64,000 bases of DNA, taken from the NCBI RefSeq assembly GCF_030651995.1, contig NZ_JAUSBN010000073.1, positions 62,001-126,000 on the forward strand. The letters are read 5' to 3'. Origin of the DNA: Reyranella sp. (GTDB taxonomy: Bacteria; Pseudomonadota; Alphaproteobacteria; Reyranellales; Reyranellaceae). Position 1 is the stretch's first letter. Every line of letters starts with the position of its first letter. This document shows, one piece after another, positions 1-64,000 of this stretch. Under the pieces are notes generated by a model. That model saw nothing but the letters and a program-made list of their open reading frames with translations, did no database searches and was not told where the DNA came from. Position numbers and translations under genes: made by a program.

Positions 1-498
1 ATAGACATTGGCTTCGTCGGAGCGAATGTCGCGAATGATCTCGCGGAGTTCGGCGACCCGGTCGACGCTTTCCGGCTGCTTGAGCCGTGCGGCATCAACC
101 ACGAAGCCCGTCCTGGCGAACTGTACCAGGATGCCGGTCGCCCAGCGGCGAAAGACTGTTGCCTGCGCGGAGGACACCCGGTAGCCGACCGAGATCACCG
201 CATCGAGATTGTAGTGATCAATCTGTCTTTCGACCTTGCGGGAACCCTCCTGGCGAACTTGTGCAATTTTTGCACTAGTTGCCTCGGGCTCCAGTTCCCC
301 CTCGGCATACACATTGGCCAAGTGCTTCGTGACGACCGAGCGATCCACCCCAAACAACTGGGCGATCTGCGCCTGTGTCATCCACAGGGTCTCACCCTCG
401 TAGCGGATGTCCAGCCGCAGGCCCTTGTCCGTCCCGTACACGAGAAACCGGTCGCCGGTCTCGTCCTCAACCAGATGCACCGGCTCATCGTCAGTCAT
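1..498 (-). CDS. RhuM family protein, N-terminal part (cut by window edge)
   Basis: The minus-strand frame is open for 166 codons from an ATG at 498 and runs off the left edge. The product reads as a RhuM/virulence-protein family member: a short N-terminal beta segment (DNRFLVY-like, GLRLDIRYEGETLWMTQ) followed by an HTH-like block 'QIAQLFGVDRSVVTKHL' at about residues 44-60 and the family-typical 'DHYNLDAVISVGYRV' at about 94-108. The family often sits in mobile or phage-derived regions; its biochemical role is not settled, though the Bro/KilA-like part suggests DNA binding. The neighbourhood here (phage repressor, terminase small subunit) fits an accessory origin. The C-terminal part is not visible. 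Confidence 0.85.
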   Translation of the reverse strand, partial: MTDDEPVHLVEDETGDRFLVYGTDKGLRLDIRYEGETLWMTQAQIAQLFGVDRSVVTKHLANVYAEGELEPEATSAKIAQVRQEGSRKVERQIDHYNLDAVISVGYRVSSAQATVFRRWATGILVQFARTGFVVDAARLKQPESVDRVAELREIIRDIRSDEANVY

Positions 499-567
499 GG
501 GCTGCCCGTTTCGAATGCAGGAACATTATAGCAACATCGGCGTGCGATACGCCACCTGAGTCTTCTG

Positions 568-1002
568 TCAGGGCAGGGCCTCTTGGTAGCGGCGCATCTG
601 TCGGAGGAAGCCGCTCCACAACGCGCGGCGCCTGGTGAGCCAGGCGGCGCGCTCATCCTCGCGCCAGGATCGGAACGGGACGCCGCTCCACGGTGTGCGC
701 TTTTCGCTTTCGTGGGTTTGCAGGTGGGAGAGCCAGACGAGGGCGGCGGCGGCGTGGGCTTCGTGGGGGAACTGGCCGAGCTGTTCGCAGTCGGGCTCGA
801 GCCAGCGGTCGAAGCTGAGGCCGAGGGCGCGTTCGACCCGCTGGAAGTCGCGGCTGCGGTGGGCGACCTCCGCGCTGCAGATCGCGACGGCGCGGGCGCG
901 GAAGTTCTCGATGTCGATGATGGGTGTGGGGAGGGGGCGGCGGTGGCGGCGGATCAGGTCGGCGACGGTCTCTTTCGGCTGAAACGAGAGACTGTCGGGC
1001 AT
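568..1002 (-). CDS. Hypothetical protein with repeated operator-like palindromes upstream
   Basis: A 144-residue protein of unknown function, rich in Arg, Trp and Ala, with no signal peptide, membrane segment or motif I recognise. A long ORF lies antisense to it (583-1020 plus), but the minus-strand reading is preferred because its ATG at 1002 has two copies of a GGATA(A/G)TAATCC palindrome 13-55 bases upstream, the same element found before the small gene next to the S24 repressor. That shared site suggests this gene is controlled by the repressor at 1228-2001. It may be a cargo or early gene of a lost prophage. Function unknown; the existence of the gene is moderately supported. Confidence 0.55.
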   Translation of the reverse strand: MPDSLSFQPKETVADLIRRHRRPLPTPIIDIENFRARAVAICSAEVAHRSRDFQRVERALGLSFDRWLEPDCEQLGQFPHEAHAAAALVWLSHLQTHESEKRTPWSGVPFRSWREDERAAWLTRRRALWSGFLRQMRRYQEALP

Positions 1003-1014
1003 GAAGCGAGTGTC

Positions 1015-1057
1015 GGATAATAATCCGGAAATGTCAAGTATCGGAGGATAGTAATCC
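1015..1057. promoter_or_regulatory. Paired operator-like palindromes
   Basis: GGATAATAATCC at 1015-1026 and GGATAGTAATCC at 1046-1057 lie 31 bases apart, about three helical turns. A third copy of GGATAATAATCC is at 2069-2080, next to the phage-type repressor. Inference: binding sites of that repressor controlling the 568-1002 gene. Confidence 0.5.
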
Positions 1058-1066
1058 CTCGCGACT

Positions 1067-1187
1067 TGTCATCCTGAGCGGAGCCGTCCGAAGGACGGCG
1101 TAGTCGAAGGACCTTTACGCGGCGTGTGATCGATCGAAGCGAAAGGTCCTTCGACTGCGCGCCTGCGGCGCTTCGCTCAGGATGACA
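1067..1187. repeat. Dispersed inverted repeat (TGTCATCCTGAGCG type)
   Basis: The element begins TGTCATCCTGAGCG (1067-1080) and ends with its exact reverse complement (1174-1187). Inside, TCGAAGGACCTTT and AAAGGTCCTTCGA form a second pair of arms, so the whole 121 bases can fold into one long hairpin. A related, cleaner copy is at 58768-58838. It lies between two genes and probably codes for nothing; a short minus ORF through it (954-1238) is an artefact of the repeat. Confidence 0.8.
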
Positions 1188-1227
1188 CCGATTTCGTGAT
1201 CGGCGCACGGCGCTTTGGGAGACGCCT

Positions 1228-2001
1228 CTACCTCCCACCCTTCATCAACTCATCCCACTCCAGCACGCGATAGACGCGGAACACCGTCTTGCGGTCGACG
1301 TCGAATTCCTTGGCCGGGCGGTACTGCGCGAGCTTCAGGGTCTTGGCCGAGATGCCGACTAGGAGCTTGACCACGGTCTGGCGCACGCTGGAGCCGGCGA
1401 TCGGCCTGAACTCGACCACGACATGGTCGTTGACGCTGGGGGCGCGGTCGCGCTCGACGTAGATCAGGCTGTTGGGCTTGCGCCACGGCCACATCGAATC
1501 GCCCACCACGTTCAGCGCGAACACGTCGCCGCGGCCATGGATGCCCGGCGGGCGGGCGACATGGTCGATCACCGTGCCGTTCATCTCGAACTCGCCGTTG
1601 CCGTCGCCGCCCATCGCCGTGCCATAGAGCGGCACGTCGCTGGCCATGTGGCCGAGCATCGGCCGGCCGGGCGCGTCGAAGGCGGGCGTGACGTTGCCCG
1701 CGAGATCGGTCGCGAAGGACGAGGTCGCGAAAGAGGGGGCCGCGCCGTCGGCCGTCGTCGCGGGCAACTCGCCCTGCAGCTCGGCGACGCCCACGGCGCG
1801 GCCGGTCTTCTTCGCCGCGCCAGCCGCGAGCCGCGAATAGGTCTTGTCGGTCAGCGTCTTGGCGCCGGTCGGGTCGTCCAGGAACTTGCGCAGCGTTCCG
1901 TCTCCCAGGCCTGAGAGCGATTCCCACTGGGCAACGTTGAGGCCGGCCCCGGCCATGAAGGCGCGCAGGGCCTGGCGGCGCTGGTTGGCATCGAAGGCCA
2001 T
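1228..2001 (-). CDS. S24/LexA-type phage repressor (HTH plus peptidase)
   Basis: A 257-residue CI/LexA-like repressor. Residues 1-60 form an HTH-like region ('RAFMAGAGLNVAQWESLSG', 'DGTLRKFL'), followed by an Ala/Thr-rich linker and a C-terminal S24 peptidase fold from about residue 122. The Ser-Lys dyad is visible: Ser169 in 'NVVGDSMWPW' and Lys212 in 'VRQTVVKLL'. No clear Ala-Gly cleavage site is evident, so I cannot say whether it self-cleaves. Such proteins keep temperate phages silent and are inactivated in the SOS response. It is divergent from the gene at 2097 and the gap holds several dyads. It is likely a survivor of a prophage, with the 568 gene as another target. Confidence 0.85.
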   Translation of the reverse strand: MAFDANQRRQALRAFMAGAGLNVAQWESLSGLGDGTLRKFLDDPTGAKTLTDKTYSRLAAGAAKKTGRAVGVAELQGELPATTADGAAPSFATSSFATDLAGNVTPAFDAPGRPMLGHMASDVPLYGTAMGGDGNGEFEMNGTVIDHVARPPGIHGRGDVFALNVVGDSMWPWRKPNSLIYVERDRAPSVNDHVVVEFRPIAGSSVRQTVVKLLVGISAKTLKLAQYRPAKEFDVDRKTVFRVYRVLEWDELMKGGR

Positions 2002-2012
2002 GCCGTCAGTCT

Positions 2013-2080
2013 GGCATTTTCCGGAATGGTTTCCGAGAGGGGAATTTTCCGGAATCCGTCTTGAAGCCGGATAATAATCC
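2013..2080. promoter_or_regulatory. Divergent operator region of the S24 repressor
   Basis: Between the repressor start (2001) and the ATG at 2097 are GGCATTTTCC (2013), GGAATGGTTTCC (2023-2034), GGAATTTTCC (2041-2050) and GGATAATAATCC (2069-2080, inside CCGGATAATAATCCGG). The last is identical to the copy at 1015-1026. Several spaced dyads between divergent genes are typical of phage repressor control; which ones are bound is inference. Confidence 0.5.
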
Positions 2081-2096
2081 GGATACTCTTCCGGTC

Positions 2097-2315
2097 ATGG
2101 CCTCTCCCAAGCTTGTCCCTCCCGTTCCCCATCCCTGGCTGGTCGAGGACGCCGCCGACTGCCTGGGTTTCGAACGGGCCGGCGGCTACTCGGCCCGCGC
2201 CGCCCGGATGGCGACCCGCGACATGCTGGCCGACCGAGCCCGCGCGCTGGGCTATCCCGAACGCGAGATCGAGCGGGTGGTCGATGCGGCGCTGGCGGCC
2301 GCGTCGCTGCAATGA
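2097..2315 (+). CDS. Small hypothetical protein, divergent from the repressor
   Basis: A 72-residue protein of unknown function. The frame is open upstream to 2061, but the ATG at 2097 is preferred because it puts the GGATAATAATCC operator 17-28 bases upstream, as for the 568-1002 gene, and because the longer version would translate the operator itself. The C-terminal half (ARAARMATRDMLADRARALG...) looks helical and Arg/Ala-rich. Its place opposite the S24 repressor is where phages keep Cro-like or early genes, but no HTH is evident. Confidence 0.5.
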   Translation: MASPKLVPPVPHPWLVEDAADCLGFERAGGYSARAARMATRDMLADRARALGYPEREIERVVDAALAAASLQ

Positions 2316-2323
2316 GCAAGATT

Positions 2324-2526
2324 CGTCGTCTCGACCGGAGCCTCGCGCAGCGAGGTGGAGCGGAGAGACCTTCCCTCGACGATTTGGCGGCTTTTGGAGG
2401 AGAGAAGGTCTCTCCGCTCCGCGCTGCGCGCTCCGGTCGAGACGACGGAGGTTTGGGGTTGGCGCGCCTGTGTCGTGGCGGAGCCTGCACCGAGGGTTCG
2501 GAGGGGTGCTCCGGTCGAGACGACGG
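2324..2526. repeat. Compound inverted repeat with an extra arm
   Basis: CGTCGTCTCGACCGGAGC (2324-2341) is matched by its reverse complement at 2430-2447, and the same right arm recurs once more at about 2509-2526. Inside, GGAGAGACCTTC (2362-2373) pairs with GAAGGTCTCTCC (2404-2415). The architecture, two nested pairs of arms, resembles the elements at 1067 and 58768 although the sequence is different. The region between 2316 and 2530 holds no gene I can support. Confidence 0.75.
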
Positions 2527-2530
2527 AAAA

Positions 2531-3115
2531 CTACTTCTCGCCCAGCCAGTGCGGCCAGCTGCCCTTGCGCGCCTTGCGGGCCTCGAACTCGGCGTCGGCG
2601 TAGCGCTGGGCGGCGCGCGGCTCCCACGACAGCGGCTCGTCGAGCTCGTGGCCGTAGACGACGCCGGAGGCCAGCATCGCGCCGCCGAGATCGATCGGCT
2701 GGGCCTCGTCGAGCGCGCATTGCGCGACCAGGCGGCATTCCGAATCGTAGCGCGCGATGCGGCACTTCACCTTGTGGTCGGCGCGCGCCAGCAAATCCTC
2801 GAGCGTGGCCCGCGCGCGCATGCCGGGCACGGTCTCGACCCGCTGGGCATCGCGCAGCGCCGGCGCCTGCACGCCCCAGATGCGCAGCGGCGTCTTGAGG
2901 CCGCTGCCGCCCAGCGTCTCGCCGTCGAGCGCGAAGGCCTGGCCGGACCAGTTCTGCGGCAGCGCGCCGTGCGTGGCGGTGCAGCCCGGCGGCTTGGCGG
3001 GCGCCGCGGCTGGAGCCGGAGCCGCGGGCGCAGCGGCCGGTGGCTTGGCGTTCTGCGCGAGAGCGGCGGGCGCCAGCAGCGCGAGTGAAAGGGCGGCGAG
3101 AGCGAGTCTCTTCAT
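2531..3115 (-). CDS. Secreted thermonuclease-like (SNase fold) protein
   Basis: A 194-residue exported protein. The ATG at 3115 begins a clear signal peptide (MKRLALAALSLALLAPAALAQ), followed by a Pro/Ala linker (about residues 22-45) and an SNase-like domain. Recognisable pieces are 'LRIWGVQAPALRDA' (family VRLxGIDAPE), 'RARATLEDLLARADHKVKC' and 'GGAMLASGVVYG'. The usual DxYGR segment is replaced by 'RYDSECRLVAQC', so the catalytic residues are not convincingly conserved and nuclease activity is doubtful. A longer reading frame upstream (to 3322) overlaps the 3218 gene and is not used. Four Cys residues could form disulphides. Confidence 0.75.
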   Translation of the reverse strand: MKRLALAALSLALLAPAALAQNAKPPAAAPAAPAPAAAPAKPPGCTATHGALPQNWSGQAFALDGETLGGSGLKTPLRIWGVQAPALRDAQRVETVPGMRARATLEDLLARADHKVKCRIARYDSECRLVAQCALDEAQPIDLGGAMLASGVVYGHELDEPLSWEPRAAQRYADAEFEARKARKGSWPHWLGEK

Positions 3116-3217
3116 GCGCCGACCGTGACTTCCGTTTGAGGCGAGGTAAAGGCCGATGGCACGTAACAGAACGATCAAGCCTGGGCTTCCCCCTTCCCGC
3201 CGCGAAGGAGCGATGCC

Positions 3218-3463
3218 ATGAGTCGCGGCCGTCCCTGGAGCGCCGACGATGCGGCGCAGCTCCGCCGTCTGGTCGCAGCCGGCGAGACCGACGCGCGCAT
3301 CGCCGAAGCGATGGACCGGCATCCTGACATGATCCGCAAGCGCCGGCGCGCGGCCGGCCTCGCGCCCGGCCAGTCGCGCGCCGCCACGATCATGCTGATG
3401 CGCGTGAACCGGCGGCGGCTCGGTAAGAAGGTCGCGGGCAAGTACGACACGGAGAGCCCATGA
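3218..3463 (+). CDS. Small HTH (GcrA/Myb-like) DNA-binding protein
   Basis: An 81-residue basic protein. Residues 1-50 ('RGRPWSADDAAQLRRLVAAG', 'IAEAMDRHPDMIRKRRRAAG') resemble the N-terminal HTH of GcrA- or Myb-like proteins that scan DNA with a Trp near the start. An AAGGAG precedes the start; the ATG five bases earlier gives only two codons. Its stop overlaps the ATG of the terminase small subunit (ATGA), so the two are translated together. It likely belongs to a phage packaging or regulatory cassette of which only these two genes remain. Confidence 0.7.
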   Translation: MSRGRPWSADDAAQLRRLVAAGETDARIAEAMDRHPDMIRKRRRAAGLAPGQSRAATIMLMRVNRRRLGKKVAGKYDTESP

Positions 3464-3870
3464 TGGCCGAGCGCCCCACCCACTTCGGCGAGGCGCTGGC
3501 CGCCGAGATCTGCCGCCGCCTGGCCGACGGCGAGCTGCTGTGCGACATCTGCCGCCCGACCCGCATGCCCAGCCGCGACACGGTGCGCCGCTGGCAGGGC
3601 GAGAACGCGGAGTTCCGCAGCCAGTACGCCGCCGCCCGCGACCGCCAGGCCGATGCGCTGGCCGAGGAAGCGGTCCACATCGCCCGCAACGCCGATGTCG
3701 ACACCGTGACCGTCTGCCGGCTCCAGATCGACACGATCAAATGGCTCACCGCGAAGATCGCGCCCAGGCGCTACGGCGAGAAGGCAGTGCCCGACGCGGC
3801 CGCGAAGCCGTCGATCGGCGACGCGATCGAGAAGGGGCGGGAGCGGGTGCGGCGGCTGCGGCAGGGGTAG
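3460..3870 (+). CDS. Phage terminase small subunit (Sf6-like), orphan
   Basis: A 136-residue protein matching terminase small subunits of the Sf6/Gp1 type: N-terminal HTH ('LCDICRPTRMPSRDTVRRWQGEN', about residues 28-50), the typical 'FRSQYAAARDRQADALAEEAVHIA' helix, and the C-terminal 'IDTIKWLTAKIAPRRYGEK'. These proteins recognise phage DNA and feed it to the large subunit. Here no large subunit follows; the next gene is a chromosomal LysR regulator on the other strand, so the packaging pair has been broken. A phage head remnant lies about 53 kb away (56.5-58.3 kb); whether both come from one phage is unknown. Confidence 0.85.
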   Translation: MMAERPTHFGEALAAEICRRLADGELLCDICRPTRMPSRDTVRRWQGENAEFRSQYAAARDRQADALAEEAVHIARNADVDTVTVCRLQIDTIKWLTAKIAPRRYGEKAVPDAAAKPSIGDAIEKGRERVRRLRQG

Positions 3871-3951
3871 CAGGTCGCGAAGCCCTGCTCCGCTACGCGC
3901 GAACCCCGTCTGACCAGTCCGGGAGCCCACGACCCTGGAAAATGCAAGACA

Positions 3952-4863
3952 TCAGAGCTTCTCGGCAGCCCTCGAAGCCGACTTCCGATGCTCTCTTATG
4001 AGCGCGATGGCATTCTGCAAGAGTGGATCCGCGTGGCGGTCGCGCTTCCAGACGCAGTACGTCTCCGAGACAATGCCCGCATTCTCAAGCCCGACGAAGC
4101 AAAGCCCCGCCAGACGCGAATCGCGCAACGAACGGGGAACGAGCGCAACACCAGTGCCGTTGGCCACGAGAGCCAACACCGTCAACCAGTAGGCGACCTC
4201 GTGTCGGACCTTGGGAGCAAAACCCGCAGCAACGCATGCATTAACGATCAGCTCATAATATGCGGGCGATCCATGACGTGCGAACAGCACGAAGTCTTCC
4301 TGGCTCAACTGTGTGAGGCCGATCTTCCTTCTTTTCGCCAGCGGATGTGACTCGTGCAAGCAGGCGACAAAAGGCTCGCTGTGATACAGGAAGCCTTCCA
4401 TGCCATCTCGCCTTGCGTGACCGTGCCCGAAGCCCAGATCGATCTCGTCGCGAGAGATGGCTTCCGTCTGGTCGATCGATCCCATCTCCTTCAGCCGAAT
4501 TTCCATGAGGGGAAAGCTTTTCCGGAAGTCGCGGAGAATTGCGGGCAAACCGCGATAAAGCATCGATGCCCCGAACCCGATGCGCAGGACGCCTGAGCTG
4601 CCGTCGGCGACAGAGCGGATCTGCTGTTTGATCTCCTCCATTCGCCCGAGCAGCGCCCGGGCTTCCGTCCGCAACGCCAGGCCAGCCGGGGTCAGTTCGA
4701 CGGCGCGCGTATTGCGCGTGAACAGTTGAGCGCCGAGTTCGCTCTCGAGCTGCTTGATGGCGTAGCTCAGGGGCGGCTGCGACAGTGCCAGCTTCTTTGC
4801 GGCACGTCCGAAGTGCTTCTCCTCAGCCAGCACACTGAAATAACGAAGCCTGCGTACGTCCAT
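3952..4863 (-). CDS. LysR family transcriptional regulator
   Basis: A 303-residue LysR regulator. The N-terminal wHTH is clear ('MDVRRLRYFSVLAEEKHFGRAA', 'LSQPPLSYAIKQLESELG', 'LFTRNTRAVELTPAG') and the rest fits the two-lobed effector domain. ATG 4863 is chosen over upstream in-frame codons because family members begin with MD(V/I)RRLRYF. It is transcribed away from a TctC-type binding protein, and the 125-base gap contains dyads fit for LysR binding, so it probably controls uptake of a carboxylate or aromatic acid. The effector is unknown. Confidence 0.92.
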   Translation of the reverse strand: MDVRRLRYFSVLAEEKHFGRAAKKLALSQPPLSYAIKQLESELGAQLFTRNTRAVELTPAGLALRTEARALLGRMEEIKQQIRSVADGSSGVLRIGFGASMLYRGLPAILRDFRKSFPLMEIRLKEMGSIDQTEAISRDEIDLGFGHGHARRDGMEGFLYHSEPFVACLHESHPLAKRRKIGLTQLSQEDFVLFARHGSPAYYELIVNACVAAGFAPKVRHEVAYWLTVLALVANGTGVALVPRSLRDSRLAGLCFVGLENAGIVSETYCVWKRDRHADPLLQNAIALIREHRKSASRAAEKL

Positions 4864-4870
4864 CGCCAAA

Positions 4871-4926
4871 TCGATTGATATAGGGAATGTCTTAATCGAG
4901 CCAAAGTCGATATTGGACTGGATCGA
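4871..4926. promoter_or_regulatory. Candidate LysR operator between divergent genes
   Basis: Two dyads lie in the gap: TCGATT (4871-4876) with AATCGA (4894-4899), and TCGAT (4907-4911) with ATCGA (4922-4926). Paired dyads between a LysR gene and its divergent target are the usual arrangement. Binding is inferred. Confidence 0.4.
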
Positions 4927-4988
4927 CGCGGGCTTCAATAACCACCGGACAAGGACTCGCCTCGAAGTTCGAACCCGTGGGAGTGGAA

Positions 4989-5975
4989 ATGACGACCAGA
5001 TCGAGAATGTGGCTTCTGTGCTGCCTGGCGGCCACCAGCATTCTGCTATCGTTCACCGCTCCGGCCAGCGCGCAGTATCCGAACAAGCCGATTAAGCTGG
5101 TCGTGCCTTTCGCGGCAGGGGGCCCGACCGACGCTCTCGGCCGCGCCCTGGCGGCGGCCATGCGTACACATCTCGGCCAGCCGGTGATCGTCGAAAACCA
5201 CGGAGGAGCCGGTGGAAACATCGGAGCCCAGTTGGTGGCGCAAGCGCCGGCCGACGGCTACACGTTGCTGCTCGCCACGTCGGGTCCCCTGGTCGTCAAT
5301 GTGAGCTTGTTCAAGAAGCTCACTTTCGACCCGATGAAGAGCTTCGATCCGATCATCATGATCGGCACGCTGCCCAACGTGATCGTAGCCCATCCGAGCT
5401 TTCCCGCGAAGGACGTTGCGGAACTGGTGGCGTACAGCAAAGCGCACAAGGGCGAGCTCAGCTTCTCTCACGCCGGTATTGGCGGATCTTCGCATCTTGC
5501 CGGGGAGATGTTCAATTCGATGGCTGGGACTGATCTCATCCAGATTCCCTATCGAGGTGCATCCCTGGCGTTGAACGATGTGATCGGAGGTCAGGTTCAA
5601 CTGAGTGTCCTGGATGTTCTTGTCGCGGCGCCCCAGGTGAAAGCCGGAAAGATTCGCGCGCTCGGAGTCACGACGAAGGAGCGCGCGTCGGTCATGCCTG
5701 ACGTGCCGACCCTCGACGAGCAGGGACTCAAGGGATTCGACTCCAGCGTGATGTTCGGCGTCGTCGCGCCGAGAGGCACGCCTTCCGACATTCTTGCAAA
5801 GCTGAACGCTGTGCTTGCTTCGAGTCTGGATGAGCCGGCCCTGCGCGCCTTTCTCGCCGCGCAAGGCATAAGCCGCGCATCGTCGACCGAGGCGGCCTAC
5901 CTCTCCAAATATATGGTCGAGGAGATTCCGAAATGGCGAAAGATCATCGCGTCAATCGGAATCGAATTGCAATAG
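4989..5975 (+). CDS. Bug/TctC-family periplasmic substrate-binding protein
   Basis: A 328-residue extracytoplasmic binding protein of the tripartite tricarboxylate (Bug) family. The ATG at 4989 has GGGAG five to six bases upstream; the GTG at 4977 is less likely. A signal peptide (to about residue 29, ...TAPASAQ) precedes 'YPNKPIKLVVPFAAGGPTDA', the family hallmark, and later 'PYRGASLALNDVIGGQVQ' and 'VPTLDEQGLKGF'. It binds a small carboxylate-like ligand in the periplasm. No TctA/TctB membrane genes are beside it, as is common for Bug proteins in bacteria with many copies. Likely controlled by the divergent LysR. Confidence 0.92.
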   Translation: MTTRSRMWLLCCLAATSILLSFTAPASAQYPNKPIKLVVPFAAGGPTDALGRALAAAMRTHLGQPVIVENHGGAGGNIGAQLVAQAPADGYTLLLATSGPLVVNVSLFKKLTFDPMKSFDPIIMIGTLPNVIVAHPSFPAKDVAELVAYSKAHKGELSFSHAGIGGSSHLAGEMFNSMAGTDLIQIPYRGASLALNDVIGGQVQLSVLDVLVAAPQVKAGKIRALGVTTKERASVMPDVPTLDEQGLKGFDSSVMFGVVAPRGTPSDILAKLNAVLASSLDEPALRAFLAAQGISRASSTEAAYLSKYMVEEIPKWRKIIASIGIELQ

Positions 5976-6009
5976 CGCCAGGATCGCGTCGAGCGGCGCC
6001 GCGCCTCCT

Positions 6010-6462
6010 TCAGCCATCGATCTCCTGCTTCAGCCGGGCGAGGCGGGTCAGCGCGGCGTTGCGCGTTCGATCGCGACGCTGCCGGTAGGCGAGCACGTCT
6101 TCCGCCCGGACGCGCCGATGGGCGCCGACCATGTGGTGAGGGATCTGCTTGTCCTCGATCAGCTTCACGACGAAGGGCCGGGAGACACTGAGCATTTCGG
6201 CCGCCTGCTGGGTGGAAAGATCCGCGCCGAACGGCACGAGTGCGACCGCGTCGCCCTTGCCGATGGACTCCAGGAGATCGAGCATCAGACGTGCGATCGC
6301 CGGCGGAAGGTCCACGTCGGCGCCCTTGGCTCCCTTCCCGACGTGAAGCGACAGGCGACCCCGCTTGTCCATGTGACGCGCCAGCAACGCGCTGGCCTTC
6401 CTGGCCTTCTCGGCTTCGTCCGGCGTCGGGAGGCGCTCGGAAAGCGATCCGTCTCGCAGCAT
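6010..6462 (-). CDS. Excisionase-type HTH protein, antitoxin-like, no toxin beside it
   Basis: A 150-residue protein. The C-terminal half carries a MerR/excisionase HTH: 'LSTQQAAEMLSVSRPFVVKLIEDKQIPHHMVGAHRRVRAEDVLAYRQRR' spans about residues 80-128 (quoted in two linked parts of the domain). The N-terminal half has 'VDLPPAIARLMLDLLESIGKGDAVALVPFGADL', typical of antitoxins that are followed by a PIN-domain toxin. ATG 6462 has AGGAG upstream; a longer open frame to 6726 is not used. Downstream on the same strand there is no PIN gene, only the oppositely oriented TctC gene, so the toxin is either lost or elsewhere. Confidence 0.75.
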   Translation of the reverse strand: MLRDGSLSERLPTPDEAEKARKASALLARHMDKRGRLSLHVGKGAKGADVDLPPAIARLMLDLLESIGKGDAVALVPFGADLSTQQAAEMLSVSRPFVVKLIEDKQIPHHMVGAHRRVRAEDVLAYRQRRDRTRNAALTRLARLKQEIDG

Positions 6463-6625
6463 CAGGGTCTCCTCTTGGTCATTTTCGCATATGAGCAGCG
6501 AGCACCATAAACGCAATATTCGAAATAATCGAATCAAGTGTCGCCGGAAGGGGGGTGGCCCGAAACCGCGAGAAGGGCGGGGCGCGGATGCGGGAGGGGT
6601 GAGGGATAGCGACGAGGTCGCGAAC

Positions 6626-7033
6626 TCACTCTGCGGCGCGATCCATCCGTTCAATCGACGAGAAGGAAAGGCAGCGTTCGTAGAAGCTGCGAATCTCCGC
6701 ACCGGCTTGCTTGTCGTTGTCGGCAATTGCGTCGATGCAACTTTCCCAGGTCAGTACCTTCAGCCAGCCACGCTCGTCCAGGAGACGAGCCAGTGGGGGA
6801 AAGGAGGTGGCTTCCCAGTTCCTGAGGGCCACCGCCTCTTTCCTGGCGAGATCCTCATATGCGCGGATCCGGTGATGAACAGCCTCGCGCGCGGCGGCGG
6901 TCCCGTGCGGGCTGACGCTTTGGCGGCTAGCCCTGACCGTGCCCATATACGATCCAGCTTGCGCGTAGCCGCGGACCTCGGTGACGGTCGCCGGCCGCGG
7001 TCGTCCCTCGCCCGCAATATGGCTCCACACCAT
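6626..7033 (-). CDS. Uncertain hypothetical protein
   Basis: A 135-residue open frame of unknown function. The frame continues upstream without stop to about 7186 and there encodes a membrane-anchor-like stretch 'CVLILLVPVVGAAWLLIDAR', but no ATG, GTG or TTG start lies before it. Either translation starts at 7033 and the anchor is chance, or the 5' end is damaged. The part around 'HHRIRAYEDLARKEAVALRNW' looks like a soluble helical domain. No other frame in 6463-7224 looks better. Low confidence. Confidence 0.35.
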   Translation of the reverse strand: MVWSHIAGEGRPRPATVTEVRGYAQAGSYMGTVRASRQSVSPHGTAAAREAVHHRIRAYEDLARKEAVALRNWEATSFPPLARLLDERGWLKVLTWESCIDAIADNDKQAGAEIRSFYERCLSFSSIERMDRAAE

Positions 7034-7224
7034 CGGCCGTCTCGACGAACGGGCATCGATCAGGAGCCACGCGGCGCCGACGACAGGGACCAGCAGGATG
7101 AGGACGCAACCGCCGGTCCGCGCCCGCGCCGAACCTGTAGGGCCGGGCTCCGCGCCGTTTCCGTTGCGTCCTGGGCACGCTCGTTGCTAAGGCATCGGAG
7201 GTTTCTTCCAGGAACACCGTAGGC

Positions 7225-7620
7225 ATGCCGCTTCACTGGACGATCGACTCGCGGACGAAGCTTCTGGCGGTCGTCGCCGACGGTGCCGTCGACCTCGGCG
7301 ACTTCGATCGCCTGCTGGACGTGGTCGTCGGGTCGAACATCCTGGGCTTTCGCAAGCTGTTCGACGGTCGCCTGGGCGAGTCGCAGATGGACGAGACGAA
7401 GCTGCTCTCGGTGGGCGTCCGCCTCCGGTCGCTGCACGCCGAAGCCGGCTCCGCGCTCGGTCCGCTGGCCGTCGTCGTGCGCGACGAGAATTACTGGCAG
7501 GCGGCGCGGGTGCTGGGGATCCTCGCGGTCCCCAAACGCCCGATGCGCGTGTTCAAGGAGGCGGAGAAGGCCCGCGCCTGGCTCGACACGCCCGCCATCC
7601 TGGCCAGCATGCCGGGCTGA
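7225..7620 (+). CDS. STAS/SpoIIAA-like domain protein (paralog of 47948 gene)
   Basis: A 131-residue single-domain protein beginning 'MPLHWTIDSRTKLLAVVADG'. Pattern and length fit the SpoIIAA-like/STAS group used in alphaproteobacteria as small signalling or stress adaptors, but the assignment is by overall look only. It is clearly homologous to the protein at 47948-48367 (shared 'MPLHWTIDSR', 'RKLFDG', 'GPLA(V/I)VV', 'RPMRVFK'). No operon partner: the methyltransferase downstream is on the other strand. Function unknown. Confidence 0.7.
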   Translation: MPLHWTIDSRTKLLAVVADGAVDLGDFDRLLDVVVGSNILGFRKLFDGRLGESQMDETKLLSVGVRLRSLHAEAGSALGPLAVVVRDENYWQAARVLGILAVPKRPMRVFKEAEKARAWLDTPAILASMPG

Positions 7621-7656
7621 AGCGGGCCGGCTGCCTGGACATCGGCGCCGCGACGG

Positions 7657-8274
7657 TCAGGCCTCGCGCCGGAAGGCGGCGTAGCTGAACTTCTGCTGCG
7701 ACCCCCACGGGGTCTCGTGCGTCTCTTCGGCTCGCTGAATCAGGCTGAACGCCGGACCGAGCCGCGCTGCCAGCGTCTCCGGACTGTAACGCTGCACGGG
7801 AAGGCCGCTGCACGAGTCGGGACCGTCGAGGGCGAAGGTCGCCATGATCACCGTCGAGCCGGCGGCGGTGCCGGTGCGCAACGCGGCGAGATAGGCGGTC
7901 TGGGTCTCGGGCGCGGTGAGAAAGTGGAAGACCGCCCGGTCGTGCCAGACGTCATAGGGGTGCGGCGGATGCCATGCGGTGATGTCGGCCACGACCCAAG
8001 CGACCTTGCCGGCGTCGCTGCCCCGCCGAAGCCTCGATTTCGCCAGCGCCGCTTCGGACACGTCGAGAACGGTGAGGTCCGTGTAGCCCCGGGCGAGCAG
8101 GTCGTCGACCAGCCTCGACGCACCGCCGCCGATGTCGACGATCGCCGCCGCCGGATCGGGCGCGGCCGCCGAGATCAGCTCGAGCGACCGCAGCGAATGC
8201 GGCTGGTACCAGCTCACCGCCGTCTCGGCCTTCGTCGTATAGACCTTTTCCCAATGGCTGCGCGTGCCGCTCAT
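7657..8274 (-). CDS. Class I SAM-dependent methyltransferase
   Basis: A 205-residue methyltransferase. It opens with 'MSGTRSHWEKVYTTKAETAVSWYQ', a start common in small SAM methyltransferases of the thiopurine/TehB-like group, followed by the SAM-binding 'IVDIGGGASRLVDDLL' (motif I), 'LTVLDVSEAAL' and 'VADITAWHPP'. ATG 8274 has GGAGG seven bases upstream. It lies 47 bases downstream of the DUF1971 gene, a domain that in TehB-like proteins is fused to a methyltransferase, so the two may act together in handling an oxyanion or toxic small molecule. Substrate not determinable from sequence. Confidence 0.88.
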   Translation of the reverse strand: MSGTRSHWEKVYTTKAETAVSWYQPHSLRSLELISAAAPDPAAAIVDIGGGASRLVDDLLARGYTDLTVLDVSEAALAKSRLRRGSDAGKVAWVVADITAWHPPHPYDVWHDRAVFHFLTAPETQTAYLAALRTGTAAGSTVIMATFALDGPDSCSGLPVQRYSPETLAARLGPAFSLIQRAEETHETPWGSQQKFSYAAFRREA

Positions 8275-8321
8275 GGGTGCCTCCCTCCCTCCAGCGACAC
8301 GCGCCGGAAGCACCTCACTCT

Positions 8322-8624
8322 TTACGCGATGTCGCCGCCGGCCGCACCTTCCGGCGGCTGGTCATGGAAATCGACCTGCATCCGCATTTTCCCGAGCGGC
8401 TCGACATGGTGTGTCTGCTGCGGCCGGATCAGGCCGGGACGGTCCGGGGTCAGGATCGTGCCGTCGGCGCCGGCACCGGGGCCATCGTCGAGGACGAGCC
8501 GCAGTTCGCCCTCGAGCACGCGGATCACGCCCCACACGCCGTCCTTCGTGCGGTGCTCCCGCCGCAGCGCCGCAGGCAGCGTCGTCTCGTCGAAGACCGG
8601 TGTGGATTTGTAGGGGGTGCTCAT
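8322..8624 (-). CDS. DUF1971 cupin-like protein
   Basis: A 100-residue protein matching DUF1971: 'YKSTPVFDETTLPAALRREH', 'TKDGVWGVIRVLEGELRLVL' and 'THHVEPLGKMRMQVDFHD'. The domain is a small cupin often fused to or next to TehB tellurite-resistance methyltransferases. Its ATG overlaps the stop of the alternative oxidase gene (ATGA), so translation is coupled, and a methyltransferase follows. It thus sits inside the NO-linked operon. Role uncertain. Confidence 0.85.
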   Translation of the reverse strand: MSTPYKSTPVFDETTLPAALRREHRTKDGVWGVIRVLEGELRLVLDDGPGAGADGTILTPDRPGLIRPQQTHHVEPLGKMRMQVDFHDQPPEGAAGGDIA

Positions 8625-9316
8625 GCGGCTAGCCGAATTTCTTCTGCGTGCTCAGGGTACGGCGCGGCCGGCGTCGCGACCGGGCGGCCGGCCAGCTCGT
8701 CGGCGAAGCCGTGGTTGACGTCGCGGTGATGGGCTTCGTCGGCCCGCACCACCAGCACCACGTCGCGGAGCGTGGCGTCGTCCGGCAGCTTCCAGTAGTG
8801 CCGCGCGATCGCGGGGGCGGGGACGTTGGGCGTGCGGCCCTCGTCCAGCTCGGCCAGGAAGTGGGTGTAGCTGATCACCGCCTCCTCCTCGAAATAGCCC
8901 ACGACCCGATGCGCCGTGCGCGCGCTCACCAGGTAGAGCGCGAAGAAGGCGAGGTAGAACACCCACTGCACGCCCAGCACCACCAGGCGCTCGAACAGCG
9001 TGGGCTTGGCCACCTCGATGAAGGTCATGAGGTGCATGCGCTCGTTCTCGGCTTCCTCCATCAGCGTGCGGATCCAGCCTTTGTCGTCGCACATGTTCCG
9101 GAGGCAGCGCAGGTGGGTGAGGGTGGCGCCGACCATGCCCGGCACCGCCGCGACCGTCTCCAGCACGATGGCGCGATGGCCGTAGCGCTTGGCGAAGAAG
9201 GTGTCGGCGCAGAAGCGCAGGGTCTTGGTGAAGCCAAGGGCCAGGCGGTCGCTGACGCCGTGCGCTTTGTGGTGCAGCCCGGGATCGACGGCGGGGACGG
9301 CGGCAGACGCAGTCAT
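8621..9316 (-). CDS. aox: Alternative oxidase (cyanide-insensitive ubiquinol oxidase)
   Basis: A 231-residue di-iron alternative oxidase. All four ligand motifs are present: 'LETVAAVPG', 'EEAENERMHLMTF', 'YFEEEAVISYTH' and 'RADEAHHRDVNH'. Between them a hydrophobic stretch ('RLVVLGVQWVFYLAFFALYLV') is the interfacial membrane-binding part. It oxidises ubiquinol and reduces oxygen to water without pumping protons and resists nitric oxide and cyanide. ATG 9316 has GAAGGAG upstream. It lies 14 bases after the truncated haemoglobin gene and opposite nsrR, so NO control is likely; in Vibrio fischeri AOX is known to be an NsrR target. Confidence 0.95.
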   Translation of the reverse strand: MTASAAVPAVDPGLHHKAHGVSDRLALGFTKTLRFCADTFFAKRYGHRAIVLETVAAVPGMVGATLTHLRCLRNMCDDKGWIRTLMEEAENERMHLMTFIEVAKPTLFERLVVLGVQWVFYLAFFALYLVSARTAHRVVGYFEEEAVISYTHFLAELDEGRTPNVPAPAIARHYWKLPDDATLRDVVLVVRADEAHHRDVNHGFADELAGRPVATPAAPYPEHAEEIRLAA

Positions 9317-9330
9317 GACACTTCTCCTTC

Positions 9331-9732
9331 TCAACCTATGCCCTGGAGCGCCCGGCTGCCGAGCGCCAGCTTGAAGCTCTCCGCGATGCGGGCGGCCTTG
9401 GCCTGCATCGAGCGGGCGGCGGCGGGCGGCATCTCCGCCTCCGTTGCCTCGCGCCAGAGCACGAGCCAGCGGTCGAACATCGCGGGCGTGATCCGCGCGC
9501 GGTGCTTCAGGTGGGCCGCCATCGGCATGCCCTTGTAGCGGCCGCTGGTCAGCATCAGGGACGACCAGAAGGCGGCGAGCTTGTCGAGGTGGTGGGGCCA
9601 GTCGTCGATCGCGTCGTTGAAGACCGGGCCGATCAGCGCGTCGGCGCGGACGGCGGCGTAGAAGCGGTCCACCAGCCGGGCCAGGCCCTCTTCGTCGACA
9701 CCTTCGATCTCATCAAACGCCAGGCCGCTCAT
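9331..9732 (-). CDS. Group III truncated haemoglobin
   Basis: A 133-residue truncated globin of group III: 'LVDRFYAAVRADALIGPVFN' at the N-terminus, 'WPHHLDKLAAFWSSLMLTSGRYKG' in the middle, with the proximal-His region 'HLKHRARITPAMFDRWLVLW'. Such proteins bind oxygen and NO and are usually tied to nitrosative or microaerobic stress. First gene of a run truncated Hb, AOX, DUF1971, methyltransferase on the minus strand, divergent from nsrR with two NsrR-like sites in the gap. The set looks like an NO-protection operon. Confidence 0.92.
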   Translation of the reverse strand: MSGLAFDEIEGVDEEGLARLVDRFYAAVRADALIGPVFNDAIDDWPHHLDKLAAFWSSLMLTSGRYKGMPMAAHLKHRARITPAMFDRWLVLWREATEAEMPPAAARSMQAKAARIAESFKLALGSRALQGIG

Positions 9733-9747
9733 CGCCTCGCTCCAATC

Positions 9748-9800
9748 ATGTATCTAGGGCACATCTATGGCGGGAGACTAAACATGTAAAGAAAATACAT
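9748..9800. promoter_or_regulatory. Two NsrR-like operators between trHb and nsrR
   Basis: Site A, 9784-9800, reads ATGTAAAG-A-AAATACAT: the right half is a perfect match to the known NsrR half-site ATGYATTT. It sits within a wider dyad ACATGTA (9782-9788)/TACATGT (9796-9802). Site B, 9748-9764, reads ATGTATCT-A-GGGCACAT, a weaker version. Their place between the divergent globin and nsrR genes fits autoregulation plus control of the globin/AOX operon. Confidence 0.65.
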
Positions 9801-9848
9801 GTATTATGAACGCCCGTTCGCCACCGTGTCGCAGGGACCAACGACCAG

Positions 9849-10268
9849 ATGCGCCTGACCCGTTACACCGACTACGCCCTGCGCGTGCTCACCTATCTCG
9901 GCGCCCAGCCCGACCGTGTCTGCTCGATCGCCGAGATCGCGCGCGGCTACGGCGTCTCGCAGAACCACCTGATGAAGGTGGCGCACGACCTGGGGAAGGC
10001 GGGCTACATCGAGGGCGTGCGCGGCCGCACCGGTGGCATCCGCCTCGCCAAGCCGCCCGAGAAGATCAACGTCGGCGCCGTGGTGCGCCGGATGGAGGAC
10101 GGCTTCGACCTGGTCGACTGCGACGCCTGCGCCATCGCCCCGGCCTGCGACCTGACCCGCGTTCTGGACGAGGCGCTGGCGGCCTTCATGGCCGTGCTCG
10201 ACCGCTACACGCTGGCGGACTTGCTGAAGCGGCAGACGAAGCTGCTGCGGTTGTTGGGGGCGGGGTAG
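9849..10268 (+). CDS. nsrR: NsrR-type Rrf2 regulator, NO-sensing
   Basis: A 139-residue Rrf2-family repressor: 'MRLTRYTDYALRVLTYLG' and the wHTH 'SIAEIARGYGVSQNHLMKVAHDL', then 'RGRTGGIRLAKPPEKINVGAVVR'. Three cysteines (91, 94, 100; 'CDACAIAPAC') can hold an Fe-S cluster that NO destroys, and the C-terminal 'YTLADLL' is typical of NsrR rather than IscR. The Cys spacing is a little tighter than in the E. coli protein. It is divergent from the globin/AOX operon, which it likely represses. Confidence 0.9.
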   Translation: MRLTRYTDYALRVLTYLGAQPDRVCSIAEIARGYGVSQNHLMKVAHDLGKAGYIEGVRGRTGGIRLAKPPEKINVGAVVRRMEDGFDLVDCDACAIAPACDLTRVLDEALAAFMAVLDRYTLADLLKRQTKLLRLLGAG

Positions 10269-10334
10269 GGCGAGGAGCCCGGCCGATCGGCGACCGGGTG
10301 AGAAGCGAAACGCGCCCGCAGGACTCTTCGATGC

Positions 10335-10892
10335 CTACAGTTGAAGAGGCTGCGAGGGAGAAGGGCAGCTCTCTGCTGTCGTCCGCAGGAAGGAGCCGTC
10401 CGGGTTGATGCAGCTCAACTCGCGAACCGGCGGTGTCGCAGGCTCAGGGATTCGCGGGGTCGACGAAGCGGGTACGACCGGCGCCGGCGCAACCGATGGA
10501 GTCGTTGTCGTCGTGACCGGTTGGGGGACGTTCTGTATGGGCAGTGGCATGACGGCCCCGCACCGTTGCTCGGCAAGCGTTGCCAGATATTGCTGACGGG
10601 CCTGCAACGCGGCGACTTCCTTGGGCGCGGCACCCTGGAAGTCCATGGCGAACCAGAGCGGCCAGATGATGAGACCGGCAACGCCGGCGGCCACGTTCTG
10701 TGCCACCTTGGCGCCTTCCTCGCTGCCGAGTTCGATCACCTTCTTGTTGTTGGCCTGAACCTCGGCGTTGATCGCCGCGCAATCCATGTAACGGTCCTGA
10801 GCCTGAACGACCGCAACGGGAGCCGGCGCACGTCCGGCACATGCGGACACGACCAAGGCTGCCCCAAGGACACCGAATAGCTGCATTTTCAT
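10335..10892 (-). CDS. Predicted lipoprotein of unknown function
   Basis: A 185-residue protein with a lipoprotein signal (MKMQLFGVLGAALVVSACAG, lipobox SAC). GGGGAG lies before the ATG at 10892; the longer frame to 10997 is not used. After the signal comes a helical region, then a short hydrophobic stretch 'VAAGVAGLIIWPLWFAMDFQG' that could insert in a membrane, and a Pro/Thr-rich tail. The pattern is seen in small alphaproteobacterial envelope proteins with no assigned role. Monocistronic. Confidence 0.7.
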   Translation of the reverse strand: MKMQLFGVLGAALVVSACAGRAPAPVAVVQAQDRYMDCAAINAEVQANNKKVIELGSEEGAKVAQNVAAGVAGLIIWPLWFAMDFQGAAPKEVAALQARQQYLATLAEQRCGAVMPLPIQNVPQPVTTTTTPSVAPAPVVPASSTPRIPEPATPPVRELSCINPDGSFLRTTAESCPSPSQPLQL

Positions 10893-11135
10893 TGGTTTCT
10901 CTCCCCGGTGTTCATCTACGGGGAATCCGCTGGGCCGTACAACCATCAAAGAGCCGGTGGTAAGGAAATTCGTCGCCAACGCGAAATACTTGTGCAACCA
11001 AAGGCCGCCCGGCGCGGCTCGGCGTGCTGGCCGCTATAGCCGCGCCGCGGGCCTATATCGATCCTGTTGATCCTACTGTATGCGGTGAGGAAGAGAGAGG
11101 CGAGCCAGCCCACAGGCGAAGAAGGACAGGCCTTT

Positions 11136-11699
11136 TCACGGTATCGAGATCTCTTGGGCCTCCCGCGCCGGTAACGCCCATCGCGAGCGGGCCTCGTTCA
11201 GCACGTCGGCGACGCGCTGGGGTGGGAGTTCCCAGAGGCTGCCCAGTTCGAGCCTTCCGGTGAGGCGGCGCCGCCAGGCCGGCTTCGGCGGGCCCTCGTG
11301 CGTGAATTCTCCGACGACGACGGTGAACCGCCGCGGCCTGGACAACACGTAGAAACGGGCGAAGGCGCTCCAGGGATATTCGAAGGTGCGGAACGTCGGG
11401 CGCCAGATCAGTCCGTGCGGATCGAGGATGAGCGTCGCGGGGCGAACCGCCATCGCACCGCCCGTCACGATGCCAAGTCCCAGAAAGCCCAGGAAGATGA
11501 GATGCCATGCGGAGTACACGCGCACGGGGATCAGCAGGATGAGACCGCCCACGACCGTCAGACCCAAGCATATCAACGACAGTTTCAGCCGGTCCTGGCG
11601 CAGCACGATCGGCGGATCGTCGAGCGAGCCTTCGACCGCCGGCATCCATTTGGGAAGCCCGAGCTCTTCCTTCGTTCGCAGTCTGGCGTGCCGTGTCAT
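11136..11699 (-). CDS. Membrane protein with two TM helices and a PH-like domain
   Basis: A 187-residue protein with two adjacent membrane helices at about residues 41-60 and 64-88 ('LSLICLGLTVVGGLILLIPV', 'LIFLGFLGLGIVTGGAMAV') and then a beta-rich part ('LILDPHGLIWRPTFRTFEYPW') resembling bacterial PH-like membrane proteins. The N-terminus is charged and probably cytoplasmic. The lipoprotein 11732-11986 lies just upstream on the same strand with a 32-base gap, so the two may be cotranscribed. Function unknown. Confidence 0.65.
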   Translation of the reverse strand: MTRHARLRTKEELGLPKWMPAVEGSLDDPPIVLRQDRLKLSLICLGLTVVGGLILLIPVRVYSAWHLIFLGFLGLGIVTGGAMAVRPATLILDPHGLIWRPTFRTFEYPWSAFARFYVLSRPRRFTVVVGEFTHEGPPKPAWRRRLTGRLELGSLWELPPQRVADVLNEARSRWALPAREAQEISIP

Positions 11700-11731
11700 C
11701 GGTCCCGCCGATCTTGCCGCGCGGACCGGGC

Positions 11732-11986
11732 TCAGTACTTCGTGTCGCCGCCGCCGCTGTCGGCACCGCGCGCCGAGTCTTCCTTGATGCGCTGCATGAG
11801 CATGGTCGAGGAACTAGTGGTGCCGTTCCACGTCGCGTTGACGTTGGAGCGGACGCCCATGTAGCGCTCCGACGCCGCGCCGGTGGCGCCGGGATTGCCG
11901 CTGGGGGTGCCGGCAGTGCCGGTGTCGCTGCCGCTGCAGCCGGCCAGGATCAGGAACATTGCCGCGAACGGCACTTTCATCGACAT
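11732..11986 (-). CDS. Small predicted lipoprotein
   Basis: An 84-residue exported protein. ATG 11986 has GGAG five bases upstream and starts a lipoprotein signal (MSMKVPFAAMFLILAGCSG, lipobox AGC). The mature part is Ser/Thr/Gly-rich with 'SERYMGVRSNVNATWNGTTS' and a polar C-terminus. Unknown role in the envelope. A GCAAC-N16-TGTT element 33 bases upstream resembles the stress-type promoter motif found elsewhere in this window, with one mismatch in the -10 part. Confidence 0.6.
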   Translation of the reverse strand: MSMKVPFAAMFLILAGCSGSDTGTAGTPSGNPGATGAASERYMGVRSNVNATWNGTTSSSTMLMQRIKEDSARGADSGGGDTKY

Positions 11987-12018
11987 GGAATCTCCGCTGA
12001 AGACAGGCTGGTCCCGCC

Positions 12019-12043
12019 AACAGGCGACCGTTGGCGACGTTGC
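12019..12043 (-). promoter_or_regulatory. Weak stress-type promoter candidate (GCAAC-N16-TGTT)
   Basis: On the minus strand GCAAC (12043-12039) is followed after 16 bases by TGTT (12022-12019), 33 bases before the lipoprotein ATG. It differs from the recurrent GCAAC-N16-CGTT motif by one base. Confidence 0.25.
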
Positions 12044-12115
12044 ATGCTTCTCCTCGGGCGGGGCGTTGGCAAAGCCGTTGGCGGAACCGCCGCACCTGTA
12101 TAGACAGCACGCGTC

Positions 12116-13279
12116 ATGACGATCGGCGATCCCGGCTCCGGCCACGCCCCCGGACGATGGAAGCTCGTGCGCTGGGCGGCCTCGTCGGCGACGCTGGGCT
12201 TCCCGCAGGCTGCAGCCCCGGTCGCCTTCGCGCTGCTGGCCGTCGGCCTGGGCGGCGAGGCGAGCGGCGGTGCCGCCATGATCCTGGCCATGACCTTGGC
12301 GCAGGTGGCGGGCGCGCTGCCGCTCACGCGGCTTGGCCGCGGCCTGCCGATAGCCACCTTTCTGAAGCTGCTGCTGGCGGCCCGCACCGCCGCGCTGGTG
12401 GCCATCGCGCTGGGCGCGGCCTTCGGGATGTCGCTTCCGTGGCTGATCGCGCTCGCCGCCGCCGCCGGCCTGGTGAACGGCGCCGCCGCCGGCACCCTGC
12501 GCGCGGTCCTCAACCAGTTCGCGCCGGTCTCGGGCATGTCACGCGCGCTGGGGATCGCGGCCACGCTCAACGAACTCACCTTCGTCGCCGCGCCGGTGGT
12601 GGCCTCGGGCCTCGGCTCGATCTCGCCGGTGTTCGGCATCGTGGCGATGGCGGCCGTGGGCGCGCTGCCGGCCCTGCTGATCCCGAACCTCGGCCCGGCC
12701 GCGCGTCCCGAAGACATCCCGCGCGAACGAACGTCGATCCTGAGTCCGCCGATCCTGCTGTGGCTCGCCTGCACGGCGGCGGGCGGCGCAACCGTGGCCG
12801 CCATCGAGATCGGCGCCGTCGCGCTGGCGCTGGCCTTCGGCTACCAGCCGGCGCTGGCGATCCTGTTCACGGTGCCGCTGTGCCTCGCTTCGGTGGCGGG
12901 CGGGATCTGGGTCAGCGTGCGCAACCGGCGGCCGTCGCGCCGCACGGTGATGGCGCAGCTTCTGGTCATGTGCGCCGGCTCGGCGCTGGCGGCGGCCGGC
13001 CTCTCGGTGGCCGCGACGCTCGTCGGCGCGGTGCTGATCGGCCTCGTGCTGGCGCCGCTGGCGACCCACTACTCGCTGATCCTCGACACGCTGGCGCCAC
13101 CGCACCGCCGCCCGGAAGTCTTCGCCCTGATGCGCACCGCCAACGCCTGCGGCGTCATCCTCGCCAGCGCTCTGCTGACGGCGGCGCCGCTGCCGGTCGC
13201 GCTGCTCGCGATCACGGGGGTGATGGTGGCGGCGACGGTCGCAGTGGGCGTGGCGGGGATGAGGGGGCGGGCGACCTGA
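12116..13279 (+). CDS. MFS-type transporter
   Basis: A 387-residue integral membrane protein with about 11-12 hydrophobic segments, Ala/Gly/Leu-rich throughout. The loop 'TRLGRGLPIATFLKLLL' after the second helix resembles the MFS motif A region, and the middle charged loop (about residues 197-206, 'ARPEDIPRERT') divides two six-helix halves. Close to sugar- or drug-type MFS carriers of actinobacteria and alphaproteobacteria; substrate unknown. No regulator or enzyme is cotranscribed; the neighbour on the other strand is a lipoprotein gene. Confidence 0.8.
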   Translation: MTIGDPGSGHAPGRWKLVRWAASSATLGFPQAAAPVAFALLAVGLGGEASGGAAMILAMTLAQVAGALPLTRLGRGLPIATFLKLLLAARTAALVAIALGAAFGMSLPWLIALAAAAGLVNGAAAGTLRAVLNQFAPVSGMSRALGIAATLNELTFVAAPVVASGLGSISPVFGIVAMAAVGALPALLIPNLGPAARPEDIPRERTSILSPPILLWLACTAAGGATVAAIEIGAVALALAFGYQPALAILFTVPLCLASVAGGIWVSVRNRRPSRRTVMAQLLVMCAGSALAAAGLSVAATLVGAVLIGLVLAPLATHYSLILDTLAPPHRRPEVFALMRTANACGVILASALLTAAPLPVALLAITGVMVAATVAVGVAGMRGRAT

Positions 13280-13345
13280 GGCCCTGATACTCCTTCGGAG
13301 AGGGGGGCGATGGTCGCAAACGGCAGGCGATGCTAGCGTTGCGCC

Positions 13346-14044
13346 ATGTGCGGAAAGTTCACGGCCCAGGCCTCGTGGCGCGAGGTCGTCGCCTTCTCGC
13401 AGCCGATCGCCGCCGAAAGCGGCGGCGATGAAGGCGGCGGGGGCGACGAGATCGTCACCTATCGCGTCGGCGGCGCGCTGCCGGTGATCGTGTGGGATGC
13501 CGAGGCCGGGAAGCGGCGCGTCGTGCCGATGCGCTGGGGCTTTCCCGATCCGAAGGACTGGCGGCGGCCGCGGCCGATCCATGCGCGCGCCGAGACCGTC
13601 GAGATCAAGGAGCCGTTCCGCAAGCCGTTTCACGACGGCCAGCGCGGCATCGTCGTGTTCCGCACCTTCAACGAGGGCGAGGAAGTCTTCAAGCCGTCGG
13701 GCCGGCCGGAGACGCGGCAATGGACGATCGATCCGCAGGACGGCCGGCCGCGCGGCTTCGCCTTCGTGTGGCGGCGCTACTCGATTGGAGGCCAGCCGGC
13801 GCCGCTGCTGTTCTGCGTCATGGTGACGGTGCCGGCCAACGAGCTGATCCGCCGCACGGTCAAGGCGCGGGAAGACGACCCGCGCATGCCGGCGATTCTC
13901 GATGACGATGCCTGGGCGAGCTGGCTCGGCGAGGACGGCGCCGACGCCGCGACCGCCAAGGCGCTGCTCAGGACGATGGAAGGCGTGAACTGGACCTCGG
14001 CGGTGGAGCCCAGGAAGCCTAGGTCGCGGAAGGAGCCGGCGTAG
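13346..14044 (+). CDS. SRAP (YedK/HMCES-like) protein with altered active-site positions
   Basis: A 232-residue SRAP-domain protein. The invariant N-terminal 'MCG' is present, so Cys2, which bonds to abasic sites in single-stranded DNA, would be exposed after Met removal; 'MRWGFPDP' also fits. But the usual 'NARAE' Asn is His here ('IHARAET', residues 78-84), the 'GFYEW' segment is replaced by 'RTFNEGEEVF', and the conserved His before 'RMP' is missing ('EDDPRMPAIL', 176-184). It may bind abasic DNA with different release chemistry, or serve another role. No LexA site is evident upstream. Confidence 0.8.
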   Translation: MCGKFTAQASWREVVAFSQPIAAESGGDEGGGGDEIVTYRVGGALPVIVWDAEAGKRRVVPMRWGFPDPKDWRRPRPIHARAETVEIKEPFRKPFHDGQRGIVVFRTFNEGEEVFKPSGRPETRQWTIDPQDGRPRGFAFVWRRYSIGGQPAPLLFCVMVTVPANELIRRTVKAREDDPRMPAILDDDAWASWLGEDGADAATAKALLRTMEGVNWTSAVEPRKPRSRKEPA

Positions 14045-14051
14045 ACCCGGT

Positions 14052-14453
14052 CTATTTCCCGCGCTTGGCCAGCCAGGCCTTCATCTCGGCGATTTCCCTC
14101 TCCTGGTCGGCGATGATCTTCTCGGCCAGCTTGCGGACCTCGGGATCCTTGCCGTACTGCAGCTCGATCCTCGCCATGTCGATGGCGCCCTGGTGATGCG
14201 GGATCATCCCGCGCACGAAATCGACGTCGGGATCGCCGGTCAGCGGCACGTTCATGTCCTTCATCATCGCCATGTGCGCTTCCTTCTGCGCCCTGACGGA
14301 CGGCGGATCGGAAGGCTGGGGCATCATGTCCTGCATCCCCGACATGCCCTGCGCATTGGGCCCGCTGCCGTGAGTGTGCGCCTGTGCGAAGGCGTTGCCT
14401 GCCAGCGAGATCAGCAGCGCGGCGGCGGTGGTGGCGATCGCTATCGTCTTCAT
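14052..14453 (-). CDS. DUF305 periplasmic protein (metal-resistance associated)
   Basis: A 133-residue exported protein with a signal peptide (to about residue 23, ...GNAFAQ), a Met/His-rich segment ('[19 protein letters not shown]') and the DUF305 core '[28 protein letters not shown]' ending '[20 protein letters not shown]'. The domain is a four-helix ferritin-like fold common in copper and heavy-metal resistance loci; the paired His in 'PHHQGA' are candidate metal ligands. ATG 14453 has AGGAG upstream. Last gene of the minus-strand metal locus. Confidence 0.9.
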
Positions 14454-14472
14454 GATTTTCTCCTGTGTTGCT

Positions 14473-14868
14473 TCAGTTGAACCGGGCCTGCGCGACGGTC
14501 CCGTCCGGGGCCGTGAGCTGGATGACGCCCTTTGGCGGCGACGGAAGCGGCGCCGGCGCGGTGCCGGTCAGCCGGTCGGTGCCCTCGGGCTGCAGCGGGA
14601 TGCGCTGCGGCTTGCCCTCGATCACCAGGATTGCGAGGGCCTTGAAGCCGGTGGCCGGCAGCGGCGCGTCTTTGGCGTCGGAGACGAACACTTCGAGGCG
14701 CGTTCCCTTGCCGACCAGTTCGACATGATACTTGCCGGCGTCGGTGAGCTGGCCGCCGTTGGGCCCCTTGGCATCGTGTGCGCGGGCGGGAGGCACAGCG
14801 GTCCCCAGGGTCCAGGGGACCACTGTGGCCAGTGCGGCCGCGCCGAGGATGATCCGTCGTCTCGTCAT
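14473..14868 (-). CDS. Periplasmic protein of the heavy-metal efflux locus
   Basis: A 131-residue exported protein with a twin-Arg-like N-terminus ([19 protein letters not shown]) and a cut near 'PARAHDAKG'. The mature part begins '[25 protein letters not shown]', a start seen in small proteins encoded with CzcA-type pumps. It also resembles part of the N-terminal region of the adaptor at 18037 (both have a beta-domain reading '...YRLD/YHVEL'), so it may be a metal-sensing or chaperone module. It lies between the pump gene and DUF305, 30 and 19 bases apart, in one operon. Exact role unknown. Confidence 0.75.
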
Positions 14869-14898
14869 GGGGTGTCCCTCTCTTTCACTCTTGGCTGA

Positions 14899-17800
14899 TC
14901 AGAAGGCGTCGGCCGTGGCGGCAGCCGCCGGCAACGAGGAGCGGGCGGCGCGCAGTCGCTCCAGCGGCTTCGCCCCGAACTTCAGGAAGAGGATCGGCGT
15001 CAGGAACGCATCGAGCAGCGTCGCGCTGACCAGGCCGCCGAAGATTGTCACCGCGACCGGGTGCAGGATCTCCTTGCCCGGCGTGGCCGCGTCGATCAGC
15101 AGCGGCACCAGCGCGACCCCGGCCGACAGCGCCGTCATCAGCACCGGCGTCATGCGCTCGAGGCTGCCGCGCACGACCAGCTCGCGCCCGAAGGGCGGCC
15201 CGTCCGGCGCCAGCGACAGGTTGATCCAGTGGCTGATCTTGAGGATGCCGTTGCGCGCCGCGATGCCGGTCAGCGTGATGAAGCCGATCATGCTGGCGAC
15301 CGACAGCGGCTGGCCGGCCAGGGCCAGCGCCGCCACCGAGCCGATCAGGGCCAGCGGGATGCTGCCCATGATCATCGACGCCAGCGCCGCCGAACGGTAG
15401 CGGCTGTAGAGGATCGCGAAGATCAGCGACAGCGACGCCAGCGAAAGCAGGCCGATCGTGCGCGCCGATTCCTCCTGCGCCTGGAACGTGCCTTCGAGGC
15501 TGGTGAAATAGCCCTCGGGCAGCCGCGCCTCCGCCAGCACGCTCCGTATGTCCGCGACGATGGCCGCCATGTCGCGGCTGCCGTCGCCGTTGGCCAGCAC
15601 CACCGCGCGGCGCTTGCCGTTCTCGCGCAGAATCTGGTTCGGGCCGTCGGTCTCGCGAATGTCGGCGATCTGACGGGCGGGGATCCAGCCCGACGGCGTC
15701 TCGATCAGCAGGTCGCCCAGCCGCTCGGGCGTGCGCGTCGAATCGTCGAGCCGCAGGACCACGTCGAAGCGGCGATAGCCGTCGACGATGCGGCTCACCA
15801 CGCGGCCGCTCGACAGCCGGCTGAGATGGTCGACGACGGCGGCCGGCTGCAGGCCGTAGAGCGCGGCACGCGCGTAGTCGACGCGAATCTCGAGCTGGGG
15901 GATGCGCACCTGCTTCTCGACCTGCAGGTCGGCGAGGCCCGGGATCGCCGCGAGCTTCGCGCGCAGGGCCTCGGCCGTGCCGCGCAGCGTGTCGAGGTCG
16001 TCGCCGAAGATCTTGAGCGCGATCTCGGCCCGCACGCCCGACAGCATGTGGTCCAGCCGGTGGGAAATCGGTTGGCCGACATTGGTCGACAAAGGCAGCA
16101 CGGCCAGGCGTTGCCGCATGTCGGCGATGATCTCGGTCTTCGGCCGCCCGCCCGGCTTCAGGTCGACCTCGATGTCGGAGGAGTGGACGCCCTCGGCATG
16201 CTCGTCGAGCTCGGCCCGCCCGGTGCGGCGCGCCACCTGCCGCACCTCCGGCACGCCCAGCAGCAGCCGCTCGGCGATCAGGCCGACGCGGTTGGATTCC
16301 GCCAGCGAGACGCCGGGGTTGAACTGGAGCGTCAGGGTGAACGAGCCTTCGTTGAACGGCGGCAGGAAGGCGCGCGGCAACATGAAGGCGCCGGCCAGCG
16401 CGATCGCCACGGCGACCACCGTTCCCGCCGCGATCGGCAGCGGCCGGTCGAGCGCCCCGGTCAGCGCCGCCGCATAGCGTTGCTTCAGCCAGCGCACCAG
16501 CGGGCTTTCCGGCGCCGTCAGCCGCTTCATGTTGGGCAGCAGGTAGTAGGCCAGCACCGGCGTCACGGTGATCGAGACCAGCAGGCTCGCCAGGATCGAG
16601 ATGATGTAGGCTTCGCCCAGCGGCGCGAACAGGCGGCCCTCGATGCCGCCCAGCGCGAACAGTGGCACGAACACCAGCACGATGATCGTGGTGGCGTAGA
16701 CGATGCCGGAGCGGACCTCCTGCGAGGCCGAGACGACCACGTCGAAGATCGGCCGCGGATGGTCGGCGAGCCGGTTCTCGCGCAGCCGCCGGTGAATGTT
16801 CTCGACGTCGACCACGGCGTCGTCGACCAGCTCGCCGATCGCGATGGCCAGACCGCCCAGCGTCATCGTGTTGATCGACAGGCCCAGCACGCCGAACACG
16901 ATAGCCGTGGTCAGGATCGACAGCGGGATCGCGGTCAGCGAGATCGCCGTCGTGCGCCAGTTCAGCAGGAAGGCGAACAGCACCACCGCGACCGCCAGGC
17001 CGGCCTCGATCAGCACACGCCGCACGTTGTCGACCGAGGTCTGGATGAAGTTGGCCTGCCGGAACACGACCTGGTCGATCTTCGTTCCGGCGGGAAGCCC
17101 GCGCTCCAGCTCCGCCAGCGCCGCCTCGATCTCGCGGGTCAGCGCGATCGTGTCGACGTTCGGCTGCTTCTCGACCGAGACGATGACTGCCGGCTTGCCC
17201 ATGTGCCCGGCGTCGCCGCGCTTGACCCGCGGCGCGAAGCTCACGGCGGCGACCTGGTGCAGCAGCACCGGCCTGCCGTTCACGTTGGTGACGGCGATGT
17301 TGCGCAGGTCGTCGAGGCTGGTGGTGCGGCCGATGTTGCGGATCAGGTATTCGCGGGCATGCAGGTCGGTGAAGCCGCCGCCACTGTTGGTGCCGAACTG
17401 CGCCACCGCCTTCTCGACCTGTTCGTAGGTCACGCCGAGCGCGCGCAGCGCCGAGGGCTGCGGCGCGACGCGGAACTGCCGCACCTCGCCGCCCATCGGG
17501 ATCACCTGCGCCACGCCGGGAATGGACAGCAGCCGCGGCCGCACCGTGAAGTCCGCGACCTCGCGCAACTCCATCGGCGACAGCGTATCGCTGGTCATCG
17601 CCAGCATGACGATCTGCCCCATGATCGAGCTGACCGGTCCCATCTGCGGTGCGGTCCCGGCCGGCAGCTGGTCGCGCACCGAGGCCAGCCGCTCGGCCAC
17701 CAGCTGGCGGTTGCGGAAGATGTCGGTCTTCCAGTCGAACTCGACATAGACGATCGACAGGCCGACACCCGAAACCGACCGCACACGCGTGACGCCGGGC

Positions 17801-18027
17801 ACGCCGTTCATCTGCGTCTCGATCGGGAAGCTCACCAGCACCTCGACCTCGGGCGGCGCGAGCCCCTCGGCCTCGGTCATGATCGTCACCGTGGGACGGT
17901 TGAGGTCGGGGAACACGTCGACCGGCAGGCGCGGCACCATGTAGAGCCCGAGCACCATCAGCGCGCCGGCGAGCGCCAGCACCAGGAGCCGGTTGCCGAC
18001 CGAGCGGCTGACGAGGAACGTGAACAT
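14899..18027 (-). CDS. CzcA/CusA-family heavy-metal RND efflux pump
   Basis: A 1042-residue inner-membrane RND transporter, full length. It opens '[30 protein letters not shown]' and has the repeated RND plan of one helix, a large periplasmic loop, six helices, twice. In TM4 (about residue 400) it carries '[20 protein letters not shown]', the acidic proton-relay motif of the heavy-metal efflux branch; this form looks nearer the HME3-type group than classic CzcA or CusA, so the ion cannot be named. Operon with the adaptor upstream (9-base gap). No outer-membrane channel gene is in the locus, so it must borrow one. A 1013-codon antisense ORF is an artefact of GC-rich code. Confidence 0.95.
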
Positions 18028-18036
18028 GCCCGGCCC

Positions 18037-19710
18037 CTAGCGCACGTGGTCCAGCAGGTCGGCGCCCTGCGTCACGATCCGCTGTCCCGCACCGGCGCCT
18101 GAGACGATCAGCACGCGTCCGCCGTCGAGCGGCTCGACGCGCACCGGGCGCGGCACGAAACGCTCCGGCGCCGTGTGCTCGAACACGAAGTCCTGCCCGT
18201 TGGCGGTGCGCGCGACGGCGCTGCGCGGTACCGCGACGCCGTCGCGCCGTTCGTCGGTCGCGACCTGCACCGTCACGAACTGGCCGGCCCGCAGCCCGTT
18301 CGTGTCGCCCTCGATGGCGAAGTGGGACGGGATCGACTGGCTGCGGTCGGCGAACCCCGAGCCGCGGAAGGCCAGTTTGATGTTCAGCCCGGCAGCCGTC
18401 GTGGCGCTGGCACTGACGGGGGTGATCGCGGCGAAGCTCAGCGCCTCCACCCACAGTCGCGTCGGGTCGACGATGTGGAAGATGACGGCGTTGGGCTGCG
18501 CCATCTGGCCGGCGACCGGGCTGGCATCGGCCACGATGCCGTCGACCGGTGCGACCAGCGCCTCGGGCTGGCGGCGGCTGAAGTCGAGGGCGGTGCGGCG
18601 ATCCTTGAGGCCCTGCAGCTCGAGTTGCGTCTCCTCGTACATCTGCCGCGCCACCGCGCCGCTGGACACCAGCCGCGCATACCGCGCCAGGCGCGTCTCG
18701 ACGATGCTGATCTGCTGGTCGAGTTCGCCCTGGCGCTGGCGCATGTCGGAGACGTCGATCTGCTGGATCGGCGGCGCGACATAGGCCAGCACGTCGCCTT
18801 TCGTCACCGCAGCGCCGAGGCGCGGGAAGCCTCCCGGCGGCGCCGACAGCCGTCCTCCCACCGACGCCTGCACGACGCCGCTGGCGTTGGGATCGGGGAT
18901 CACCCGGCCGGGCAGTTCCATCGTCCGGTGGAACGTGGCCTGGCTGGTGAGCACGGTGCGCACGCCGAAGATCCGCTGAACCGCCTTGGGCACATGGAGC
19001 GTGCCGTCCGCCAGCCGCTGCGCCCGTTCGCCCGCGACCGGTATCGCCGCGGTCTTGCCGTCGCCGTGATCGTGGCCGGTGTGCGCCTCGGCGCGCTCGC
19101 TCCACGCGACCGCCAGCGGCAGCGCCAGCAGGAGTGCGGCAGCCCGCCCGCCGCGCCGACCCGCGGCAATGCCGATCAGGAGTCCTGCGCCCACCCCGGC
19201 CAGCAGGATGACGCTCCAGAGCGCCCAGCCCGGCAAGGACGGCCACCACGAGGCGAGCCAGGCCGAAGCGGTCGCGCCCGCCGCCCGCGCCGGCGCGGCG
19301 GCAGACGTCGTCACCAGCGTCAGCGGCAGGATCTCGAGTTCGGAACCGACGGCGACCGTGGCGATCAGGTCGAACCGGCCGGGCTCGGCCAGGAAAGGCG
19401 CATCCAGCCGGTAGCGGTCGCCGTCTTCCGTGGCCTTCACCGGGCCGGTGGGCGTTTCCACCGTGATGTCAGCGCCGCCCAGCGGTTCGTTGGTGGCGAA
19501 CGCGTCGAGATAGAGCGTGAGGCTGGCGCCCTCGGCGACAGCCACGAGCTCGAACGCCGTGCCGACGACTTCGGCGCGCGCGCCCGCGGGGGCAGCGGCG
19601 ACGGAAGCGGCGGGCGGGGCGGCGCCATGGTCGTGTCCCTCATGCGCGCCAGCAGGTGAGATGCTGAACGACAGGGCCACCGCGAGCGCGGCCGCAGAAC
19701 GGGCAAACAT
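18037..19710 (-). CDS. RND efflux adaptor (CzcB-like) with fused N-terminal module
   Basis: A 557-residue membrane-fusion protein. The C-terminal 340 residues are a normal adaptor: barrel-sandwich half 'VVQASVGGRLSAPPGGFPRL', a coiled-coil hairpin (about 310-365), 'ALVAPVDGIVADASPVAGQM', and the beta-barrel/'GLRAGQFVTVQV' part. Unusual is the front: a signal peptide followed by 'HEGHDHG', a beta domain (about 45-135), a membrane helix ('LPGWALWSVILLAGVGAGLLIG', about 155-176), a second signal-like helix, and then 'HTGHDHGDG'. It looks like an envelope protein fused to an adaptor. Partner of the pump 10 bases downstream. Confidence 0.9.
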   Translation of the reverse strand: MFARSAAALAVALSFSISPAGAHEGHDHGAAPPAASVAAAPAGARAEVVGTAFELVAVAEGASLTLYLDAFATNEPLGGADITVETPTGPVKATEDGDRYRLDAPFLAEPGRFDLIATVAVGSELEILPLTLVTTSAAAPARAAGATASAWLASWWPSLPGWALWSVILLAGVGAGLLIGIAAGRRGGRAAALLLALPLAVAWSERAEAHTGHDHGDGKTAAIPVAGERAQRLADGTLHVPKAVQRIFGVRTVLTSQATFHRTMELPGRVIPDPNASGVVQASVGGRLSAPPGGFPRLGAAVTKGDVLAYVAPPIQQIDVSDMRQRQGELDQQISIVETRLARYARLVSSGAVARQMYEETQLELQGLKDRRTALDFSRRQPEALVAPVDGIVADASPVAGQMAQPNAVIFHIVDPTRLWVEALSFAAITPVSASATTAAGLNIKLAFRGSGFADRSQSIPSHFAIEGDTNGLRAGQFVTVQVATDERRDGVAVPRSAVARTANGQDFVFEHTAPERFVPRPVRVEPLDGGRVLIVSGAGAGQRIVTQGADLLDHVR

Positions 19711-19760
19711 GAAAGCAATCCTTCATCGTGATCCGGCGCGCAGGAGCGCGCGCAGGCAGA

Positions 19761-20222
19761 TCAGATGAAGGTTCTGGGGGGCTTTTTCGGACCTTCGGCG
19801 AGCCGGCCGGTCAGCCTGCGTGCCTGGGCGGAGGCCGGCAGCCAGGCGCCAAGCAGGGGCGCCGGGAGCGAGGCCTTGCCGAATGCAATCTTCAGGCACC
19901 CGCCGCAGTGAGTATTGTCGCAGCACGTGCCAACGCAGCCGGTGCCGGGCAGATCGCGCCCCGGCCTGTCGTTCACCGCGACGTCGAACCTCATGGGCGT
20001 TGCCGCGAGAGCCTCAGGGACCGCCTCGATGCTCATTGCCGCGGATGGTGCCGGAACGGTGCCCTCCTCGACGACAGGCGAGATCTGTAAGACAGGCGCC
20101 GCACCCTTGGCGACCCCGTGGGCATGTCCCGGATGCGCGCTTGCCACGCCCGCGCCAAAAATCGCCGTGAACGCAAGGATCACGGTGCAGAGCAGCGGCG
20201 CGAGGAGGCGGCGAAAAGGCAT
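19761..20222 (-). CDS. Cys/His-rich exported protein of the metal locus
   Basis: A 153-residue protein with an N-terminal membrane/signal segment (about 5-29), 'HPGHAHG' just after the cut, and a cysteine cluster 'CVGTCCDNTHCGGC' at about residues 96-109 that could bind a soft metal. No known family recognised. It lies 50 bases upstream of the adaptor gene and downstream of the Cys-pair peptide, all on the minus strand, which argues for a metal-sensing, trapping or anti-sigma-like role in the same operon. Start chosen as the only ATG before the signal segment. Confidence 0.6.
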   Translation of the reverse strand: MPFRRLLAPLLCTVILAFTAIFGAGVASAHPGHAHGVAKGAAPVLQISPVVEEGTVPAPSAAMSIEAVPEALAATPMRFDVAVNDRPGRDLPGTGCVGTCCDNTHCGGCLKIAFGKASLPAPLLGAWLPASAQARRLTGRLAEGPKKPPRTFI

Positions 20223-20269
20223 GTCAGAGCAAACCTAACGGTGCGGCGCGGCAATTCAAGGGCAGGTAT

Positions 20270-20392
20270 TCACTCGTCGCAGCAGGGCGCCGCCTCCTCG
20301 CAGCAGGGCATCGCCTCGTCGCAGCAGTCCGCTTGGGCGACGCTGCCGAAAAAGAGCAGCAGCCCGAGGGCAGAAACCAGTGTCTTGAGCAT
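20270..20392 (-). CDS. 40-residue exported peptide with three Cys-Cys pairs
   Basis: A very short gene with a good start: GGGAG four bases before the ATG at 20392. Residues 1-22 are a signal peptide (MLKTLVSALGLLLFFGSVAQA) and the mature part is only about 18 residues with three CC pairs in a near-repeat, 'CCDEAMPCCEEAAPCCDE'. Each unit is CC + acidic residues, an obvious candidate metal chelator. It is the first gene on the minus strand before the Cys/His-rich protein and the RND pump, so a periplasmic metal buffer or sensor is plausible. No family recognised. Confidence 0.65.
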   Translation of the reverse strand: MLKTLVSALGLLLFFGSVAQADCCDEAMPCCEEAAPCCDE

Positions 20393-20419
20393 TTTCTCTC
20401 CCGTCGTTGCGATTTCCGG

Positions 20420-20444
20420 GCAACCCGAACTCCTGCGCGCCGTT
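20420..20444 (+). promoter_or_regulatory. Stress-type promoter motif GCAAC-N16-CGTT
   Basis: GCAAC (20420-20424), 16-base spacer, CGTT (20441-20444) on the plus strand. It is an exact copy of the motif found at 41107, 50281 and 50441. The next plus-strand gene starts at 20596, leaving a leader of about 145 bases. Confidence 0.45.
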
Positions 20445-20595
20445 TCATCGCACGGGAGCAGGTGTCGCATTCATCAAATTTTCGGGACTTGAGCGGCCGG
20501 TCTGGCTCGATCCCGCAGCCTGACCACCGCGCCGCCGCATAACTGGATATGAGCGCCCTATGAAAACGGTAGTGCAGCCTAGGGAGGCGCATGAC

Positions 20596-20781
20596 ATGCA
20601 GGCCTTCATCCGCCGCAAGAACATCGAGAACCTGACGAGGCAACTGGCCGGAGGCCGGCTCGACGAGGCGCAACGCACCTTTGCCGAGCAGCGGCTGTCC
20701 GACGAAATTTCCAGCGAGAGGGCCGACGAGCTCACGAGCGCGCGGGCTCACGCGCCCGTGCCGGACGCCGCTCGCTGCTGA
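20596..20781 (+). CDS. Small hypothetical protein (IRRKNIE type)
   Basis: A 61-residue protein beginning 'MQAFIRRKNIENLTRQLAGG', a pattern I recognise from many small uncharacterised alphaproteobacterial proteins. The ATG at 20596 is preferred to the in-frame ATG at 20560 because AGGGAGG lies nine bases upstream. The protein is helical with 'DEAQRTFAEQRLSDEI' in the middle and is likely cytosolic. A GCAAC-N16-CGTT motif 150 bases upstream suggests stress control, by analogy with similar small genes in this window. Function unknown. Confidence 0.6.
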   Translation: MQAFIRRKNIENLTRQLAGGRLDEAQRTFAEQRLSDEISSERADELTSARAHAPVPDAARC

Positions 20782-20794
20782 TCGCGACGTCGCT

Positions 20795-21250
20795 TCAGCC
20801 GGCGCGCCGGTCGATCTCGGCGCGGGCGTGCCGGCGCGCCATCTCCTCGGCGACTTCCGAGGGCACGCACACCTTGTTCACCGGATTGAGCACGGTGCCC
20901 AACGACTTGGCGATTACCAGGGCGACGGGGATGCCGACGATCGACAGGCACAGCGCGAACACCTGGATCGCGTTGAGGACCACGAACACCACGCCGAACG
21001 GCAGGTAGAGGATCATCACCAGGGTCGAGTAGGCGCGCCACAGCGGGTTCTGCGGCATGTCGAGGTCCGACTTGCTCACCATCTCGTTGCCGAACGGCGC
21101 CAGCAGGAACCTGCCAAACTCCATCAGCCCGAGCCCGAGCGGCGCAGTGACGACCAGCAGCGTGAGCAGCAGGCCGAGCAGCCAGTAGAAGGCCGCTGTC
21201 AGGAACCCGAGGAATGGGATGTGCCACAGAATGTTGCCCAAGGTCCGCAT
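20795..21250 (-). CDS. YccF-family inner membrane protein
   Basis: A 151-residue membrane protein of the YccF (DUF307) family: 'MRTLGNILWHIPFLGFLTAAFYWLLGLLL' at the start, then 'LGLGLMEFGRFLLAPFGNEM', and after a polar loop a second pair of hydrophobic stretches ('LVMILYLPFGVVFVVLNAIQVFALCLSIVGIPVAL'-like region, about 78-112). ATG 21250 gives the family start. Function of the family is not established. Convergent with the small gene at 20596; single gene. Confidence 0.85.
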   Translation of the reverse strand: MRTLGNILWHIPFLGFLTAAFYWLLGLLLTLLVVTAPLGLGLMEFGRFLLAPFGNEMVSKSDLDMPQNPLWRAYSTLVMILYLPFGVVFVVLNAIQVFALCLSIVGIPVALVIAKSLGTVLNPVNKVCVPSEVAEEMARRHARAEIDRRAG

Positions 21251-21353
21251 CGACTCTCTCCCCCTCCGCCGACCGCGGCGCTGCGCGGCGCGGTGCCAAC
21301 ATGCCTCGCCCGCCGGGCGCGTGGCAATCGCCGCCCGGTCGTCCGCGTCCATG

Positions 21354-21424
21354 AGGTGAAGGAATGAACCTTCAGGACGAATGAATTTCCAGCCGCCGCG
21401 ACGGCGACCTAGCCTCCTTCACCT
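21354..21424. repeat. 10-bp perfect inverted repeat upstream of the ABC binding protein
   Basis: AGGTGAAGGA (21354-21363) and TCCTTCACCT (21415-21424) flank 51 bases just before the start at 21445; the inner GAAGGAATGAACCTTC can also form a short stem. It may be an operator or leader structure. Confidence 0.3.
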
Positions 21425-21444
21425 GTAACGCAACGGAGGCGGGG

Positions 21445-23020
21445 ATGGCGAAACGTCGGACGATGGGATGGCTGGCGGCGGCCGCGGTGGCGCTGATGCT
21501 GCCGGCGGCGGGAGGCGCAGCAGCCGAAGACGCTGCGCGTGGTGATGCATTCCGACCTCAAGATCCTCGATCCGATCTGGACCTCGGCCTTCATCGTGCG
21601 CAACCACGGCTACATGGTCTACGACACGCTGTTCGCGCTCGACGGCGACCTCAAGGTCAAGCCGCAGATGGTCGAGACCTGGAGCGTCACGCCCGACAAT
21701 CTCACATGGACCTTCACCCTGCGCGACGGGCTCGAGTTCCACGACGGCCAGCCGGTCACGACCGAGGACGTGCTGGCCTCGCTCAAGCGCTGGGCGGTGC
21801 GCGATTCGGTGGGCCAGATCCTCTGGGGCAAGCTTTCCGAGGCCAGGGCGATCGACGCGAAGACCTTCCAGCTCGTGCTCAAGTCGCCGACCGGCGTGGT
21901 GCTGCAGGCGCTGTCCAAGCCCTCGGGCAATCCCTTCATCATGCCGAAGCGGGTCGCCGAGACCTCGCCCAACGACCAGATCAAGGAGTTCGTGGGTTCG
22001 GGCCCGTTCATCTTCAAGGCCGACGAGTGGAAGCCCGGCGACAAGACGGTCTATGTGAAGAACCCCAAATACAAGCCGCGGCCCGAGCCCGCCTCCGGCC
22101 TCGCCGGCGGCAAGCTGGCGAAGGTCGACCGGGTCGAGTGGATCGCCATGCCCGACCAGCAGACCGCGGTGAGCGCGCTGCAGGCCGGCGAGATCGACAT
22201 CATCGAGGCGCCGCAGCACGACCTCTATCCGCTGCTGAAGAAGGACCGCAACGCCGAGCTGATCAATCCCAGCAAGTGGGGCAGCCAGTACATCTATCGC
22301 TTCAACCAACTGCACAAGCCGTTCGACAACGCGAAGAACCGGCAGGCGATGCTCTACGCCCTGAACCAGAAGGACTTCCTCGACGGCGTGGTTGGCGACC
22401 CGCAGTTCTACCAGGTCTGCAAGGCCATGTTCATCTGCGGCGGCCCCTACGAGACGACGGTGGGCTTCGAGGACAAGTACGAGAGCGACTTCGCCAAGGC
22501 GAAGCAGCTGCTGGCCGAGGGCGGCTACGACAACACGCCGGTCGTGCTGCTGCATTCGACCGACCTCTATGCGCTCGCCAACATGGCGCCGATCGCCAAA
22601 TCGCTGATGGAGAAGGCCGGCATGAAGGTCGACATGCAGTCGATGGACTGGCAGACGCTGGTCGCCCGCCGTGCCAAGAAGGACCCGCCGGACAAGGGCG
22701 GCTGGAACGTGCTGATCACCTCGACCTCGGCGCCGGATGCGCTCGATCCGCTGGCGCTGGGCTTCATCGTGGCGACCTGCGACAAGGCCCCGTTCGGCTG
22801 GCCGTGCGACGAGGAGCTGGTGCGGCTGCGCAGCGCCTTCGCCGACGAGCCCGACGAGGCCAGGCGCAAGGAGATCGTGGAGAAGATCCAGCTGCGCGCC
22901 GCCGAGGTGCCGACACATGCCTTCCTCGGCCAGTACACGAGCGCGATGGCGCGCCGCAAGAACGTGACCGGCAACGTCATCTCGCCGGTGACGGTCTTCT
23001 GGAACGTCGAGAAGCGGTAG
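21445..23020 (+). pseudogene. ABC transporter peptide/opine-type binding protein, apparent frameshift after the signal peptide
   Basis: The ATG at 21445 has a strong GGAGG and starts a signal peptide (MAKRRTMGWLAAAAVALMLPAAGG). The mature family-5 binding protein ('TLRVVMHSDLKILDPIW', 'GYMVYDTLFALDGDLKVKPQ', 'WTFTLRDGLEFHDGQPVT') is in the next frame and runs from about 21527 to the stop at 23020. One extra base near 21521-21536 explains both. Either the gene is broken, or the base is a sequencing error. The mature part is otherwise full length (about 495 residues) and well conserved, so the break is recent if real. No permease or ATPase genes follow; an MlrC-like peptidase does. Confidence 0.8.
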
Positions 23021-23037
23021 GGCGGGAGCGTTCCGAC

Positions 23038-24549
23038 ATGGCGAGCCGGGTCCTGATCGCGCAGTTCATGCACGAGACCAACACCTTCTCGAAGTTGGCG
23101 ACCACGCTGGAGGATTATCGCCGCCAGCGCCTGGTCGAGGGCCCGGCGATCGTGCCCAACTTCACCGGCACGCGGAACGAGCTGGGTGGCTTCATCGACG
23201 CCGCGCAGACTCACGGCTGGGAGCCGGTGTGGGGCGTGGCCGCCAACACCATTCCCTCGGGGCCGCTCACGCGCGAAGCCTGGGAGCATATCCGCGACCT
23301 TATCCTCGACGCGGCGCGCGGCGGCCGTGACGGCAAGGGCCCGGTCGATGCGGTCTGCCTGTCGCTGCACGGCGCCATGGTGAGCGAGACCGAGGACGAT
23401 GCAGAGGGCGCGCTGCTCGAGTCGGTGCGCGGTGTGGTCGGTCCCGACGTGCCGGTGGTCGCGACCCTTGACCTGCACGCCAACGCCACCGGGCGGATGG
23501 CGCGGCATGCCAATGCGCTGGTGAGCTACCGCACCTATCCGCATGTCGACGGCTACGAGCGCGCGGTCCAGGCCGCGCAACTGGTCGAGGACGCGCTGCA
23601 GGGATGGAAGCGGCCGCGCTGCCTGCTGGTGCAGCCGGCGATGCTGAAGGGCGCCGATCACGGCCGCACGACGCAGCCCGGCATCATGCGTGACCTGCTG
23701 GCCCGCGCCGAAGCCTTCGAGAAGCAGCCGGGGCTGCACGTGGTGTCGATCCAGGTGGGTTTCACCTGGTCGGACATCCCATGGGCCGGCCCGTCGATCG
23801 CCGTCAGCCATGAGCCGGGCGCGGAAGCTGCCGCCCAGCAGGCGGCCGAGGCGCTGATCGCCGAGATGTGGGCGCGCCGCAACGAGTTCTCCTCGTCCTA
23901 CCGCTCGATCGAAGAGGCGGTGGCGGCCGTGCGCCGCGGCGGCGACCGACCGCTGGTGCTGGCCGAGGGCACCGACAATCCCGGCGGCGGCGGCTATAAC
24001 GATGCACCCAATCTCCTGCGTGCGCTGCTCGAGGCCGGCGTCCCCAACGTGGCGGTCGGCACGATCTACGATCCCGGCACGGTGCGGCAGGCGCTGAAGG
24101 CGGGCGTCGGCGCGCGCATCGAGGTGGCGCTGGGCGGCCATACCGATCCGTCGCTCGGCGCGCCGGTGCGGACGACGGCCGAGGTGCGGCATCTCTCCGA
24201 CGGCAACTTCCGCAACGACGGGCCGATGAACGCCGGCGTCCAGGTGGCGCTGGGCGCGACCGCCGTGCTGCGGCTCGGCGACAGCCTCGACGTCGTGACG
24301 ACCTCGACGCGCATGCACACGATCGACCTGCAGGTCTTCCTCAGCCAGGGCATCGATCCGCTCGCCCGCAACGTGCTGGTGGTGAAGAGCTCGCAGCATT
24401 TCCGCGCCGCCTTCGGGCCGGTCGCGCGCGAGGTGATGCTGGTCGATGCCGGCGGCCTCTGCTCGACCGACGCCTCGCGCTTCACCTACGCCAAGCTGCG
24501 CCGCCCGATCTGGCCGCTCGACCCGGTCGAGGATCCGCTGGCCGGATAG
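23038..24549 (+). CDS. M81 family metallopeptidase (MlrC-like)
   Basis: A 503-residue protein of the M81/MlrC family: 'MASRVLIAQFMHETNTFSKL' at the start, 'SLHGAMVSETEDDAEG', 'ATLDLHANATGRM' and 'SYRTYPHVDGYERA', which hold the conserved metal-binding Asp and His residues, and the C-terminal 'DNPGGGGYNDAPNLL' and 'VKSSQHFRAAFGPVA'. MlrC cleaves linearised microcystin peptides; most homologues act on unknown small peptides or amides. It starts 17 bases after the binding-protein gene, so uptake of a peptide followed by its cleavage is a reasonable pairing. Confidence 0.93.
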   Translation: MASRVLIAQFMHETNTFSKLATTLEDYRRQRLVEGPAIVPNFTGTRNELGGFIDAAQTHGWEPVWGVAANTIPSGPLTREAWEHIRDLILDAARGGRDGKGPVDAVCLSLHGAMVSETEDDAEGALLESVRGVVGPDVPVVATLDLHANATGRMARHANALVSYRTYPHVDGYERAVQAAQLVEDALQGWKRPRCLLVQPAMLKGADHGRTTQPGIMRDLLARAEAFEKQPGLHVVSIQVGFTWSDIPWAGPSIAVSHEPGAEAAAQQAAEALIAEMWARRNEFSSSYRSIEEAVAAVRRGGDRPLVLAEGTDNPGGGGYNDAPNLLRALLEAGVPNVAVGTIYDPGTVRQALKAGVGARIEVALGGHTDPSLGAPVRTTAEVRHLSDGNFRNDGPMNAGVQVALGATAVLRLGDSLDVVTTSTRMHTIDLQVFLSQGIDPLARNVLVVKSSQHFRAAFGPVAREVMLVDAGGLCSTDASRFTYAKLRRPIWPLDPVEDPLAG

Positions 24550-25329
24550 TCAAACCGTCGGGATCGTGCCGCCGTCGATGACGTATTCCGTGCCGGTGAT
24601 GCTGGCGGCGCGGTCGGAGGCGAGGAAGGCGATGAGGTTCGCGACCTCTGCCGGCGTCGAGGGCCGGCCGAGGGGGATGCCGCCCAGCGCCTTCATGACG
24701 ATCGCCTTGCCGCCGTCGCGGTCCACGCCGGCGTCGCGGGCGATCCGGTCGGTCAGCCGCACGGCGGCTTCGGTCTCGATCCAGCCCGGCGACACGCGCA
24801 CAACGCGTACGCCTTTGGGCGAGACCTCCTTCGAGAGGCTCTTGCTGTAGGTGGAGAGCGCGGCCTTGGCGGCGGCGTAGGCGGTCGTCGCGTCGGGCAG
24901 CGGCAGGGCGCGCTGGATCGAGGTGACATGGATGACCACGCCGCGTCTCCGTTCGACCATGGCGGGCAGCAGCGCGCGGTCGAGCCGCACGGCGGGTATC
25001 AGGTTGAGGTCGATCTCCCGGACCCAGTCGGCATCGCCCAGCGCCGCGAAGCCGCCGGCCGGCGCGCGCGAGCCTCCCAGCATGTGGACGAGGATGTCGA
25101 TCTCGCCCAGGCGCTCGCGCGCGACGGCGGCAAGGTCGGCGCAGCCCTGCGCGGTCGTGAGATCGGCGGCGACGAACATCGACTCCGGCATCTCGGCTGG
25201 TCGCGAGCGCGCCGTCGTCAGCACGCGCGCGCCGAGGTCGGAGAAGAGCGCGACGGTCGCCGCGCCGGCGCCGCGCGTGCCCGAGGTGATCAGCACCCGC
25301 TTGCCCTCGAGCTGGAGGAAGCCGCTCAT
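24550..25329 (-). CDS. SDR family oxidoreductase
   Basis: A 259-residue short-chain dehydrogenase. The cofactor motif is '[16 protein letters not shown]' (TGxxxGxG type, with Ala for one Gly), followed by 'ILVHMLGG' (NNAG position), Ser in '[10 protein letters not shown]' and the YxxxK '[10 protein letters not shown]'. The C-terminus '[16 protein letters not shown]' is typical. ATG 25329 overlaps the stop of the NTF2-like gene (ATGA), so both are coupled and probably act on the same small molecule. Divergent from a LysR regulator that likely controls them. Substrate unknown. Confidence 0.92.
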
Positions 25330-25649
25330 GCGCCGATCCTCAGGGCTGCGATGCGCCCGTCCACGAGCCGGAAGGCGAAGGTGAGCAGGGCCGGGCTGCC
25401 GGGAAACTGTCCGGTGACCCTGGCGCGGATGAGGGTGCGATCCTGCGCTTCGCGGATCTCGCACGGCTCGGCCCTGTGGCGGTACTGTGCCTTGGCCGCG
25501 CGCCACCACGCCCCGATGGCTTCGGGGCCAGCATGCGTGCGGCCTTCGTCCTCGACGACGGCGTCTGACGCGAAGGCATCGAGGGGAGCCGTATCGGGCG
25601 GGCCCTTGTCGGCGTCGAAGAAGGCTTTGACGGGGGCTGGCAGGTTCAT
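25326..25649 (-). CDS. NTF2/SnoaL-like protein
   Basis: A 107-residue alpha+beta barrel protein of SnoaL/NTF2 type ('[20 protein letters not shown]', '[23 protein letters not shown]', '[16 protein letters not shown]'). Such proteins are small isomerases, dehydratases or binding partners. It is the first gene of a two-gene operon with the SDR (overlap ATGA) and lies opposite a LysR gene. Catalytic residues cannot be assigned. Confidence 0.85.
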
Positions 25650-25710
25650 GATCGCTTCCTTCCGCGTGTGCTGTCCCGCTCGAAGTAGGCCTGTACGGCA
25701 ATCCCGATAA

Positions 25711-25756
25711 GTGGGACAAAGAGGGATGAGGCGTTACGAAAGTCGGGACAAACAGG
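25711..25756. promoter_or_regulatory. Direct repeats, candidate LysR sites
   Basis: GTGGGACAAAGAGG (25711-25724) and TCGGGACAAACAGG (25743-25756) repeat with a 32-base step, about three helical turns, directly before the LysR start at 25758 and in the promoter gap of the divergent SDR operon. Likely regulator binding or promoter elements. Confidence 0.4.
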
Positions 25757-25757
25757 A

Positions 25758-26663
25758 GTGAACGGGGTTGGGCTGGGCGAGTTCGACGCCGCCCTCGCCG
25801 TCGCGCGTGAGGGCTCGTTCCGCGGCGCCGCCCGGGCGCTCGGCCTGTCGACGACGGCGCTGAGCAATGCCGTGGCGAAGCTCGAAACGAGGGTGGGCGT
25901 GCGTCTGTTCAACCGGACGACGCGTAGCGTCTCGCTCACCGACGCCGGCCGCGCCTTCGTCGAACAGGCGGGGCCGGCCCTGCGCGACCTGCACGGCGCG
26001 ATGGAGGCGGTCCGCGCCCAGCAGGCGACGCCCTCCGGAACGCTGCGCATCAACGCCTTCGCGTCGGGCGCGCGCGAAATCATGGCGCCGCTGGTCCTGG
26101 AATTCCTGCGCCGGCACCCCGCGGTGCATGTCGACCTCGTGACCGAGGGACGGCTGGTCGACATCGTGGCCGACGGCTTCGACCTCGGCGTGCGCCGCGC
26201 GGATCTGGTGCCCGCCGACATGATCGCCGTCCCGCTCGGCCGGCCGCAGCGACATGCCGTCGTGGCGTCCCCGGCCTATTTCAGCCAGCACGGCACGCCG
26301 CGCGCGCCGATGGATCTCGGCCGGCATCGCTGCCTCCGCACCCGCCTGCCCGACGGCGCGCTGTTGCGGTGGCATTTCGAGAAGCGAGGGGAAACGCTTC
26401 TGGTCGACGTAAACGGGCCGATCACCCTGGACGAGGCCAGCCTTGCCCGCATGGCGGTGCTGCAAGGGGTGGGCATAGGCTTCTTTCTGGAGCAGGATGT
26501 GCGCAACGACATCGCCGCCGGCCGCCTCGTGCGCGTGCTCGACGACTGGACACCGCCGATCGCCGACCTCTGCCTCTATTATCCCGGCCGGCGCAATCCC
26601 TCCGCCGCCCTCAAGGAATTCGTCGGTCTGGCCCGTGAACTCGGCCGGACGGCGAGATCGTGA
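25758..26663 (+). CDS. LysR family transcriptional regulator
   Basis: A 301-residue LysR regulator: wHTH '[20 protein letters not shown]', '[22 protein letters not shown]', '[13 protein letters not shown]', then an effector domain of the DsdC/AaeR-like type ('[16 protein letters not shown]', '[15 protein letters not shown]'). The start is a GTG at 25758; no ATG is available nearby. It is divergent from the NTF2/SDR operon, its likely target. Effector unknown. Confidence 0.9.
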
Positions 26664-26765
26664 ACGGCGGCTCTCGTCTTTTTTGCAGGCCGGCGCGAGA
26701 CGGCCGGTGACGGACGAGACATCACACCTCATGCGCAGCCGCGCCATATGGGTTAGGAAACGCCG

Positions 26766-27131
26766 ATGTCCGATATCGAAACCCTCCGCAAATCGCTCGC
26801 CCTCTCGTCCGAAGGGCTGGCTTCCGAAGACAAGAAGGCGATGGCCATCGACGCCATCTCCAAGATCCTCGACGCGCTGGAGCTCGGCGTCGGCGCGTTC
26901 GGCGAATGGGAGCAGCGCTGCCTCGCCGCGTCGATCATCGCGCTGCGTGCGGGAAAGTACGATGACTCCCGGGCGCTGGCGCGCCGTGCGATCTGGCCCG
27001 AGGAAAACCGCCGCAACTCCGGCGTCGCCCGCCTGCTGCTGCGCCCGGGAATGCTGACGATCCCCGAACTCCGGAAGGAGTTCAAAATCGCGCAGTCCAT
27101 GCCGCCCCGGAAGGTTCGCCCCGTCGAATAG
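26766..27131 (+). CDS. Hypothetical cytosolic protein
   Basis: A 121-residue protein of unknown function, with no signal or membrane segment. It is helical ('MSDIETLRKSLALSSEGLAS', 'AISKILDALELGVGAFGEWEQ') with TPR-like spacing in 'AASIIALRAGKYDDSRALARRAI', recalling the small proteins at 41159 and 49911. ATG 26766 follows TTAGGAAACG. Monocistronic. Confidence 0.6.
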   Translation: MSDIETLRKSLALSSEGLASEDKKAMAIDAISKILDALELGVGAFGEWEQRCLAASIIALRAGKYDDSRALARRAIWPEENRRNSGVARLLLRPGMLTIPELRKEFKIAQSMPPRKVRPVE

Positions 27132-27501
27132 GGCGAGGGGCGGCGTCAGGGATTACAACAAACTCCCGTCACTCGCGAGAGTAGGGCTCTCGCATATGAG
27201 GAAAAGGTCCCTCACTTCGCTGGCGCTGACATCGTCTGTTTGATCGGCGCACTGCGCAAACCTCAATAAAATTGTCGTCCCGAACGAATGCGGGACCTTT
27301 CGTCTCATTCGAATCGCCAACTACCACGGTCTTTGAGGCCGAGCGCGATTGCCCTGCTCCGGAGGGGGGGCTTCGAAGCCAGGCTGCACTGGCTCGCATC
27401 CTGCACCGCGTACCATTGATACAAAAGGAGCGGCCCGTCGCCACGCCGGCGCCCCGCTGCCTCGTGATATCCTGCAGACAGCTGTTTTTGCGAGGGTACC
27501 G
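27132..27501. other. Stretch without a supported gene
   Basis: About 370 bases between two small plus-strand genes. It is less GC-rich than its surroundings. I see no credible reading frame, no tRNA and no strong hairpin. It may hold the promoter of the gene at 27502. Confidence 0.5.
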
Positions 27502-27702
27502 GTGCGCAGGGACGACAGGAAGCTTGCCGAGCTCGAGACCAACCTCAATCGACTCCGCGACGATCTCAACGATCTGTCGAAGGCGCTGAACGTCAATCCG
27601 CGCAACACCAGCCTGGTGATCCGGAGGGTCAACCTGATGGGCCGCATCGTGGCGGCACAGTCCACCGTCGAGCAGTTGCGCGGCACCTTGCGCCACGCCT
27701 GA
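27502..27702 (+). CDS. Small coiled-coil protein
   Basis: A 66-residue protein with a GTG start at 27502 (GAGG seven bases upstream). The sequence 'LAELETNLNRLRDDLNDLSK' is a heptad-like coiled coil and 'NTSLVIRRVNLMGRIVAAQS' continues the helix. Upstream in-frame codons back to 27349 lack coding character. Function unknown. Confidence 0.55.
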   Translation: MRRDDRKLAELETNLNRLRDDLNDLSKALNVNPRNTSLVIRRVNLMGRIVAAQSTVEQLRGTLRHA

Positions 27703-27741
27703 GGCGGCATAGCCCCTCTCTCTCCGAAGGGGCGGCGCGGA

Positions 27742-28515
27742 TCAGCCGCCGAGGCCGCGCTTCTTGCGGTATTCGTCGAGCTGGTGGATTGCCGCGGCGA
27801 CGCCCTCGAGCGGGAACTCGTAATCCTGCGTCTCGACGCCCACCAGGCCTTCGCGTCCACCCTTGCGGAGCCCCGAGAGTTCGGCCTCGCCCAACCAGGC
27901 GATGCTCCAGCCGCCGACCCCGACTCCGCTCAACTGGTTGCCGCCGCCGTTGCCGAAGCCCTTGCCGTCGATCTGGAAGGAACCGTCCCAGTCCTTCGGG
28001 CCCTTCATCGGCACCGCCACCTGCCACTGCCGCGAGTCGCCCGGCTGCACGAGGTCGACGCCGATACGAACCCGGCGGCCGCCGGCCTTGGATAGGGCCA
28101 CGCAGTACATGAAGGTCTGGCCGCTGCGCGCGGCGCGGATCAGCCAGGGGCCGGCCTCGCCGTACGGCCGTTCGAACCTGTCGTTGCCGACGATGTCGTA
28201 GCCGCCATAGCCGTTGGGGGCCGCCAGCTGGCCGTTGGTGCAGCGGCTGGCAAGCCGGCGGATGTGCGCCGAGGCGCCCTCGACGTCCGTGCGGTCGGTC
28301 TTCAGGCACCAGTCGACATGCATCTTGGTGACGGCATGCACGCCCTTGCTGAAATCCTGGCAGGCCGGATTGATCGCTATCGCGTCCTTGGCTGCCGTCG
28401 CCGCCGTCGCCGCATATTGCTGGCAAAAGGTGGCGTCGCCCGGTTCGGCCTGGGCCACAGCGGGAGCAGCGAGCAGGGCGAGCATCGCCGCCAGGGAAAG
28501 CAGGTCTTTGCGCAT
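27742..28515 (-). CDS. Secreted hypothetical protein
   Basis: A 257-residue exported protein with a signal peptide (MRKDLLSLAAMLALLAAPAVAQA). The mature N-terminal part has 'FCQQYAATAATAAKDAIAIN' and 'WCLKTDRTDVEGASAHIRRLASRC', with six or so Cys likely in disulphides, followed by a beta-rich part. The '(V)NPAC...W(C)L' pattern recurs in uncharacterised alphaproteobacterial periplasmic proteins. Next gene upstream on the strand (28538) is also secreted, 22 bases away, so the two form a pair of envelope proteins. Confidence 0.7.
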   Translation of the reverse strand: MRKDLLSLAAMLALLAAPAVAQAEPGDATFCQQYAATAATAAKDAIAINPACQDFSKGVHAVTKMHVDWCLKTDRTDVEGASAHIRRLASRCTNGQLAAPNGYGGYDIVGNDRFERPYGEAGPWLIRAARSGQTFMYCVALSKAGGRRVRIGVDLVQPGDSRQWQVAVPMKGPKDWDGSFQIDGKGFGNGGGNQLSGVGVGGWSIAWLGEAELSGLRKGGREGLVGVETQDYEFPLEGVAAAIHQLDEYRKKRGLGG

Positions 28516-28537
28516 CGTCGTTCGGTTCCGTCGTCGT

Positions 28538-29032
28538 TTACTGGTGGGACGTCATGCAGCCGTCGATCCGCGCGCTCATCGTTTCGGGATCGCCGAGGTC
28601 GAAGCTGCGCTTCACGTTGCGTGCGGGGAGCTGCACCTCCATCCGCTTCGATTCGAAGAACATGTCGGTGAAACTGTTTTCCAGGACCGGGCTCCACAGC
28701 CGGTCGGGCGATCGCTGGGCCATCCTGAAGGTGAAGCGCTTGCCGCTGGGCCTGAAAACGATCACGGCCTCGTCCGTGGCGCCGCTCGTGCCGGGGCCCG
28801 GCAGGATGAAGTGGCGCCGTCCGTCGTCGCCGAAGCTCATCCGCAGCCCTTCATTGTTCGGCCCCGTCGTGTCGGCCACGCAGCGTGCGAACTTGCCCTT
28901 GTCGTGGACGATGCTGATCTCCCAGCCGCCGAAGGTGCCGATCTTCTTCGTCTGCGCCACCGCGGGCGCTCCTGGTCCCAACACGGCCATCATCGATCCT
29001 GCGACCAGAAGGCCCCATCTACGCCCGACCAT
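28538..29032 (-). CDS. Secreted hypothetical protein (IalB-like in outline)
   Basis: A 164-residue exported protein. ATG 29032 has GGGAG six bases upstream and starts a signal peptide (MVGRRWGLLVAGSMMAVLG...AVAQ). The mature part ('GTFGGWEISIVHDKGKFARC', 'FRPSGKRFTFRMAQRSPDRL') recalls the invasion-associated locus B fold, a periplasmic beta protein, but I would not press the name. Two Cys could form one disulphide. First gene of a pair with 27742-28515. Confidence 0.65.
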   Translation of the reverse strand: MVGRRWGLLVAGSMMAVLGPGAPAVAQTKKIGTFGGWEISIVHDKGKFARCVADTTGPNNEGLRMSFGDDGRRHFILPGPGTSGATDEAVIVFRPSGKRFTFRMAQRSPDRLWSPVLENSFTDMFFESKRMEVQLPARNVKRSFDLGDPETMSARIDGCMTSHQ

Positions 29033-29254
29033 CGCGAACTCCCGCAAGCGCAAGCACGATCCCTCGACCGCGAGGAACTAACCTCATTTTCTAACGCTAC
29101 TATATTGCAGGATTTTGCACGCGCACGCAGGGGGACGGACCCTATTGCCCTCCCGCGCATGATGGGCCAGAAGAAACGCGGGTGTTCGCACTTCGGCGCG
29201 GGCAGGGACTAGCGCTGGTCGGGCCGCCAGCGGTCCCTGTTCCGTGCGAGACCC

Positions 29255-30454
29255 ATGACCCGCAATCCCCACGTGCGTCCCAGCCTGTTGCGCCGCTTCA
29301 TCGACAGCGAAGCGTCAGGCGGTATCGTGCTCATGGTGGCCGCTGCGCTGGCGCTGATCGTCGCCAATTCACCGCTGGCGGCCGTTTATTTCACGGTGCT
29401 CAAGACCTATGCCGGTCCGCTAAGTGTGTCGCACTGGATCAACGATGCGCTCATGGCGGTATTCTTCCTGCTGGTCGGGCTGGAGATCAAGCGCGAGATC
29501 GTCGATGGCCAGCTCTCGACCTGGTCGCGGCGCATCCTGCCCGGCCTCTGCGCCGCCGGCGGCATGGCCGTCCCGGCGCTGATCTTCGCGTCGCTCAACT
29601 GGAACAACGGCGAGGTGATTCGCGGCTGGGCGATTCCCACCGCGACCGACATCGCCTTCGCGCTGGGCGTGCTCTCGCTGTTCGGCAACCGGGTGCCGGC
29701 CTCGATGAAGGTGTTCCTGACGGCGCTGGCGATCATCGACGATCTTGGCGCCGTGCTGATCATCGCGGTCTTCTACACCGGCAATCTCGACCTCGCGGCC
29801 CTGGGGGGCGCGGCCGCCGTGCTGGTGGCGCTGCTGACGCTCAACCGGCTGAGGGTGCGGGTGCTGTGGCCCTACCTGCTGCTGGGTGTCGGCTTGTGGG
29901 TGCTGGTGCTGCTGTCGGGCGTCCATGCGACGGTCGCGGGCGTCGCCCTCGCGCTCACCATCCCGATCGGACGCCCGGTGGCCGGCCGGCGCGAGCCGGC
30001 GGCCGGCTCGCCGCTGCACCGGCTCGAGCATGCGCTGATCAAGGTCGTGCCGTTCGTCATCATTCCCATATTCGGCTTCGCCAATGCAGGCGTGTCCCTC
30101 GCTGGTTTCGATGCGGGTGCCTTGATCGATCCGCTGACGCTCGGCGTCGCGGGCGGGCTGGTCGTCGGCAAGGTGATCGGCGTCTACGGCACCGCGCTCG
30201 CGACCGTGAAGCTCGGTTGGGCCGACGCACCGGTCGGCGCGGCGCCGCTGCACGTGCTGGGCGTGGCGCTGCTCTGCGGCATCGGCTTCACGATGAGCCT
30301 GTTCATCGGCCTGCTCGCCTTCCCCGACAATCCGGCTCTGCAGGACGGCGTCAAGATCGGCATTCTGCTGGGCTCGCTCGTCGCGGCGGCGCTCGGGGCC
30401 CTGGTCCTGATGCTGAGCCCGAAGCCGGGCGGTGCCGAGGCGAGGGCTTTCTGA
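29255..30454 (+). CDS. nhaA: Na+/H+ antiporter NhaA
   Basis: A 399-residue NhaA antiporter with about 12 membrane helices. Hallmarks are 'SEASGGIVLMVAAALALIVANS', 'HWINDALMAVFFLLVGLEIKREI', 'PTATDIAFALGVL', the ion-binding Asp pair in 'ALAIIDDLGAVLIIA', and 'GIGFTMSLFIGLLAF'. It exports sodium in exchange for protons at the inner membrane. Single gene, followed by a hairpin. Length is normal. Confidence 0.96.
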   Translation: MTRNPHVRPSLLRRFIDSEASGGIVLMVAAALALIVANSPLAAVYFTVLKTYAGPLSVSHWINDALMAVFFLLVGLEIKREIVDGQLSTWSRRILPGLCAAGGMAVPALIFASLNWNNGEVIRGWAIPTATDIAFALGVLSLFGNRVPASMKVFLTALAIIDDLGAVLIIAVFYTGNLDLAALGGAAAVLVALLTLNRLRVRVLWPYLLLGVGLWVLVLLSGVHATVAGVALALTIPIGRPVAGRREPAAGSPLHRLEHALIKVVPFVIIPIFGFANAGVSLAGFDAGALIDPLTLGVAGGLVVGKVIGVYGTALATVKLGWADAPVGAAPLHVLGVALLCGIGFTMSLFIGLLAFPDNPALQDGVKIGILLGSLVAAALGALVLMLSPKPGGAEARAF

Positions 30455-30458
30455 AACC

Positions 30459-30484
30459 GGCCGCGACCCGTGAAGGTCGCGGCC
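30459..30484. terminator. Perfect 10-bp hairpin between convergent genes
   Basis: GGCCGCGACC (30459-30468), loop CGTGAA, GGTCGCGGCC (30475-30484), starting four bases after the nhaA stop and before the convergent PfpI-like gene's stop at 30499. There is no U-tract on either strand, so it may be a bidirectional or Rho-assisted terminator. Confidence 0.5.
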
Positions 30485-30498
30485 TGGTCGCCTCCGAT

Positions 30499-31230
30499 TC
30501 AGACGTTGTGCTCGACCAGCGTGCCGTCCTTCAGGATCAGCCCCTCGGCCGTCGGATAGACGAAGGAGAGCAGTTCCCTCAGCTTGTCCTTCTTGCGCGT
30601 GCCGACGTGATCCTCGACCAGCCGCAGCGACGTGGCGAGGCCGGAGCAGGGGCCGTTGCTGGTGAGATGCTTGCCGTCCTGCACGAAATTGATGCTGGTG
30701 TTGCGCACCAGCTTTGCGGCCGGAAGCTCGTGTTCGAACCTGTTGTACTGGTTCATGTAGGTCGTGCAGTGCACGCCGTCGAGCAGGCCGGCATGTCCCA
30801 GCACGAACGAGCCCGTGCACACCGACATGACGTACTTGCAGTCCGCTTGCGTCGCCACTTTGCGGATATAGTCGAGCGTTCCGTTGGCCCGCAGCGCCTC
30901 GGTGGCCCGGGCGCCTTCGCCGCCGGGCACGACGACGACATTGGCCGCCGGCACGTTGTCGAAACTGTAATCGGCCAGGAACCGCATGCCCGACGACATC
31001 GTGATCGGCGCCGTCGTCGGGGCCACCGTGAACACGTTCGGCAGTCGCCGGGAAGTGGCGTTGGTGTTGAAGGTGTAGCTGAAATCCGCCTCGGTCATGT
31101 CCTGGGCTTCAGGATGATTGTCGAAAGTGGTGCCCCACCAGAACATCTCATACGGGCCCACCACATCCTGTTCCTCGGCGCCGTCGAACATGACCAGAGC
31201 GATGCTCAGGTCCGTCATCCTATTCGTCAT
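30499..31230 (-). CDS. DJ-1/PfpI (class I amidotransferase-like) protein
   Basis: A 243-residue protein of the DJ-1/PfpI superfamily: 'IALVMFDGAEEQDVVGPYEMF' at the start, 'VVVVPGGEGARATEAL' and the nucleophile elbow 'YVMSVCTGSFVLGHAGLLDG', whose Cys is the expected reactive residue. There is no AraC-type HTH at the C-terminus, so it is not a GlxA-like regulator; members of this branch include isonitrile hydratase-like enzymes. ATG 31230 is preferred over earlier codons. Convergent with nhaA. Substrate unknown. Confidence 0.85.
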   Translation of the reverse strand: MTNRMTDLSIALVMFDGAEEQDVVGPYEMFWWGTTFDNHPEAQDMTEADFSYTFNTNATSRRLPNVFTVAPTTAPITMSSGMRFLADYSFDNVPAANVVVVPGGEGARATEALRANGTLDYIRKVATQADCKYVMSVCTGSFVLGHAGLLDGVHCTTYMNQYNRFEHELPAAKLVRNTSINFVQDGKHLTSNGPCSGLATSLRLVEDHVGTRKKDKLRELLSFVYPTAEGLILKDGTLVEHNV

Positions 31231-31482
31231 CCATCTTCCCCCGAATGCACCGGGGGGAGAGAGTCTCCCCACCGGTAACCCCAAGATCGTCACCATTGAC
31301 GCGGCGGACGCTAACATCGCGGCGGAGGGAGTCAAAGCAGCGTACCGCTGCGCACCTGCGCCCGCTCGACGATACGAATGGTGTCTCACGGCCTGATTGA
31401 ATCCACCAGCTTCCAGGCCGGCCGTGTCAGCATCATGACGGTCACACGGCCGCCTGCGGGGCCGCGCCTCGGTCGCGCCTCG

Positions 31483-32979
31483 CTACCGGCAGTTGACCTC
31501 GATGCGGCGGGGCGGCGTCCTGAACCAGGGCGGAGAGCTGTCCATCGCGGGCTGCGGCTTCGGCCAGGCGCCCGACTTCAGGCGCGCCTCGATCAGGGGC
31601 ACGAGCTGCTGCAGGATCACCCAGCCCTTCATGCGCGTGCCGGGGTAGGTCGTGTGGACTCCGTCGGCATAGAGGTCGGGATCAAAGGGCATCGTGCCGG
31701 CGACATCGATGAAATCGATGCCGCGTTCCTGCGTGTACTTCTTCAGCACCCGGTTCTGGAAGTTCGCCAGCCGCTCGAGGTCGCGATAGCGCCACGGGTA
31801 CATGTAGAGATTCAGATAGTCCCAGGTCATGCGGTTGCGGACGGGGTCGAGCTTCAACCCATCCTTCACCATCCACAGGAACGAAGTGACCGCGAGCTCG
31901 GCGTCGATGGGCTTCAGGTCGGCCTGGATCCGGTCGAGGTCGCCCAGGATCTGGGTGAGCGATACCGGCAGGTCCTTGCGGGCGATGTCGGGATCGGTCT
32001 CGGAGAGGTCCTTTGGCCAGGTGAGCCGGTAGTCGGGCTTCGGCGCCTCCAGCCCCGTGGACGGCAGCTCGTCGGAGGCGCGCAGCGTCTGGATGCGGCG
32101 CACGATGTCGGAGTAGCGCGCGAGCACGTTGAGCCAGGCGGGCCCCGGCGGTTCGCGAGGCTTGAGCGGCTGCGGCTTCTCGCCCTGGGGCATCGACGCG
32201 ACCAGGCTCTCCAGCCTGAACTGGTTGCCGCCCTCGTGATAGATCACCAGGTCGGGTCGCGCCGGCACGATCTCGGTGCGGACGATCGACTCTATTCCCT
32301 CCGAGTTGATGGATTCCCGCGCCGCGCTGGCGACTTCGATCCTGAGGTCGGGCCGGTTCTTCGCGGCCCACAGGTTGAGCCAGTGCGCGATGAACTCCGG
32401 ATAGGAGTAGGGCATCTGGTGCGTGTCCGCCGTCGTCGAGGCGCCGGCGAAGACGATGCGGATCGTCTTCGGCGCGCGCGCGAAATCGATCGGCGCCCCG
32501 CGCCAGCCCAGCTGGTTGGTCACCAGTCCGATCGGCGAGGTGGTGTTCGGCCTGAAGCGGAAGGGCGGGTTGGGCTTGCCGTCCTCGGGATCAAAGAGTT
32601 CGAGTGATCCCGGCGCGTTGGCGAAGAACGGACTCTTGCAGGGATCGCCCACGAGCACGGAGTTCCAGATCTTGAAGGCTTCCGGGGATTGGAACGGCGT
32701 GCCCGCCTTCTGCAGCGCACGGTCGAGCTCCATTGCCTCGGGCGGCACCGGCTTGCGGTTGGGCAGCGGCGGCGGATCGCTGAAGAACCACGCGCGCTCC
32801 ACCGAGGCCGCGCGCGGCACGTCGTCGAGGCGATCGGCCGTCGTGTCGTTGCCGATGTTCACCCGGCGGACGGGCAGCTCGAGCTGGGTGAGGGGCAATC
32901 CCGCCAGCACGCGCGCGGCGCCTTCGGCGAAGATCAATCCGATCAGGATGGAGACGGACATCATGATGGCATTCGCCAT
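31483..32979 (-). CDS. Large SGNH/GDSL-type hydrolase-like protein
   Basis: A 498-residue envelope protein. One N-terminal membrane helix ('MANAIMMSVSILIGLIFAEGAARVLAG') anchors it. The SGNH blocks are visible: 'IRIVFAGASTTADTHQMPYS' (Ser nucleophile), 'YHEGGNQF' (Asn block) and 'LYADGVHTTYPGT' (Asp-His block V). Such proteins de-acylate or acylate polysaccharides or lipids at the cell surface. ATG 32979 is used rather than the TTG at 32994. It is transcribed away from the three precursor-peptide genes; a link is possible but not shown. Confidence 0.75.
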   Translation of the reverse strand: MANAIMMSVSILIGLIFAEGAARVLAGLPLTQLELPVRRVNIGNDTTADRLDDVPRAASVERAWFFSDPPPLPNRKPVPPEAMELDRALQKAGTPFQSPEAFKIWNSVLVGDPCKSPFFANAPGSLELFDPEDGKPNPPFRFRPNTTSPIGLVTNQLGWRGAPIDFARAPKTIRIVFAGASTTADTHQMPYSYPEFIAHWLNLWAAKNRPDLRIEVASAARESINSEGIESIVRTEIVPARPDLVIYHEGGNQFRLESLVASMPQGEKPQPLKPREPPGPAWLNVLARYSDIVRRIQTLRASDELPSTGLEAPKPDYRLTWPKDLSETDPDIARKDLPVSLTQILGDLDRIQADLKPIDAELAVTSFLWMVKDGLKLDPVRNRMTWDYLNLYMYPWRYRDLERLANFQNRVLKKYTQERGIDFIDVAGTMPFDPDLYADGVHTTYPGTRMKGWVILQQLVPLIEARLKSGAWPKPQPAMDSSPPWFRTPPRRIEVNCR

Positions 32980-33216
32980 CGTTCGACCGTTCAAGGGCTT
33001 GTCCTCTGCTGGTGATGCTCCCCGGGCAGGCCGTTCTAGGGGCTTCGGCCGGCGAGGAAAAGCGCGACATTGTCGCCCGCTTCACGGCATGATCCCGAAA
33101 GGCGCCCGGCCTCTGCACCAGCGGCGTCCAGTTGGGGCGCGCGTGCTCGCGGGGCGGCTTGTAGCGCTTCCCATCAAGACACCGTAAAATGAGGTCGCTG
33201 ACGGGGAACAAGCACG

Positions 33217-33411
33217 ATGAACCAGCGAACGGCCGACTCGGACGATGAAGAGGCGATCGCCGCGACCGGGATCGGCGAGGCGAGGAAGCCCTATCTGCAA
33301 CCGCAGCTCGTGCGCCTCGGGACCTTGGCCGACATGACCCGGACGGTCGGATATCGCGGTTCGGCCGACGGTGGCCGCTTCCCGCAGCGATTCAGGACGG
33401 GGACTTTCTAG
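33217..33411 (+). CDS. Lasso-type RiPP precursor peptide 1
   Basis: A 64-residue precursor. The leader has the lasso-leader signature Y-x2-P-x-L-x2-LG: 'KPYLQPQLVRLGTLADMTR' at residues 24-42. In lasso precursors a Thr sits two residues before the core; here Thr43-Val44 precede a core starting at Gly45, 'GYRGSADGGRFPQRFRTGTF'. Asp51 is core position 7, able to close a seven-residue ring with the Gly amine. The tail is Arg/Phe-rich. The family assignment rests on these motifs only; no cyclase, leader protease or RRE protein is within the window. GGGGAAC precedes the ATG. Confidence 0.6.
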   Translation: MNQRTADSDDEEAIAATGIGEARKPYLQPQLVRLGTLADMTRTVGYRGSADGGRFPQRFRTGTF

Positions 33412-33448
33412 CGTACCGCGGGTGCACCTGGCGGTGATGGGGAGCGAG

Positions 33449-33640
33449 ATGGACCAGCGAATGACCGACTCCGATGAGGCAGAGCTGATCGCCACGACCG
33501 GGATCGGCGAGATGAAGAAGCCATACCTGCGGCCGCAGCTGGTCCGCCTCGGCGCGCTGGCCGACATGACGCGCAAGGTCGGCTATCGCGGTTCGGCCGA
33601 CGGAGGGCGTTTCCCCTTTGGATTCAGGACGGCGTGGTAG
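33449..33640 (+). CDS. Lasso-type RiPP precursor peptide 2
   Basis: A 63-residue paralog of the gene at 33217. ATG 33449 has GGGGAG five bases upstream. Leader 'KKPYLRPQLVRLGALADMTR' (residues 23-42), core 'GYRGSADGGRFPFGFRTAW' (45-63). The ring half (GYRGSADGG) is identical to peptide 1 while the tail differs, as expected when a ring scaffold is kept and the tail varies. The -2 residue is Lys instead of Thr, so processing might be less efficient or follow another rule. Follows gene 1 by 37 bases, likely one transcript. Confidence 0.6.
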   Translation: MDQRMTDSDEAELIATTGIGEMKKPYLRPQLVRLGALADMTRKVGYRGSADGGRFPFGFRTAW

Positions 33641-33811
33641 CGCGCCGCGGGTGCGCCTGGCGGTGGCGTCTCAACAGGTCGGCTTCGGTGAGGCCGTAAC
33701 CGCCGTACTCATCTCCTGGGACGATTCCGAAAGGCCTGCGGGCCCACGCTGACTTGTAGCACTTTCCGTGAAGACACTGTAGATTGTCCGTGCTGACGGG
33801 GAAAAGCCAGG

Positions 33812-34003
33812 ATGGACCAGCGAATTGCCGACTCGGAACAAGAAGCGGCACTTGCTGAGGCCGAGATTGGCGAGGCGAGGAAGCCTTACCTTCGACCGCA
33901 ACTCGTGCGCCTCGGCACCTGGGCCGACATGACCCGGACGATCGGTAGTACCGGCGCGGCCGACGGCGGTCGATTTCGGGGGCGGACCAGAACGGCTCGT
34001 TAG
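33812..34003 (+). CDS. Lasso-type RiPP precursor peptide 3
   Basis: A 63-residue paralog with its own duplicated leader region. Leader 'KPYLRPQLVRLGTWADMTR' (24-42), Thr43-Ile44, then core 'GSTGAADGGRFRGRTRTAR' (45-63). Gly45 and the Asp at core position 7 are kept although the ring sequence changes (STGAA for YRGSA). The tail is strongly basic. N-terminal residues differ most ('EQEAALAEAEIGEARK'). ATG 33812 follows GGGGAAAAG. All three could also be substrates of another RiPP system with an RRE; the Y-P-L-LG motif makes lasso the first choice. Confidence 0.6.
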   Translation: MDQRIADSEQEAALAEAEIGEARKPYLRPQLVRLGTWADMTRTIGSTGAADGGRFRGRTRTAR

Positions 34004-34021
34004 CGAGCTGCGGATGCGCGC

Positions 34022-34315
34022 CTAGCGGTGCTCGGGCATCGCCTTGAGCTGGTCCTTGGTCCAGCCCGTCACGGCATGGACGTTGCCATCCTCGTCGCGC
34101 ATGAAGTCGAGGTCGCCCACCGGGACGCCCACCGGCTTGGCCCCGATGCCGAGGAAGCCGCCGACATCGATCACGATCTGTACCGCAGGGCCCGAGCCAT
34201 GGAGATGGGCCACCGAGCCGATCGTTTGATCGCCAGGACCATAGATCGTGGCGTCCTCGAGGATCTCCGCGGTGAGTTCGGCGGCGGTCAGGCGGACATG
34301 CTTGCTGTGGTCCAT
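34022..34315 (-). CDS. PRC-barrel domain protein
   Basis: A 97-residue protein of PRC-barrel type: 'TAAELTAEILEDATIYGPGD' then 'TIGSVAHLHGSGPAVQIVID' and 'GFLGIGAKPVGVPVGDLDFM'. PRC-barrel proteins are small beta domains found in RNA-processing and stress proteins. The last codons lie in the 3' flank of the third precursor unit and may have been altered by that duplication. Good start at 34315 (GGAGGAGC upstream on the minus strand). Confidence 0.85.
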   Translation of the reverse strand: MDHSKHVRLTAAELTAEILEDATIYGPGDQTIGSVAHLHGSGPAVQIVIDVGGFLGIGAKPVGVPVGDLDFMRDEDGNVHAVTGWTKDQLKAMPEHR

Positions 34316-34539
34316 GGTTCGCTCCTCCTCGTTGGGATGGTGAGAACCCGTTAACCCGGCGGAGGCGCCGACGTTGCAGGCCAGATGGACTGAGCATTGC
34401 CAACTTCTGATTCCGGGCGGCGCGGCCGGCTCGACCCGCGCGGCTAGTCTCGACCGCGTGTTTCACGCTGCGATGGCTACGGTCCGGAACTCGCCTTGTC
34501 GCCGGATCGCGGGGTCACTGTCCTGATGCCGCGGATGAC

Positions 34540-34845
34540 GATCCGGTGGGGATCATGCCGATCACGCTGCCGGTCTTCCTGCCCGCGGTGGAAGCGTACG
34601 GGTGGGATCCGATCTGGTTCGGCGTCATCTTCATCATCATGATGGAGATCGGCTACATGACGCCGCCCTTCGGCTTCAACCTGTTCTACCTGAAGGCCGT
34701 GGTGCCGCCGAGCGTGACGATGAGCGACATCTACTGGTCGGTCATCCCCTACGTGCTGGTGACCTTCGTCGGCGTGCTGATCCTCATCGCCTTCCCCGAC
34801 ATCGCGCTGTACTTTCCCAACCTGTTCTTCGGCGTGTCGAAGTAG
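34540..34845 (+). pseudogene. C-terminal fragment of a TRAP transporter large permease (DctM)
   Basis: About 100 residues equal to the last quarter of DctM-type permeases: 'DPVGIMPITLPVFLPAVEAY', 'WFGVIFIIMMEIGYMTPPFGFNLFYLK', ending 'ALYFPNLFFGVSK'. A complete protein would have about 430 residues; nothing of the earlier part lies upstream, where the sequence is noncoding and then the PRC-barrel gene. No DctP or DctQ gene is near. It is the scar of a deletion that probably joined the region before 34540 to the old dctM end. Confidence 0.8.
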
Positions 34846-34887
34846 CAGTCTGCGTACCCGCCCTTCGGGACCAGGGGAGGGAAGTCG

Positions 34888-36687
34888 ATGGGATTGAAGC
34901 GCAAGGTCAGCGTCTTCCTGTTCGCGGTCATGCTGGCCGTGAGCCTGGGCGCGACGGTCGTGGCCTCGTTGGCCATGTACCGGCTGGTCTCGGAGAAGCA
35001 GGATGCCGAGATCCACAGGCTGGAGAGCAGCCTGTCCGATCGTTTCGCCGTCTTCGAGACGCTGCTGCGCTCGCAGCACGTGGAAATCGTCGCGCACATG
35101 GAGAAGGTCCTGCCGCAGATCGCGGCGGAGCTCGACAGGACCGGCCGCGCCCCCGGGGACCTCACCGTGGCCGACCTCGATGCGCTCACCCGCAAGTATG
35201 GCGTGCAGCACATCTATTTCGTCGATCGCGCGCACAGGGTCTTTCAGACCAATCTCGCCAGCGACATGAACCTGACCTTCCCCGAGAGCAGCTTCACGCG
35301 CTTCCTCGATACGGTCTATAGCTCGAACAGAGTGATGAGCGACGGCATCGACCTGTCCAGCCTGACCGGCACGCTGCGCACCTACAGTTACTTCGGGCCC
35401 GAGGGGAAGGACTACATCATCGAGACCTCGACCGAGGTGCGCGCCAGCCTGGCGGAGGGAAACTTCGGCTGGATGGGCGCCTACTTCTTCCAGGACCTGT
35501 TCGCCGATGCGCTGCGCTCCAATCCCTACCTGAAGGAGGTCGACCTCTACCTGGTCACGCCCGCCGGCGCCTGGTCGCTGCTGCACATCGGCAAGAAGCT
35601 CGAGCCCGCGCTGGTCGAGCGCCTGATGAAGGTACGCCGCGAGGAAGTCCCCGCCGGCGACGGCCGCTATCTCACGGTCTACAGCGGCGAGGAGACCCGG
35701 GCGGGGACGCAGGCCGGTCACCCGGTCACCTCGAAGTTCGTCATCCGCAAGATCACCTACGACACGGGCCTGGCACGCGAGGCGGTCCTGCATGTGCTGC
35801 TGAGTTCGATCATCGTGCTGGCCGTCATGCTGCCGATCGTGTTCTGGATCGCCTCGCGCCTCCTGCAGAGGCAGCTTCTCGATCCCCTGTTCAGCCTGCG
35901 CGGCGAGGCGGGCGCCATTGCCGAGGGCGATCTAGATCAGGCCATCGCCAACACCAACCGCATCGACGAGATCGGCCAGCTCGCCAAGAGCTTCGCCTCC
36001 ATGCGCGATGCAGTGCGCCGGACGATCCTCGACCTCAAACATACGAATGTGTCGATCGAGCGCTTCGTGCCGCAGGCCTTCCTGTCGATCGTCGGCAAGC
36101 CGTCGGTCGCAGATGTCGAGTTGGGGGACAACAAGCGCCGGACCATGAGCATCCTGTTCTCCGACATTCGTGGTTTCACCACCCTGTCGGAACAGATGAG
36201 CCCGGACGAGACCTTCGCGTTCATCAACACCTATCTCGAGCGCATGGGTCCGGTGATCCGTGACCACCACGGTTTCATCGACAAGTATATCGGTGACGCC
36301 ATCATGGCGTTGTTCGCCAATGCCGACGATGCATTGCAGGCCGGGCTCGCGATGCTGGCCGCCCTCGAAGGCTTCAATGCCGAACGGCGGGCCACCGGCC
36401 TGCCGCCGATCGAGATCGGCATCGGCATCAATACCGGCTCGCTCATGCTGGGCACGATCGGCGAGAAGCATCGCATGGACGGGACCGTCATATCCGACGC
36501 CGTGAACCTGGCGGCGCGGATCGAGGGTCTCACCAAGGACTATGCCGCGCCGATGCTGATTTCCGAATTCACCTACCGGGAGCTCTCCAACCCCGAGGCC
36601 AGCGCCATCCGGCCGGTCGACGTCGTCGTCGTGAAGGGCAAGACCCGGCCTGTCGCCATCTACGCCGTGAGCCCGTCCCCGGCGTAA
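34888..36687 (+). CDS. Membrane-bound class III adenylate cyclase with sensor and HAMP domains
   Basis: A 599-residue cyclase. Order: TM helix 1 (about 8-30), periplasmic sensor (about 31-300), TM helix 2 ('VLHVLLSSIIVLAVMLPIVFWIA', about 302-325), HAMP ('LLDPLFSLRGEAGAIAEGDLD'), linker, and the catalytic domain from about 400. There the metal Asp are in 'ILFSDIRGFTTLSEQM' and 'FIDKYIGDAIMALF', and 'MDGTVISDAVNLAARIEGL' provides the transition-state Asn and Arg. The Lys in FIDKY indicates ATP specificity. It makes cAMP in response to an outside signal. SD AGGGGAGGG before 34888. Confidence 0.92.
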   Translation: MGLKRKVSVFLFAVMLAVSLGATVVASLAMYRLVSEKQDAEIHRLESSLSDRFAVFETLLRSQHVEIVAHMEKVLPQIAAELDRTGRAPGDLTVADLDALTRKYGVQHIYFVDRAHRVFQTNLASDMNLTFPESSFTRFLDTVYSSNRVMSDGIDLSSLTGTLRTYSYFGPEGKDYIIETSTEVRASLAEGNFGWMGAYFFQDLFADALRSNPYLKEVDLYLVTPAGAWSLLHIGKKLEPALVERLMKVRREEVPAGDGRYLTVYSGEETRAGTQAGHPVTSKFVIRKITYDTGLAREAVLHVLLSSIIVLAVMLPIVFWIASRLLQRQLLDPLFSLRGEAGAIAEGDLDQAIANTNRIDEIGQLAKSFASMRDAVRRTILDLKHTNVSIERFVPQAFLSIVGKPSVADVELGDNKRRTMSILFSDIRGFTTLSEQMSPDETFAFINTYLERMGPVIRDHHGFIDKYIGDAIMALFANADDALQAGLAMLAALEGFNAERRATGLPPIEIGIGINTGSLMLGTIGEKHRMDGTVISDAVNLAARIEGLTKDYAAPMLISEFTYRELSNPEASAIRPVDVVVVKGKTRPVAIYAVSPSPA

Positions 36688-36690
36688 GGT

Positions 36691-37074
36691 TCAGGCAAAG
36701 TCGTCCGGCGTGAGCTCGATCGTCCGGCCGTGGGGCGTGCGATCCGCGGCATGGTCCCAGGCTTGATAGTAGCGGTCGAGCGTCTCCGGCGAGGCGATGC
36801 CCTTCCGTGCCACCAGCCGTTCGAGCGTCGCGAGCCAGTGGCGGTAGTAGGTCGTGCCGTCGTCGGGGTCGCCCTGGGCGATGGCGGCCTTGATCTGGGC
36901 GCCGAGTTCGTCGGCCCATTCGTTCCACGAGAACACGCCGCGCTGCTGCAGCGTCAGCGCCATGGCGAAAGCCTGCGCCTGCCACGGCTCGGCGAAGATC
37001 GGCGCCTCGCCGGCGCAGGGGATGCCCGGTACCGTTTCCAGGGCCGCGCGAACCGCCTCGATCTCCGACGCCAC
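36691..37074 (-). CDS. Nitrile hydratase accessory (activator) protein
   Basis: A 127-residue protein of the P14K/NhaK-like activator family that loads cobalt into nitrile hydratase. Hallmarks are 'GEAPIFAEPWQAQAFAMALTLQ', 'GVFSWNEWADELGAQI', 'YYRHWLATLERLVARKG' and 'YYQAWDHAADRTPHG'. Its GTG start overlaps the TAG stop of the beta-subunit gene (TAGTG), so translation is coupled. It is similar in fold to the beta subunit's N-terminal part. Third gene of the operon. Confidence 0.93.
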   Translation of the reverse strand: MASEIEAVRAALETVPGIPCAGEAPIFAEPWQAQAFAMALTLQQRGVFSWNEWADELGAQIKAAIAQGDPDDGTTYYRHWLATLERLVARKGIASPETLDRYYQAWDHAADRTPHGRTIELTPDDFA

Positions 37075-37733
37075 TACGCAGGCTCCAGATAGGGCTCGAA
37101 CGCCTCGATGGAAACACTGGTCCCGTCCTCGGCGTCGGGGCCCCACAATTCCCGCCCGTCGAACACCACCGTGTACAGCCATTCGCCCTGCTCGATACCC
37201 TTGTCGACCATCGCGTCGGGAAAGGTGTGGCAGCCCTGGATGCGCTCGATCGTGCCGACATGGCCGCGGGCGAAGCGCGGCAGTCGCGTGTGGGAGCGGG
37301 GATGGATCTTCCGGGCCCGCACCTTCTGGCCGACCGTGAAAACGGCCGGCGCACGGGGCGGCCGGTCGTGGTTCGGGCGACTCACGGCAGCGCCGGCCTG
37401 GCTGCCCGACAGCGGCTTGCGCTTCAGCGGCCGGCCCGGTCCGCTCGAACGGCCGCTCGACAGCTCGGCCTCTGAGACGAGGCCGCGGTGCAGGCAGAGG
37501 CGTTCGAGACGCAGGAACCACTTTTTGTAATAGGAGGAGGAGAGATAGACGGCGGGCGGCAGGGTCTCGATCCAGTGGCGGCCGACGTCGATGTTCCATT
37601 CGCCGGCCGAGCCCATGACCCGGTTGAGCGCGAAGGAGCGTGCCTGCCATTCGGCATGAAAGGGCACCTCATGTGGATCGGGCGCGACCTTGCCGAAGCC
37701 GTCCATGCCGCCCATGTCGTGCACGCCGTTCAT
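37074..37733 (-). CDS. nthB: Nitrile hydratase beta subunit
   Basis: A 219-residue beta subunit: '[16 protein letters not shown]' at the start, '[18 protein letters not shown]', '[20 protein letters not shown]' and a C-terminal SH3-like barrel ('[20 protein letters not shown]', '[12 protein letters not shown]'). With the alpha subunit it hydrates nitriles to amides. Its ATG overlaps the alpha stop (ATGA). The middle has a Ser/Arg/Gly-rich loop (about 93-123) a little longer than usual. Confidence 0.95.
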
Positions 37734-38383
37734 GCCGTCGCCTCGTTCGCAGCCTTCGCAAAGCCGGTGCCGATCATCGAATCGCGGGTGACGAGCGCCG
37801 CGAGCTTCTCCTCGGACCAGCCTTCGGTCGCGGCGGGCCGCATCGGCAGCACGATGAACCTCGTCTCGGCCGTGGAGTCCCACACGCGCACCTTCGTCTC
37901 GTCAGGCAATGTCACGCCGAAATCGGCCAGCACCCTGCGCGGCTCCTTGACGGTGCGGGCGCGGTAGGGGGCGGACTTGTACCAGGCCGGCGGCAGGCCC
38001 AGCAGGTCCCACGGGTAGCAGGAGCACAGGGTGCAGACGATCATGTTGTGCGTGGAAGGCGTGTTCTCGACGGCAATCAGGTGGTCGCCGACCTTCTGCT
38101 CAAGCCCAAGCTTCGCGATCGCCTTGCTGGCGTCGGCGAGCAGCGCCTCGCGGAACCCGGAGTCGACCCAGGCCCGCGCCACCACCTGCGCGCCGATATG
38201 CGGGCCGATCTTCGTCTCGTAGGTCTCGATGATCGAGTCGAGCGCCGCCGGATCGACGTAGCCCTTCTCCGTCAGGATGGTTTCGAGCGCCCGCACCCGG
38301 AGCTGCATCTCCGACAGCTCGGACCCGTGCTCGTGGTCATGGTGATGATCATGGTCGTGGTCGTGGTCGTGATCGTTCGGCAT
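37730..38383 (-). CDS. nthA: Nitrile hydratase alpha subunit, cobalt type, His-rich N-terminus
   Basis: A 217-residue alpha subunit. The metal site is '[10 protein letters not shown]' (Cys117, Cys120, Cys122); Thr in CTLCSC marks the cobalt type (Ser in iron types). Also present: '[20 protein letters not shown]' and '[15 protein letters not shown]'. The first 20 residues carry nine His in '[15 protein letters not shown]', probably a metal-capture tail. It converts nitriles to amides in the cytoplasm. Order alpha-beta-activator is the usual Co-type order. No amidase is next to it. Confidence 0.95.
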
Positions 38384-38592
38384 TGCTTTCCCCGATCGCC
38401 TGCGCGTGGTCTGCAGACTAGTGCATTCCGCGTCAGCACAACAATGCCCGGTCCGACGGTGCGCGCGCTCCGCCTTCGCGCCGGCGTCGACCGATGCCTG
38501 ATCCTGGCATAGAACGGGGCCAGAAAATTCGCCGGCGGATCGTCCATGGTGGGACATGGCACGAAGTCGATGCCGGCTTGGGTGAGTGGAAT

Positions 38593-39417
38593 ATGACGGC
38601 AGGCAAGCCGGACAGGGAATATTTTCGGCGGGCACGGGCGAGCAGACGTCCGTCGCACGACCCGTCGCGGCAGGCGGGCGGGCCGCGCTGGATGATGGTG
38701 GCCGTCTCGCTGCTGGTGGTGCTGGCGCTTTCCGTCTACCTGCCCTCGCGGGTTCTGAGCCTGGGCGTGGATCACGTGACGACGACGGCCGAGCACCGGA
38801 ACGTCGATCTGCCGGACGGGTCGCTCGTCGAACTGGGCGCCGCCAGCGGCCTCGATGTGCAATTCAGCGATTCCGACCGGCTGGTGAAGCTCCGCTCGGG
38901 AGAAGCCTTCTTCAACGTGAAGTCCGGCGACGCGCGACCCTTCACGGTGAAGGCCGGTGGCGTGTCGGTCGTCGTCACCGGAACGGCCTTCAACGTCCGG
39001 CTCGCCGACGAGACGGTCACCGTCGCAGTCGAGAAGGGATCGGTCGAGGTCCGGATGCCACCGGTGGAAACCGCGCCGGGAGAGATGGAACCGGTGCTGA
39101 GGCAGGTGCAGGCCGGCGAGCAGCTCGTGGCCCGGGCCGACGGAACGATCGAACAGGGCCCTGTTCCCGCTGCCGAGGCGGGGGCGTGGCGACGTCACAG
39201 CCTGCACGTCGATGGGGCGACCGTCGGCGAGGCGATCGCCCATCTGCGCCGCTACCATGGCGGCTGGATCGTCGTGACCGACGGCACTCTCCTGCGCCAG
39301 CGCCTCTCCGGCTTCTACGACCTGCGCGATCCGGTGGCGTCGCTGCGCGCAGTGGTCGGGCCGTTCGGCGCCCAGGTGCGCCCGATCTCGGTGCTGATCA
39401 TCGTCTCGGCCCCCTGA
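38593..39417 (+). CDS. FecR-like protein without usual N-terminal domain or partners
   Basis: A 274-residue envelope protein. After a basic cytoplasmic tail there is one membrane helix ('[20 protein letters not shown]'), then the FecR domain ('[20 protein letters not shown]', '[20 protein letters not shown]', '[12 protein letters not shown]') and a C-terminal secretin-like/DUF4974 part. FecR proteins pass a TonB-receptor signal to an ECF sigma factor, but the N-terminal sigma-binding domain (DUF4880) is not visible, and no sigma factor or receptor lies nearby. Start uncertain: frame is open back to 38494. Confidence 0.75.
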
Positions 39418-39502
39418 TCGCCGGTTTCTCGTTCAGGACCGACACTAAAAAAATCCGGAGCCGGCAGCTTGAAGGATGCCGAGCCGCGCCTAGATCGTCT
39501 GC

Positions 39503-39559
39503 CGGTCGCCCTTCGGGGGACCGTTTCGCAAACCCATCGCTCAGGAGTGGAGGATGAAC
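39503..39559 (+). promoter_or_regulatory. Candidate RNA thermometer before hsp20
   Basis: The leader holds a hairpin CGGTC (39503-39507)/GACCG (39519-39523) with CCC/GGG inside, then TCGCTC (39537-39542) that can pair, with a G-G mismatch, to GGAGGA at the ribosome-binding site. ROSE elements of alphaproteobacterial small heat-shock genes use a U(U/C)GCU block against the SD in this way. Only a sketch: the 5' part of a full ROSE is not clear. Confidence 0.3.
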
Positions 39560-40006
39560 ATGCGTACCGCTTTCGATTTTTCGCCGTTCTATCGTGACAC
39601 GGTCGGCTTCGACCGGGTGTTCCACATGCTCGATTCCGTGGTCAGCCAGGGCTCGCAGGGCTACCCGCCATACAATATCGAGAAGGCCGGCGACGATACC
39701 TACCACATCGTCATGGCGGTGGCGGGCTTCTCCGAGGCCGAGCTCAGCATCACCCAGAAGGAGGAGGAGCTCCTCGTGACCGGAAAGTCCCAGCCCGGCG
39801 CCGATGAGAAGGAGTACCTCTATCGCGGCATCGCCGCGCGCGAGTTCGAGCGCCGCTTCCAGCTCGCCGACCACGTGAAGGTGGTCGGGGCGGGCCTGGC
39901 GAACGGCCTTCTGACGATCGAGCTGCGGCGCGAGATCCCGGAGGAGAAGAAGGCCCGCGCCATCCGCATCGAAGCGGGCTCCACGCCGCGCCTTTCGAAG
40001 CAGTAG
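39560..40006 (+). CDS. Small heat-shock protein (Hsp20/IbpA type)
   Basis: A 148-residue alpha-crystallin protein: N-terminal 'MRTAFDFSPFYRDTVGFDRVF' as in IbpA, then the crystallin core 'PPYNIEKAGDDTYHIVMAVAG', 'GIAAREFERRFQLADHVKV' and 'ANGLLTIELRREIPEEKKAR'. It holds unfolding proteins. ATG 39560 is preferred over 39554 because the GGAGG then has normal spacing and the family start is matched. Its leader may act as a thermosensor. Confidence 0.93.
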   Translation: MRTAFDFSPFYRDTVGFDRVFHMLDSVVSQGSQGYPPYNIEKAGDDTYHIVMAVAGFSEAELSITQKEEELLVTGKSQPGADEKEYLYRGIAAREFERRFQLADHVKVVGAGLANGLLTIELRREIPEEKKARAIRIEAGSTPRLSKQ

Positions 40007-40097
40007 GCACGGAGTCCGACAGGGGGAGAGGAGCGTTCGCCGCCCGCGCGGCGGGCGCTTCCCGTCCCTCCCATCCGTTACATTTAGGAGGTTCGTC

Positions 40098-40616
40098 ATG
40101 ATCGCAAGGTCGGCAGCCTACCGGCCTGAATGGCCTTCAGATCCGGATGCCCAGGCCGGCGCCGCTGAACTCTTCCCGCCTCATGGATATGCCGGAACGA
40201 TCGACCGGCCCCCGCGCGGCCGCATCCTGATCGTCGAGGACCAGCTCCCGCTGGCGCTCGAAATGCAGAGGCACCTGCGCGACGCCGGCTACCGCATCGT
40301 CGGTCCCGCCGGAAGCCAGAGCGAGGTCGAGCGACTCGTGAGAAGCGGCCGCCTCGATGCGGCCGTCATCGACGCCGACTCCCGCCGCAGTGCGCCCTTG
40401 GCCGTTGCCGACTGGCTGGCTGCGGAGCAGGTGCCATTCGCGGTGATCGCCGACGACGTGAGCACCCTGCCGCACGAGCTGGCGCTGCGCCCGCTGATCA
40501 CGAAGCCCTTGTCGCCGCGCGCCCTGGTGGAGACGGTCGACCAGATGGTCAACGGCAGCCCGGGGGCGATGGTGATTCCCTACACGCGGGGCCCGCGGCT
40601 GTTCCCGCAGCTCTAG
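40098..40616 (+). CDS. Stand-alone receiver-domain protein
   Basis: A 172-residue protein. A 40-residue extension precedes a CheY-like receiver: 'GRILIVEDQLPLALEMQRHL' (acidic pair ED), the phosphorylation Asp in 'DAAVIDADS', and the Lys in 'LRPLITKPLSPRALVE'. The usual Thr/Ser region is 'FAVIADD'. No output domain follows, so it acts by binding a partner. AGGAGG before the start. Neighbours are Hsp20 and a stress-type small gene, but no histidine kinase. Confidence 0.85.
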   Translation: MIARSAAYRPEWPSDPDAQAGAAELFPPHGYAGTIDRPPRGRILIVEDQLPLALEMQRHLRDAGYRIVGPAGSQSEVERLVRSGRLDAAVIDADSRRSAPLAVADWLAAEQVPFAVIADDVSTLPHELALRPLITKPLSPRALVETVDQMVNGSPGAMVIPYTRGPRLFPQL

Positions 40617-40632
40617 GCGGGCCTCAGGCGCC

Positions 40633-40977
40633 TCAGCAGAGTGGCAACTTCGTCGGACGCGGCTTGTGGGCGTGCGGGATCCCTTGGGGCATGCCCTCCG
40701 CGGCATGCTCGGCGCGCATGGCCTGACGGGCGGCCTTGCGTTGCGCCTTCTGTTCAGGGGTGAGTTGGGGACGGGACTTGGCCTTGGCCTGGCGACACGT
40801 GCGAGTGCCGGGCGCGTCGGCCGAGGCCTTCGCGCCGGCCTGCGGCGGAGCGGGGGGTGCGCTTTGTGTGCCGTCCGGTGTGGCGCCCGGGGACGCGGTC
40901 GGAACGCCGTCGTTCGCGGCAAAAGCGGCAGTGGACGAGGCCATCACCAGCAAGGCGCACAGCATGTGTCGCTTCAA
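40633..40977 (-). CDS. Small exported basic protein
   Basis: A 114-residue exported protein. The signal is best with a TTG start at 40977 (gives MKRHMLCALLVMASSTAAFA, GGGAGAGG nine bases upstream); an ATG at 40965 would lack the basic start. The mature part is Pro/Ala-rich, then very basic: 'PQLTPEQKAQRKAARQAMRAEH', ending 'HAHKPRPTKLPLC'. Such Lys/Arg/Ala-rich periplasmic proteins are common in this group and have no known function. Confidence 0.55.
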   Translation of the reverse strand: MKRHMLCALLVMASSTAAFAANDGVPTASPGATPDGTQSAPPAPPQAGAKASADAPGTRTCRQAKAKSRPQLTPEQKAQRKAARQAMRAEHAAEGMPQGIPHAHKPRPTKLPLC

Positions 40978-41106
40978 GGACAAGAGCCTCTCCCGCAAAT
41001 ATCGAATGTTGTGCGCTATGGCGGGCGATTGCGTCGTTTCGGTGAGGGACCGTAGGTTTGTGTAGGGCAATCGTCCATGCTTGGTTCGGTGGACGACGCG
41101 AGTCCG

Positions 41107-41131
41107 GCAACTTCCCTTTGCCGGCGCCGTT
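41107..41131 (+). promoter_or_regulatory. Stress-type promoter motif GCAAC-N16-CGTT
   Basis: GCAAC 41107-41111, 16-base spacer, CGTT 41128-41131, ending 27 bases before the ATG at 41159. The -10 part equals the EcfG consensus (GGAAC-N16/17-CGTT) and the -35 part differs by one base. Confidence 0.55.
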
Positions 41132-41158
41132 GAGACCCTCGCATCGGAGGAAACGATC

Positions 41159-41407
41159 ATGAGCAGCCTGGAGGATGCCATCAAGGTGTCGGCCGCCCTG
41201 CGGGGCCAGAAGAAGTACATTGAGGCCATCGACCTGATCCAGCGGGCCTTGGCGGCTGCGCCGGCGGAGGACTTCGCGCGCCTCGACGCCAACCGCGAGG
41301 GCCTGCGTGCCGCCGAGGAAGCCGGCCTTCCCGCCGTGGCCAAGCGCTTCGCCGACGCGATTTCCATCAGGGACGTGGAAGGCGACGAGGAGGAGGAACG
41401 CTTCTAG
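41159..41407 (+). CDS. Small TPR-like protein
   Basis: An 82-residue protein with one TPR-like helical pair ('AIKVSAALRGQKKYIEAIDLIQRAL') and an acidic end (DEEEERF). GGAGG precedes the ATG at 41159. The helix-turn-helix repeat resembles the proteins at 26766 and 49911 in style. A GCAAC-N16-CGTT motif directly upstream suggests stress induction. Function unknown. Confidence 0.65.
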   Translation: MSSLEDAIKVSAALRGQKKYIEAIDLIQRALAAAPAEDFARLDANREGLRAAEEAGLPAVAKRFADAISIRDVEGDEEEERF

Positions 41408-41424
41408 GGCGCTGCGCGCCGGTC

Positions 41425-42903
41425 CTAGTGCGGCACAGCGCCGAGTTCGAAGCCGGTCTTGTCATGCAGGGCAAAACGGTCGACCAGATCGGCGCTGGCC
41501 TTGTTGTAGCCAATGACCTTCACCTCCGAGCCGTCGCGGCGCAGGCGGGCGACGATCTTGTCGAGAGCGCCGACGCCAGAGATGTCCCAGAAGTGCGCCG
41601 GTGACACGTCGATGGTCACGGGTCGCCCTTCCTCCGGTCTGAAGGCGCGCGTGAAGCGGTCGACCGAGGCAAAGAAGATCTCGCCGCTGATCGTGTAGGT
41701 CACCTCTCCGTCGCTCTCCGTACGCTTCACCGAGAACATGCGGCGGACCTTGCCGGCGAAGAAAATGCCCGAGAGCAGTACGCCGGCCAGCACGCCCTGG
41801 GCCAGGTCGTGGGTAAACACGACGACGCACACCGTCACCACCATCACGATGCTCGAGGTCGGCGGATGGCGGCGCAGGTTGGGGATCGAGTTCCAGCTGA
41901 AGGTGCCGATCGACACCATGATCATCACCGCGACCAGGGCCGGCATCGGAATGCGGCCGACCAGCGGCCCCAGGACGGCCAGTAGGAAGAGCAGCGCCGT
42001 GCCCGCTACGAAGGTCGAAAGGCGCTTGCGGCCGCCCGAGGTCACGTTGATCACCGACTGGCCGATCATGGCGCAGCCGCCCATGCCGCCCACGAGAGCG
42101 GCGGCGATGTTGGCGCCACCCTGGCCCAGGCACTCCCGGCGTTTATCGCTGTCGGTGTCGGTCATGTCGTCGACGATCTGCGCCGTCAGCATCGATTCGA
42201 GCAGACCGACGGCCGCCATGGTCGCCGAGTAGGGCAGGATGATCTTCAGCGTCTCCCAGGTGAGCGGCACCTGCGGCAGGGTGAGGCTCGGCAGCGCGTC
42301 CGGCAGCTTGCCCATGTCGCCCACCGTATGGACCGGCAGGCCGAAGCCGATGCTGACCGCGGCCAGCACGACGATAGCCACGAGCGGCGAGGGGACCGCA
42401 GTGGTAATGCGCGGCAGCAGATAGATGATGGCGAGGCCCGCCGCGATCATCGCATAGGTGTGCCACGACACGCCAACCAGCTGCGGGATCTGCGCCATGA
42501 AGATCAGGATCGCCAGCGCATTGACGAAGCCGGTGATCACCGAGCGCGAGACGAACTGCATCAGCAGGTCGAGGCGCAGGAATCCCGCCACGATCTGGAT
42601 CAGGCCCATCAGAATGGTGGCAGCGAACAGGTAGTCGACGCCATGGTCGCGCACCAGCGGCGTCACGAGGACCGCGACCGCGGCGGTTGCCGCCGAGATC
42701 ATGCCCGGCCGTCCGCCCAGCAGCGAAATCACGATGGCGATCGCCACCGAGGCCCACAGGCCGACCCGTGGATCGACGCCGGCGATGATCGAGAAGCCGA
42801 TCGCTTCGGGGATGAGGGCGAGGGCGACCACCAGCCCGGCCAGAAAATCACGACGCACTTCGGCCGCGCTGCCGAACCACTGGGACTTGACGCTGTTGAA
42901 CAT
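41425..42903 (-). CDS. SulP/SLC26 anion transporter with STAS domain
   Basis: A 492-residue SulP transporter. The membrane part (about 14 segments) starts 'FLAGLVVALALIPEAIGFSIIAGVDPRVGLWAS', with 'GLIQIVAGFLRLDLLMQFVSRSVITGF' and 'GGMGGCAMIGQSVINV'. The C-terminal STAS domain (about 395-492) has 'YTISGEIFFASVDRFTRAF' and 'FWDISGVGALDKIVARL'. It carries sulphate, bicarbonate or a dicarboxylate at the inner membrane; BicA-like bicarbonate transport is possible but not proven. No carbonic anhydrase or CysQ neighbour. (Membrane segment is quoted as two joined parts.). Confidence 0.9.
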   Translation of the reverse strand: MFNSVKSQWFGSAAEVRRDFLAGLVVALALIPEAIGFSIIAGVDPRVGLWASVAIAIVISLLGGRPGMISAATAAVAVLVTPLVRDHGVDYLFAATILMGLIQIVAGFLRLDLLMQFVSRSVITGFVNALAILIFMAQIPQLVGVSWHTYAMIAAGLAIIYLLPRITTAVPSPLVAIVVLAAVSIGFGLPVHTVGDMGKLPDALPSLTLPQVPLTWETLKIILPYSATMAAVGLLESMLTAQIVDDMTDTDSDKRRECLGQGGANIAAALVGGMGGCAMIGQSVINVTSGGRKRLSTFVAGTALLFLLAVLGPLVGRIPMPALVAVMIMVSIGTFSWNSIPNLRRHPPTSSIVMVVTVCVVVFTHDLAQGVLAGVLLSGIFFAGKVRRMFSVKRTESDGEVTYTISGEIFFASVDRFTRAFRPEEGRPVTIDVSPAHFWDISGVGALDKIVARLRRDGSEVKVIGYNKASADLVDRFALHDKTGFELGAVPH

Positions 42904-43085
42904 TGACCTGTCGATTGCACGGACACTTGGAACCCATGGCTTCGCGTTCCGGCGAAGACGGCGAGCGGCGCGTTCTTTCAGCGCGTTCCATATGAGAGTT
43001 GCCCGGCGGATCGGCGGCCGGAGTAGCCACCCGGGTTTTCACCGGGCTCCAGGCGATTGAGGCGTTGCGTAAACCACGCCGGGAT

Positions 43086-43101
43086 CGGGATTGCAATCCC
43101 G
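43086..43101. promoter_or_regulatory. Perfect 16-bp palindrome
   Basis: CGGGATTGCAATCCCG between the M48 protease gene and the sulP start, both minus strand. It could be an operator for sulP, 183 bases from its start, or the stem of an M48 terminator; no U-tract follows. Confidence 0.3.
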
Positions 43102-43160
43102 GTGCCAGCTTGCGTCTCGGCAGACGGTTTCCTGCCGGGACGGTCCAGACGGGAGTTCTG

Positions 43161-43970
43161 CTATGCCCGCGCCGGCAAGGCGCCGTTCGACGCACGTATC
43201 TCGGCAACGGCGCGGTCCCAGCTCGCGAGGCGGTCGGGGCCGGCCGGATGGGTGTCGAGCATGCCGGTGTCCCGGCGGCCCGACGAGCGGGCCAGGGTGA
43301 CCAGCATGCCGCGCGCCTTGTCGAGGTCGACGTTCGAGCGATAGAGGATCACCGCAGCGAGATAATCGGCTTCGCGCTCCTGCTCCTTGGAGAAGGAGAT
43401 GCGTCCGACCGCGCCGCCGAGGTTGGCGCCGGTATCCATCGCCGAACGCATCAGCTGGCTGCCATAGGGGCTGCGATAGGACGTCGCCGCGCCGGCCGCG
43501 CCCAGCAGGATTGCGCCGATTAGCGCGCCCGTCATCTGGTTGCGCTGGCTCGTGGCGATGTGATTCGCTGCCTGGTGGCCGATCTCGTGCGCGAATACGA
43601 GGCAGACCTCCTCCTCGTTCGAGGCATATTCGACCACGCCGCGATTCACGAAGATCAGGCCATTGGCGCCCGCGCCGGCATTCATCGAGCGGTTCGCCGT
43701 TCCCACGAAGCGCCAGTCGCAGACGCCGACATTCATCTCGCGGCAGATCCGGTCGGCCGGTGGCCGGATGCGGACGAGGGCGGAGCGCATGATCTCGTCC
43801 ACCTGTTCATCCGTCAGCACTCGGCGCTGCGGTGGGCCTCCGGCACCCTGAACTTCGCTTTGAGCGAGGCTGAGATGGCTGTCGCTGATCTGCGGAAGCT
43901 GGTGCACGGCGCCGGCGCAGCCGCACAGCGCACAGGCGCTCCCGAGCGCCAGAAACGATCGCCTCTTCAT
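43161..43970 (-). CDS. M48 family metallopeptidase, lipoprotein
   Basis: A 269-residue zinc protease. The N-terminus is a lipoprotein signal (MKRRSFLALGSACALCGCAG). The catalytic motif is HEIGH in 'VCLVFAHEIGHQAANHIATS', with the third ligand Glu in 'QEREADYLAAVIL'. A hydrophobic Gly/Ala stretch between them ('ALIGAILLGAAGAATSY') is normal for Oma1/BepA-like proteases that check outer-membrane protein folding. GGGGGAG precedes the ATG at 43970. Single gene. Confidence 0.92.
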   Translation of the reverse strand: MKRRSFLALGSACALCGCAGAVHQLPQISDSHLSLAQSEVQGAGGPPQRRVLTDEQVDEIMRSALVRIRPPADRICREMNVGVCDWRFVGTANRSMNAGAGANGLIFVNRGVVEYASNEEEVCLVFAHEIGHQAANHIATSQRNQMTGALIGAILLGAAGAATSYRSPYGSQLMRSAMDTGANLGGAVGRISFSKEQEREADYLAAVILYRSNVDLDKARGMLVTLARSSGRRDTGMLDTHPAGPDRLASWDRAVAEIRASNGALPARA

Positions 43971-44178
43971 TCGCTCCCCCCACAGGGCCGTCGGTTGCAG
44001 GAACCCCATACAAACTACCCAGGGGTACAATGATGCGTCAACGACAGCGGTCTTTGTGGCTCCCTGACGGCAAGGGCCCTCCGAAACAGCCGCCGCGCGA
44101 AACCGGCGGGGTGCCTGCGGTTCCCGGCCCCGTCGCGCCTGCTATCCTCTTCCCCACGACAAGGAGCATGGAGACGGA

Positions 44179-44853
44179 ATGGATTTCCAGGAACTGGTGC
44201 ACAGCCGCCGCAGCACCCGCGGTTTTGCGAGGAGGCCCGTACCGAAGTCGGTGATCGCCGCAATCATCGAGGACGCCAAGCGCGCGCCATCGTCGATGAA
44301 CAGCCAGCCCTGGCACGTCCATGTCCTGACCGGCGCGCCGCTCGACGAGGTGCGCCGGCGCAACATGGCGGAGATGACGGCGGGCAAACCCTCCAAGCGG
44401 GACATCTTTACCCACGGCCCCTACGAAGGCGCCCACCGCCAGCGCCAGGTCGACATCGCCAAGCAGCTGTTCGCCGCCATGGGCATCGCGCGCGACGACA
44501 AGGCGATGCGCCAGGACTGGGTGATGCGCGGCTTCCGCCAGTTCGATGCGCCGGTGTCGCTGGTGCTGACCTACGATCGCGTGCTCGATCCCGGCGCCAC
44601 CTGCCACTTCGACCTCGGCGCCCTGTGCTACGGCATCGTGCTGGCGGCCTGGGATCGCGGCATCGGCGCGGTTGTGAACGGCCAGGGTATCGCCCGCTCC
44701 GACATCGTCCGCGAGGTCGCGAACATCCCCGACGACGAGGCGATCATGACCTGCGTCGCTCTGGGCTACCCCGACGACTCGTTTCCAGCCAACGCCGTCC
44801 GCTCGGAGCGCACGCCGGCCGAGGAGTTCGTGAGGTACGTCGGATTCGACTGA
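44179..44853 (+). CDS. Nitroreductase family protein
   Basis: A 224-residue FMN-dependent nitroreductase: 'MDFQELVHSRRSTRGFARRP', 'AKRAPSSMNSQPWHVHVLTG', and the C-terminal 'CYGIVLAAWDRGIGAVVNGQG' and 'CVALGYPDDSFPAN'. It reduces nitro compounds or quinones with NAD(P)H. It ends 11 bases before a TauE/SafE permease gene on the same strand, so the two may be one operon. Substrate unknown. Confidence 0.92.
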   Translation: MDFQELVHSRRSTRGFARRPVPKSVIAAIIEDAKRAPSSMNSQPWHVHVLTGAPLDEVRRRNMAEMTAGKPSKRDIFTHGPYEGAHRQRQVDIAKQLFAAMGIARDDKAMRQDWVMRGFRQFDAPVSLVLTYDRVLDPGATCHFDLGALCYGIVLAAWDRGIGAVVNGQGIARSDIVREVANIPDDEAIMTCVALGYPDDSFPANAVRSERTPAEEFVRYVGFD

Positions 44854-44864
44854 GGGCGAACATC

Positions 44865-45581
44865 ATGCTCGTCGCGCTGGCCTTGTTCGCCATTTCGGTC
44901 GTCTACGCCACCGTCGGGCAGGCCGGCGGGACCGGCTTCCTTGCGGTCATGGCCGTGGCCGGTGTACCGGTCGACCAGCTTCGACCGACGGCGCTCGCCA
45001 TGAACGTCGTTGCCGCGTCCTATACGAGCTGGCGGCTCCATGCGGCCGGCCTGATCGACTGGCGAAGGTTGATGTCGCTGGCCGTTCCGGCGCTCCCCGC
45101 CGCGTTTGTCGGCGGCTTGATCGCGCTGCCGTCGGGACTGTACGCGTCGATGACCGGCGGTCTGCTGCTGGCGGCGGCCGTGCTCATGGTCGCGCGGCCA
45201 GCAACCGCCCTCCTGCCGGGTGTCGCGGCCTCGAGGGCGGGCCTGGGGGGCATCGGGGCGGTGGCGGGCTTTCTCTCGGGGCTCTCCGGCATCGGTGGCG
45301 GCGTCTTCATCTCGCCCGCTCTGATCGTGCTCGGCTGGGCCCGGCCCAGGGAAGCCGCCGGTCTGTCGGCGCCGTTCATCCTCGGCAATTCGTTGACGGG
45401 CCTCGCAGGCACTCTCCTCGCGGGCCAGCAATTCGCGCCGGAGCTTCCGCTCTTCGCCTGTGTCGCCCTCCTCGGCGCGGCCGTCGGAACCGCCGCGATC
45501 CTTCGCATCTCCGAGCGCATGGTACGCTTCGTCTTGGCGGCCATCATGGCCGTTGCCGGCCTGCGGCTCATGGCGAGGTGA
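44865..45581 (+). CDS. TauE/SafE-family permease
   Basis: A 238-residue membrane protein with about eight helices. It shows the family's repeated pattern: 'VVYATVGQAGGTGFLAVMAVAGVP' in the first half and 'AGFLSGLSGIGGGVFISPALIVL' in the second. Family members export sulphite or organosulphonates, but many have unknown cargo. ATG 44865 follows the nitroreductase stop by 11 bases. Slightly short for the family (about 250). Confidence 0.9.
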   Translation: MLVALALFAISVVYATVGQAGGTGFLAVMAVAGVPVDQLRPTALAMNVVAASYTSWRLHAAGLIDWRRLMSLAVPALPAAFVGGLIALPSGLYASMTGGLLLAAAVLMVARPATALLPGVAASRAGLGGIGAVAGFLSGLSGIGGGVFISPALIVLGWARPREAAGLSAPFILGNSLTGLAGTLLAGQQFAPELPLFACVALLGAAVGTAAILRISERMVRFVLAAIMAVAGLRLMAR

Positions 45582-45596
45582 GGGCGGGCTTGGCTC

Positions 45597-46175
45597 TCAA
45601 CCGCGCCCCATCGAATAGAACTCGGGGTTCGGGCGCATGCTGGTGACGTTGGCCATGCGGTTCGACAGGCCGAAGAAGGCGGCAATGGCGGCGATGTCCC
45701 AGACGTCTTCCTCGTCGAAGCCGTGCTGCTTCAGCGTCTCCATGTCGTCGTCGCCGACGAGTTGGGCGGATTGGCTTACCTTCACGGCGAAGTCGAGCAT
45801 GGCCTTCTGACGTGGCGAGATGTCGGCCTTGCGGTAGTTGATGGCGACCTGGTCGGCGATCAGCGGGTCCTTGGCGCGGATGCGCAGGATCGCGCCGTGG
45901 GCGATCACGCAATACTGGCACTGGTTGAGGTTCGAGGTCGCCACGACGATCATCTCGCGCTCGGCCTTGCTGAGGTTGCCGGGCTTGTCCATCAGCGCGT
46001 CGTGATAGGCGAAGAAGGCGCGGAACTCGTCGGGCCGATGCGCGAGCACGAGGAAGACATTGGGAATGAATCCCGACTTCTCCTGCACCTTCTCGATGCG
46101 TTCGCGGATGTCGGCCGGCATCTCGGCAAGGGCGGGCACGGGGAAACGACCGATAGCGAGGTTCTTGGCGGACAT
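45597..46175 (-). CDS. Peroxidase-related (AhpD/CMD-like) protein
   Basis: A 192-residue carboxymuconolactone-decarboxylase-like protein. The AhpD-type active site is clear: 'EREMIVVATSNLNQCQYCVIAHG', with CxxC plus the His three residues later, spaced as in alkylhydroperoxidase-like enzymes (quoted core: 'NQCQYCVIAHG'). 'IPNVFLVLAHRPDEFRAFFAYH' is typical of the peroxidase-related subgroup. ATG 46175 has AAGGAG. It likely uses its redox Cys pair to reduce peroxides or quinones. Confidence 0.9.
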   Translation of the reverse strand: MSAKNLAIGRFPVPALAEMPADIRERIEKVQEKSGFIPNVFLVLAHRPDEFRAFFAYHDALMDKPGNLSKAEREMIVVATSNLNQCQYCVIAHGAILRIRAKDPLIADQVAINYRKADISPRQKAMLDFAVKVSQSAQLVGDDDMETLKQHGFDEEDVWDIAAIAAFFGLSNRMANVTSMRPNPEFYSMGRG

Positions 46176-46248
46176 GGGCTTTCTCCTTGTGAAGAGCGAT
46201 ACGATGATCTGTCGATGCGCCAAAACGCCGTGAAGCGTTCCGTCGAAC

Positions 46249-47220
46249 TCACCGCACGGAATAGACGAAGTTGGCGCCACCCGAAGACTTGCCGCTCCCC
46301 GAACCGCCGGCTGGCACGGCCATGGCTTCGTAGACGAACAGTACGAAATCGCTGAAGGCCTTGCGCCCGTCAAAGGGCTCCTGCTGGGGGACGCGTCTGC
46401 AGTCGCTCTTCCGGGAGGCGCAGACGTAGAAGGAGGTGAAGCCGTGCTCGCCGACCTTGACCATGTCGTCCGTCTTGTCTTTCCCGCTGTGGATGAACCG
46501 GTATTTCAGGTGCGGATTGACATAGAGCCGAGGGAGCTTCGACTTCAGGTCGTCCACGCAGATCACGCAGTTGGGCCCCTGCGTGAAGTTCGGGTCGGCG
46601 TACATCAACCGCGAACGCGGTCCGGACCCGTTCTCCGGGCAGCCTTCAAGTCGATACGCGATGTTGTTGCCCGGAGGCGACGACGGTACCGCCAATGCCT
46701 GCAGGGGATACTCGCAGAGAAAATACTTCTCGGCCTCGTCCTCGCTGCTCTCCCGGCCCGGTTCCACATGCGGGAAGGAGCCGGTCGCGTATTGATAGAG
46801 TGCCCGGAGTCGCCTGAGCTGATTGGCTCCGTTGGCGGGGACCATTGTCCAGCTCTGATTCCACGAATCGACGAGCTGGATACCGAGTCCGGTCGCGGCC
46901 GTCGTGAACGTTCCCGTAAACTGGTTGCCCGCGTTCCTTCCCGCATCGGTGAGTCGGGCTGCAGAGGCGAAGCTCGAGCCCAGGGGAATGCTGAGGTTCG
47001 GATTGACCGCGTTGGCCGTCTGGGCGGTGCCGATCGAAATCGTCACCTGCGAGGGCACGAAGTCCGGATCATCGAGGGCCTGGGCCAGATTGTAGAAAAT
47101 CTGTCGTTTCTGTAGGGAGCCGAGGGAGGAGGCGAGGTCTGCCGTGTTGTAGTTGAGCTGGGTGCTCGCGCACCCCGTCAGGACCGCTCCCAATCCCAAG
47201 CAAGCAAGAAACCAACGCAT
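46249..47220 (-). CDS. Predicted lipoprotein of unknown function
   Basis: A 323-residue outer-envelope lipoprotein (MRWFLACLGLGAVLTGCAS, lipobox TGC). The part after the signal, 'LNYNTADLASSLGSLQKRQI', 'FYNLAQALDDPDFVPSQVTI' and 'SIGTAQT', recurs in uncharacterised proteobacterial lipoproteins. Two Cys pairs in the second half ('NCVICVDDL', 'YVCASRKSDC') could be structural. GGGGGAG precedes the ATG. No operon partner. Confidence 0.75.
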   Translation of the reverse strand: MRWFLACLGLGAVLTGCASTQLNYNTADLASSLGSLQKRQIFYNLAQALDDPDFVPSQVTISIGTAQTANAVNPNLSIPLGSSFASAARLTDAGRNAGNQFTGTFTTAATGLGIQLVDSWNQSWTMVPANGANQLRRLRALYQYATGSFPHVEPGRESSEDEAEKYFLCEYPLQALAVPSSPPGNNIAYRLEGCPENGSGPRSRLMYADPNFTQGPNCVICVDDLKSKLPRLYVNPHLKYRFIHSGKDKTDDMVKVGEHGFTSFYVCASRKSDCRRVPQQEPFDGRKAFSDFVLFVYEAMAVPAGGSGSGKSSGGANFVYSVR

Positions 47221-47327
47221 ATACGCTCCCCCGAAGTCCGCGACGGCAGGCTAGGCGATGTCCCCCTCCGGCTTCAACGCATTTGCCAGTTGCGCCGACT
47301 TTAATCGTACGCCTCTTAGGTTGAACC

Positions 47328-47774
47328 TCACGCCGCCAGCAGGTCCGTCACCGCTGCCTTCTGTACCTCGGTTAGCGACACGCTCCTGCGGGTGGCGGCG
47401 TCGACATAGACGTGCACGAAGTGGCCGACGGCGGCGGGCACCTCGCTTTCCCGGATGAAGATCGCGAGTTCATAACGCAGCGAACTGTTGCCGATGCGGC
47501 CGAGCCGGATGCCGACATCCACGGTCTGGGGAAAGTCGACCGGCGCCAGGAATTCGCAGCCACTGGCGATGCACAGGCCGATCGAGGTCTGGCCCGGCGC
47601 CCGCAGGATCCCCCGCTCGATGGCGAGGGTGGTGAGCGACGTGTCGAACCAAGTGTAGTAGACGGCATTGTTGACGTGGCCGTAGGCGTCGCAGTCGGAC
47701 CACCGGCTCGCGACCGGCATCCACCACTTGTAATCCCCGTGCCGCTCGTCCTTCGCTGCTCTCACGCCAGTCAT
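47328..47774 (-). CDS. Acyl-CoA thioesterase (4HBT hotdog)
   Basis: A 148-residue hotdog thioesterase: 'RWSDCDAYGHVNNAVYYTWFD' with the catalytic Asp and the 'GHVNN' turn, then 'SGCEFLAPVDFPQTVDVGIR' and 'VGHFVHVYVDAATRRSV'. It hydrolyses 4-hydroxybenzoyl-CoA-like or short acyl-CoA thioesters. ATG 47774 is chosen because GGGAG is then six bases upstream. Divergent from a STAS-like gene; no pathway neighbour. (Motif shown is split at its centre in the protein's residues 26-46.). Confidence 0.9.
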   Translation of the reverse strand: MTGVRAAKDERHGDYKWWMPVASRWSDCDAYGHVNNAVYYTWFDTSLTTLAIERGILRAPGQTSIGLCIASGCEFLAPVDFPQTVDVGIRLGRIGNSSLRYELAIFIRESEVPAAVGHFVHVYVDAATRRSVSLTEVQKAAVTDLLAA

Positions 47775-47947
47775 CACGATCTCCCCCGCCGATGGCGGGC
47801 GTCATCTACAGGCGACCACAGGCTTGTTGCAACGGACGAAAATCTGCGCCTGGTGGTGCGGAGAGGAAGCGCGACCCTTGCCAGCATTCGGATCGCGGAC
47901 CATTGTCGGCGTCTCGCGTTCACGGGTGCGTTGCGGACTTCCCTGAA

Positions 47948-48367
47948 ATGCCTTTGCACTGGACCATCGACTCGCGGCTGCAGATCTTCGTGGCGACCTG
48001 CGATGGCACTGTCGACCTCGCCGAAGTGAATGTAATGCTTGATGCGGTGGTGGGAGCGAACGGGCTCGGCTATCGGAAATTGTTCGATGGCATGAACGGC
48101 AACACGCAGATGAGTGCGCTCGACATGTTGAGCATCGGCGTTCGCATTCGAGCGCTGCAGGACGGTTATCGGGAACACGGGCCGCTGGCCATCGTCGTGC
48201 CGGACGACAAGTATGCGCTGATGGCGCGCCTGCTCGGCATCCTGGCTGCGGCCAGGAGGCCGATGCGCGTATTCAAGGATGTGAAGGCGGCCCGCAAGTG
48301 GCTCGATTCGCCGGGGATCCGCGCCAGCCCGCCGGCATTCGACCGGCGCGGGGCGCTGCCGGCCTGA
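47948..48367 (+). CDS. STAS/SpoIIAA-like domain protein (paralog of 7225 gene)
   Basis: A 139-residue protein starting 'MPLHWTIDSRLQIFVATCDG'. It shares start, length and several blocks with the protein at 7225-7620 ('YRKLFDGMNG', 'GPLAIVVPDDKYALMARLLG', 'RRPMRVFKDVKAARKWLDSP'). The longer frame upstream (to 47792) is not coding-like. Two copies 40 kb apart suggest a family used in several places of this genome. Function unknown. Confidence 0.7.
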   Translation: MPLHWTIDSRLQIFVATCDGTVDLAEVNVMLDAVVGANGLGYRKLFDGMNGNTQMSALDMLSIGVRIRALQDGYREHGPLAIVVPDDKYALMARLLGILAAARRPMRVFKDVKAARKWLDSPGIRASPPAFDRRGALPA

Positions 48368-48544
48368 GGCTCGTGCCGGTGCACTCGCAGCATTCGCGGC
48401 TTACCGGCTTCCCGGCAGACGGACCCTCCGCTGACCGCGGTTGCGGCGGTGATCGCGCAGCGATTTTGAACCCTTGATGCAGGCTGCCGGATCGTGCCCA
48501 ATTCCGCCGCTCTCGAGACTCTGGGACGAATGAAAGGTCCGGCC

Positions 48545-49312
48545 ATGCGAAAGAACAAGATCAAGGAAATTTGGGCCGCGGGGAAGTGCGCGACACTGGG
48601 CTGGCTCTCAGTGCCGAACACCTTCACCGCCGAGGTCATGGCCCGGCAGGGCTTCGACGCGCTGTGCGTCGACCTGCAGCATGGCCTGTCGGAGATGAAG
48701 GACGTGGCACCGATGTTGCAGGCGATCTCGCAGACCGACACGGTGCCGGTGGTGCGCGTCGCCTGGAACGAGCCGGCCGCGATCATGAAGGCCCTCGATC
48801 TCGGCGCCTACGGCATCATCGTGCCGCTGGTCAACAATGCCGAGGAAGCCGCGAAGGCTGTTGCGGCGTGCCGCTATCCGCCGGTGGGCATGCGCTCCTC
48901 TGGCCCGGTACGCGCCGTGCACTATGGCGGCGCCGACTACGTGGCCAACGCGAACGACGAGATCATCGTCATGGCGATGATCGAGACCAAGGAAGGCCTG
49001 GAGAATCTCGAGGCGATCTGCGCGACGCCAGGGCTCGACGCCGTCTATATCGGCCCGGCCGACCTCTCGTTTGCGCTGGGCCTGCCGCCACGCGGCGACA
49101 ATCCCGATCCGCTGCACATCGCGACCTGCGACAAGATCCGTGATGCGGCGCACAAGGCCGGTATCAAGTGCGTGATGCACTGCGCCGCGGCACCTTTTGC
49201 GGCCGGCGCCGTGAAGCGTGGCTTCGACATGGTGATGCTGACGGCCGATCTCTCCTGCATGATCGCGGGTGCCCGGCAGCAGCTCGAGGAGCTGAAAGCC
49301 AAATCGGCTTGA
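48545..49312 (+). CDS. HpcH/HpaI aldolase family protein
   Basis: A 255-residue TIM-barrel class II aldolase: 'IKEIWAAGKCATLGWLSVPN', 'FDALCVDLQHGLSEMKDVAP', 'VRVAWNEPAAIMKALDLGAYGIIVPLV' (quoted as the first and second barrel halves), 'MAMIETKEGLENLEAI' and 'DAVYIGPADLSFALGLP'. Metal ligands are the Glu of MIETKEG and the Asp of YIGPADLS. It splits or joins hydroxy-oxo acids with pyruvate or similar. The start among Met at 48494, 48530 and 48545 is uncertain. Confidence 0.92.
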   Translation: MRKNKIKEIWAAGKCATLGWLSVPNTFTAEVMARQGFDALCVDLQHGLSEMKDVAPMLQAISQTDTVPVVRVAWNEPAAIMKALDLGAYGIIVPLVNNAEEAAKAVAACRYPPVGMRSSGPVRAVHYGGADYVANANDEIIVMAMIETKEGLENLEAICATPGLDAVYIGPADLSFALGLPPRGDNPDPLHIATCDKIRDAAHKAGIKCVMHCAAAPFAAGAVKRGFDMVMLTADLSCMIAGARQQLEELKAKSA

Positions 49313-49485
49313 GTCAGGCGACGCGAAGGCGCGGCCGCGGGCCCCGGCCACGGCCTCGTTGCAGCGTTCGTCATCTCGCGGACGCTCCGGCGGTGTCGCG
49401 AAGGGGCGACAACACCGCGGCGCATTTTGCGGGCGACCGAACATCACGTGTTCGCCTATCGCCATTTTAGATGCGGCCGATCTTG

Positions 49486-49662
49486 TCAGTCGAGCGTAGC
49501 GAGCGCGCAGCGGATCTGTTTTTCCGCTGCCGGCCAGCGGCGGATCGCCTGCTCTGGCTTCAGTACTTCGGTCTGTAACTCGGATTTCGTATAAACGAGC
49601 TCGCCATCGTCATTGACTGCGAGCGACCCTTCCAAACCGGCGATTGCAATCTCCCTGGCCAT
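49486..49662 (-). CDS. Small hypothetical protein
   Basis: A 58-residue protein: 'MAREIAIAGLEGSLAVNDDG' then 'VYTKSELQTEVLKPEQAIRR'. GGAGG lies before the ATG at 49662, which is preferred to the codon at 49677. The start reads like two beta strands, the rest helical. At the left edge of the stress island. Unknown function; supported mainly by its ribosome-binding site. Confidence 0.5.
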   Translation of the reverse strand: MAREIAIAGLEGSLAVNDDGELVYTKSELQTEVLKPEQAIRRWPAAEKQIRCALATLD

Positions 49663-49910
49663 GTCGTTCCTCCGCACGCTGAGACATGAGAAACTACGCG
49701 CGCCAGGGTATTCTGTTGCATCACGCCGACAAGGCCCCGGTCAGCGAGGCACAGAATCAACACATTCGCATTTCAAGTGCAATATTGAATAAGCAAATGT
49801 TCGTGAGCAAATCGCGTGCTTGAAGGTTTCCATCACATTTTCCGACTCGCATGTCACCGTGCTGAATCGAATGCTTGGATGCTCATCAATGTTGCGATAG
49901 TGGTGAAGCC

Positions 49911-50243
49911 ATGACGGATTTGGCGGACGCGACACGTCACTCACTTTGCCAGCGTATCCATCGTTTCGTGCTCGTTTTGGAACGCTTCAGGCGCAATCCC
50001 AATCGTCGAGAGGCCTATCATATCCTCTCGGCCTTGGAATTGCTTCGTGAGGGCCGGTATGATGCGGGAATAGAGGCCGTCCGCGCCGCCGAGCATGTGG
50101 CCCCAATTCCCGATGGGCTGGCTTTGCTGCCGGGCCTCCATGACGATATGACCGCCGCTGAATTGCGCCAGGCGCTGCGCGCGGTGGTTCGACCGGCGAA
50201 CGGAGGCGTGCCGGATGGCCCAACTGCCGAGGCGGGCAAGTAG
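49911..50243 (+). CDS. Hypothetical TPR-like protein
   Basis: A 110-residue protein, ATG 49911. 'EAYHILSALELLREGRYDAGIEAVRAAEHV' (residues about 34-63) has the spacing of a TPR unit; the front is basic. The region before it (49663-49910) is unusually AT-rich for this window and holds no other gene. Similar in type to 26766 and 41159. Unknown function. Confidence 0.5.
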   Translation: MTDLADATRHSLCQRIHRFVLVLERFRRNPNRREAYHILSALELLREGRYDAGIEAVRAAEHVAPIPDGLALLPGLHDDMTAAELRQALRAVVRPANGGVPDGPTAEAGK

Positions 50244-50280
50244 GCACGTCGCTGGTCCGTCACAGCGCGGAAAACTCCCT

Positions 50281-50305
50281 GCAACCTTCCCCCTGCAACG
50301 ACGTT
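50281..50305 (+). promoter_or_regulatory. Stress-type promoter motif GCAAC-N16-CGTT
   Basis: GCAAC 50281-50285, 16-base spacer, CGTT 50302-50305. No ORF starts within 190 bases; instead a hairpin-rich stretch with a terminator-like end follows (50311-50399). Confidence 0.5.
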
Positions 50306-50310
50306 TAGAC

Positions 50311-50399
50311 GGCTCCTGCCGTTCCTGACGTTGGTTGAGTACGTGCACGCGCGCGAAGCGGTTCCCTGAAAGGCCATCTCCTCTGAGACGGGCCTCTTT
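50311..50399 (+). ncRNA. Candidate stress-induced small RNA
   Basis: About 90 noncoding bases between a GCAAC-N16-CGTT motif and a terminator-like stem. The 5' end forms ACGGC-TCCT-GCCGT (50309-50322) with UCCU in the loop. The 3' end forms AGGCC-A-TCTC-CTCT-GAGA-CG-GGCCT (50371-50395) followed by CTTTG. Pyrimidine-rich loops are anti-SD-like, as in the Caulobacter sRNA GsrN, which depends on the general stress sigma factor and acts on katG. A second promoter motif for the next gene begins only at 50441, after the stem. Prediction only. Confidence 0.35.
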
Positions 50400-50440
50400 G
50401 TCACGGCGTCGCACGGAAGCGAAATTGTCACAACGCTCTT

Positions 50441-50465
50441 GCAACCGCCTCCGAGTGGTCCCGTT
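50441..50465 (+). promoter_or_regulatory. Stress-type promoter motif GCAAC-N16-CGTT
   Basis: GCAAC 50441-50445, 16-base spacer, CGTT 50462-50465, ending 40 bases before the ATG at 50506. Confidence 0.55.
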
Positions 50466-50505
50466 GCCCGGCCGGCCCGATGTTCGCCAGCGTGAGGAGA
50501 TGAGG

Positions 50506-50703
50506 ATGCCGCTCGATACCACACACACGAGAATGGGATTCGAACTCGCCTTGTTGCGCGCTTTGGGAGAAGGGCGGCGCCGTCAGTCGCTTGCAGATCG
50601 GTTGTTGCGCGAACGACGCGATGGGGAAGCGTTCCCCGAGGTCCGCATCGCGCAGATGATCCTGAAGGTCTCATCGCTTTCTCAATCGCCCGCCGAGCCC
50701 TAG
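50506..50703 (+). CDS. Small hypothetical protein
   Basis: A 65-residue protein: 'MPLDTTHTRMGFELALLRAL' and 'EGRRRQSLADRLLRERRDGE'. ATG 50506 is chosen because GAGGAG is six bases upstream; the ATG at 50500 abuts it. A GCAAC-N16-CGTT motif sits 40 bases before the start. Helical, basic, cytosolic. Unknown function. Confidence 0.55.
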   Translation: MPLDTTHTRMGFELALLRALGEGRRRQSLADRLLRERRDGEAFPEVRIAQMILKVSSLSQSPAEP

Positions 50704-50709
50704 ACAGCA

Positions 50710-51168
50710 ATGCCTCGTGTGGCCTGGACAGACCTCGCCGGTGCGCCCGGCGCCGCTTACCTTCTGGAGGGTGAACTCATGCCCTGCTTTGCCGGAGGGC
50801 GGCGTGACGACGATCCCTTCGACAGTGCGCGGCTCAGGTTCGCCGCCAACCTCATGGTGCGCACCTGCAGCCACCTCAAACTCAAGGGTCCTTTCGCGAT
50901 ACAGCCCTCGCGCGAAGGCAACAGGCTGCTGATCCAATGTGCAGTCACTGAAGAGCCCGACTTCGCACGTCTTGCAGAAGTGGCCGGCGGCAGCGAGATC
51001 GAAGCCTCGCTCTGGCGCGGTCGCCGACATTTCCAACTCGACGAGGCATGTCACGACGCATTGCTCGCCATCGCCGGTCCGCCCGACGGGCGAGGTGCCG
51101 GCCGCCGCGCCCGTGCGGCGGCCCGTGAGGCCGAGGAACAGTCGCGCTATCGCTGGGGTCGGGATTGA
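50710..51168 (+). CDS. Hypothetical protein
   Basis: A 152-residue protein of unknown function, six bases after the previous stop, so likely in one transcript. The N-terminal half is beta-rich ('AAYLLEGELMPCFAGGRRDD', 'LKGPFAIQPSREGNRLLIQC'), the end Arg/Ala-rich. The true start could be the ATG at 50779. No motif recognised. Confidence 0.5.
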   Translation: MPRVAWTDLAGAPGAAYLLEGELMPCFAGGRRDDDPFDSARLRFAANLMVRTCSHLKLKGPFAIQPSREGNRLLIQCAVTEEPDFARLAEVAGGSEIEASLWRGRRHFQLDEACHDALLAIAGPPDGRGAGRRARAAAREAEEQSRYRWGRD

Positions 51169-51227
51169 AGAGCTTGGCGTGAAAGGGGCGGGTTTGCGGC
51201 TGGAGGCTGCCGCCGCGCTCAACTTTT

Positions 51228-51648
51228 TTGTCGATGCGCAGCGTCTTTTCGCCGAGAACAGGGCTTGGAAGGTGGCACGGCTGCCGCGCGTGCTCCGGGC
51301 CGGTGGCGGAGATCGCGAGCTGGCATGCGCCGCGTACCGTCTTCATCCGGTTCGAGCCACCCGCCACGCCCGACCCCGCGGAAGAGGGCATGGCGCTGCG
51401 CGGGCTTTGCGGCTGCGCTCGAGCGATGAGGCGTTATCACGCTGGTCGTGACCGGGGGTGAGACGGATGTCTGCGTCCTGGCGACGGTGATGCAGGCGAT
51501 CGACCTCGGCTTCAGCATCGTGCTGCCGATCGATGCACAGTGCAGTACCAGCGACGGCGAACACGATGCGCTCGTCGACCTGTTCCACAAGCGCTTCGGC
51601 GCCCACTTGGAAGCGACGACGACCGAGGAACTCCTGCGCCACTGGTAG
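51228..51648 (+). pseudogene. Isochorismatase-family hydrolase, decayed
   Basis: Pieces of a cysteine hydrolase of the isochorismatase family lie in order but in different frames. First 'VAEIASWHAPRTVFIRFEPP' and 'ATPDPAEEG' (about 51307-51390), then, after loss of the middle, 'TGGETDVCVLATVMQAIDLG' with the active-site Cys and 'DALVDLFHKRFGAHLEATTTEELLRHW' (51448-51648; last piece in two parts). A full protein would be about 200-220 residues. At least two frame changes and a deletion of roughly 60 codons are needed to explain the remains. KatE lies downstream. Confidence 0.75.
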
Positions 51649-51816
51649 GCCAGCACGGCGCTCTGCATGACCGCCTCGTTGCGGTGGACCGGGAGACCGA
51701 ACTTGGGGCTACCGGACGTCGGCGTCGCGACCGGGAGAGAGACGCCGCGGCACAGAGCTTGCGGCGGGGCAACGCCCGAACCGGCATCGCCGGTCGACAT
51801 TATGCGGAAGCGAAGG

Positions 51817-51842
51817 GCAACCGTTCTCGTGGCAAGGCCGTT
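51817..51842 (+). promoter_or_regulatory. Stress-type promoter motif GCAAC-N17-CGTT before katE
   Basis: GCAAC 51817-51821, 17-base spacer, CGTT 51839-51842, ending 37 bases before the katE ATG. Confidence 0.55.
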
Positions 51843-51879
51843 TGCAGCGTTCCTCACGCATAACCGAACGGAACCCAAC

Positions 51880-54054
51880 ATGGCCAAGAAGCCCGTACCG
51901 CCGACGATGGCTCCTCCCTCTCCGCGCACGGCGGGACAGGATACGCCCCTCGACAAGGGGTACTCAGCCCGGCAGGAAACGGCCAAGACAGGCGATCTTC
52001 GGCCCGACACGATGCCGCCGGGCGACGCGCTCACGACCAACCAGGGTGTGGGCGTCAGCGATGACCAGAACTCGCTGAAAGCCGGCGTGCGCGGTCCGAC
52101 GCTGCTCGAAGACATACTGATGCGTGAGAAGATCACGCATTTCGACCATGAGCGCATCCCCGAGCGCGTGGTGCATGCCCGAGGCGCGGCGGCGCACGGT
52201 GTGTTTCAGGTCTATGAAGACCTCTCGGCGCTGTCCTGCGCGCAGGTCTTTCGGGACCCCAAGGTCCAGACGCCGGTCTTCGTGCGCTTCTCGACGGTTG
52301 CGGGCTCGCGCGGGTCGACCGATACGCCCCGCGACGTGCGCGGCTTCGCGGTGAAGTTCTATACGCAGGAAGGCGTGTGGGACCTGGTAGGCAACAACAT
52401 GCCGGTGTTCTTCATCCAGGACGCCAACAAGTTCCCCGACCTGATTCATGCGGTGAAGCCCGAGCCCCACAACGAGATCCCGCAGGCGCAGTCGGCTCAC
52501 GACACGTTCTGGGATTTCGTGTCGCTGACGCCCGAGAGCGCCCACATGCTGATGTGGCTGATGAGCGACCGGGCGCTGCCGCGCAGCTACGCGACCATGG
52601 AAGGGTTTGGCGTCCACACCTTCCGCCTCGTCGATGCCCAAGGCGGCTGGCGTTTCGTCAAGTTCCACTGGAAACCGCTGAAGGGCGTGTGTTCGCTCGT
52701 GTGGGACGAGGCCAACCTCCTCGGCGGTCGCGATCCCGACTTCAACCGGCGCGACCTCTGGGAAGCCATCGAGCGTGGCGACTTCCCGGAATGGGAGCTC
52801 GGCCTTCAGATCGTAGAGCCGGCCGACGAGCACAAGTTCGACTTCGACCTGCTCGACGCGACGAAGATCATCCCGGAAGAACTCGTCCCCATCCGCAAGG
52901 TCGGTAAGCTCACACTGAACCGGAACCCCGACAACTTCTTCGCGGAGACGGAGCAGGTGGCGTTCCACACCGGCCATGTCGTGCCGGGCATCGACTTCAC
53001 CAACGATCCGCTGCTGCAGGGCCGGCTCTTCTCCTACATCGACACGCAGCTGCGTCGTGTCGGCCCGAACTTTCACGAACTGCCGATCAACCGCTCGCGG
53101 CGGCCGGTCGACAACAACCAGCGCGACGGGTTCGGGCGGATCACGATCAACCCGGGCAAGGTCGCATACTTCCCCAACAGCCTGGGCGGCGGATGCCCGA
53201 TGCATTCGCCCACGGCCGCGGCGGCGTTCCGCTCGGTCGCGGTGCAGGAGGCTGGCGCCAAGCTACGCCAGCGCAGCGACAGCTTCAGCGACCATTTCAG
53301 CCAGGCAACCCTGTTTTGGAACAGCATGAGTGACTGGGAGAAGGACCATATCGCGGCCGCCTTCGCCTTCGAGCTGAACATGGTCGTCGACCAGGGCGTG
53401 CGGAATCGCGTGATGAACGAGCTCCTGTGCAACATCGCGCCGGAACTGGCCGACATGGTCTCGACCCAGACCGGCATCGATGTGGCGCCGGCCGGCACAC
53501 CGGATGCGCCGACGCCGTCTGCGCCGACCCCGTCGGGGCCGCTGAACCCGAAGGCCGCCGAGCTGCGTTCGCCGGCGCTCTCCATGGACAAGGCGCCGCC
53601 GCTGGTGCGTGGCCGCAAGATCGCGATCCTGGTGGCCGATGGTGTCGACTCCGCCATGGTGAAGACGATCGTGGGCGACCTCACCAAGGCCGATCAGGTG
53701 TCGGAGCTGATCGGCCCGACCGCCGGCGCCGTGATCGACGCGGCAACCAAGTCTCTTCACGTCAATCGAGCCGCTCCCAATGCGCCGTCGGTGATCTACG
53801 ACGCCGTGCTGATCCCACCCGGCGTCGCCGAGGGTCTGGCCGCCATGCCGATCGCCCATCGCTTCATCGACGAGGCTTTCCGCCACGGCAAGCCAATCGC
53901 GGCAGCGGAGGACGCCCGCGCTCTGCTGGTCAAGCTCGGTCTCGAGGGTGGAGAGGGCGTGGTGATCGGCGACGGCAAGCTGGCCGCCCTGCTGCTCGAC
54001 TCCCTCGCCCAGCATCGCTTCCCGCGGCGTGTCTCGAACCTCGCGCCGAACTGA
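51880..54054 (+). CDS. katE: Large-subunit (clade 2) catalase KatE
   Basis: A 724-residue monofunctional catalase of the HPII type. The heme-pocket His is His99 in '[20 protein letters not shown]', Asn is in '[14 protein letters not shown]', and the heme-ligand Tyr in '[17 protein letters not shown]'. The C-terminal 150 residues form the flavodoxin/DJ-1-like domain seen only in large catalases ('[20 protein letters not shown]', '[13 protein letters not shown]'). It destroys hydrogen peroxide in the cytoplasm. A stress-type promoter motif is directly upstream and hemerythrin follows. Confidence 0.97.
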
Positions 54055-54092
54055 CCGCAACCGGGTCCCACGATTCAACCATAGGAGACATC

Positions 54093-54629
54093 ATGGCTAC
54101 GAAAGAGAATGCGGTCGCACTGCTCAAGGCCGATCACCGCAAGGTCGAGGAGCTGTTTGAGTCCTTCGAGAAGGCGCGGTCCGACGATCGGAAGATCGCG
54201 CTGGTCAAGCAGATCTGCACCGAACTGATGGTCCATGCGACCATCGAGGAGGAGATCTTCTATCCGGCCTGCAAGGGAAAGATCGAGGATGGGGAGCTGC
54301 TCGACGAAGCCTATGTCGAGCATGACGGCGCCAAGGTACTGATCGCCGAGCTGCTGCAGGGCTCGCCTGCGGACGAGTTCTACGACGCCAAGGTCAAGGT
54401 CCTGTCCGAGATGATCAAACACCACGTCAAGGAGGAGGAGATGCGTTCCGAGGGTCTGTTCGCCGAGGCGCGGGATGCCGGCGTGGACCTGGACGATCTC
54501 GGCGAGAGGCTGACGGTCCGCAAGGCGCAGCTCCTCGCCAAGTTCAAGGAAGCAGGCAAACTGCCGCCGCCGCAGACCCGTTCCTTCACCGGGCACAAAC
54601 TGACCCAGAGCGAACCGGTAACGGCATAA
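54093..54629 (+). CDS. Hemerythrin-domain protein
   Basis: A 178-residue HHE-type hemerythrin-like protein: 'ALLKADHRKVEELFESFEKA', 'ELMVHATIEEEIFYPACKG', 'EAYVEHDGAKVLIAEL' and 'MIKHHVKEEEMRSEGLFAEA' give the His and Glu ligands for a di-iron site. It is 38 bases after katE with TAGGAG before the ATG, so probably the same transcript. Likely protects against oxidative stress by binding oxygen, NO or iron. Confidence 0.93.
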   Translation: MATKENAVALLKADHRKVEELFESFEKARSDDRKIALVKQICTELMVHATIEEEIFYPACKGKIEDGELLDEAYVEHDGAKVLIAELLQGSPADEFYDAKVKVLSEMIKHHVKEEEMRSEGLFAEARDAGVDLDDLGERLTVRKAQLLAKFKEAGKLPPPQTRSFTGHKLTQSEPVTA

Positions 54630-54779
54630 CAGGGTTCGTTGGAGGCCGGGCATCCGTGCCCGGCCTGTCACGGGCTCGAGGCACGGCGACAATCGAACGA
54701 CCGAACGAAGGGCCACCGGCCCGCGGACTTCCGCGCACACATGGGTGCGACGCCTTTTGTCGGCGTCGCACCCCTGCGG

Positions 54780-55103
54780 CTAGCGGTTCGCGGCCTTGTC
54801 TTGCGGTGGAGTGGGCGCCGGTTCGATGGTCGATACGGGATCGCTGCCCGGAAAGCTGTCCCTCAGCGCGTCGTCCAGCTTCTGCTCCCTCTTCTCGGTC
54901 TTCGAAGCCGGTTTGGTGCTGCCGGAGCTTTCCGACTTCGTCGTATCGGCGCGGCCGATGCGCTGCTCCAGCGCGATTAATTCCTGTTCCATCATCTTAA
55001 GGTCGGACGTCTCGCGCTCGGAACTCCCGCCGCTCTCATGGGCACTTGAGATTTTCGTCCGCAGGTCGTCGCGCTCCTGCATGAGCATTTCGGTCTTGGT
55101 CAT
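54780..55103 (-). CDS. Small stress-type protein with DSFPGSDP motif
   Basis: A 107-residue polar protein. The first half is a coiled coil ('MTKTEMLMQERDDLRTKISS', 'MMEQELIALEQRIGRAD'), the second carries 'KLDDALRDSFPGSDPVS', a motif (LDxxLxxxFPxSDP) I recognise from many short proteins of uncertain role in stress loci. Its promoter gap is shared with the 55270 gene, and a GCAAC-N16-CGTT motif faces it 39 bases upstream. Confidence 0.7.
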   Translation of the reverse strand: MTKTEMLMQERDDLRTKISSAHESGGSSERETSDLKMMEQELIALEQRIGRADTTKSESSGSTKPASKTEKREQKLDDALRDSFPGSDPVSTIEPAPTPPQDKAANR

Positions 55104-55141
55104 TCAAACCCCCACTCGAAAACGCATGTGTATTCACAGGC

Positions 55142-55166
55142 AACGCCGTCTCCTGCGTGAAGTTGC
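55142..55166 (-). promoter_or_regulatory. Stress-type promoter motif, minus strand
   Basis: On the minus strand GCAAC (55166-55162), 16-base spacer, CGTT (55145-55142), ending 38 bases before the ATG at 55103. Confidence 0.55.
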
Positions 55167-55199
55167 GAGTGAACTGGGGCCATCGTTCGCTTGCGTACG

Positions 55200-55223
55200 G
55201 CAACCATCAGTGATCGGCGCGTT
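55200..55223 (+). promoter_or_regulatory. Stress-type promoter motif, plus strand (N15)
   Basis: GCAAC 55200-55204, 15-base spacer, CGTT 55220-55223, ending 46 bases before the ATG at 55270. The spacer is one base short of the others. With the minus motif it makes a divergent promoter pair. Confidence 0.45.
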
Positions 55224-55269
55224 GACGGTCCGGCTGGAATGCTCAGCTCACATTTGAGAGGAAATGGAA

Positions 55270-55728
55270 ATGAAGAAGATGTTTGCCCTCGCGGCGACTG
55301 CGATGATGGTCGCTGGCGCGCCGGCTTTCGCCGCCACCGACGCCGAATGCCAGGACATGTGGAAGAAGGCCGACGCCAACAGCGACGGCAACGTCACTGG
55401 TGGCGAGTCGATCCGGTACATGTCGTTCATGCGCGTCGCCGGCATGACGGTAGCGACCGAAGGTACGATCACCCAGGCCGAGTTCATGAATGCGTGCAAG
55501 GCCGATGCGTACAAGGCGAGGCAGGCCGATGCCGGCGCGCCGCTGAAGGGTTCGAACTCCTTCACCGAGGCCCAGGCCAAGGACCGCATCATTGCGCAGG
55601 GCATGGACGGCGTCACCGGCCTCACCAAGGACGGCGATGGCATCTGGCGCGGCACGGCGCAGCACGCCGGCAAGCCCGTCCAGGTTGCGGTCGACTACAA
55701 GGGCAACGTCGTTACGGCCAACCAGTAA
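55270..55728 (+). CDS. Secreted protein with an EF-hand-like loop
   Basis: A 152-residue exported protein with a signal peptide (MKKMFALAATAMMVAGAPAFA). Just after it, 'CQDMWKKADANSDGNVTGGE' contains a calcium-loop pattern D-x-N-x-D-G-x-V-x3-E like an EF-hand. A second acidic region 'LTKDGDGIWRGTAQHAGKPV' and a C-terminal beta repeat follow. ATG 55270 is preferred to 55264 for SD spacing (GAGAGG). It is 26 bases from the YflT-like gene, likely the same operon. Role unknown. Confidence 0.7.
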   Translation: MKKMFALAATAMMVAGAPAFAATDAECQDMWKKADANSDGNVTGGESIRYMSFMRVAGMTVATEGTITQAEFMNACKADAYKARQADAGAPLKGSNSFTEAQAKDRIIAQGMDGVTGLTKDGDGIWRGTAQHAGKPVQVAVDYKGNVVTANQ

Positions 55729-55754
55729 CCACGAATAAGTAGAGGAACACGAAC

Positions 55755-56342
55755 ATGAAGACCGTAAGCCGAGCTTATGACAGCTATGCACAGGCCCGCG
55801 CGGCCGTCGACGCCGTCGAGAAGGCGGGCGTGCCGAGCAAGGACGTCAGCATCGTCGCCAACAAGTATGTCAGCGCCGAGTACGAGGACGTCGATGACGT
55901 GAACAAGGCCGCAGCCGGTGCCGGCATCGGCGGTGCCGTCGGTGCGGGTGCCGGACTGCTTGCCGGCCTCGGCCTGCTGGCCATCCCGGGCCTCGGCCCG
56001 GTCGTTGCGGCAGGCTGGCTGGCCTCGACGGCCGCCGTGGCCGCAGGTGGCGCGGCCGCCGGCGGCATCGTCGGCGCGATGGTCGAAGCTGGCACCGACA
56101 AGGAGCATGCCGAGGTTTATTCGGAAGCGGTGCGCCGTGGCGGCACACTCGTCAGCGCACGCGTGCAGGACGGCGATGCCGCCCGAATCGAGGCGATCCT
56201 CGCAAACTCGAAGCCGATCGATCCCGTGGCCCGGGGCGCTGAGTACCGTGCCGCCGGTTGGAAGAACTTCGACCCGAAGGCGGATCCGTACCGTCCGAGC
56301 CAGACCGAGGTCGATCGCATGCGTGCGAGCTGGCCAGGCTGA
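55755..56342 (+). CDS. General stress protein (YflT-like) with Gly-rich hydrophobic centre
   Basis: A 195-residue protein. The front, 'MKTVSRAYDSYAQARAAVDA' and 'VEKAGVPSKDVSIVANKY', is the YflT-type domain of general stress proteins. The centre (about 58-115) is a long Gly/Ala hairpin-like membrane stretch. The end returns to a second YflT-like half ('SEAVRRGGTLVSARVQDGDA'). It may coat or enter membranes under stress. GAGGAA precedes the ATG, and a terminator follows the stop. Confidence 0.85.
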   Translation: MKTVSRAYDSYAQARAAVDAVEKAGVPSKDVSIVANKYVSAEYEDVDDVNKAAAGAGIGGAVGAGAGLLAGLGLLAIPGLGPVVAAGWLASTAAVAAGGAAAGGIVGAMVEAGTDKEHAEVYSEAVRRGGTLVSARVQDGDAARIEAILANSKPIDPVARGAEYRAAGWKNFDPKADPYRPSQTEVDRMRASWPG

Positions 56343-56364
56343 ACCCCGACTCCGGGATATGAGG

Positions 56365-56392
56365 AAAGGGGCCCGGCAGTCGGGCCCCTTTT
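56365..56392 (+). terminator. Rho-independent terminator after the stress operon
   Basis: AAAGGGGCCCGG, loop, CGGGCCCCTTTT: an 8-bp GC stem (56368-56375 with 56381-56388) followed by TTTT, 23 bases after the YflT-like stop. Confidence 0.85.
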
Positions 56393-56501
56393 CGTTGCCG
56401 CCCCCGGCTGCCAACATGACGTTTTTGTCGCGCCGCATCCCGCGGTCACGCAACAAACACTGGCGTCCCGGCATTGACTCTCCAACAGGAAGGAGAGGGA
56501 C

Positions 56502-56837
56502 ATGGAAGCAGCACGGACGCTTCTCGGAGACATCGCGCAGTACTTCGTCGGCCCGGCCGATCCGCGTGACCAACTCGACGCATTGGACCGCGACCGGCGT
56601 GATGCAGAGGCCGAAATCCGGGCGGTCCTGGATCGGCTGGCGAGCAAGTACGATGTGCCGAGCGACGATGTCGACGACGGCATGCCGCTCACCGCCAACA
56701 AGGCCGCGGAGATGTGGGCCTCGAGGCCGCGCAGGCCCTGCAGGTGGCCGGCGCCCTCGCCGAAGGCGCCAAGACGCTGAGCGAGACCGAGGTCGGCGGC
56801 GGCCGCAATGCCCTTCAATCCGTACTGGGAGTCTGAG
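56502..56837 (+). pseudogene. Chimeric remnant: small host-type protein joined to the end of a phage protein
   Basis: ATG 56502 has a good AGGAGAGGG and opens a helical protein ('MEAARTLLGDIAQYFVGPAD', 'AVLDRLASKYDVPSDDVDDG'). After 'AAEMW' (near 56716) the frame loses sense and ends at 56780. From there another frame reads 'GLEAAQALQVAGALAEGAKT', 'LSETEVGGGRNALQSVLGV' and a stop at 56836. The second part looks like the C-terminus of a longer protein; its place before the Bbp19-like and scaffold genes suggests a portal protein. So a deletion has joined two genes here. Confidence 0.5.
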
Positions 56838-56839
56838 CA

Positions 56840-57196
56840 ATGCACGACCCGAACGATGCCAGGCAGGTCCGCGAGGCCGAGCGGCTGGAGAAGCAGGCGC
56901 AGGAACGCGTCGCCGACGACCTCTGCGCGGTGATGGCGACCGAACCCGGCCGACGCTTCATGCACGGGCTGCTCGGCCTCTGCGACATCAGGAGCGACGG
57001 CTACGTACCCGGCGGCCTCGAGGCCCAGCGCCATCAGGATTATCGCGCCGGGCGTCGCAGCATCGGCATCGAGCTGCTGGGAGAACTCGAGCGCCACGTG
57101 CCGGAGATGACCGAGCTGATGAGCGCAGAAGCGCGCTTCAACGAGATCGAAACCGAATTGGCGGCCTGGGCTACGGAGGAGCAGAACGATGGCTGA
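56840..57196 (+). CDS. Bbp19-like phage protein
   Basis: A 118-residue phage protein: 'QERVADDLCAVMATEPGRRFMHGLLGLCDI' (about 26-55, quoted as two helices) and 'YRAGRRSIGIELLGELERHV' match the Bbp19-like family found between portal and scaffold genes of podoviruses. Exact role unknown. It overlaps the scaffold start by eight bases and appears intact. Confidence 0.75.
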   Translation: MHDPNDARQVREAERLEKQAQERVADDLCAVMATEPGRRFMHGLLGLCDIRSDGYVPGGLEAQRHQDYRAGRRSIGIELLGELERHVPEMTELMSAEARFNEIETELAAWATEEQNDG

Positions 57197-57791
57197 TACG
57201 ATCGAGACGACAACGCCGGCGGTGCAGGTCGCCGTGGCCGAAGCCGCTCCGAGCCCGGAGAGCGAGGTCGCGGCCCCGCAGGCCACAGCTGAGGCCAATG
57301 CCGGCACGGAAGCGGCCCCTGCCCAGACTCCCGTCGACTATTCGGGCCTCTCCCTGCCCGAGGGCTACCGCGCCGACGATCCGGTGTTCGCCGATGCCAT
57401 GAAGCTGTTCGACGCCGAGAAGATTGCGCCCGAAACGGCGCAGCGGCTGGTCGACTTCACCATCGAGCGCGACAAGGAGATCGCGCGGGCGGTCAGCGAC
57501 CACTCCGCCGCCACGTGGACGAAGCAGACGACCGAGTGGCGCGCCACCTCCGAGAAGGAATTCTCACCCGAGGCGCTGGGCGAGGCGAGGGCGGCGCTCT
57601 CGCGGGTCTTCGACCGACAGACGATCGACTATCTCGAAGGGCTGGGCTTCACCAACCATCCGGGCCTGATCCGGGGAATGGTGAAGGTCGCCCGCAGCAT
57701 CAAGGACGACTCGTTCGTGGCCGGCAATGCCGGCCGCGGCGGCGGCGCACCGGACCCCAGGTCCCTCTATCCCAACTCGCAGCACAACTAG
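57189..57791 (+). CDS. Phage scaffolding / capsid assembly-like protein
   Basis: A 200-residue acidic protein with an Ala/Glu/Pro-rich front (about 1-50) and a helical core: 'YSGLSLPEGYRADDPVFADA', 'TIERDKEIARAVSDHSAATW', 'DYLEGLGFTNHPGLIRGMVKVA'. This layout is that of head scaffold proteins in T7-like and other podoviruses. GGAGGAG precedes the ATG at 57189. It appears intact, but the capsid gene it would serve is broken. Confidence 0.75.
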   Translation: MADTIETTTPAVQVAVAEAAPSPESEVAAPQATAEANAGTEAAPAQTPVDYSGLSLPEGYRADDPVFADAMKLFDAEKIAPETAQRLVDFTIERDKEIARAVSDHSAATWTKQTTEWRATSEKEFSPEALGEARAALSRVFDRQTIDYLEGLGFTNHPGLIRGMVKVARSIKDDSFVAGNAGRGGGAPDPRSLYPNSQHN

Positions 57792-57803
57792 GAACCACGC
57801 TCC

Positions 57804-57924
57804 ATGGCAACGCTCTCCGTGACCAACCCGACCCTGGCCGACTGGTCCAAGGTCATCGATCCCAGGCCAACCCGCTGCCCGCGACCGTCGTCGCCATCAT
57901 CCCCCGAATTGAAGCTGGAGCCTG
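57804..57924 (+). pseudogene. Major capsid protein start fused to the end of another phage gene
   Basis: ATG 57804 begins 'MATLSVTNPTLADWSKVIDP', which reads like the N-terminus of podovirus major capsid proteins (about 330-400 residues). After some 20 codons it stops matching and enters a new frame reading 'QANPLPATVVAIIPRIEAGA' with a stop at 57923-57925, the tail of some other gene. The deleted piece would have held the rest of the capsid and several tail or internal genes. Confidence 0.6.
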
Positions 57925-57928
57925 ATCC

Positions 57929-58267
57929 ATGGCCCTCACGACCACCACGAACAAAGTAATTCACTCGGGCAACGCCAGCGCGACGTCGTTTGCCTACACC
58001 TTCCCGATCCTCGACGCCTCGCACCTGTCGGTCATCTACACCGACGCCGACGACGTCGAGACGACCCTGTCGGCCAGCCAGTTCAGCGTGACCGGCATCG
58101 GCGGCCGCTCCGGCGGCAGCGTCACCTATCCGCTGACCGGCTCGCCGATCGCGACGGGGACGAAGCTGACCATCGTGCGGACGGTGCCCTACACGCAGAC
58201 GACCGTGCTGGCCAACCAGGGCGGCTATTACCCTGAGCATGACCACAGGGCCACGAGTGCGCGCTGA
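57929..58267 (+). pseudogene. Phage tail-fibre N-terminal domain, truncated
   Basis: A 112-codon frame: 'TTTTNKVIHSGNASATSFAY', 'TFPILDASHLSVIYTDADDV', 'PLTGSPIATGTKLTIVRTVP', ending '...NQGGYYPEHDHRATSAR'. It matches the N-terminal attachment domain of T7-type tail fibres, which normally continues for hundreds of residues after 'GGYYPE'. The break follows directly. Just beyond, another frame (58258-58337) reads 'LTGIGARVLDFEPASAAE' and a stop, the end of a further lost gene. Confidence 0.7.
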
Positions 58268-58412
58268 TTGAGAGCCGTGTCTTGACCGGGATTGGTGCGC
58301 GCGTCCTCGATTTCGAGCCGGCATCCGCAGCAGAATAGAGCCTGTTCTCCAAGCGAATGGTTTCCGGCTTGTCCGCTTCCGTCAAACGCGCCAGCGCTTC
58401 TGGGCGGAAGCG

Positions 58413-58640
58413 CTAGGAGGTAGCTGACGGGAACGGCTCGACATAGGTCTCGCCGCTACGGCCGTAATACACGGCGCGCCTGCCCTGCATCGAGACGAGG
58501 TAGCCGACACAGCCTGCCTCCATGATCTGCCGGCAGAAGGTGAGGTATTTCGTTCTGCCGGCCTGGATCAGGCGGCCCACTACCTCGCCGAAGGTGATGC
58601 GTTCCTCGTGGGAGGCTTTGGTGCATTCCTCGATGACGCA
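58413..58640 (-). pseudogene. DUF1398-like protein lacking its start
   Basis: A minus-strand frame reads 'CVIEECTKASHEERITFGEV', 'VGRLIQAGRTKYLTFCRQIM' and ends 'YYGRSGETYVEPFPSATS' at a stop at 58413-58415. It resembles DUF1398 proteins (VIEACTRASxEGRITFPEVVxRLxxAGVERY). Family members start about 10 residues before the matched part; here no ATG, GTG or TTG is in frame, so the 5' end is probably lost. A hairpin AGCGCTTC/GAAGCGCT (58393-58414) overlaps the stop and could terminate transcription. Confidence 0.55.
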
Positions 58641-58767
58641 GGAGTGTCCGGGGAAAGATTGAAGAGGGCCGGCAAATCGCCAGCAGCGGCAACGACACGT
58701 TACAATCCAGGGAGTGTCCGACTCAGGACCCCGAGTCTGGTCCAGCCGGCCCTGTTTGTACGCACTT

Positions 58768-58838
58768 TGTCATCCCGAGCGCAGCGAGGGACCTTTGTCG
58801 GTGGCTCTAAAGGTCCCTCGCTGCGCTCGGGATGACAA
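58768..58838. repeat. Perfect dispersed inverted repeat (TGTCATCCCGAGCG type)
   Basis: Two perfect 30-base arms (58768-58797 and 58809-58838) flank 11 bases. The arm begins TTGTCATCCCGAGCG and ends GGGACCTTT. The copy at 1067-1187 shares the outer TGTCATCC(T/C)GAGCG and inner GGACCTTT blocks. It sits between the DUF1398 remnant and metY, both minus strand, and could fold as a very stable hairpin in RNA. Confidence 0.85.
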
Positions 58839-58922
58839 TTTTCCCCTATCCGAAATCGCGCGTCATTTTCCCCGGACAGCCCTGCATTTGAATGGGGAGG
58901 AAAGCCCGATGCCAAGTCGCGC

Positions 58923-60218
58923 TTACTTGCCGGCGGCGTCGAGCGCCTGCGCCAGGTCGGCGAGGATGTCGTCGATGTGCTCGAGGCCGATCGACAGCCG
59001 CACATAGCCGTCGGAGACGCCGGTCGCGAGCTGCTCCTCGGCCGAGAGCTGGGAGTGCGTGGTCGAGGCCGGATGGATCGCCAGGCTGCGCGCGTCGCCG
59101 ATGTTGGCCACGTGATAGAGGAGCTTCAGGGAATCGATGAAGCGGCGGCCCGCTTCGCGGCCGGCCGCCAGCTCGAAACCGACCAGCCCGCCATAGCCGC
59201 CCTTGAGATAGGCGTCGGCCCGCCGCCGGCTCTCGCCCGTCTGCTGCGACGGGTGGATGACCTTCGCGACCTCGGGTCGCTTGGCGAGGAAGTCGGCGAC
59301 GGCCTGGGCGTTCTTCACATGGCGTTCCATGCGCAAAGTCACCGTCTCGATGCCCTGCAGGATCAGGAAGGCGTTGAACGGCGACAGCGCCGATCCGAGA
59401 TCGCGCAGCAGCGTCGTGCGGGCCTTGATGATGTAGGCCACCGGACCGATCGACTTCACCGCCTCGACCCAGACGGCGCCGTGATAGCTGGGGTCCGGCG
59501 TGTTGAGCGCCGGCTGGCGCTTCGGATGCGCGGCCCAGTCGAAATTGCCGCCATCGACGATCAGGCCGGCGATCGAGGTGCCGTGGCCGCCGAGATACTT
59601 GGTGCCGGAGTAGACGACGACCGCCGCGCCATGATCGAACGGCCGCGCCAGGAGCGGCGCCGCCGTGTTGTCGACGATCAACGGAATGCCGAGCGGCCGG
59701 CCGATATCGGCCACTTCCCTGATCGGAAAGACCGCAAGCTTCGGATTGGGCAGCGTCTCGGCATAGTAGGCGCGCGTGCGCTCGTCGGTGGCACGGGCAA
59801 AGGCCTGCGGATCGGTCGGATCGACGAAGCGGACCTCGATCCCCTGGTCCTTCAGCGTGTGGGCGAACAGGTTCCACGTGCCGCCATAGAGGTCGGTCGA
59901 GCTCACGACATTGTCGCCCGCCTTGGCCAGATTCTGGATCGCGAAGGCCGAGGCCGCCTGCCCCGAACTCACGGCCAGCGCCGCGGCACCACCCTCCAGG
60001 GCCGCAACGCGCTGCTCCAGCACGTCGAGCGTCGGATTGCCGATGCGGGTGTAGATGTTGCCGAGTTCCTTCAGCGCGAACAGGTTCGACGCATGCTCGG
60101 TGTCGCGGAACTGATAGGACGTCGTCTGGTGGATCGGCACGGCGACCGAGCCGGTCGTGGCGTCGGCGCGCCAGCCGGCATGCAGCGACAGGGTCTCGGG
60201 ATGGCGGGAGTTGGTCAT
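58923..60218 (-). CDS. metY: O-acetylhomoserine sulfhydrylase (MetY type)
   Basis: A 431-residue PLP enzyme of the Cys/Met metabolism family; length and the start 'PETLSLHAGWRADATTGSVA' fit O-acetylhomoserine aminocarboxypropyltransferase. The PLP Lys is in 'VVVYSGTKYLGGHGTSIAG' (about residue 210). Also 'NIYTRIGNPTLDVLEQRVAA' and 'STTHSQLSAEEQLATGVSDG'. It makes homocysteine from O-acetylhomoserine and sulphide. ATG 60218 is the family start. The 136-base leader upstream might hold a SAM-dependent riboswitch, but I could not match a known one. Confidence 0.95.
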   Translation of the reverse strand: MTNSRHPETLSLHAGWRADATTGSVAVPIHQTTSYQFRDTEHASNLFALKELGNIYTRIGNPTLDVLEQRVAALEGGAAALAVSSGQAASAFAIQNLAKAGDNVVSSTDLYGGTWNLFAHTLKDQGIEVRFVDPTDPQAFARATDERTRAYYAETLPNPKLAVFPIREVADIGRPLGIPLIVDNTAAPLLARPFDHGAAVVVYSGTKYLGGHGTSIAGLIVDGGNFDWAAHPKRQPALNTPDPSYHGAVWVEAVKSIGPVAYIIKARTTLLRDLGSALSPFNAFLILQGIETVTLRMERHVKNAQAVADFLAKRPEVAKVIHPSQQTGESRRRADAYLKGGYGGLVGFELAAGREAGRRFIDSLKLLYHVANIGDARSLAIHPASTTHSQLSAEEQLATGVSDGYVRLSIGLEHIDDILADLAQALDAAGK

Positions 60219-60354
60219 GATCGGCCTGCTGGGTTGCGGAGAGCGGCCAAACTCATGGCAAGCGGCGTCGCCGTCAAAGGGAATGGCTGCCGGCGTCCGA
60301 CGGGCGGACGACGGATTCAGTCTCCCGGTCGCCACCACTGAAGCAAAATTTTCC

Positions 60355-61878
60355 CTACCGCCCGGGCGGCGGGAACGCGGGCGGCGCCGGATTGGCCTGC
60401 TTCAGGCCGCCGATCGGCACCGGCGGCGGCAGATCCTCCTGTCGCCATCCGCCGCCCAGCGCCTTCACGAGGTTGGCGCTGGCGATCAGCCGGTTGAGGC
60501 GGATGGTGAGCAGCGCCTGCTCGGCGGAGAGCGCCGCGGCCTGCGTCTGCACCACCGTCGTGTAGGGAATGGTGCCGACACGGTACTGGTTGAGGGAGAG
60601 GCGCTCGGCTTCGCGGGCGGCGGCGACGGCCGCGCGCTGCACCCGCTCCTGCAGCACGAGGATCCGCTGCTGGGCGAGCGCGTCCTCGACCTGCTGGAAG
60701 GCCGTCAGGATGGTCTGACGATACGTCGCGACCGTGGCGTCGTAGCCCGCACGCGCGCCCTGGACCTGCGCGGCGATGCCGCCGCCGTCGACCATGGTGC
60801 CGGCGATCTGCGGACCCACCGACCAGGCGGCCGTGCCGAGCTGCAGCAGCGACCCCAGGCCACCGCTCAGGAAGCCGATCGTCGCGCCGAGCGAGATCTG
60901 CGGATAGAAGGCGCCCTTGGCCACGCCGACCTGCGCATTGGCAGCCGCCATCTGGCGCTCGGCCGAGGCGATGTCGGGCCGCCGCTCCAACAGGGTCGAC
61001 GGGACGCCCGAATCGACCGTGGGCACGGTGAGCCGCGTCGTGGCCGGCGCGATGGTCACTTCCGACGGCGCCTTGCCGACCAGGAGCGCGATCGCATGCT
61101 CGAGCAGCGCGCGGTTGATGCTTTCGTTCACGAGCTGGGCGCGCGTCTGCTCGTACTGCGTCTGCGCCTGCACGAGGTCGACCCGCGAGACGATGCCGGC
61201 GTCGACCTGGTTCTGCGCGATCTGCATCGAGCGCAGGTACGCCGCGACGGTCGCCTCGTAGAGCCGCTTGCGATCGTCGGAGATGCGCAGCGAGGCATAG
61301 TTCGTCACGAGATCGGTCTGCGCCGAGAGGCGCGCGTTGGCGAGATCGGCATCGCTGGCCTGCGCCGCCGCCGAATCGCTCTCGACCTGGCGGCGGATCG
61401 TGCCCCAGAGATCGAGCTCCCAGTTGAGGGTGAAGCCGGTCGAGTACTGGCCCACCGTGGAATCATATCGCGTCACCGTCGAGGTGATGTTCGAGCCGGT
61501 GCCGCGCTGACCGCCCGTGCCGGTCTGCTGGGCCGAGCCGGTACCGGAGATGTTGGGATAGAGCGCCGACTGGTCCTGGCGGATCAGCGCGCGTGCCCGT
61601 CGATAATTGGCCTCGAATATCTTGAGGTTCTGGTTCGAGACGTCGACCTGGGCCGCGAGACTGTCGAGCGTGGGGTCGCCGTAGACCCGCCACCACTGCC
61701 CGCGGTCCACACCGTCGCTCGGCTGCGCCGGGCGAAAGAGCGACGCCGCGCCCGGCGGCAACTCCGCCTCCTTGTACTGCGGCGCCACCGGACTGGCCGG
61801 CGGCGCGCGCTCGTAGTCCGGCCCGACGAGGCAGCCCGAGACCAGCAGCAGGGGAAGAAGCGCCGCGCTCCGCCTCAT
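60355..61878 (-). CDS. Outer-membrane efflux lipoprotein (NodT/TolC family)
   Basis: A 507-residue TolC-like channel. It has a lipoprotein signal (MRRSAALLPLLLVSGCLVG, lipobox SGC) and the family start 'GPDYERAPP'. Two OEP repeats follow, with 'WWRVYGDPTLDSLAAQVDVSNQNLKIFEANYRRA' (first copy, quoted as linked parts) and 'RPDIASAERQMAAANAQVGV'. It forms the outer-membrane exit for the RND pump upstream; the start ATG overlaps the pump's stop (ATGA). Confidence 0.95.
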   Translation of the reverse strand: MRRSAALLPLLLVSGCLVGPDYERAPPASPVAPQYKEAELPPGAASLFRPAQPSDGVDRGQWWRVYGDPTLDSLAAQVDVSNQNLKIFEANYRRARALIRQDQSALYPNISGTGSAQQTGTGGQRGTGSNITSTVTRYDSTVGQYSTGFTLNWELDLWGTIRRQVESDSAAAQASDADLANARLSAQTDLVTNYASLRISDDRKRLYEATVAAYLRSMQIAQNQVDAGIVSRVDLVQAQTQYEQTRAQLVNESINRALLEHAIALLVGKAPSEVTIAPATTRLTVPTVDSGVPSTLLERRPDIASAERQMAAANAQVGVAKGAFYPQISLGATIGFLSGGLGSLLQLGTAAWSVGPQIAGTMVDGGGIAAQVQGARAGYDATVATYRQTILTAFQQVEDALAQQRILVLQERVQRAAVAAAREAERLSLNQYRVGTIPYTTVVQTQAAALSAEQALLTIRLNRLIASANLVKALGGGWRQEDLPPPVPIGGLKQANPAPPAFPPPGR

Positions 61879-64000
61879 GCCGGTACTCCGCCGCTGCCCA
61901 AGGCACGTGCCACGCGGCTCGGCTGGTCGCGGTCGCGGCGGCGGAAGCGGTCGAGATAAAGATAGATCACGGGAGTGGTGTACAGGGTCAGGATCTGACT
62001 CACGATGAGGCCGCCGATAATCGAGATGCCGAGGGGGCGGCGCAACTCCGCGCCATCGCCGTAGCCGATGGCCAGCGGCAGGGCGCCGAGGATCGCCGCC
62101 ATGGTCGTCATGAGGATGGGCCGGAACCGCAGGATCGCCGCCTGGTGAATCGCGACGGAGGGCGCGAGGCCCTCGCCGCGTTCGCGCTCCAGCGCCACGT
62201 CGATCATCATGATCGCGTTCTTCTTCACGATTCCGATCAGCAGCAGCACGCCGATCATGGCGATGATGCTGAATTCGACGCCCGAGAACTGCAGCGCCAG
62301 CAACGCGCCGACGCCGGCCGACGGCAGGGTCGACAGGATCGTGATCGGATGGATGTAGCTCTCGTAGAGAATGCCCAGCACGATATAGACGGCCGCCAGC
62401 GCCGCCAGTATCAGCAGGAGCTGGTTGTTGAGCGACTGCTGGAAGGCCCGCGCGGTCCCCTGGAAGGCCCCGTGCAGGGTCGTGGGTACGCCGATCTCGC
62501 GCATCGTGCCGTTCACGTACTGCACGGCGTCGCTCAGCGTCTTTCCGGGGGCCAGGTTGAAGGAGACGGTGCTGGCGACGAACATGCCCTGGTGGTTCAC
62601 CGCCAGCGGCGTCGTGCCGTAGTCCCAGCGCGTCACCGAAGACAGCGGTACCAGGGTTTCGGGCGTCGTGCTCACCGCCGCTCCCGTCGAGGCCGAGCCG
62701 CGGCCGCTGACGGCGATCTGGTTGGTGCGCAGGTTGCGGACCGCCTGGGCCGGATCGATGGTCTGCGCGCCGGTACCGGCCGCCCCGGTCGACGTGGAAC
62801 TGGTGGTCGAGGAGGCAATGCTACCCGTCGTCTGCGTGCCGCTCAGGGCACCGCCGGACTTGCTGACATAGATGTCCTTCAGGGATTCCGGGCTCGCCCA
62901 CCACTGCGGCGCCACTTCCATGACCACGTGATACTGATTGAGGGCGTTATAGATCGTCGAGACCTGGCGCTGGCCGAAGGCGTCGTAGAGCGTCGCGGAG
63001 ATGTTGCGCGTCGATATGCCGAGGCGGCTCGCCGCGTCGCGGTCGATCGTGAGGTTGAGCTGCAGCCCGCGCTGTTGCTGGTCGGAATCGACGTCGGTGA
63101 TCACCGACGTGTCGGCCTGCAGCGCCTGCGTGAGCCGCGGTCCCCAGGTGTAGAGGTCGGACAGCGAATCGGCCTGCAGGGTGAACTGGTACTGCGCATT
63201 GCCCTGCCGTCCGCCGACACGAATGTCCTGCACCGCCTGCAGGAACAGCATGGCGCCGGGGACCTGGCCGAGCTTTGGCCTGAGCCGCGCGATCACCTGG
63301 TCGGCCGTGACGTCACGTTCGCTGAGCGGCTTCAGGGTCGCGAAGAGGAAACCGGAGTTCGTCTGCCCGCCGCCGGTAAAGCCGGCGACGCTCTCGATCG
63401 CCGGATCCGACCGCACGATCTCGACGAACTGGCGGAACTTCCGGCGCATGGCCTGGAAGGAAATGCTCTGGTCGGCGCGGATACCGCCCATGATGCGGCC
63501 CGTGTCCTGCTGCGGAAAGAAGCCCTTGGGAATCGTGACGTAGAGATGGATGTTGAGAATCACCGTCGCCAGGAAGACGAACATGGTGAGCAGCGGATGG
63601 CGCAGCACCAGCCCGAGGCTGCTTCCATACAGGCGCTGCAGGCCCCCCAGCCCGCGTTCGCTCAGGCGCGCCAGGAAGCCGGGCTCGCGATCGGCACCCG
63701 CCGGCCGCAGCACGTAGGCGCACATCATCGGCGTCGTGGTGAGCGACACGACCATCGAGATCAGGATCGCGATCGACAGCGTCACCGCGAACTCGCGGAA
63801 CAGGCGGCCGACGATTCCGCTCATGAGCAGGATCGGGATGAAGACGGCGATCAGCGAGACGCTCATCGACACGACGGTGAAGCCGACCTCGCGGGCCCCC
63901 TTGAGGGCGGCCTCCATCCGCGACATGCCGGCCTCGAGATGGCGGGTCACGTTCTCCAGCACGATGATCGCGTCGTCGACCACGAAGCCCGCCGCGATGG
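61875..64000 (-). CDS. RND multidrug efflux transporter (MdtC/MuxC-like), partial
   Basis: The last 708 residues of an AcrB/MdtC-type RND pump; the start lies past the right edge. Visible: TM4 'GFVVDDAIIVLENVTRHLEAG' with the proton-relay Asp pair, periplasmic docking parts, TM10-like 'KNAIMMIDVALERERGEG' and the end 'YLYLDRFRRRDRDQPSRVAR'. 'RLGISTRNISATLYDAFGQR' is typical of MdtB/MdtC. One oddity: between 'DIYVSKSGG' and 'LVPLSSVTRWDYG' there is a Ser/Thr/Gly-rich insert of about 60 residues (62655-62850). The operon continues with the TolC-like gene. Confidence 0.93.
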   Translation of the reverse strand, partial: IAAGFVVDDAIIVLENVTRHLEAGMSRMEAALKGAREVGFTVVSMSVSLIAVFIPILLMSGIVGRLFREFAVTLSIAILISMVVSLTTTPMMCAYVLRPAGADREPGFLARLSERGLGGLQRLYGSSLGLVLRHPLLTMFVFLATVILNIHLYVTIPKGFFPQQDTGRIMGGIRADQSISFQAMRRKFRQFVEIVRSDPAIESVAGFTGGGQTNSGFLFATLKPLSERDVTADQVIARLRPKLGQVPGAMLFLQAVQDIRVGGRQGNAQYQFTLQADSLSDLYTWGPRLTQALQADTSVITDVDSDQQQRGLQLNLTIDRDAASRLGISTRNISATLYDAFGQRQVSTIYNALNQYHVVMEVAPQWWASPESLKDIYVSKSGGALSGTQTTGSIASSTTSSTSTGAAGTGAQTIDPAQAVRNLRTNQIAVSGRGSASTGAAVSTTPETLVPLSSVTRWDYGTTPLAVNHQGMFVASTVSFNLAPGKTLSDAVQYVNGTMREIGVPTTLHGAFQGTARAFQQSLNNQLLLILAALAAVYIVLGILYESYIHPITILSTLPSAGVGALLALQFSGVEFSIIAMIGVLLLIGIVKKNAIMMIDVALERERGEGLAPSVAIHQAAILRFRPILMTTMAAILGALPLAIGYGDGAELRRPLGISIIGGLIVSQILTLYTTPVIYLYLDRFRRRDRDQPSRVARALGSGGVPA

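Follow-up and report, generated by a model that had tools for sequence, protein, structure and literature searches.

A lasso-peptide precursor is usually encoded beside the enzymes that mature it. The question raised by this locus is what becomes of precursors that stand alone. The window, a stretch of 64,000 nucleotides from a Reyranella genome of 5.5 Mb in 92 contigs, carries three short tandem genes whose products resemble lasso precursors, and the original prediction placed no maturation genes near them. We asked whether the three genes are lasso precursors, where their core peptides start and which enzymes could process them.

A tandem array of three precursor genes

The three genes were confirmed as paralogous ORFs of 63-64 residues, all on the plus strand (Table 1). 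Identity to gene 1 is 75% for gene 2 and 68% for gene 3, and the peptides share a leader, Y-x2-P-x-L-x3-G-x5-T, followed by a core with a constant G-x2-D. All three have a YxxPx[L] leader with Thr at -2. Among stop-to-stop frames of at least 40 codons, the leader motif occurred at these three places only in the window, against a mean of 0 matches in 50 first-order Markov windows. The duplication of a unit of gene plus leader, as originally predicted, was also borne out, and this unit takes in a further 59 bp, found ahead of both gene 1 and gene 3. Both 59-bp segments contain CTTGTAGCNCTTNCC and may represent a promoter; no sigma-70-type site was found in 33000-34100.

Table 1. Positions of the precursor genes, predicted cores and repeated upstream segments in the window
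Feature	Position	Strand	Description
Precursor gene 1	33217..33411	+	64 aa; leader residues 1-42; YxxPxLxxxGx5T from 33292
Gene 1 predicted core	from 33343	+	TVGYRGSADGGRFPQRFRTGTF, Asp9; 0 nonsynonymous changes in 3/3 species pairs
Precursor gene 2	33449..33640	+	63 aa; YxxPxLxxxGx5T from 33524
Gene 2 predicted core	from 33575	+	KVGYRGSADGGRFPFGFRTAW, Asp9; 0 nonsynonymous changes in 3/3 species pairs
Precursor gene 3	33812..34003	+	63 aa; YxxPxLxxxGx5T from 33887
Gene 3 predicted core	from 33938	+	TIGSTGAADGGRFRGRTRTAR, Asp9; core differs among species
59-bp segment 5' of gene 1	33158..33216	+	copy also before gene 3; putative promoter region
59-bp segment 5' of gene 3	33753..33811	+	copy of the segment before gene 1

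The NCBIfam lasso precursor models scored peptides 1 and 2 at 13.4 and 14.1 bits (cut-offs 19 and 33, respectively), while peptide 3 had no lasso match, its sole listed match being an unrelated family. The lasso_leader_L3 model matched 18 of 20 family members at E≤1, with a best value of 1.2e-6. Judged from their sequences, the window peptides are real lasso-type precursors. This assignment is further supported by lasso machinery in the genome and by the same split between precursors and enzymes in related genomes, both described below.

The surroundings of the array

Profile searches of the genome with Transglut_core3 (E≤1), Asn_synthase (E≤0.01) and PqqD (E≤1) returned no match on C58, the contig of the window, in agreement with the predicted lack of maturation genes in cis. 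The usual co-clustering of enzymes with their precursor, which is not strictly required, is therefore not seen on this contig. The main ORFs between about 27.7 and 40 kb matched Pfam families for NhaA, DJ-1/PfpI, adenylate cyclase, nitrile hydratase subunits, FecR and HSP20; of the others in this region, one weakly resembled GDSL proteins, with a score under the cut-off, and three matched no family. The Pfam scan revealed no RiPP gene among these main ORFs, and the rest of the window was covered for maturation genes by the genome-wide profile searches alone. FecR-type regulation genes occur in astexin-type lasso clusters. The FecR gene (38494-39417) was set aside as a candidate for lasso regulation because it has no partner gene.

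Just downstream of the array, about 2.6 kb of the window (34058-36697) is absent at the syntenic site of two related genomes, G027 and G034. This segment holds an adenylate cyclase and, by eye, a PRC-barrel-like ORF and a truncated TRAP-transporter-like fragment (34546-34845).

Maturation genes elsewhere in the genome

A cyclase, a B2 protease and an RRE, the enzymes expected of a lasso pathway, were all present elsewhere in the genome. Contig C26 has a same-strand run of genes for a cyclase (LasC), a discrete B1, a precursor and a nucleotidyltransferase, and the start of C34 carries B2 and an HprK-like kinase. The B2 matched NF033537 (lasso_biosyn_B2) at 82.9 bits (cut-off 33) and contains CLSSA and HAWL motifs. 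The B1 matched Pfam PqqD at 60.1 bits (cut-off 23.4); its top NCBIfam match, lasso_PqqD_Bac, scored 55.7, under the cut-off of 80. C21 carries a second cyclase (LasC2) and a precursor, next to a B1 with an apparently broken frame, and the 18 kb fetched yielded no B2. Pfam Asn_synthase reached 78.3 bits (cut-off 21) in this genome, and the C26 and C21 cyclases both exceeded the Pfam cut-off, with a lasso cyclase model as top NCBIfam match, under its 525-bit cut-off. The kinase scored 32.8 against Pfam Hpr_kinase_C, just under the cut-off of 33.3.

Together with a lone precursor on C90 (within 16 kb fetched), the genome thus has six precursors: the array of three and one each on C21, C26 and C90. 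Matches on C42 (E 0.19), C76 (E 2.5) and C89 (E 3.2) were too weak and were dropped as further precursors. Additional matches over cut-off were found for PqqD on C69 and for Asn_synthase on C25 and C3, and a scan of the C69 and C3 stretches with the precursor profile gave no match.

The ends of C34 and C26 appear to belong together. B2 lies directly before the cyclase in G008, G027, G030 and G034. Right after the B2 stop at the C34 edge is a transposase-like start (by eye), a transposase end (rve_3) lies just before the cyclase start at the C26 edge, and CTAG is seen by eye at both junctions. Because of this gene order in relatives and the transposase pieces and CTAG at the edges, C34 and C26 are probably one cluster that was split by an insertion element and that we joined by inference. 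The element, presumably IS481-like, occupies L024:7373-7628 and L027:1-142. By eye, its transposase stop overlaps the GTG start of the cyclase, an overlap that the B2 stop shows in G034 and G008; translational coupling to the cyclase may therefore have been kept despite the insertion.

Directly upstream of the second cyclase on C21 is a protein with AMP-binding, weak carrier and thioesterase domains (L025:3831-6548). The AMP-binding protein is found 5' of the second cyclase in four loci (L025, L075, L085 and L139) at 72-77% identity over nearly the full length; L075 and L085 each contain an additional, partial copy. Such an association of a nonribosomal-type module with a lasso cluster appears unusual. 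These second clusters keep the cyclase and the precursor, and their B1 looks broken in G000 and G034 and open in G015 and G397.

Core start and ring size

The original prediction placed Gly at the start of the core and Asp at position 7, which would give a seven-residue ring. A precursor profile built from the six peptides of this genome matched 52 ORFs in the fetched loci, window array excluded. The full leader pattern was present in 49 of these; the other three were L081 (Pro of YxxP changed), L078 (degenerate) and L069 (decayed copy). Thr is present in all 49 by construction, as it is part of the selection pattern, and by eye it is also kept in two of the three left-out ORFs (L081 and L078). 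The residue following Thr-x is Ser in 18, Ala in 14, Thr in 13 and Lys in 4. With Thr set at -2, Asp falls at position 9 in 45 of the 49 precursors and at 10 in four, and at 9 in all three array peptides. An alignment of 20 members, chosen as motif-bearing, has invariant Y, P, L, G, T, core G and D.

For a related cluster, the available part of the published account puts YxxPxL at -17 to -12, with Y at -17 and Thr(-2) as the rule (PMC10368454). In our family Y lies at -17 when counted from the Thr and at -19 when counted from the Gly. Since the leader register has Y at -17 and Thr at -2, Asp takes core position 9, and the core probably starts two residues upstream of the Gly, with Thr, Lys and Thr as first residues of the three peptides and a nine-residue ring. 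With this shift the apparent anomaly of a Lys at -2 vanishes: the description of Thr at -2 in two peptides and Lys in one is literally right relative to the Gly, but the Gly is not the best-supported start. Thr or Lys is a less usual ring nucleophile than Gly.

A core running from Gly1 to Asp7, likewise matured in trans and with Lys or Thr at -2, appears unlikely. It accounts for the constancy of Gly and Asp across the array, and going by the titles of the papers on xanthomonins and huascopeptin, seven-residue rings exist, which also tempers the original caution that such a ring would be small for a lasso peptide. Unlike in those peptides, the leader register here favors Asp9. The Gly is missing in 7 of the 49 motif-bearing precursors, the residue at -2 would be Ser, Ala, Thr or Lys rather than mostly Thr, and Y would lie at -19 instead of the -17 given in the available text for lasso leaders (PMC10368454). 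A ring closed at Asp9 falls within the size of 7-9 residues quoted for lasso peptides (PMC9266682, in the part available). The four Asp10 precursors lie just beyond this quoted range, and engineered fusilassin is described, in the accessible text, as tolerating rings of 7-10 (PMC13352647).

Distribution across the genus

We next compared the presence of precursors and machinery in 37 genomes of the genus. Both were found in 23 genomes, only precursors in two, only machinery in one and neither in 11 (Fisher p 1e-6, with no kinship correction). The exceptions count against maturation in trans: no cyclase, B1 or B2 was found in precursor-bearing G017 (77% complete) and G021 (93% complete), and G018 (100% complete) has the machinery without a precursor.

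Clusters of cyclase, B1 and nucleotidyltransferase on one contig numbered 27, five of which have no adjoining precursor (G022, G027, G034 C83, G035 and G061). All five genomes carry precursors elsewhere. A pattern scan of the five loci, run without a positive control, gave six loose matches and none with the full motif. G022 consists of a single contig, where the cluster lies at 13.6-19.1 kb and precursors at 7.0 kb, 2.694 Mb and 2.854 Mb, distances of 8 kb, 2.68 Mb and 2.84 Mb. The leader of the resident precursor in G003 no longer has its G and Thr. Two further clusters, both in G397, each have a resident precursor.

The fetched loci hold 59 precursors, not counting the three of the window array, two matches in G061 and those on G062 C307 and G063 C219; 28 of the 59 lie within 3 kb of a cyclase, B1 or B2 match and 31 farther away. 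Of these 31, 26 are on contigs without such a match (some of them short, so that linkage is possible case by case), three are in G022 and two lie at 3.3-3.6 kb (G026). G397, assembled into six contigs, adds four precursors: two beside the first cluster (2.06 Mb on C1, a contig of 3.80 Mb), one beside the second (3.71 Mb) and a solo precursor at 10.8 kb on that contig.

B2 was present in 26 of 41 genomes, with exactly one in each (E≤1e-4). In G005, G028 and G036, B2 and the cluster lie on separate contigs. Since G000, G015 and G034 have two to three cyclases, a single B2 per genome implies that B2 is shared, provided that it is used in all the pathways. In relatives, as in our genome, with its B1, B2 and two cyclases on contigs other than C58, enzymes and precursors are split, in line with maturation in trans, one of the two options of the original prediction.

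A class-wide search with A3, in which the best 15 candidates per genome were scored in most genomes, found matches at E≤1e-5 in at least 3 of 385 genomes, all of this genus, to which four of the genomes listed belong. A search with A2 gave one genome of another family, with a short match (G052, E 5e-5, 21 positions).

Selection on cores and enzymes

The triple array is syntenic in G027 and G034. Across the three genomes the cores of genes 1 and 2 show no amino-acid change, with 0 nonsynonymous versus 1-5 synonymous changes per pair. The gene 3 core is less constrained (dN/dS of about 0.6 in two pairs and 0.11 in one), as are the resident precursors of the second clusters. In the core of the C90 type, where nonsynonymous sites are about four times more numerous than synonymous ones, we counted 0 nonsynonymous versus 8 synonymous changes between G034 and G017, and 3 versus 3 and 3 versus 7 against G000. 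By these counts, the cores of array genes 1 and 2 and of the C90-type solo precursors are under purifying selection.

Between G027 and G034, dN/dS was 0.22 for LasC, 0.18 for HprK, 0.33 for the nucleotidyltransferase, 0.36 for B2 and 0.42 for B1, the least constrained enzyme, whose match in G034 lacks the first 11 residues. The resident precursor is cut to the same short remnant in both genomes, a shared deletion that could have spread by recombination. Other explanations are possible for the empty clusters of these two genomes, as G034 holds another cluster that includes a precursor and the completeness of G027 is 84%.

In G008, the site syntenic to the array holds one intact copy and, next to it, a decayed second one (L069:8240-8398), and the size of the array therefore differs between species.

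These data bear on the idea that solo precursors remained after their clusters were lost and stay unmatured. Such remnants would fit the lack of enzymes on C58, the decayed copy in G008, the fast divergence of the N-terminal parts of the array peptides and a precursor in G021 that adjoins a piece of a nucleotidyltransferase, as expected of a cluster remnant. We consider this improbable, as leftovers would not be expected to keep core proteins identical in three genomes (genes 1 and 2) or a constrained C90-type core, and the precursor-less clusters are themselves still open and constrained.

A proposed route of maturation in trans

We return to the window genes as lasso precursors matured in trans, a reading that their motifs and genomic context make likely. 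In lasso peptides generally, B1 binds the leader, B2 cuts it off, and the cyclase activates the acceptor residue and closes the ring. We infer as follows which enzyme acts on which precursor, where the leader is cut and how the ring is closed and threaded. The discrete RRE (B1, C26) would bind the YxxPxL leader, and the single B2 peptidase of the genome, at the C34 edge, would cleave C-terminal to residue -1, one past Thr(-2). An asparagine-synthetase-like cyclase, either LasC (C26) or LasC2 (C21), would then activate Asp9 and link it to the N-terminal residue exposed by the cut (Thr, Lys or Thr), with the nine-residue ring encircling the threaded tail. LasC2 may be the partner cyclase of the window precursors. 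The kinase and nucleotidyltransferase beside the enzymes may phosphorylate and glycosylate products, as the available description of pseudomycoidin has it; the C-terminal residue of the window cores is not Ser. That the product is an exported peptide acting between cells is a guess, made with low confidence.

MCGI is the start of glutamine amidotransferases. It occurs in none of 32 cyclase ORFs, whereas [SG]GG[LI]DS occurs in 30 of the 32. This speaks against another type of RiPP, one with a YxxP leader and an RRE but a ring closed in a non-lasso manner, as do the co-occurrence of B2 with the cyclase and the presence of Asp at 9 or 10 in 49 of 49 precursors. A Bacillota family, LPP, also has a YxxP leader according to the accessible part of its description (PMC13381572), but we regard such a pathway as very unlikely here.

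Relation to known systems and meaning

Extending the lasso reading to the genus, we suggest with some reservation that the lasso system of Reyranella is distributed: in each genome a single peptidase and one to three promiscuous cyclases would act in trans on dispersed and changing precursors, solo or in tandem arrays, giving nine-residue and perhaps also ten-residue rings with Thr, Ser, Ala or Lys as the first residue.

As far as the available descriptions go, the lasso clusters of paeninodin, pseudomycoidin and Bradymonas (bsf) combine a kinase and a nucleotidyltransferase as here, and share the HprK-like kinase, B2, cyclase, discrete B1, nucleotidyltransferase and YxxPxL at -17 to -12. Unlike in those clusters, precursors here are scattered and some clusters have none. 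The leader residue at -2 is kept as Thr here and is Ile in bsf, and the predicted cores here start with Ser, Ala, Thr or Lys. Lasso chemistry is already known, and so is the presence of several precursors in one cluster: in the accessible text, the caulosegnins have three precursors and one enzyme set, with rings of 8 and 9 residues (PMC13352647). Those precursors lie inside the cluster, whereas here they are unlinked and up to 2.8 Mb away (G022).

In the prochlorosins, enzymes act on the products of distant genes. The same is described, in the part available, for unclustered lanthipeptide proteases (PMC8960859). The chemistry of both differs from ours, in which precursors and sometimes B2 are unlinked. 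If the distributed system holds, as we tend to think, its layout would be the lasso counterpart of the prochlorosin strategy. Among the listed titles and abstract openings of the open-licence literature, we found no report of lasso precursors unlinked from their enzymes. What is new is the layout, in which a single set of maturation enzymes appears to serve precursors scattered over the genome, throughout the genus; to our knowledge, unlinked precursors and precursor-less clusters on one set are a new arrangement for the lasso class.

Lasso mining usually seeks precursors that adjoin the enzymes. Unlinked precursors would escape such neighbor-based mining, and some clusters would appear empty. 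If the enzymes naturally accept varied cores, they are candidate promiscuous lasso catalysts, and the assignment of enzyme to precursor becomes directly testable.
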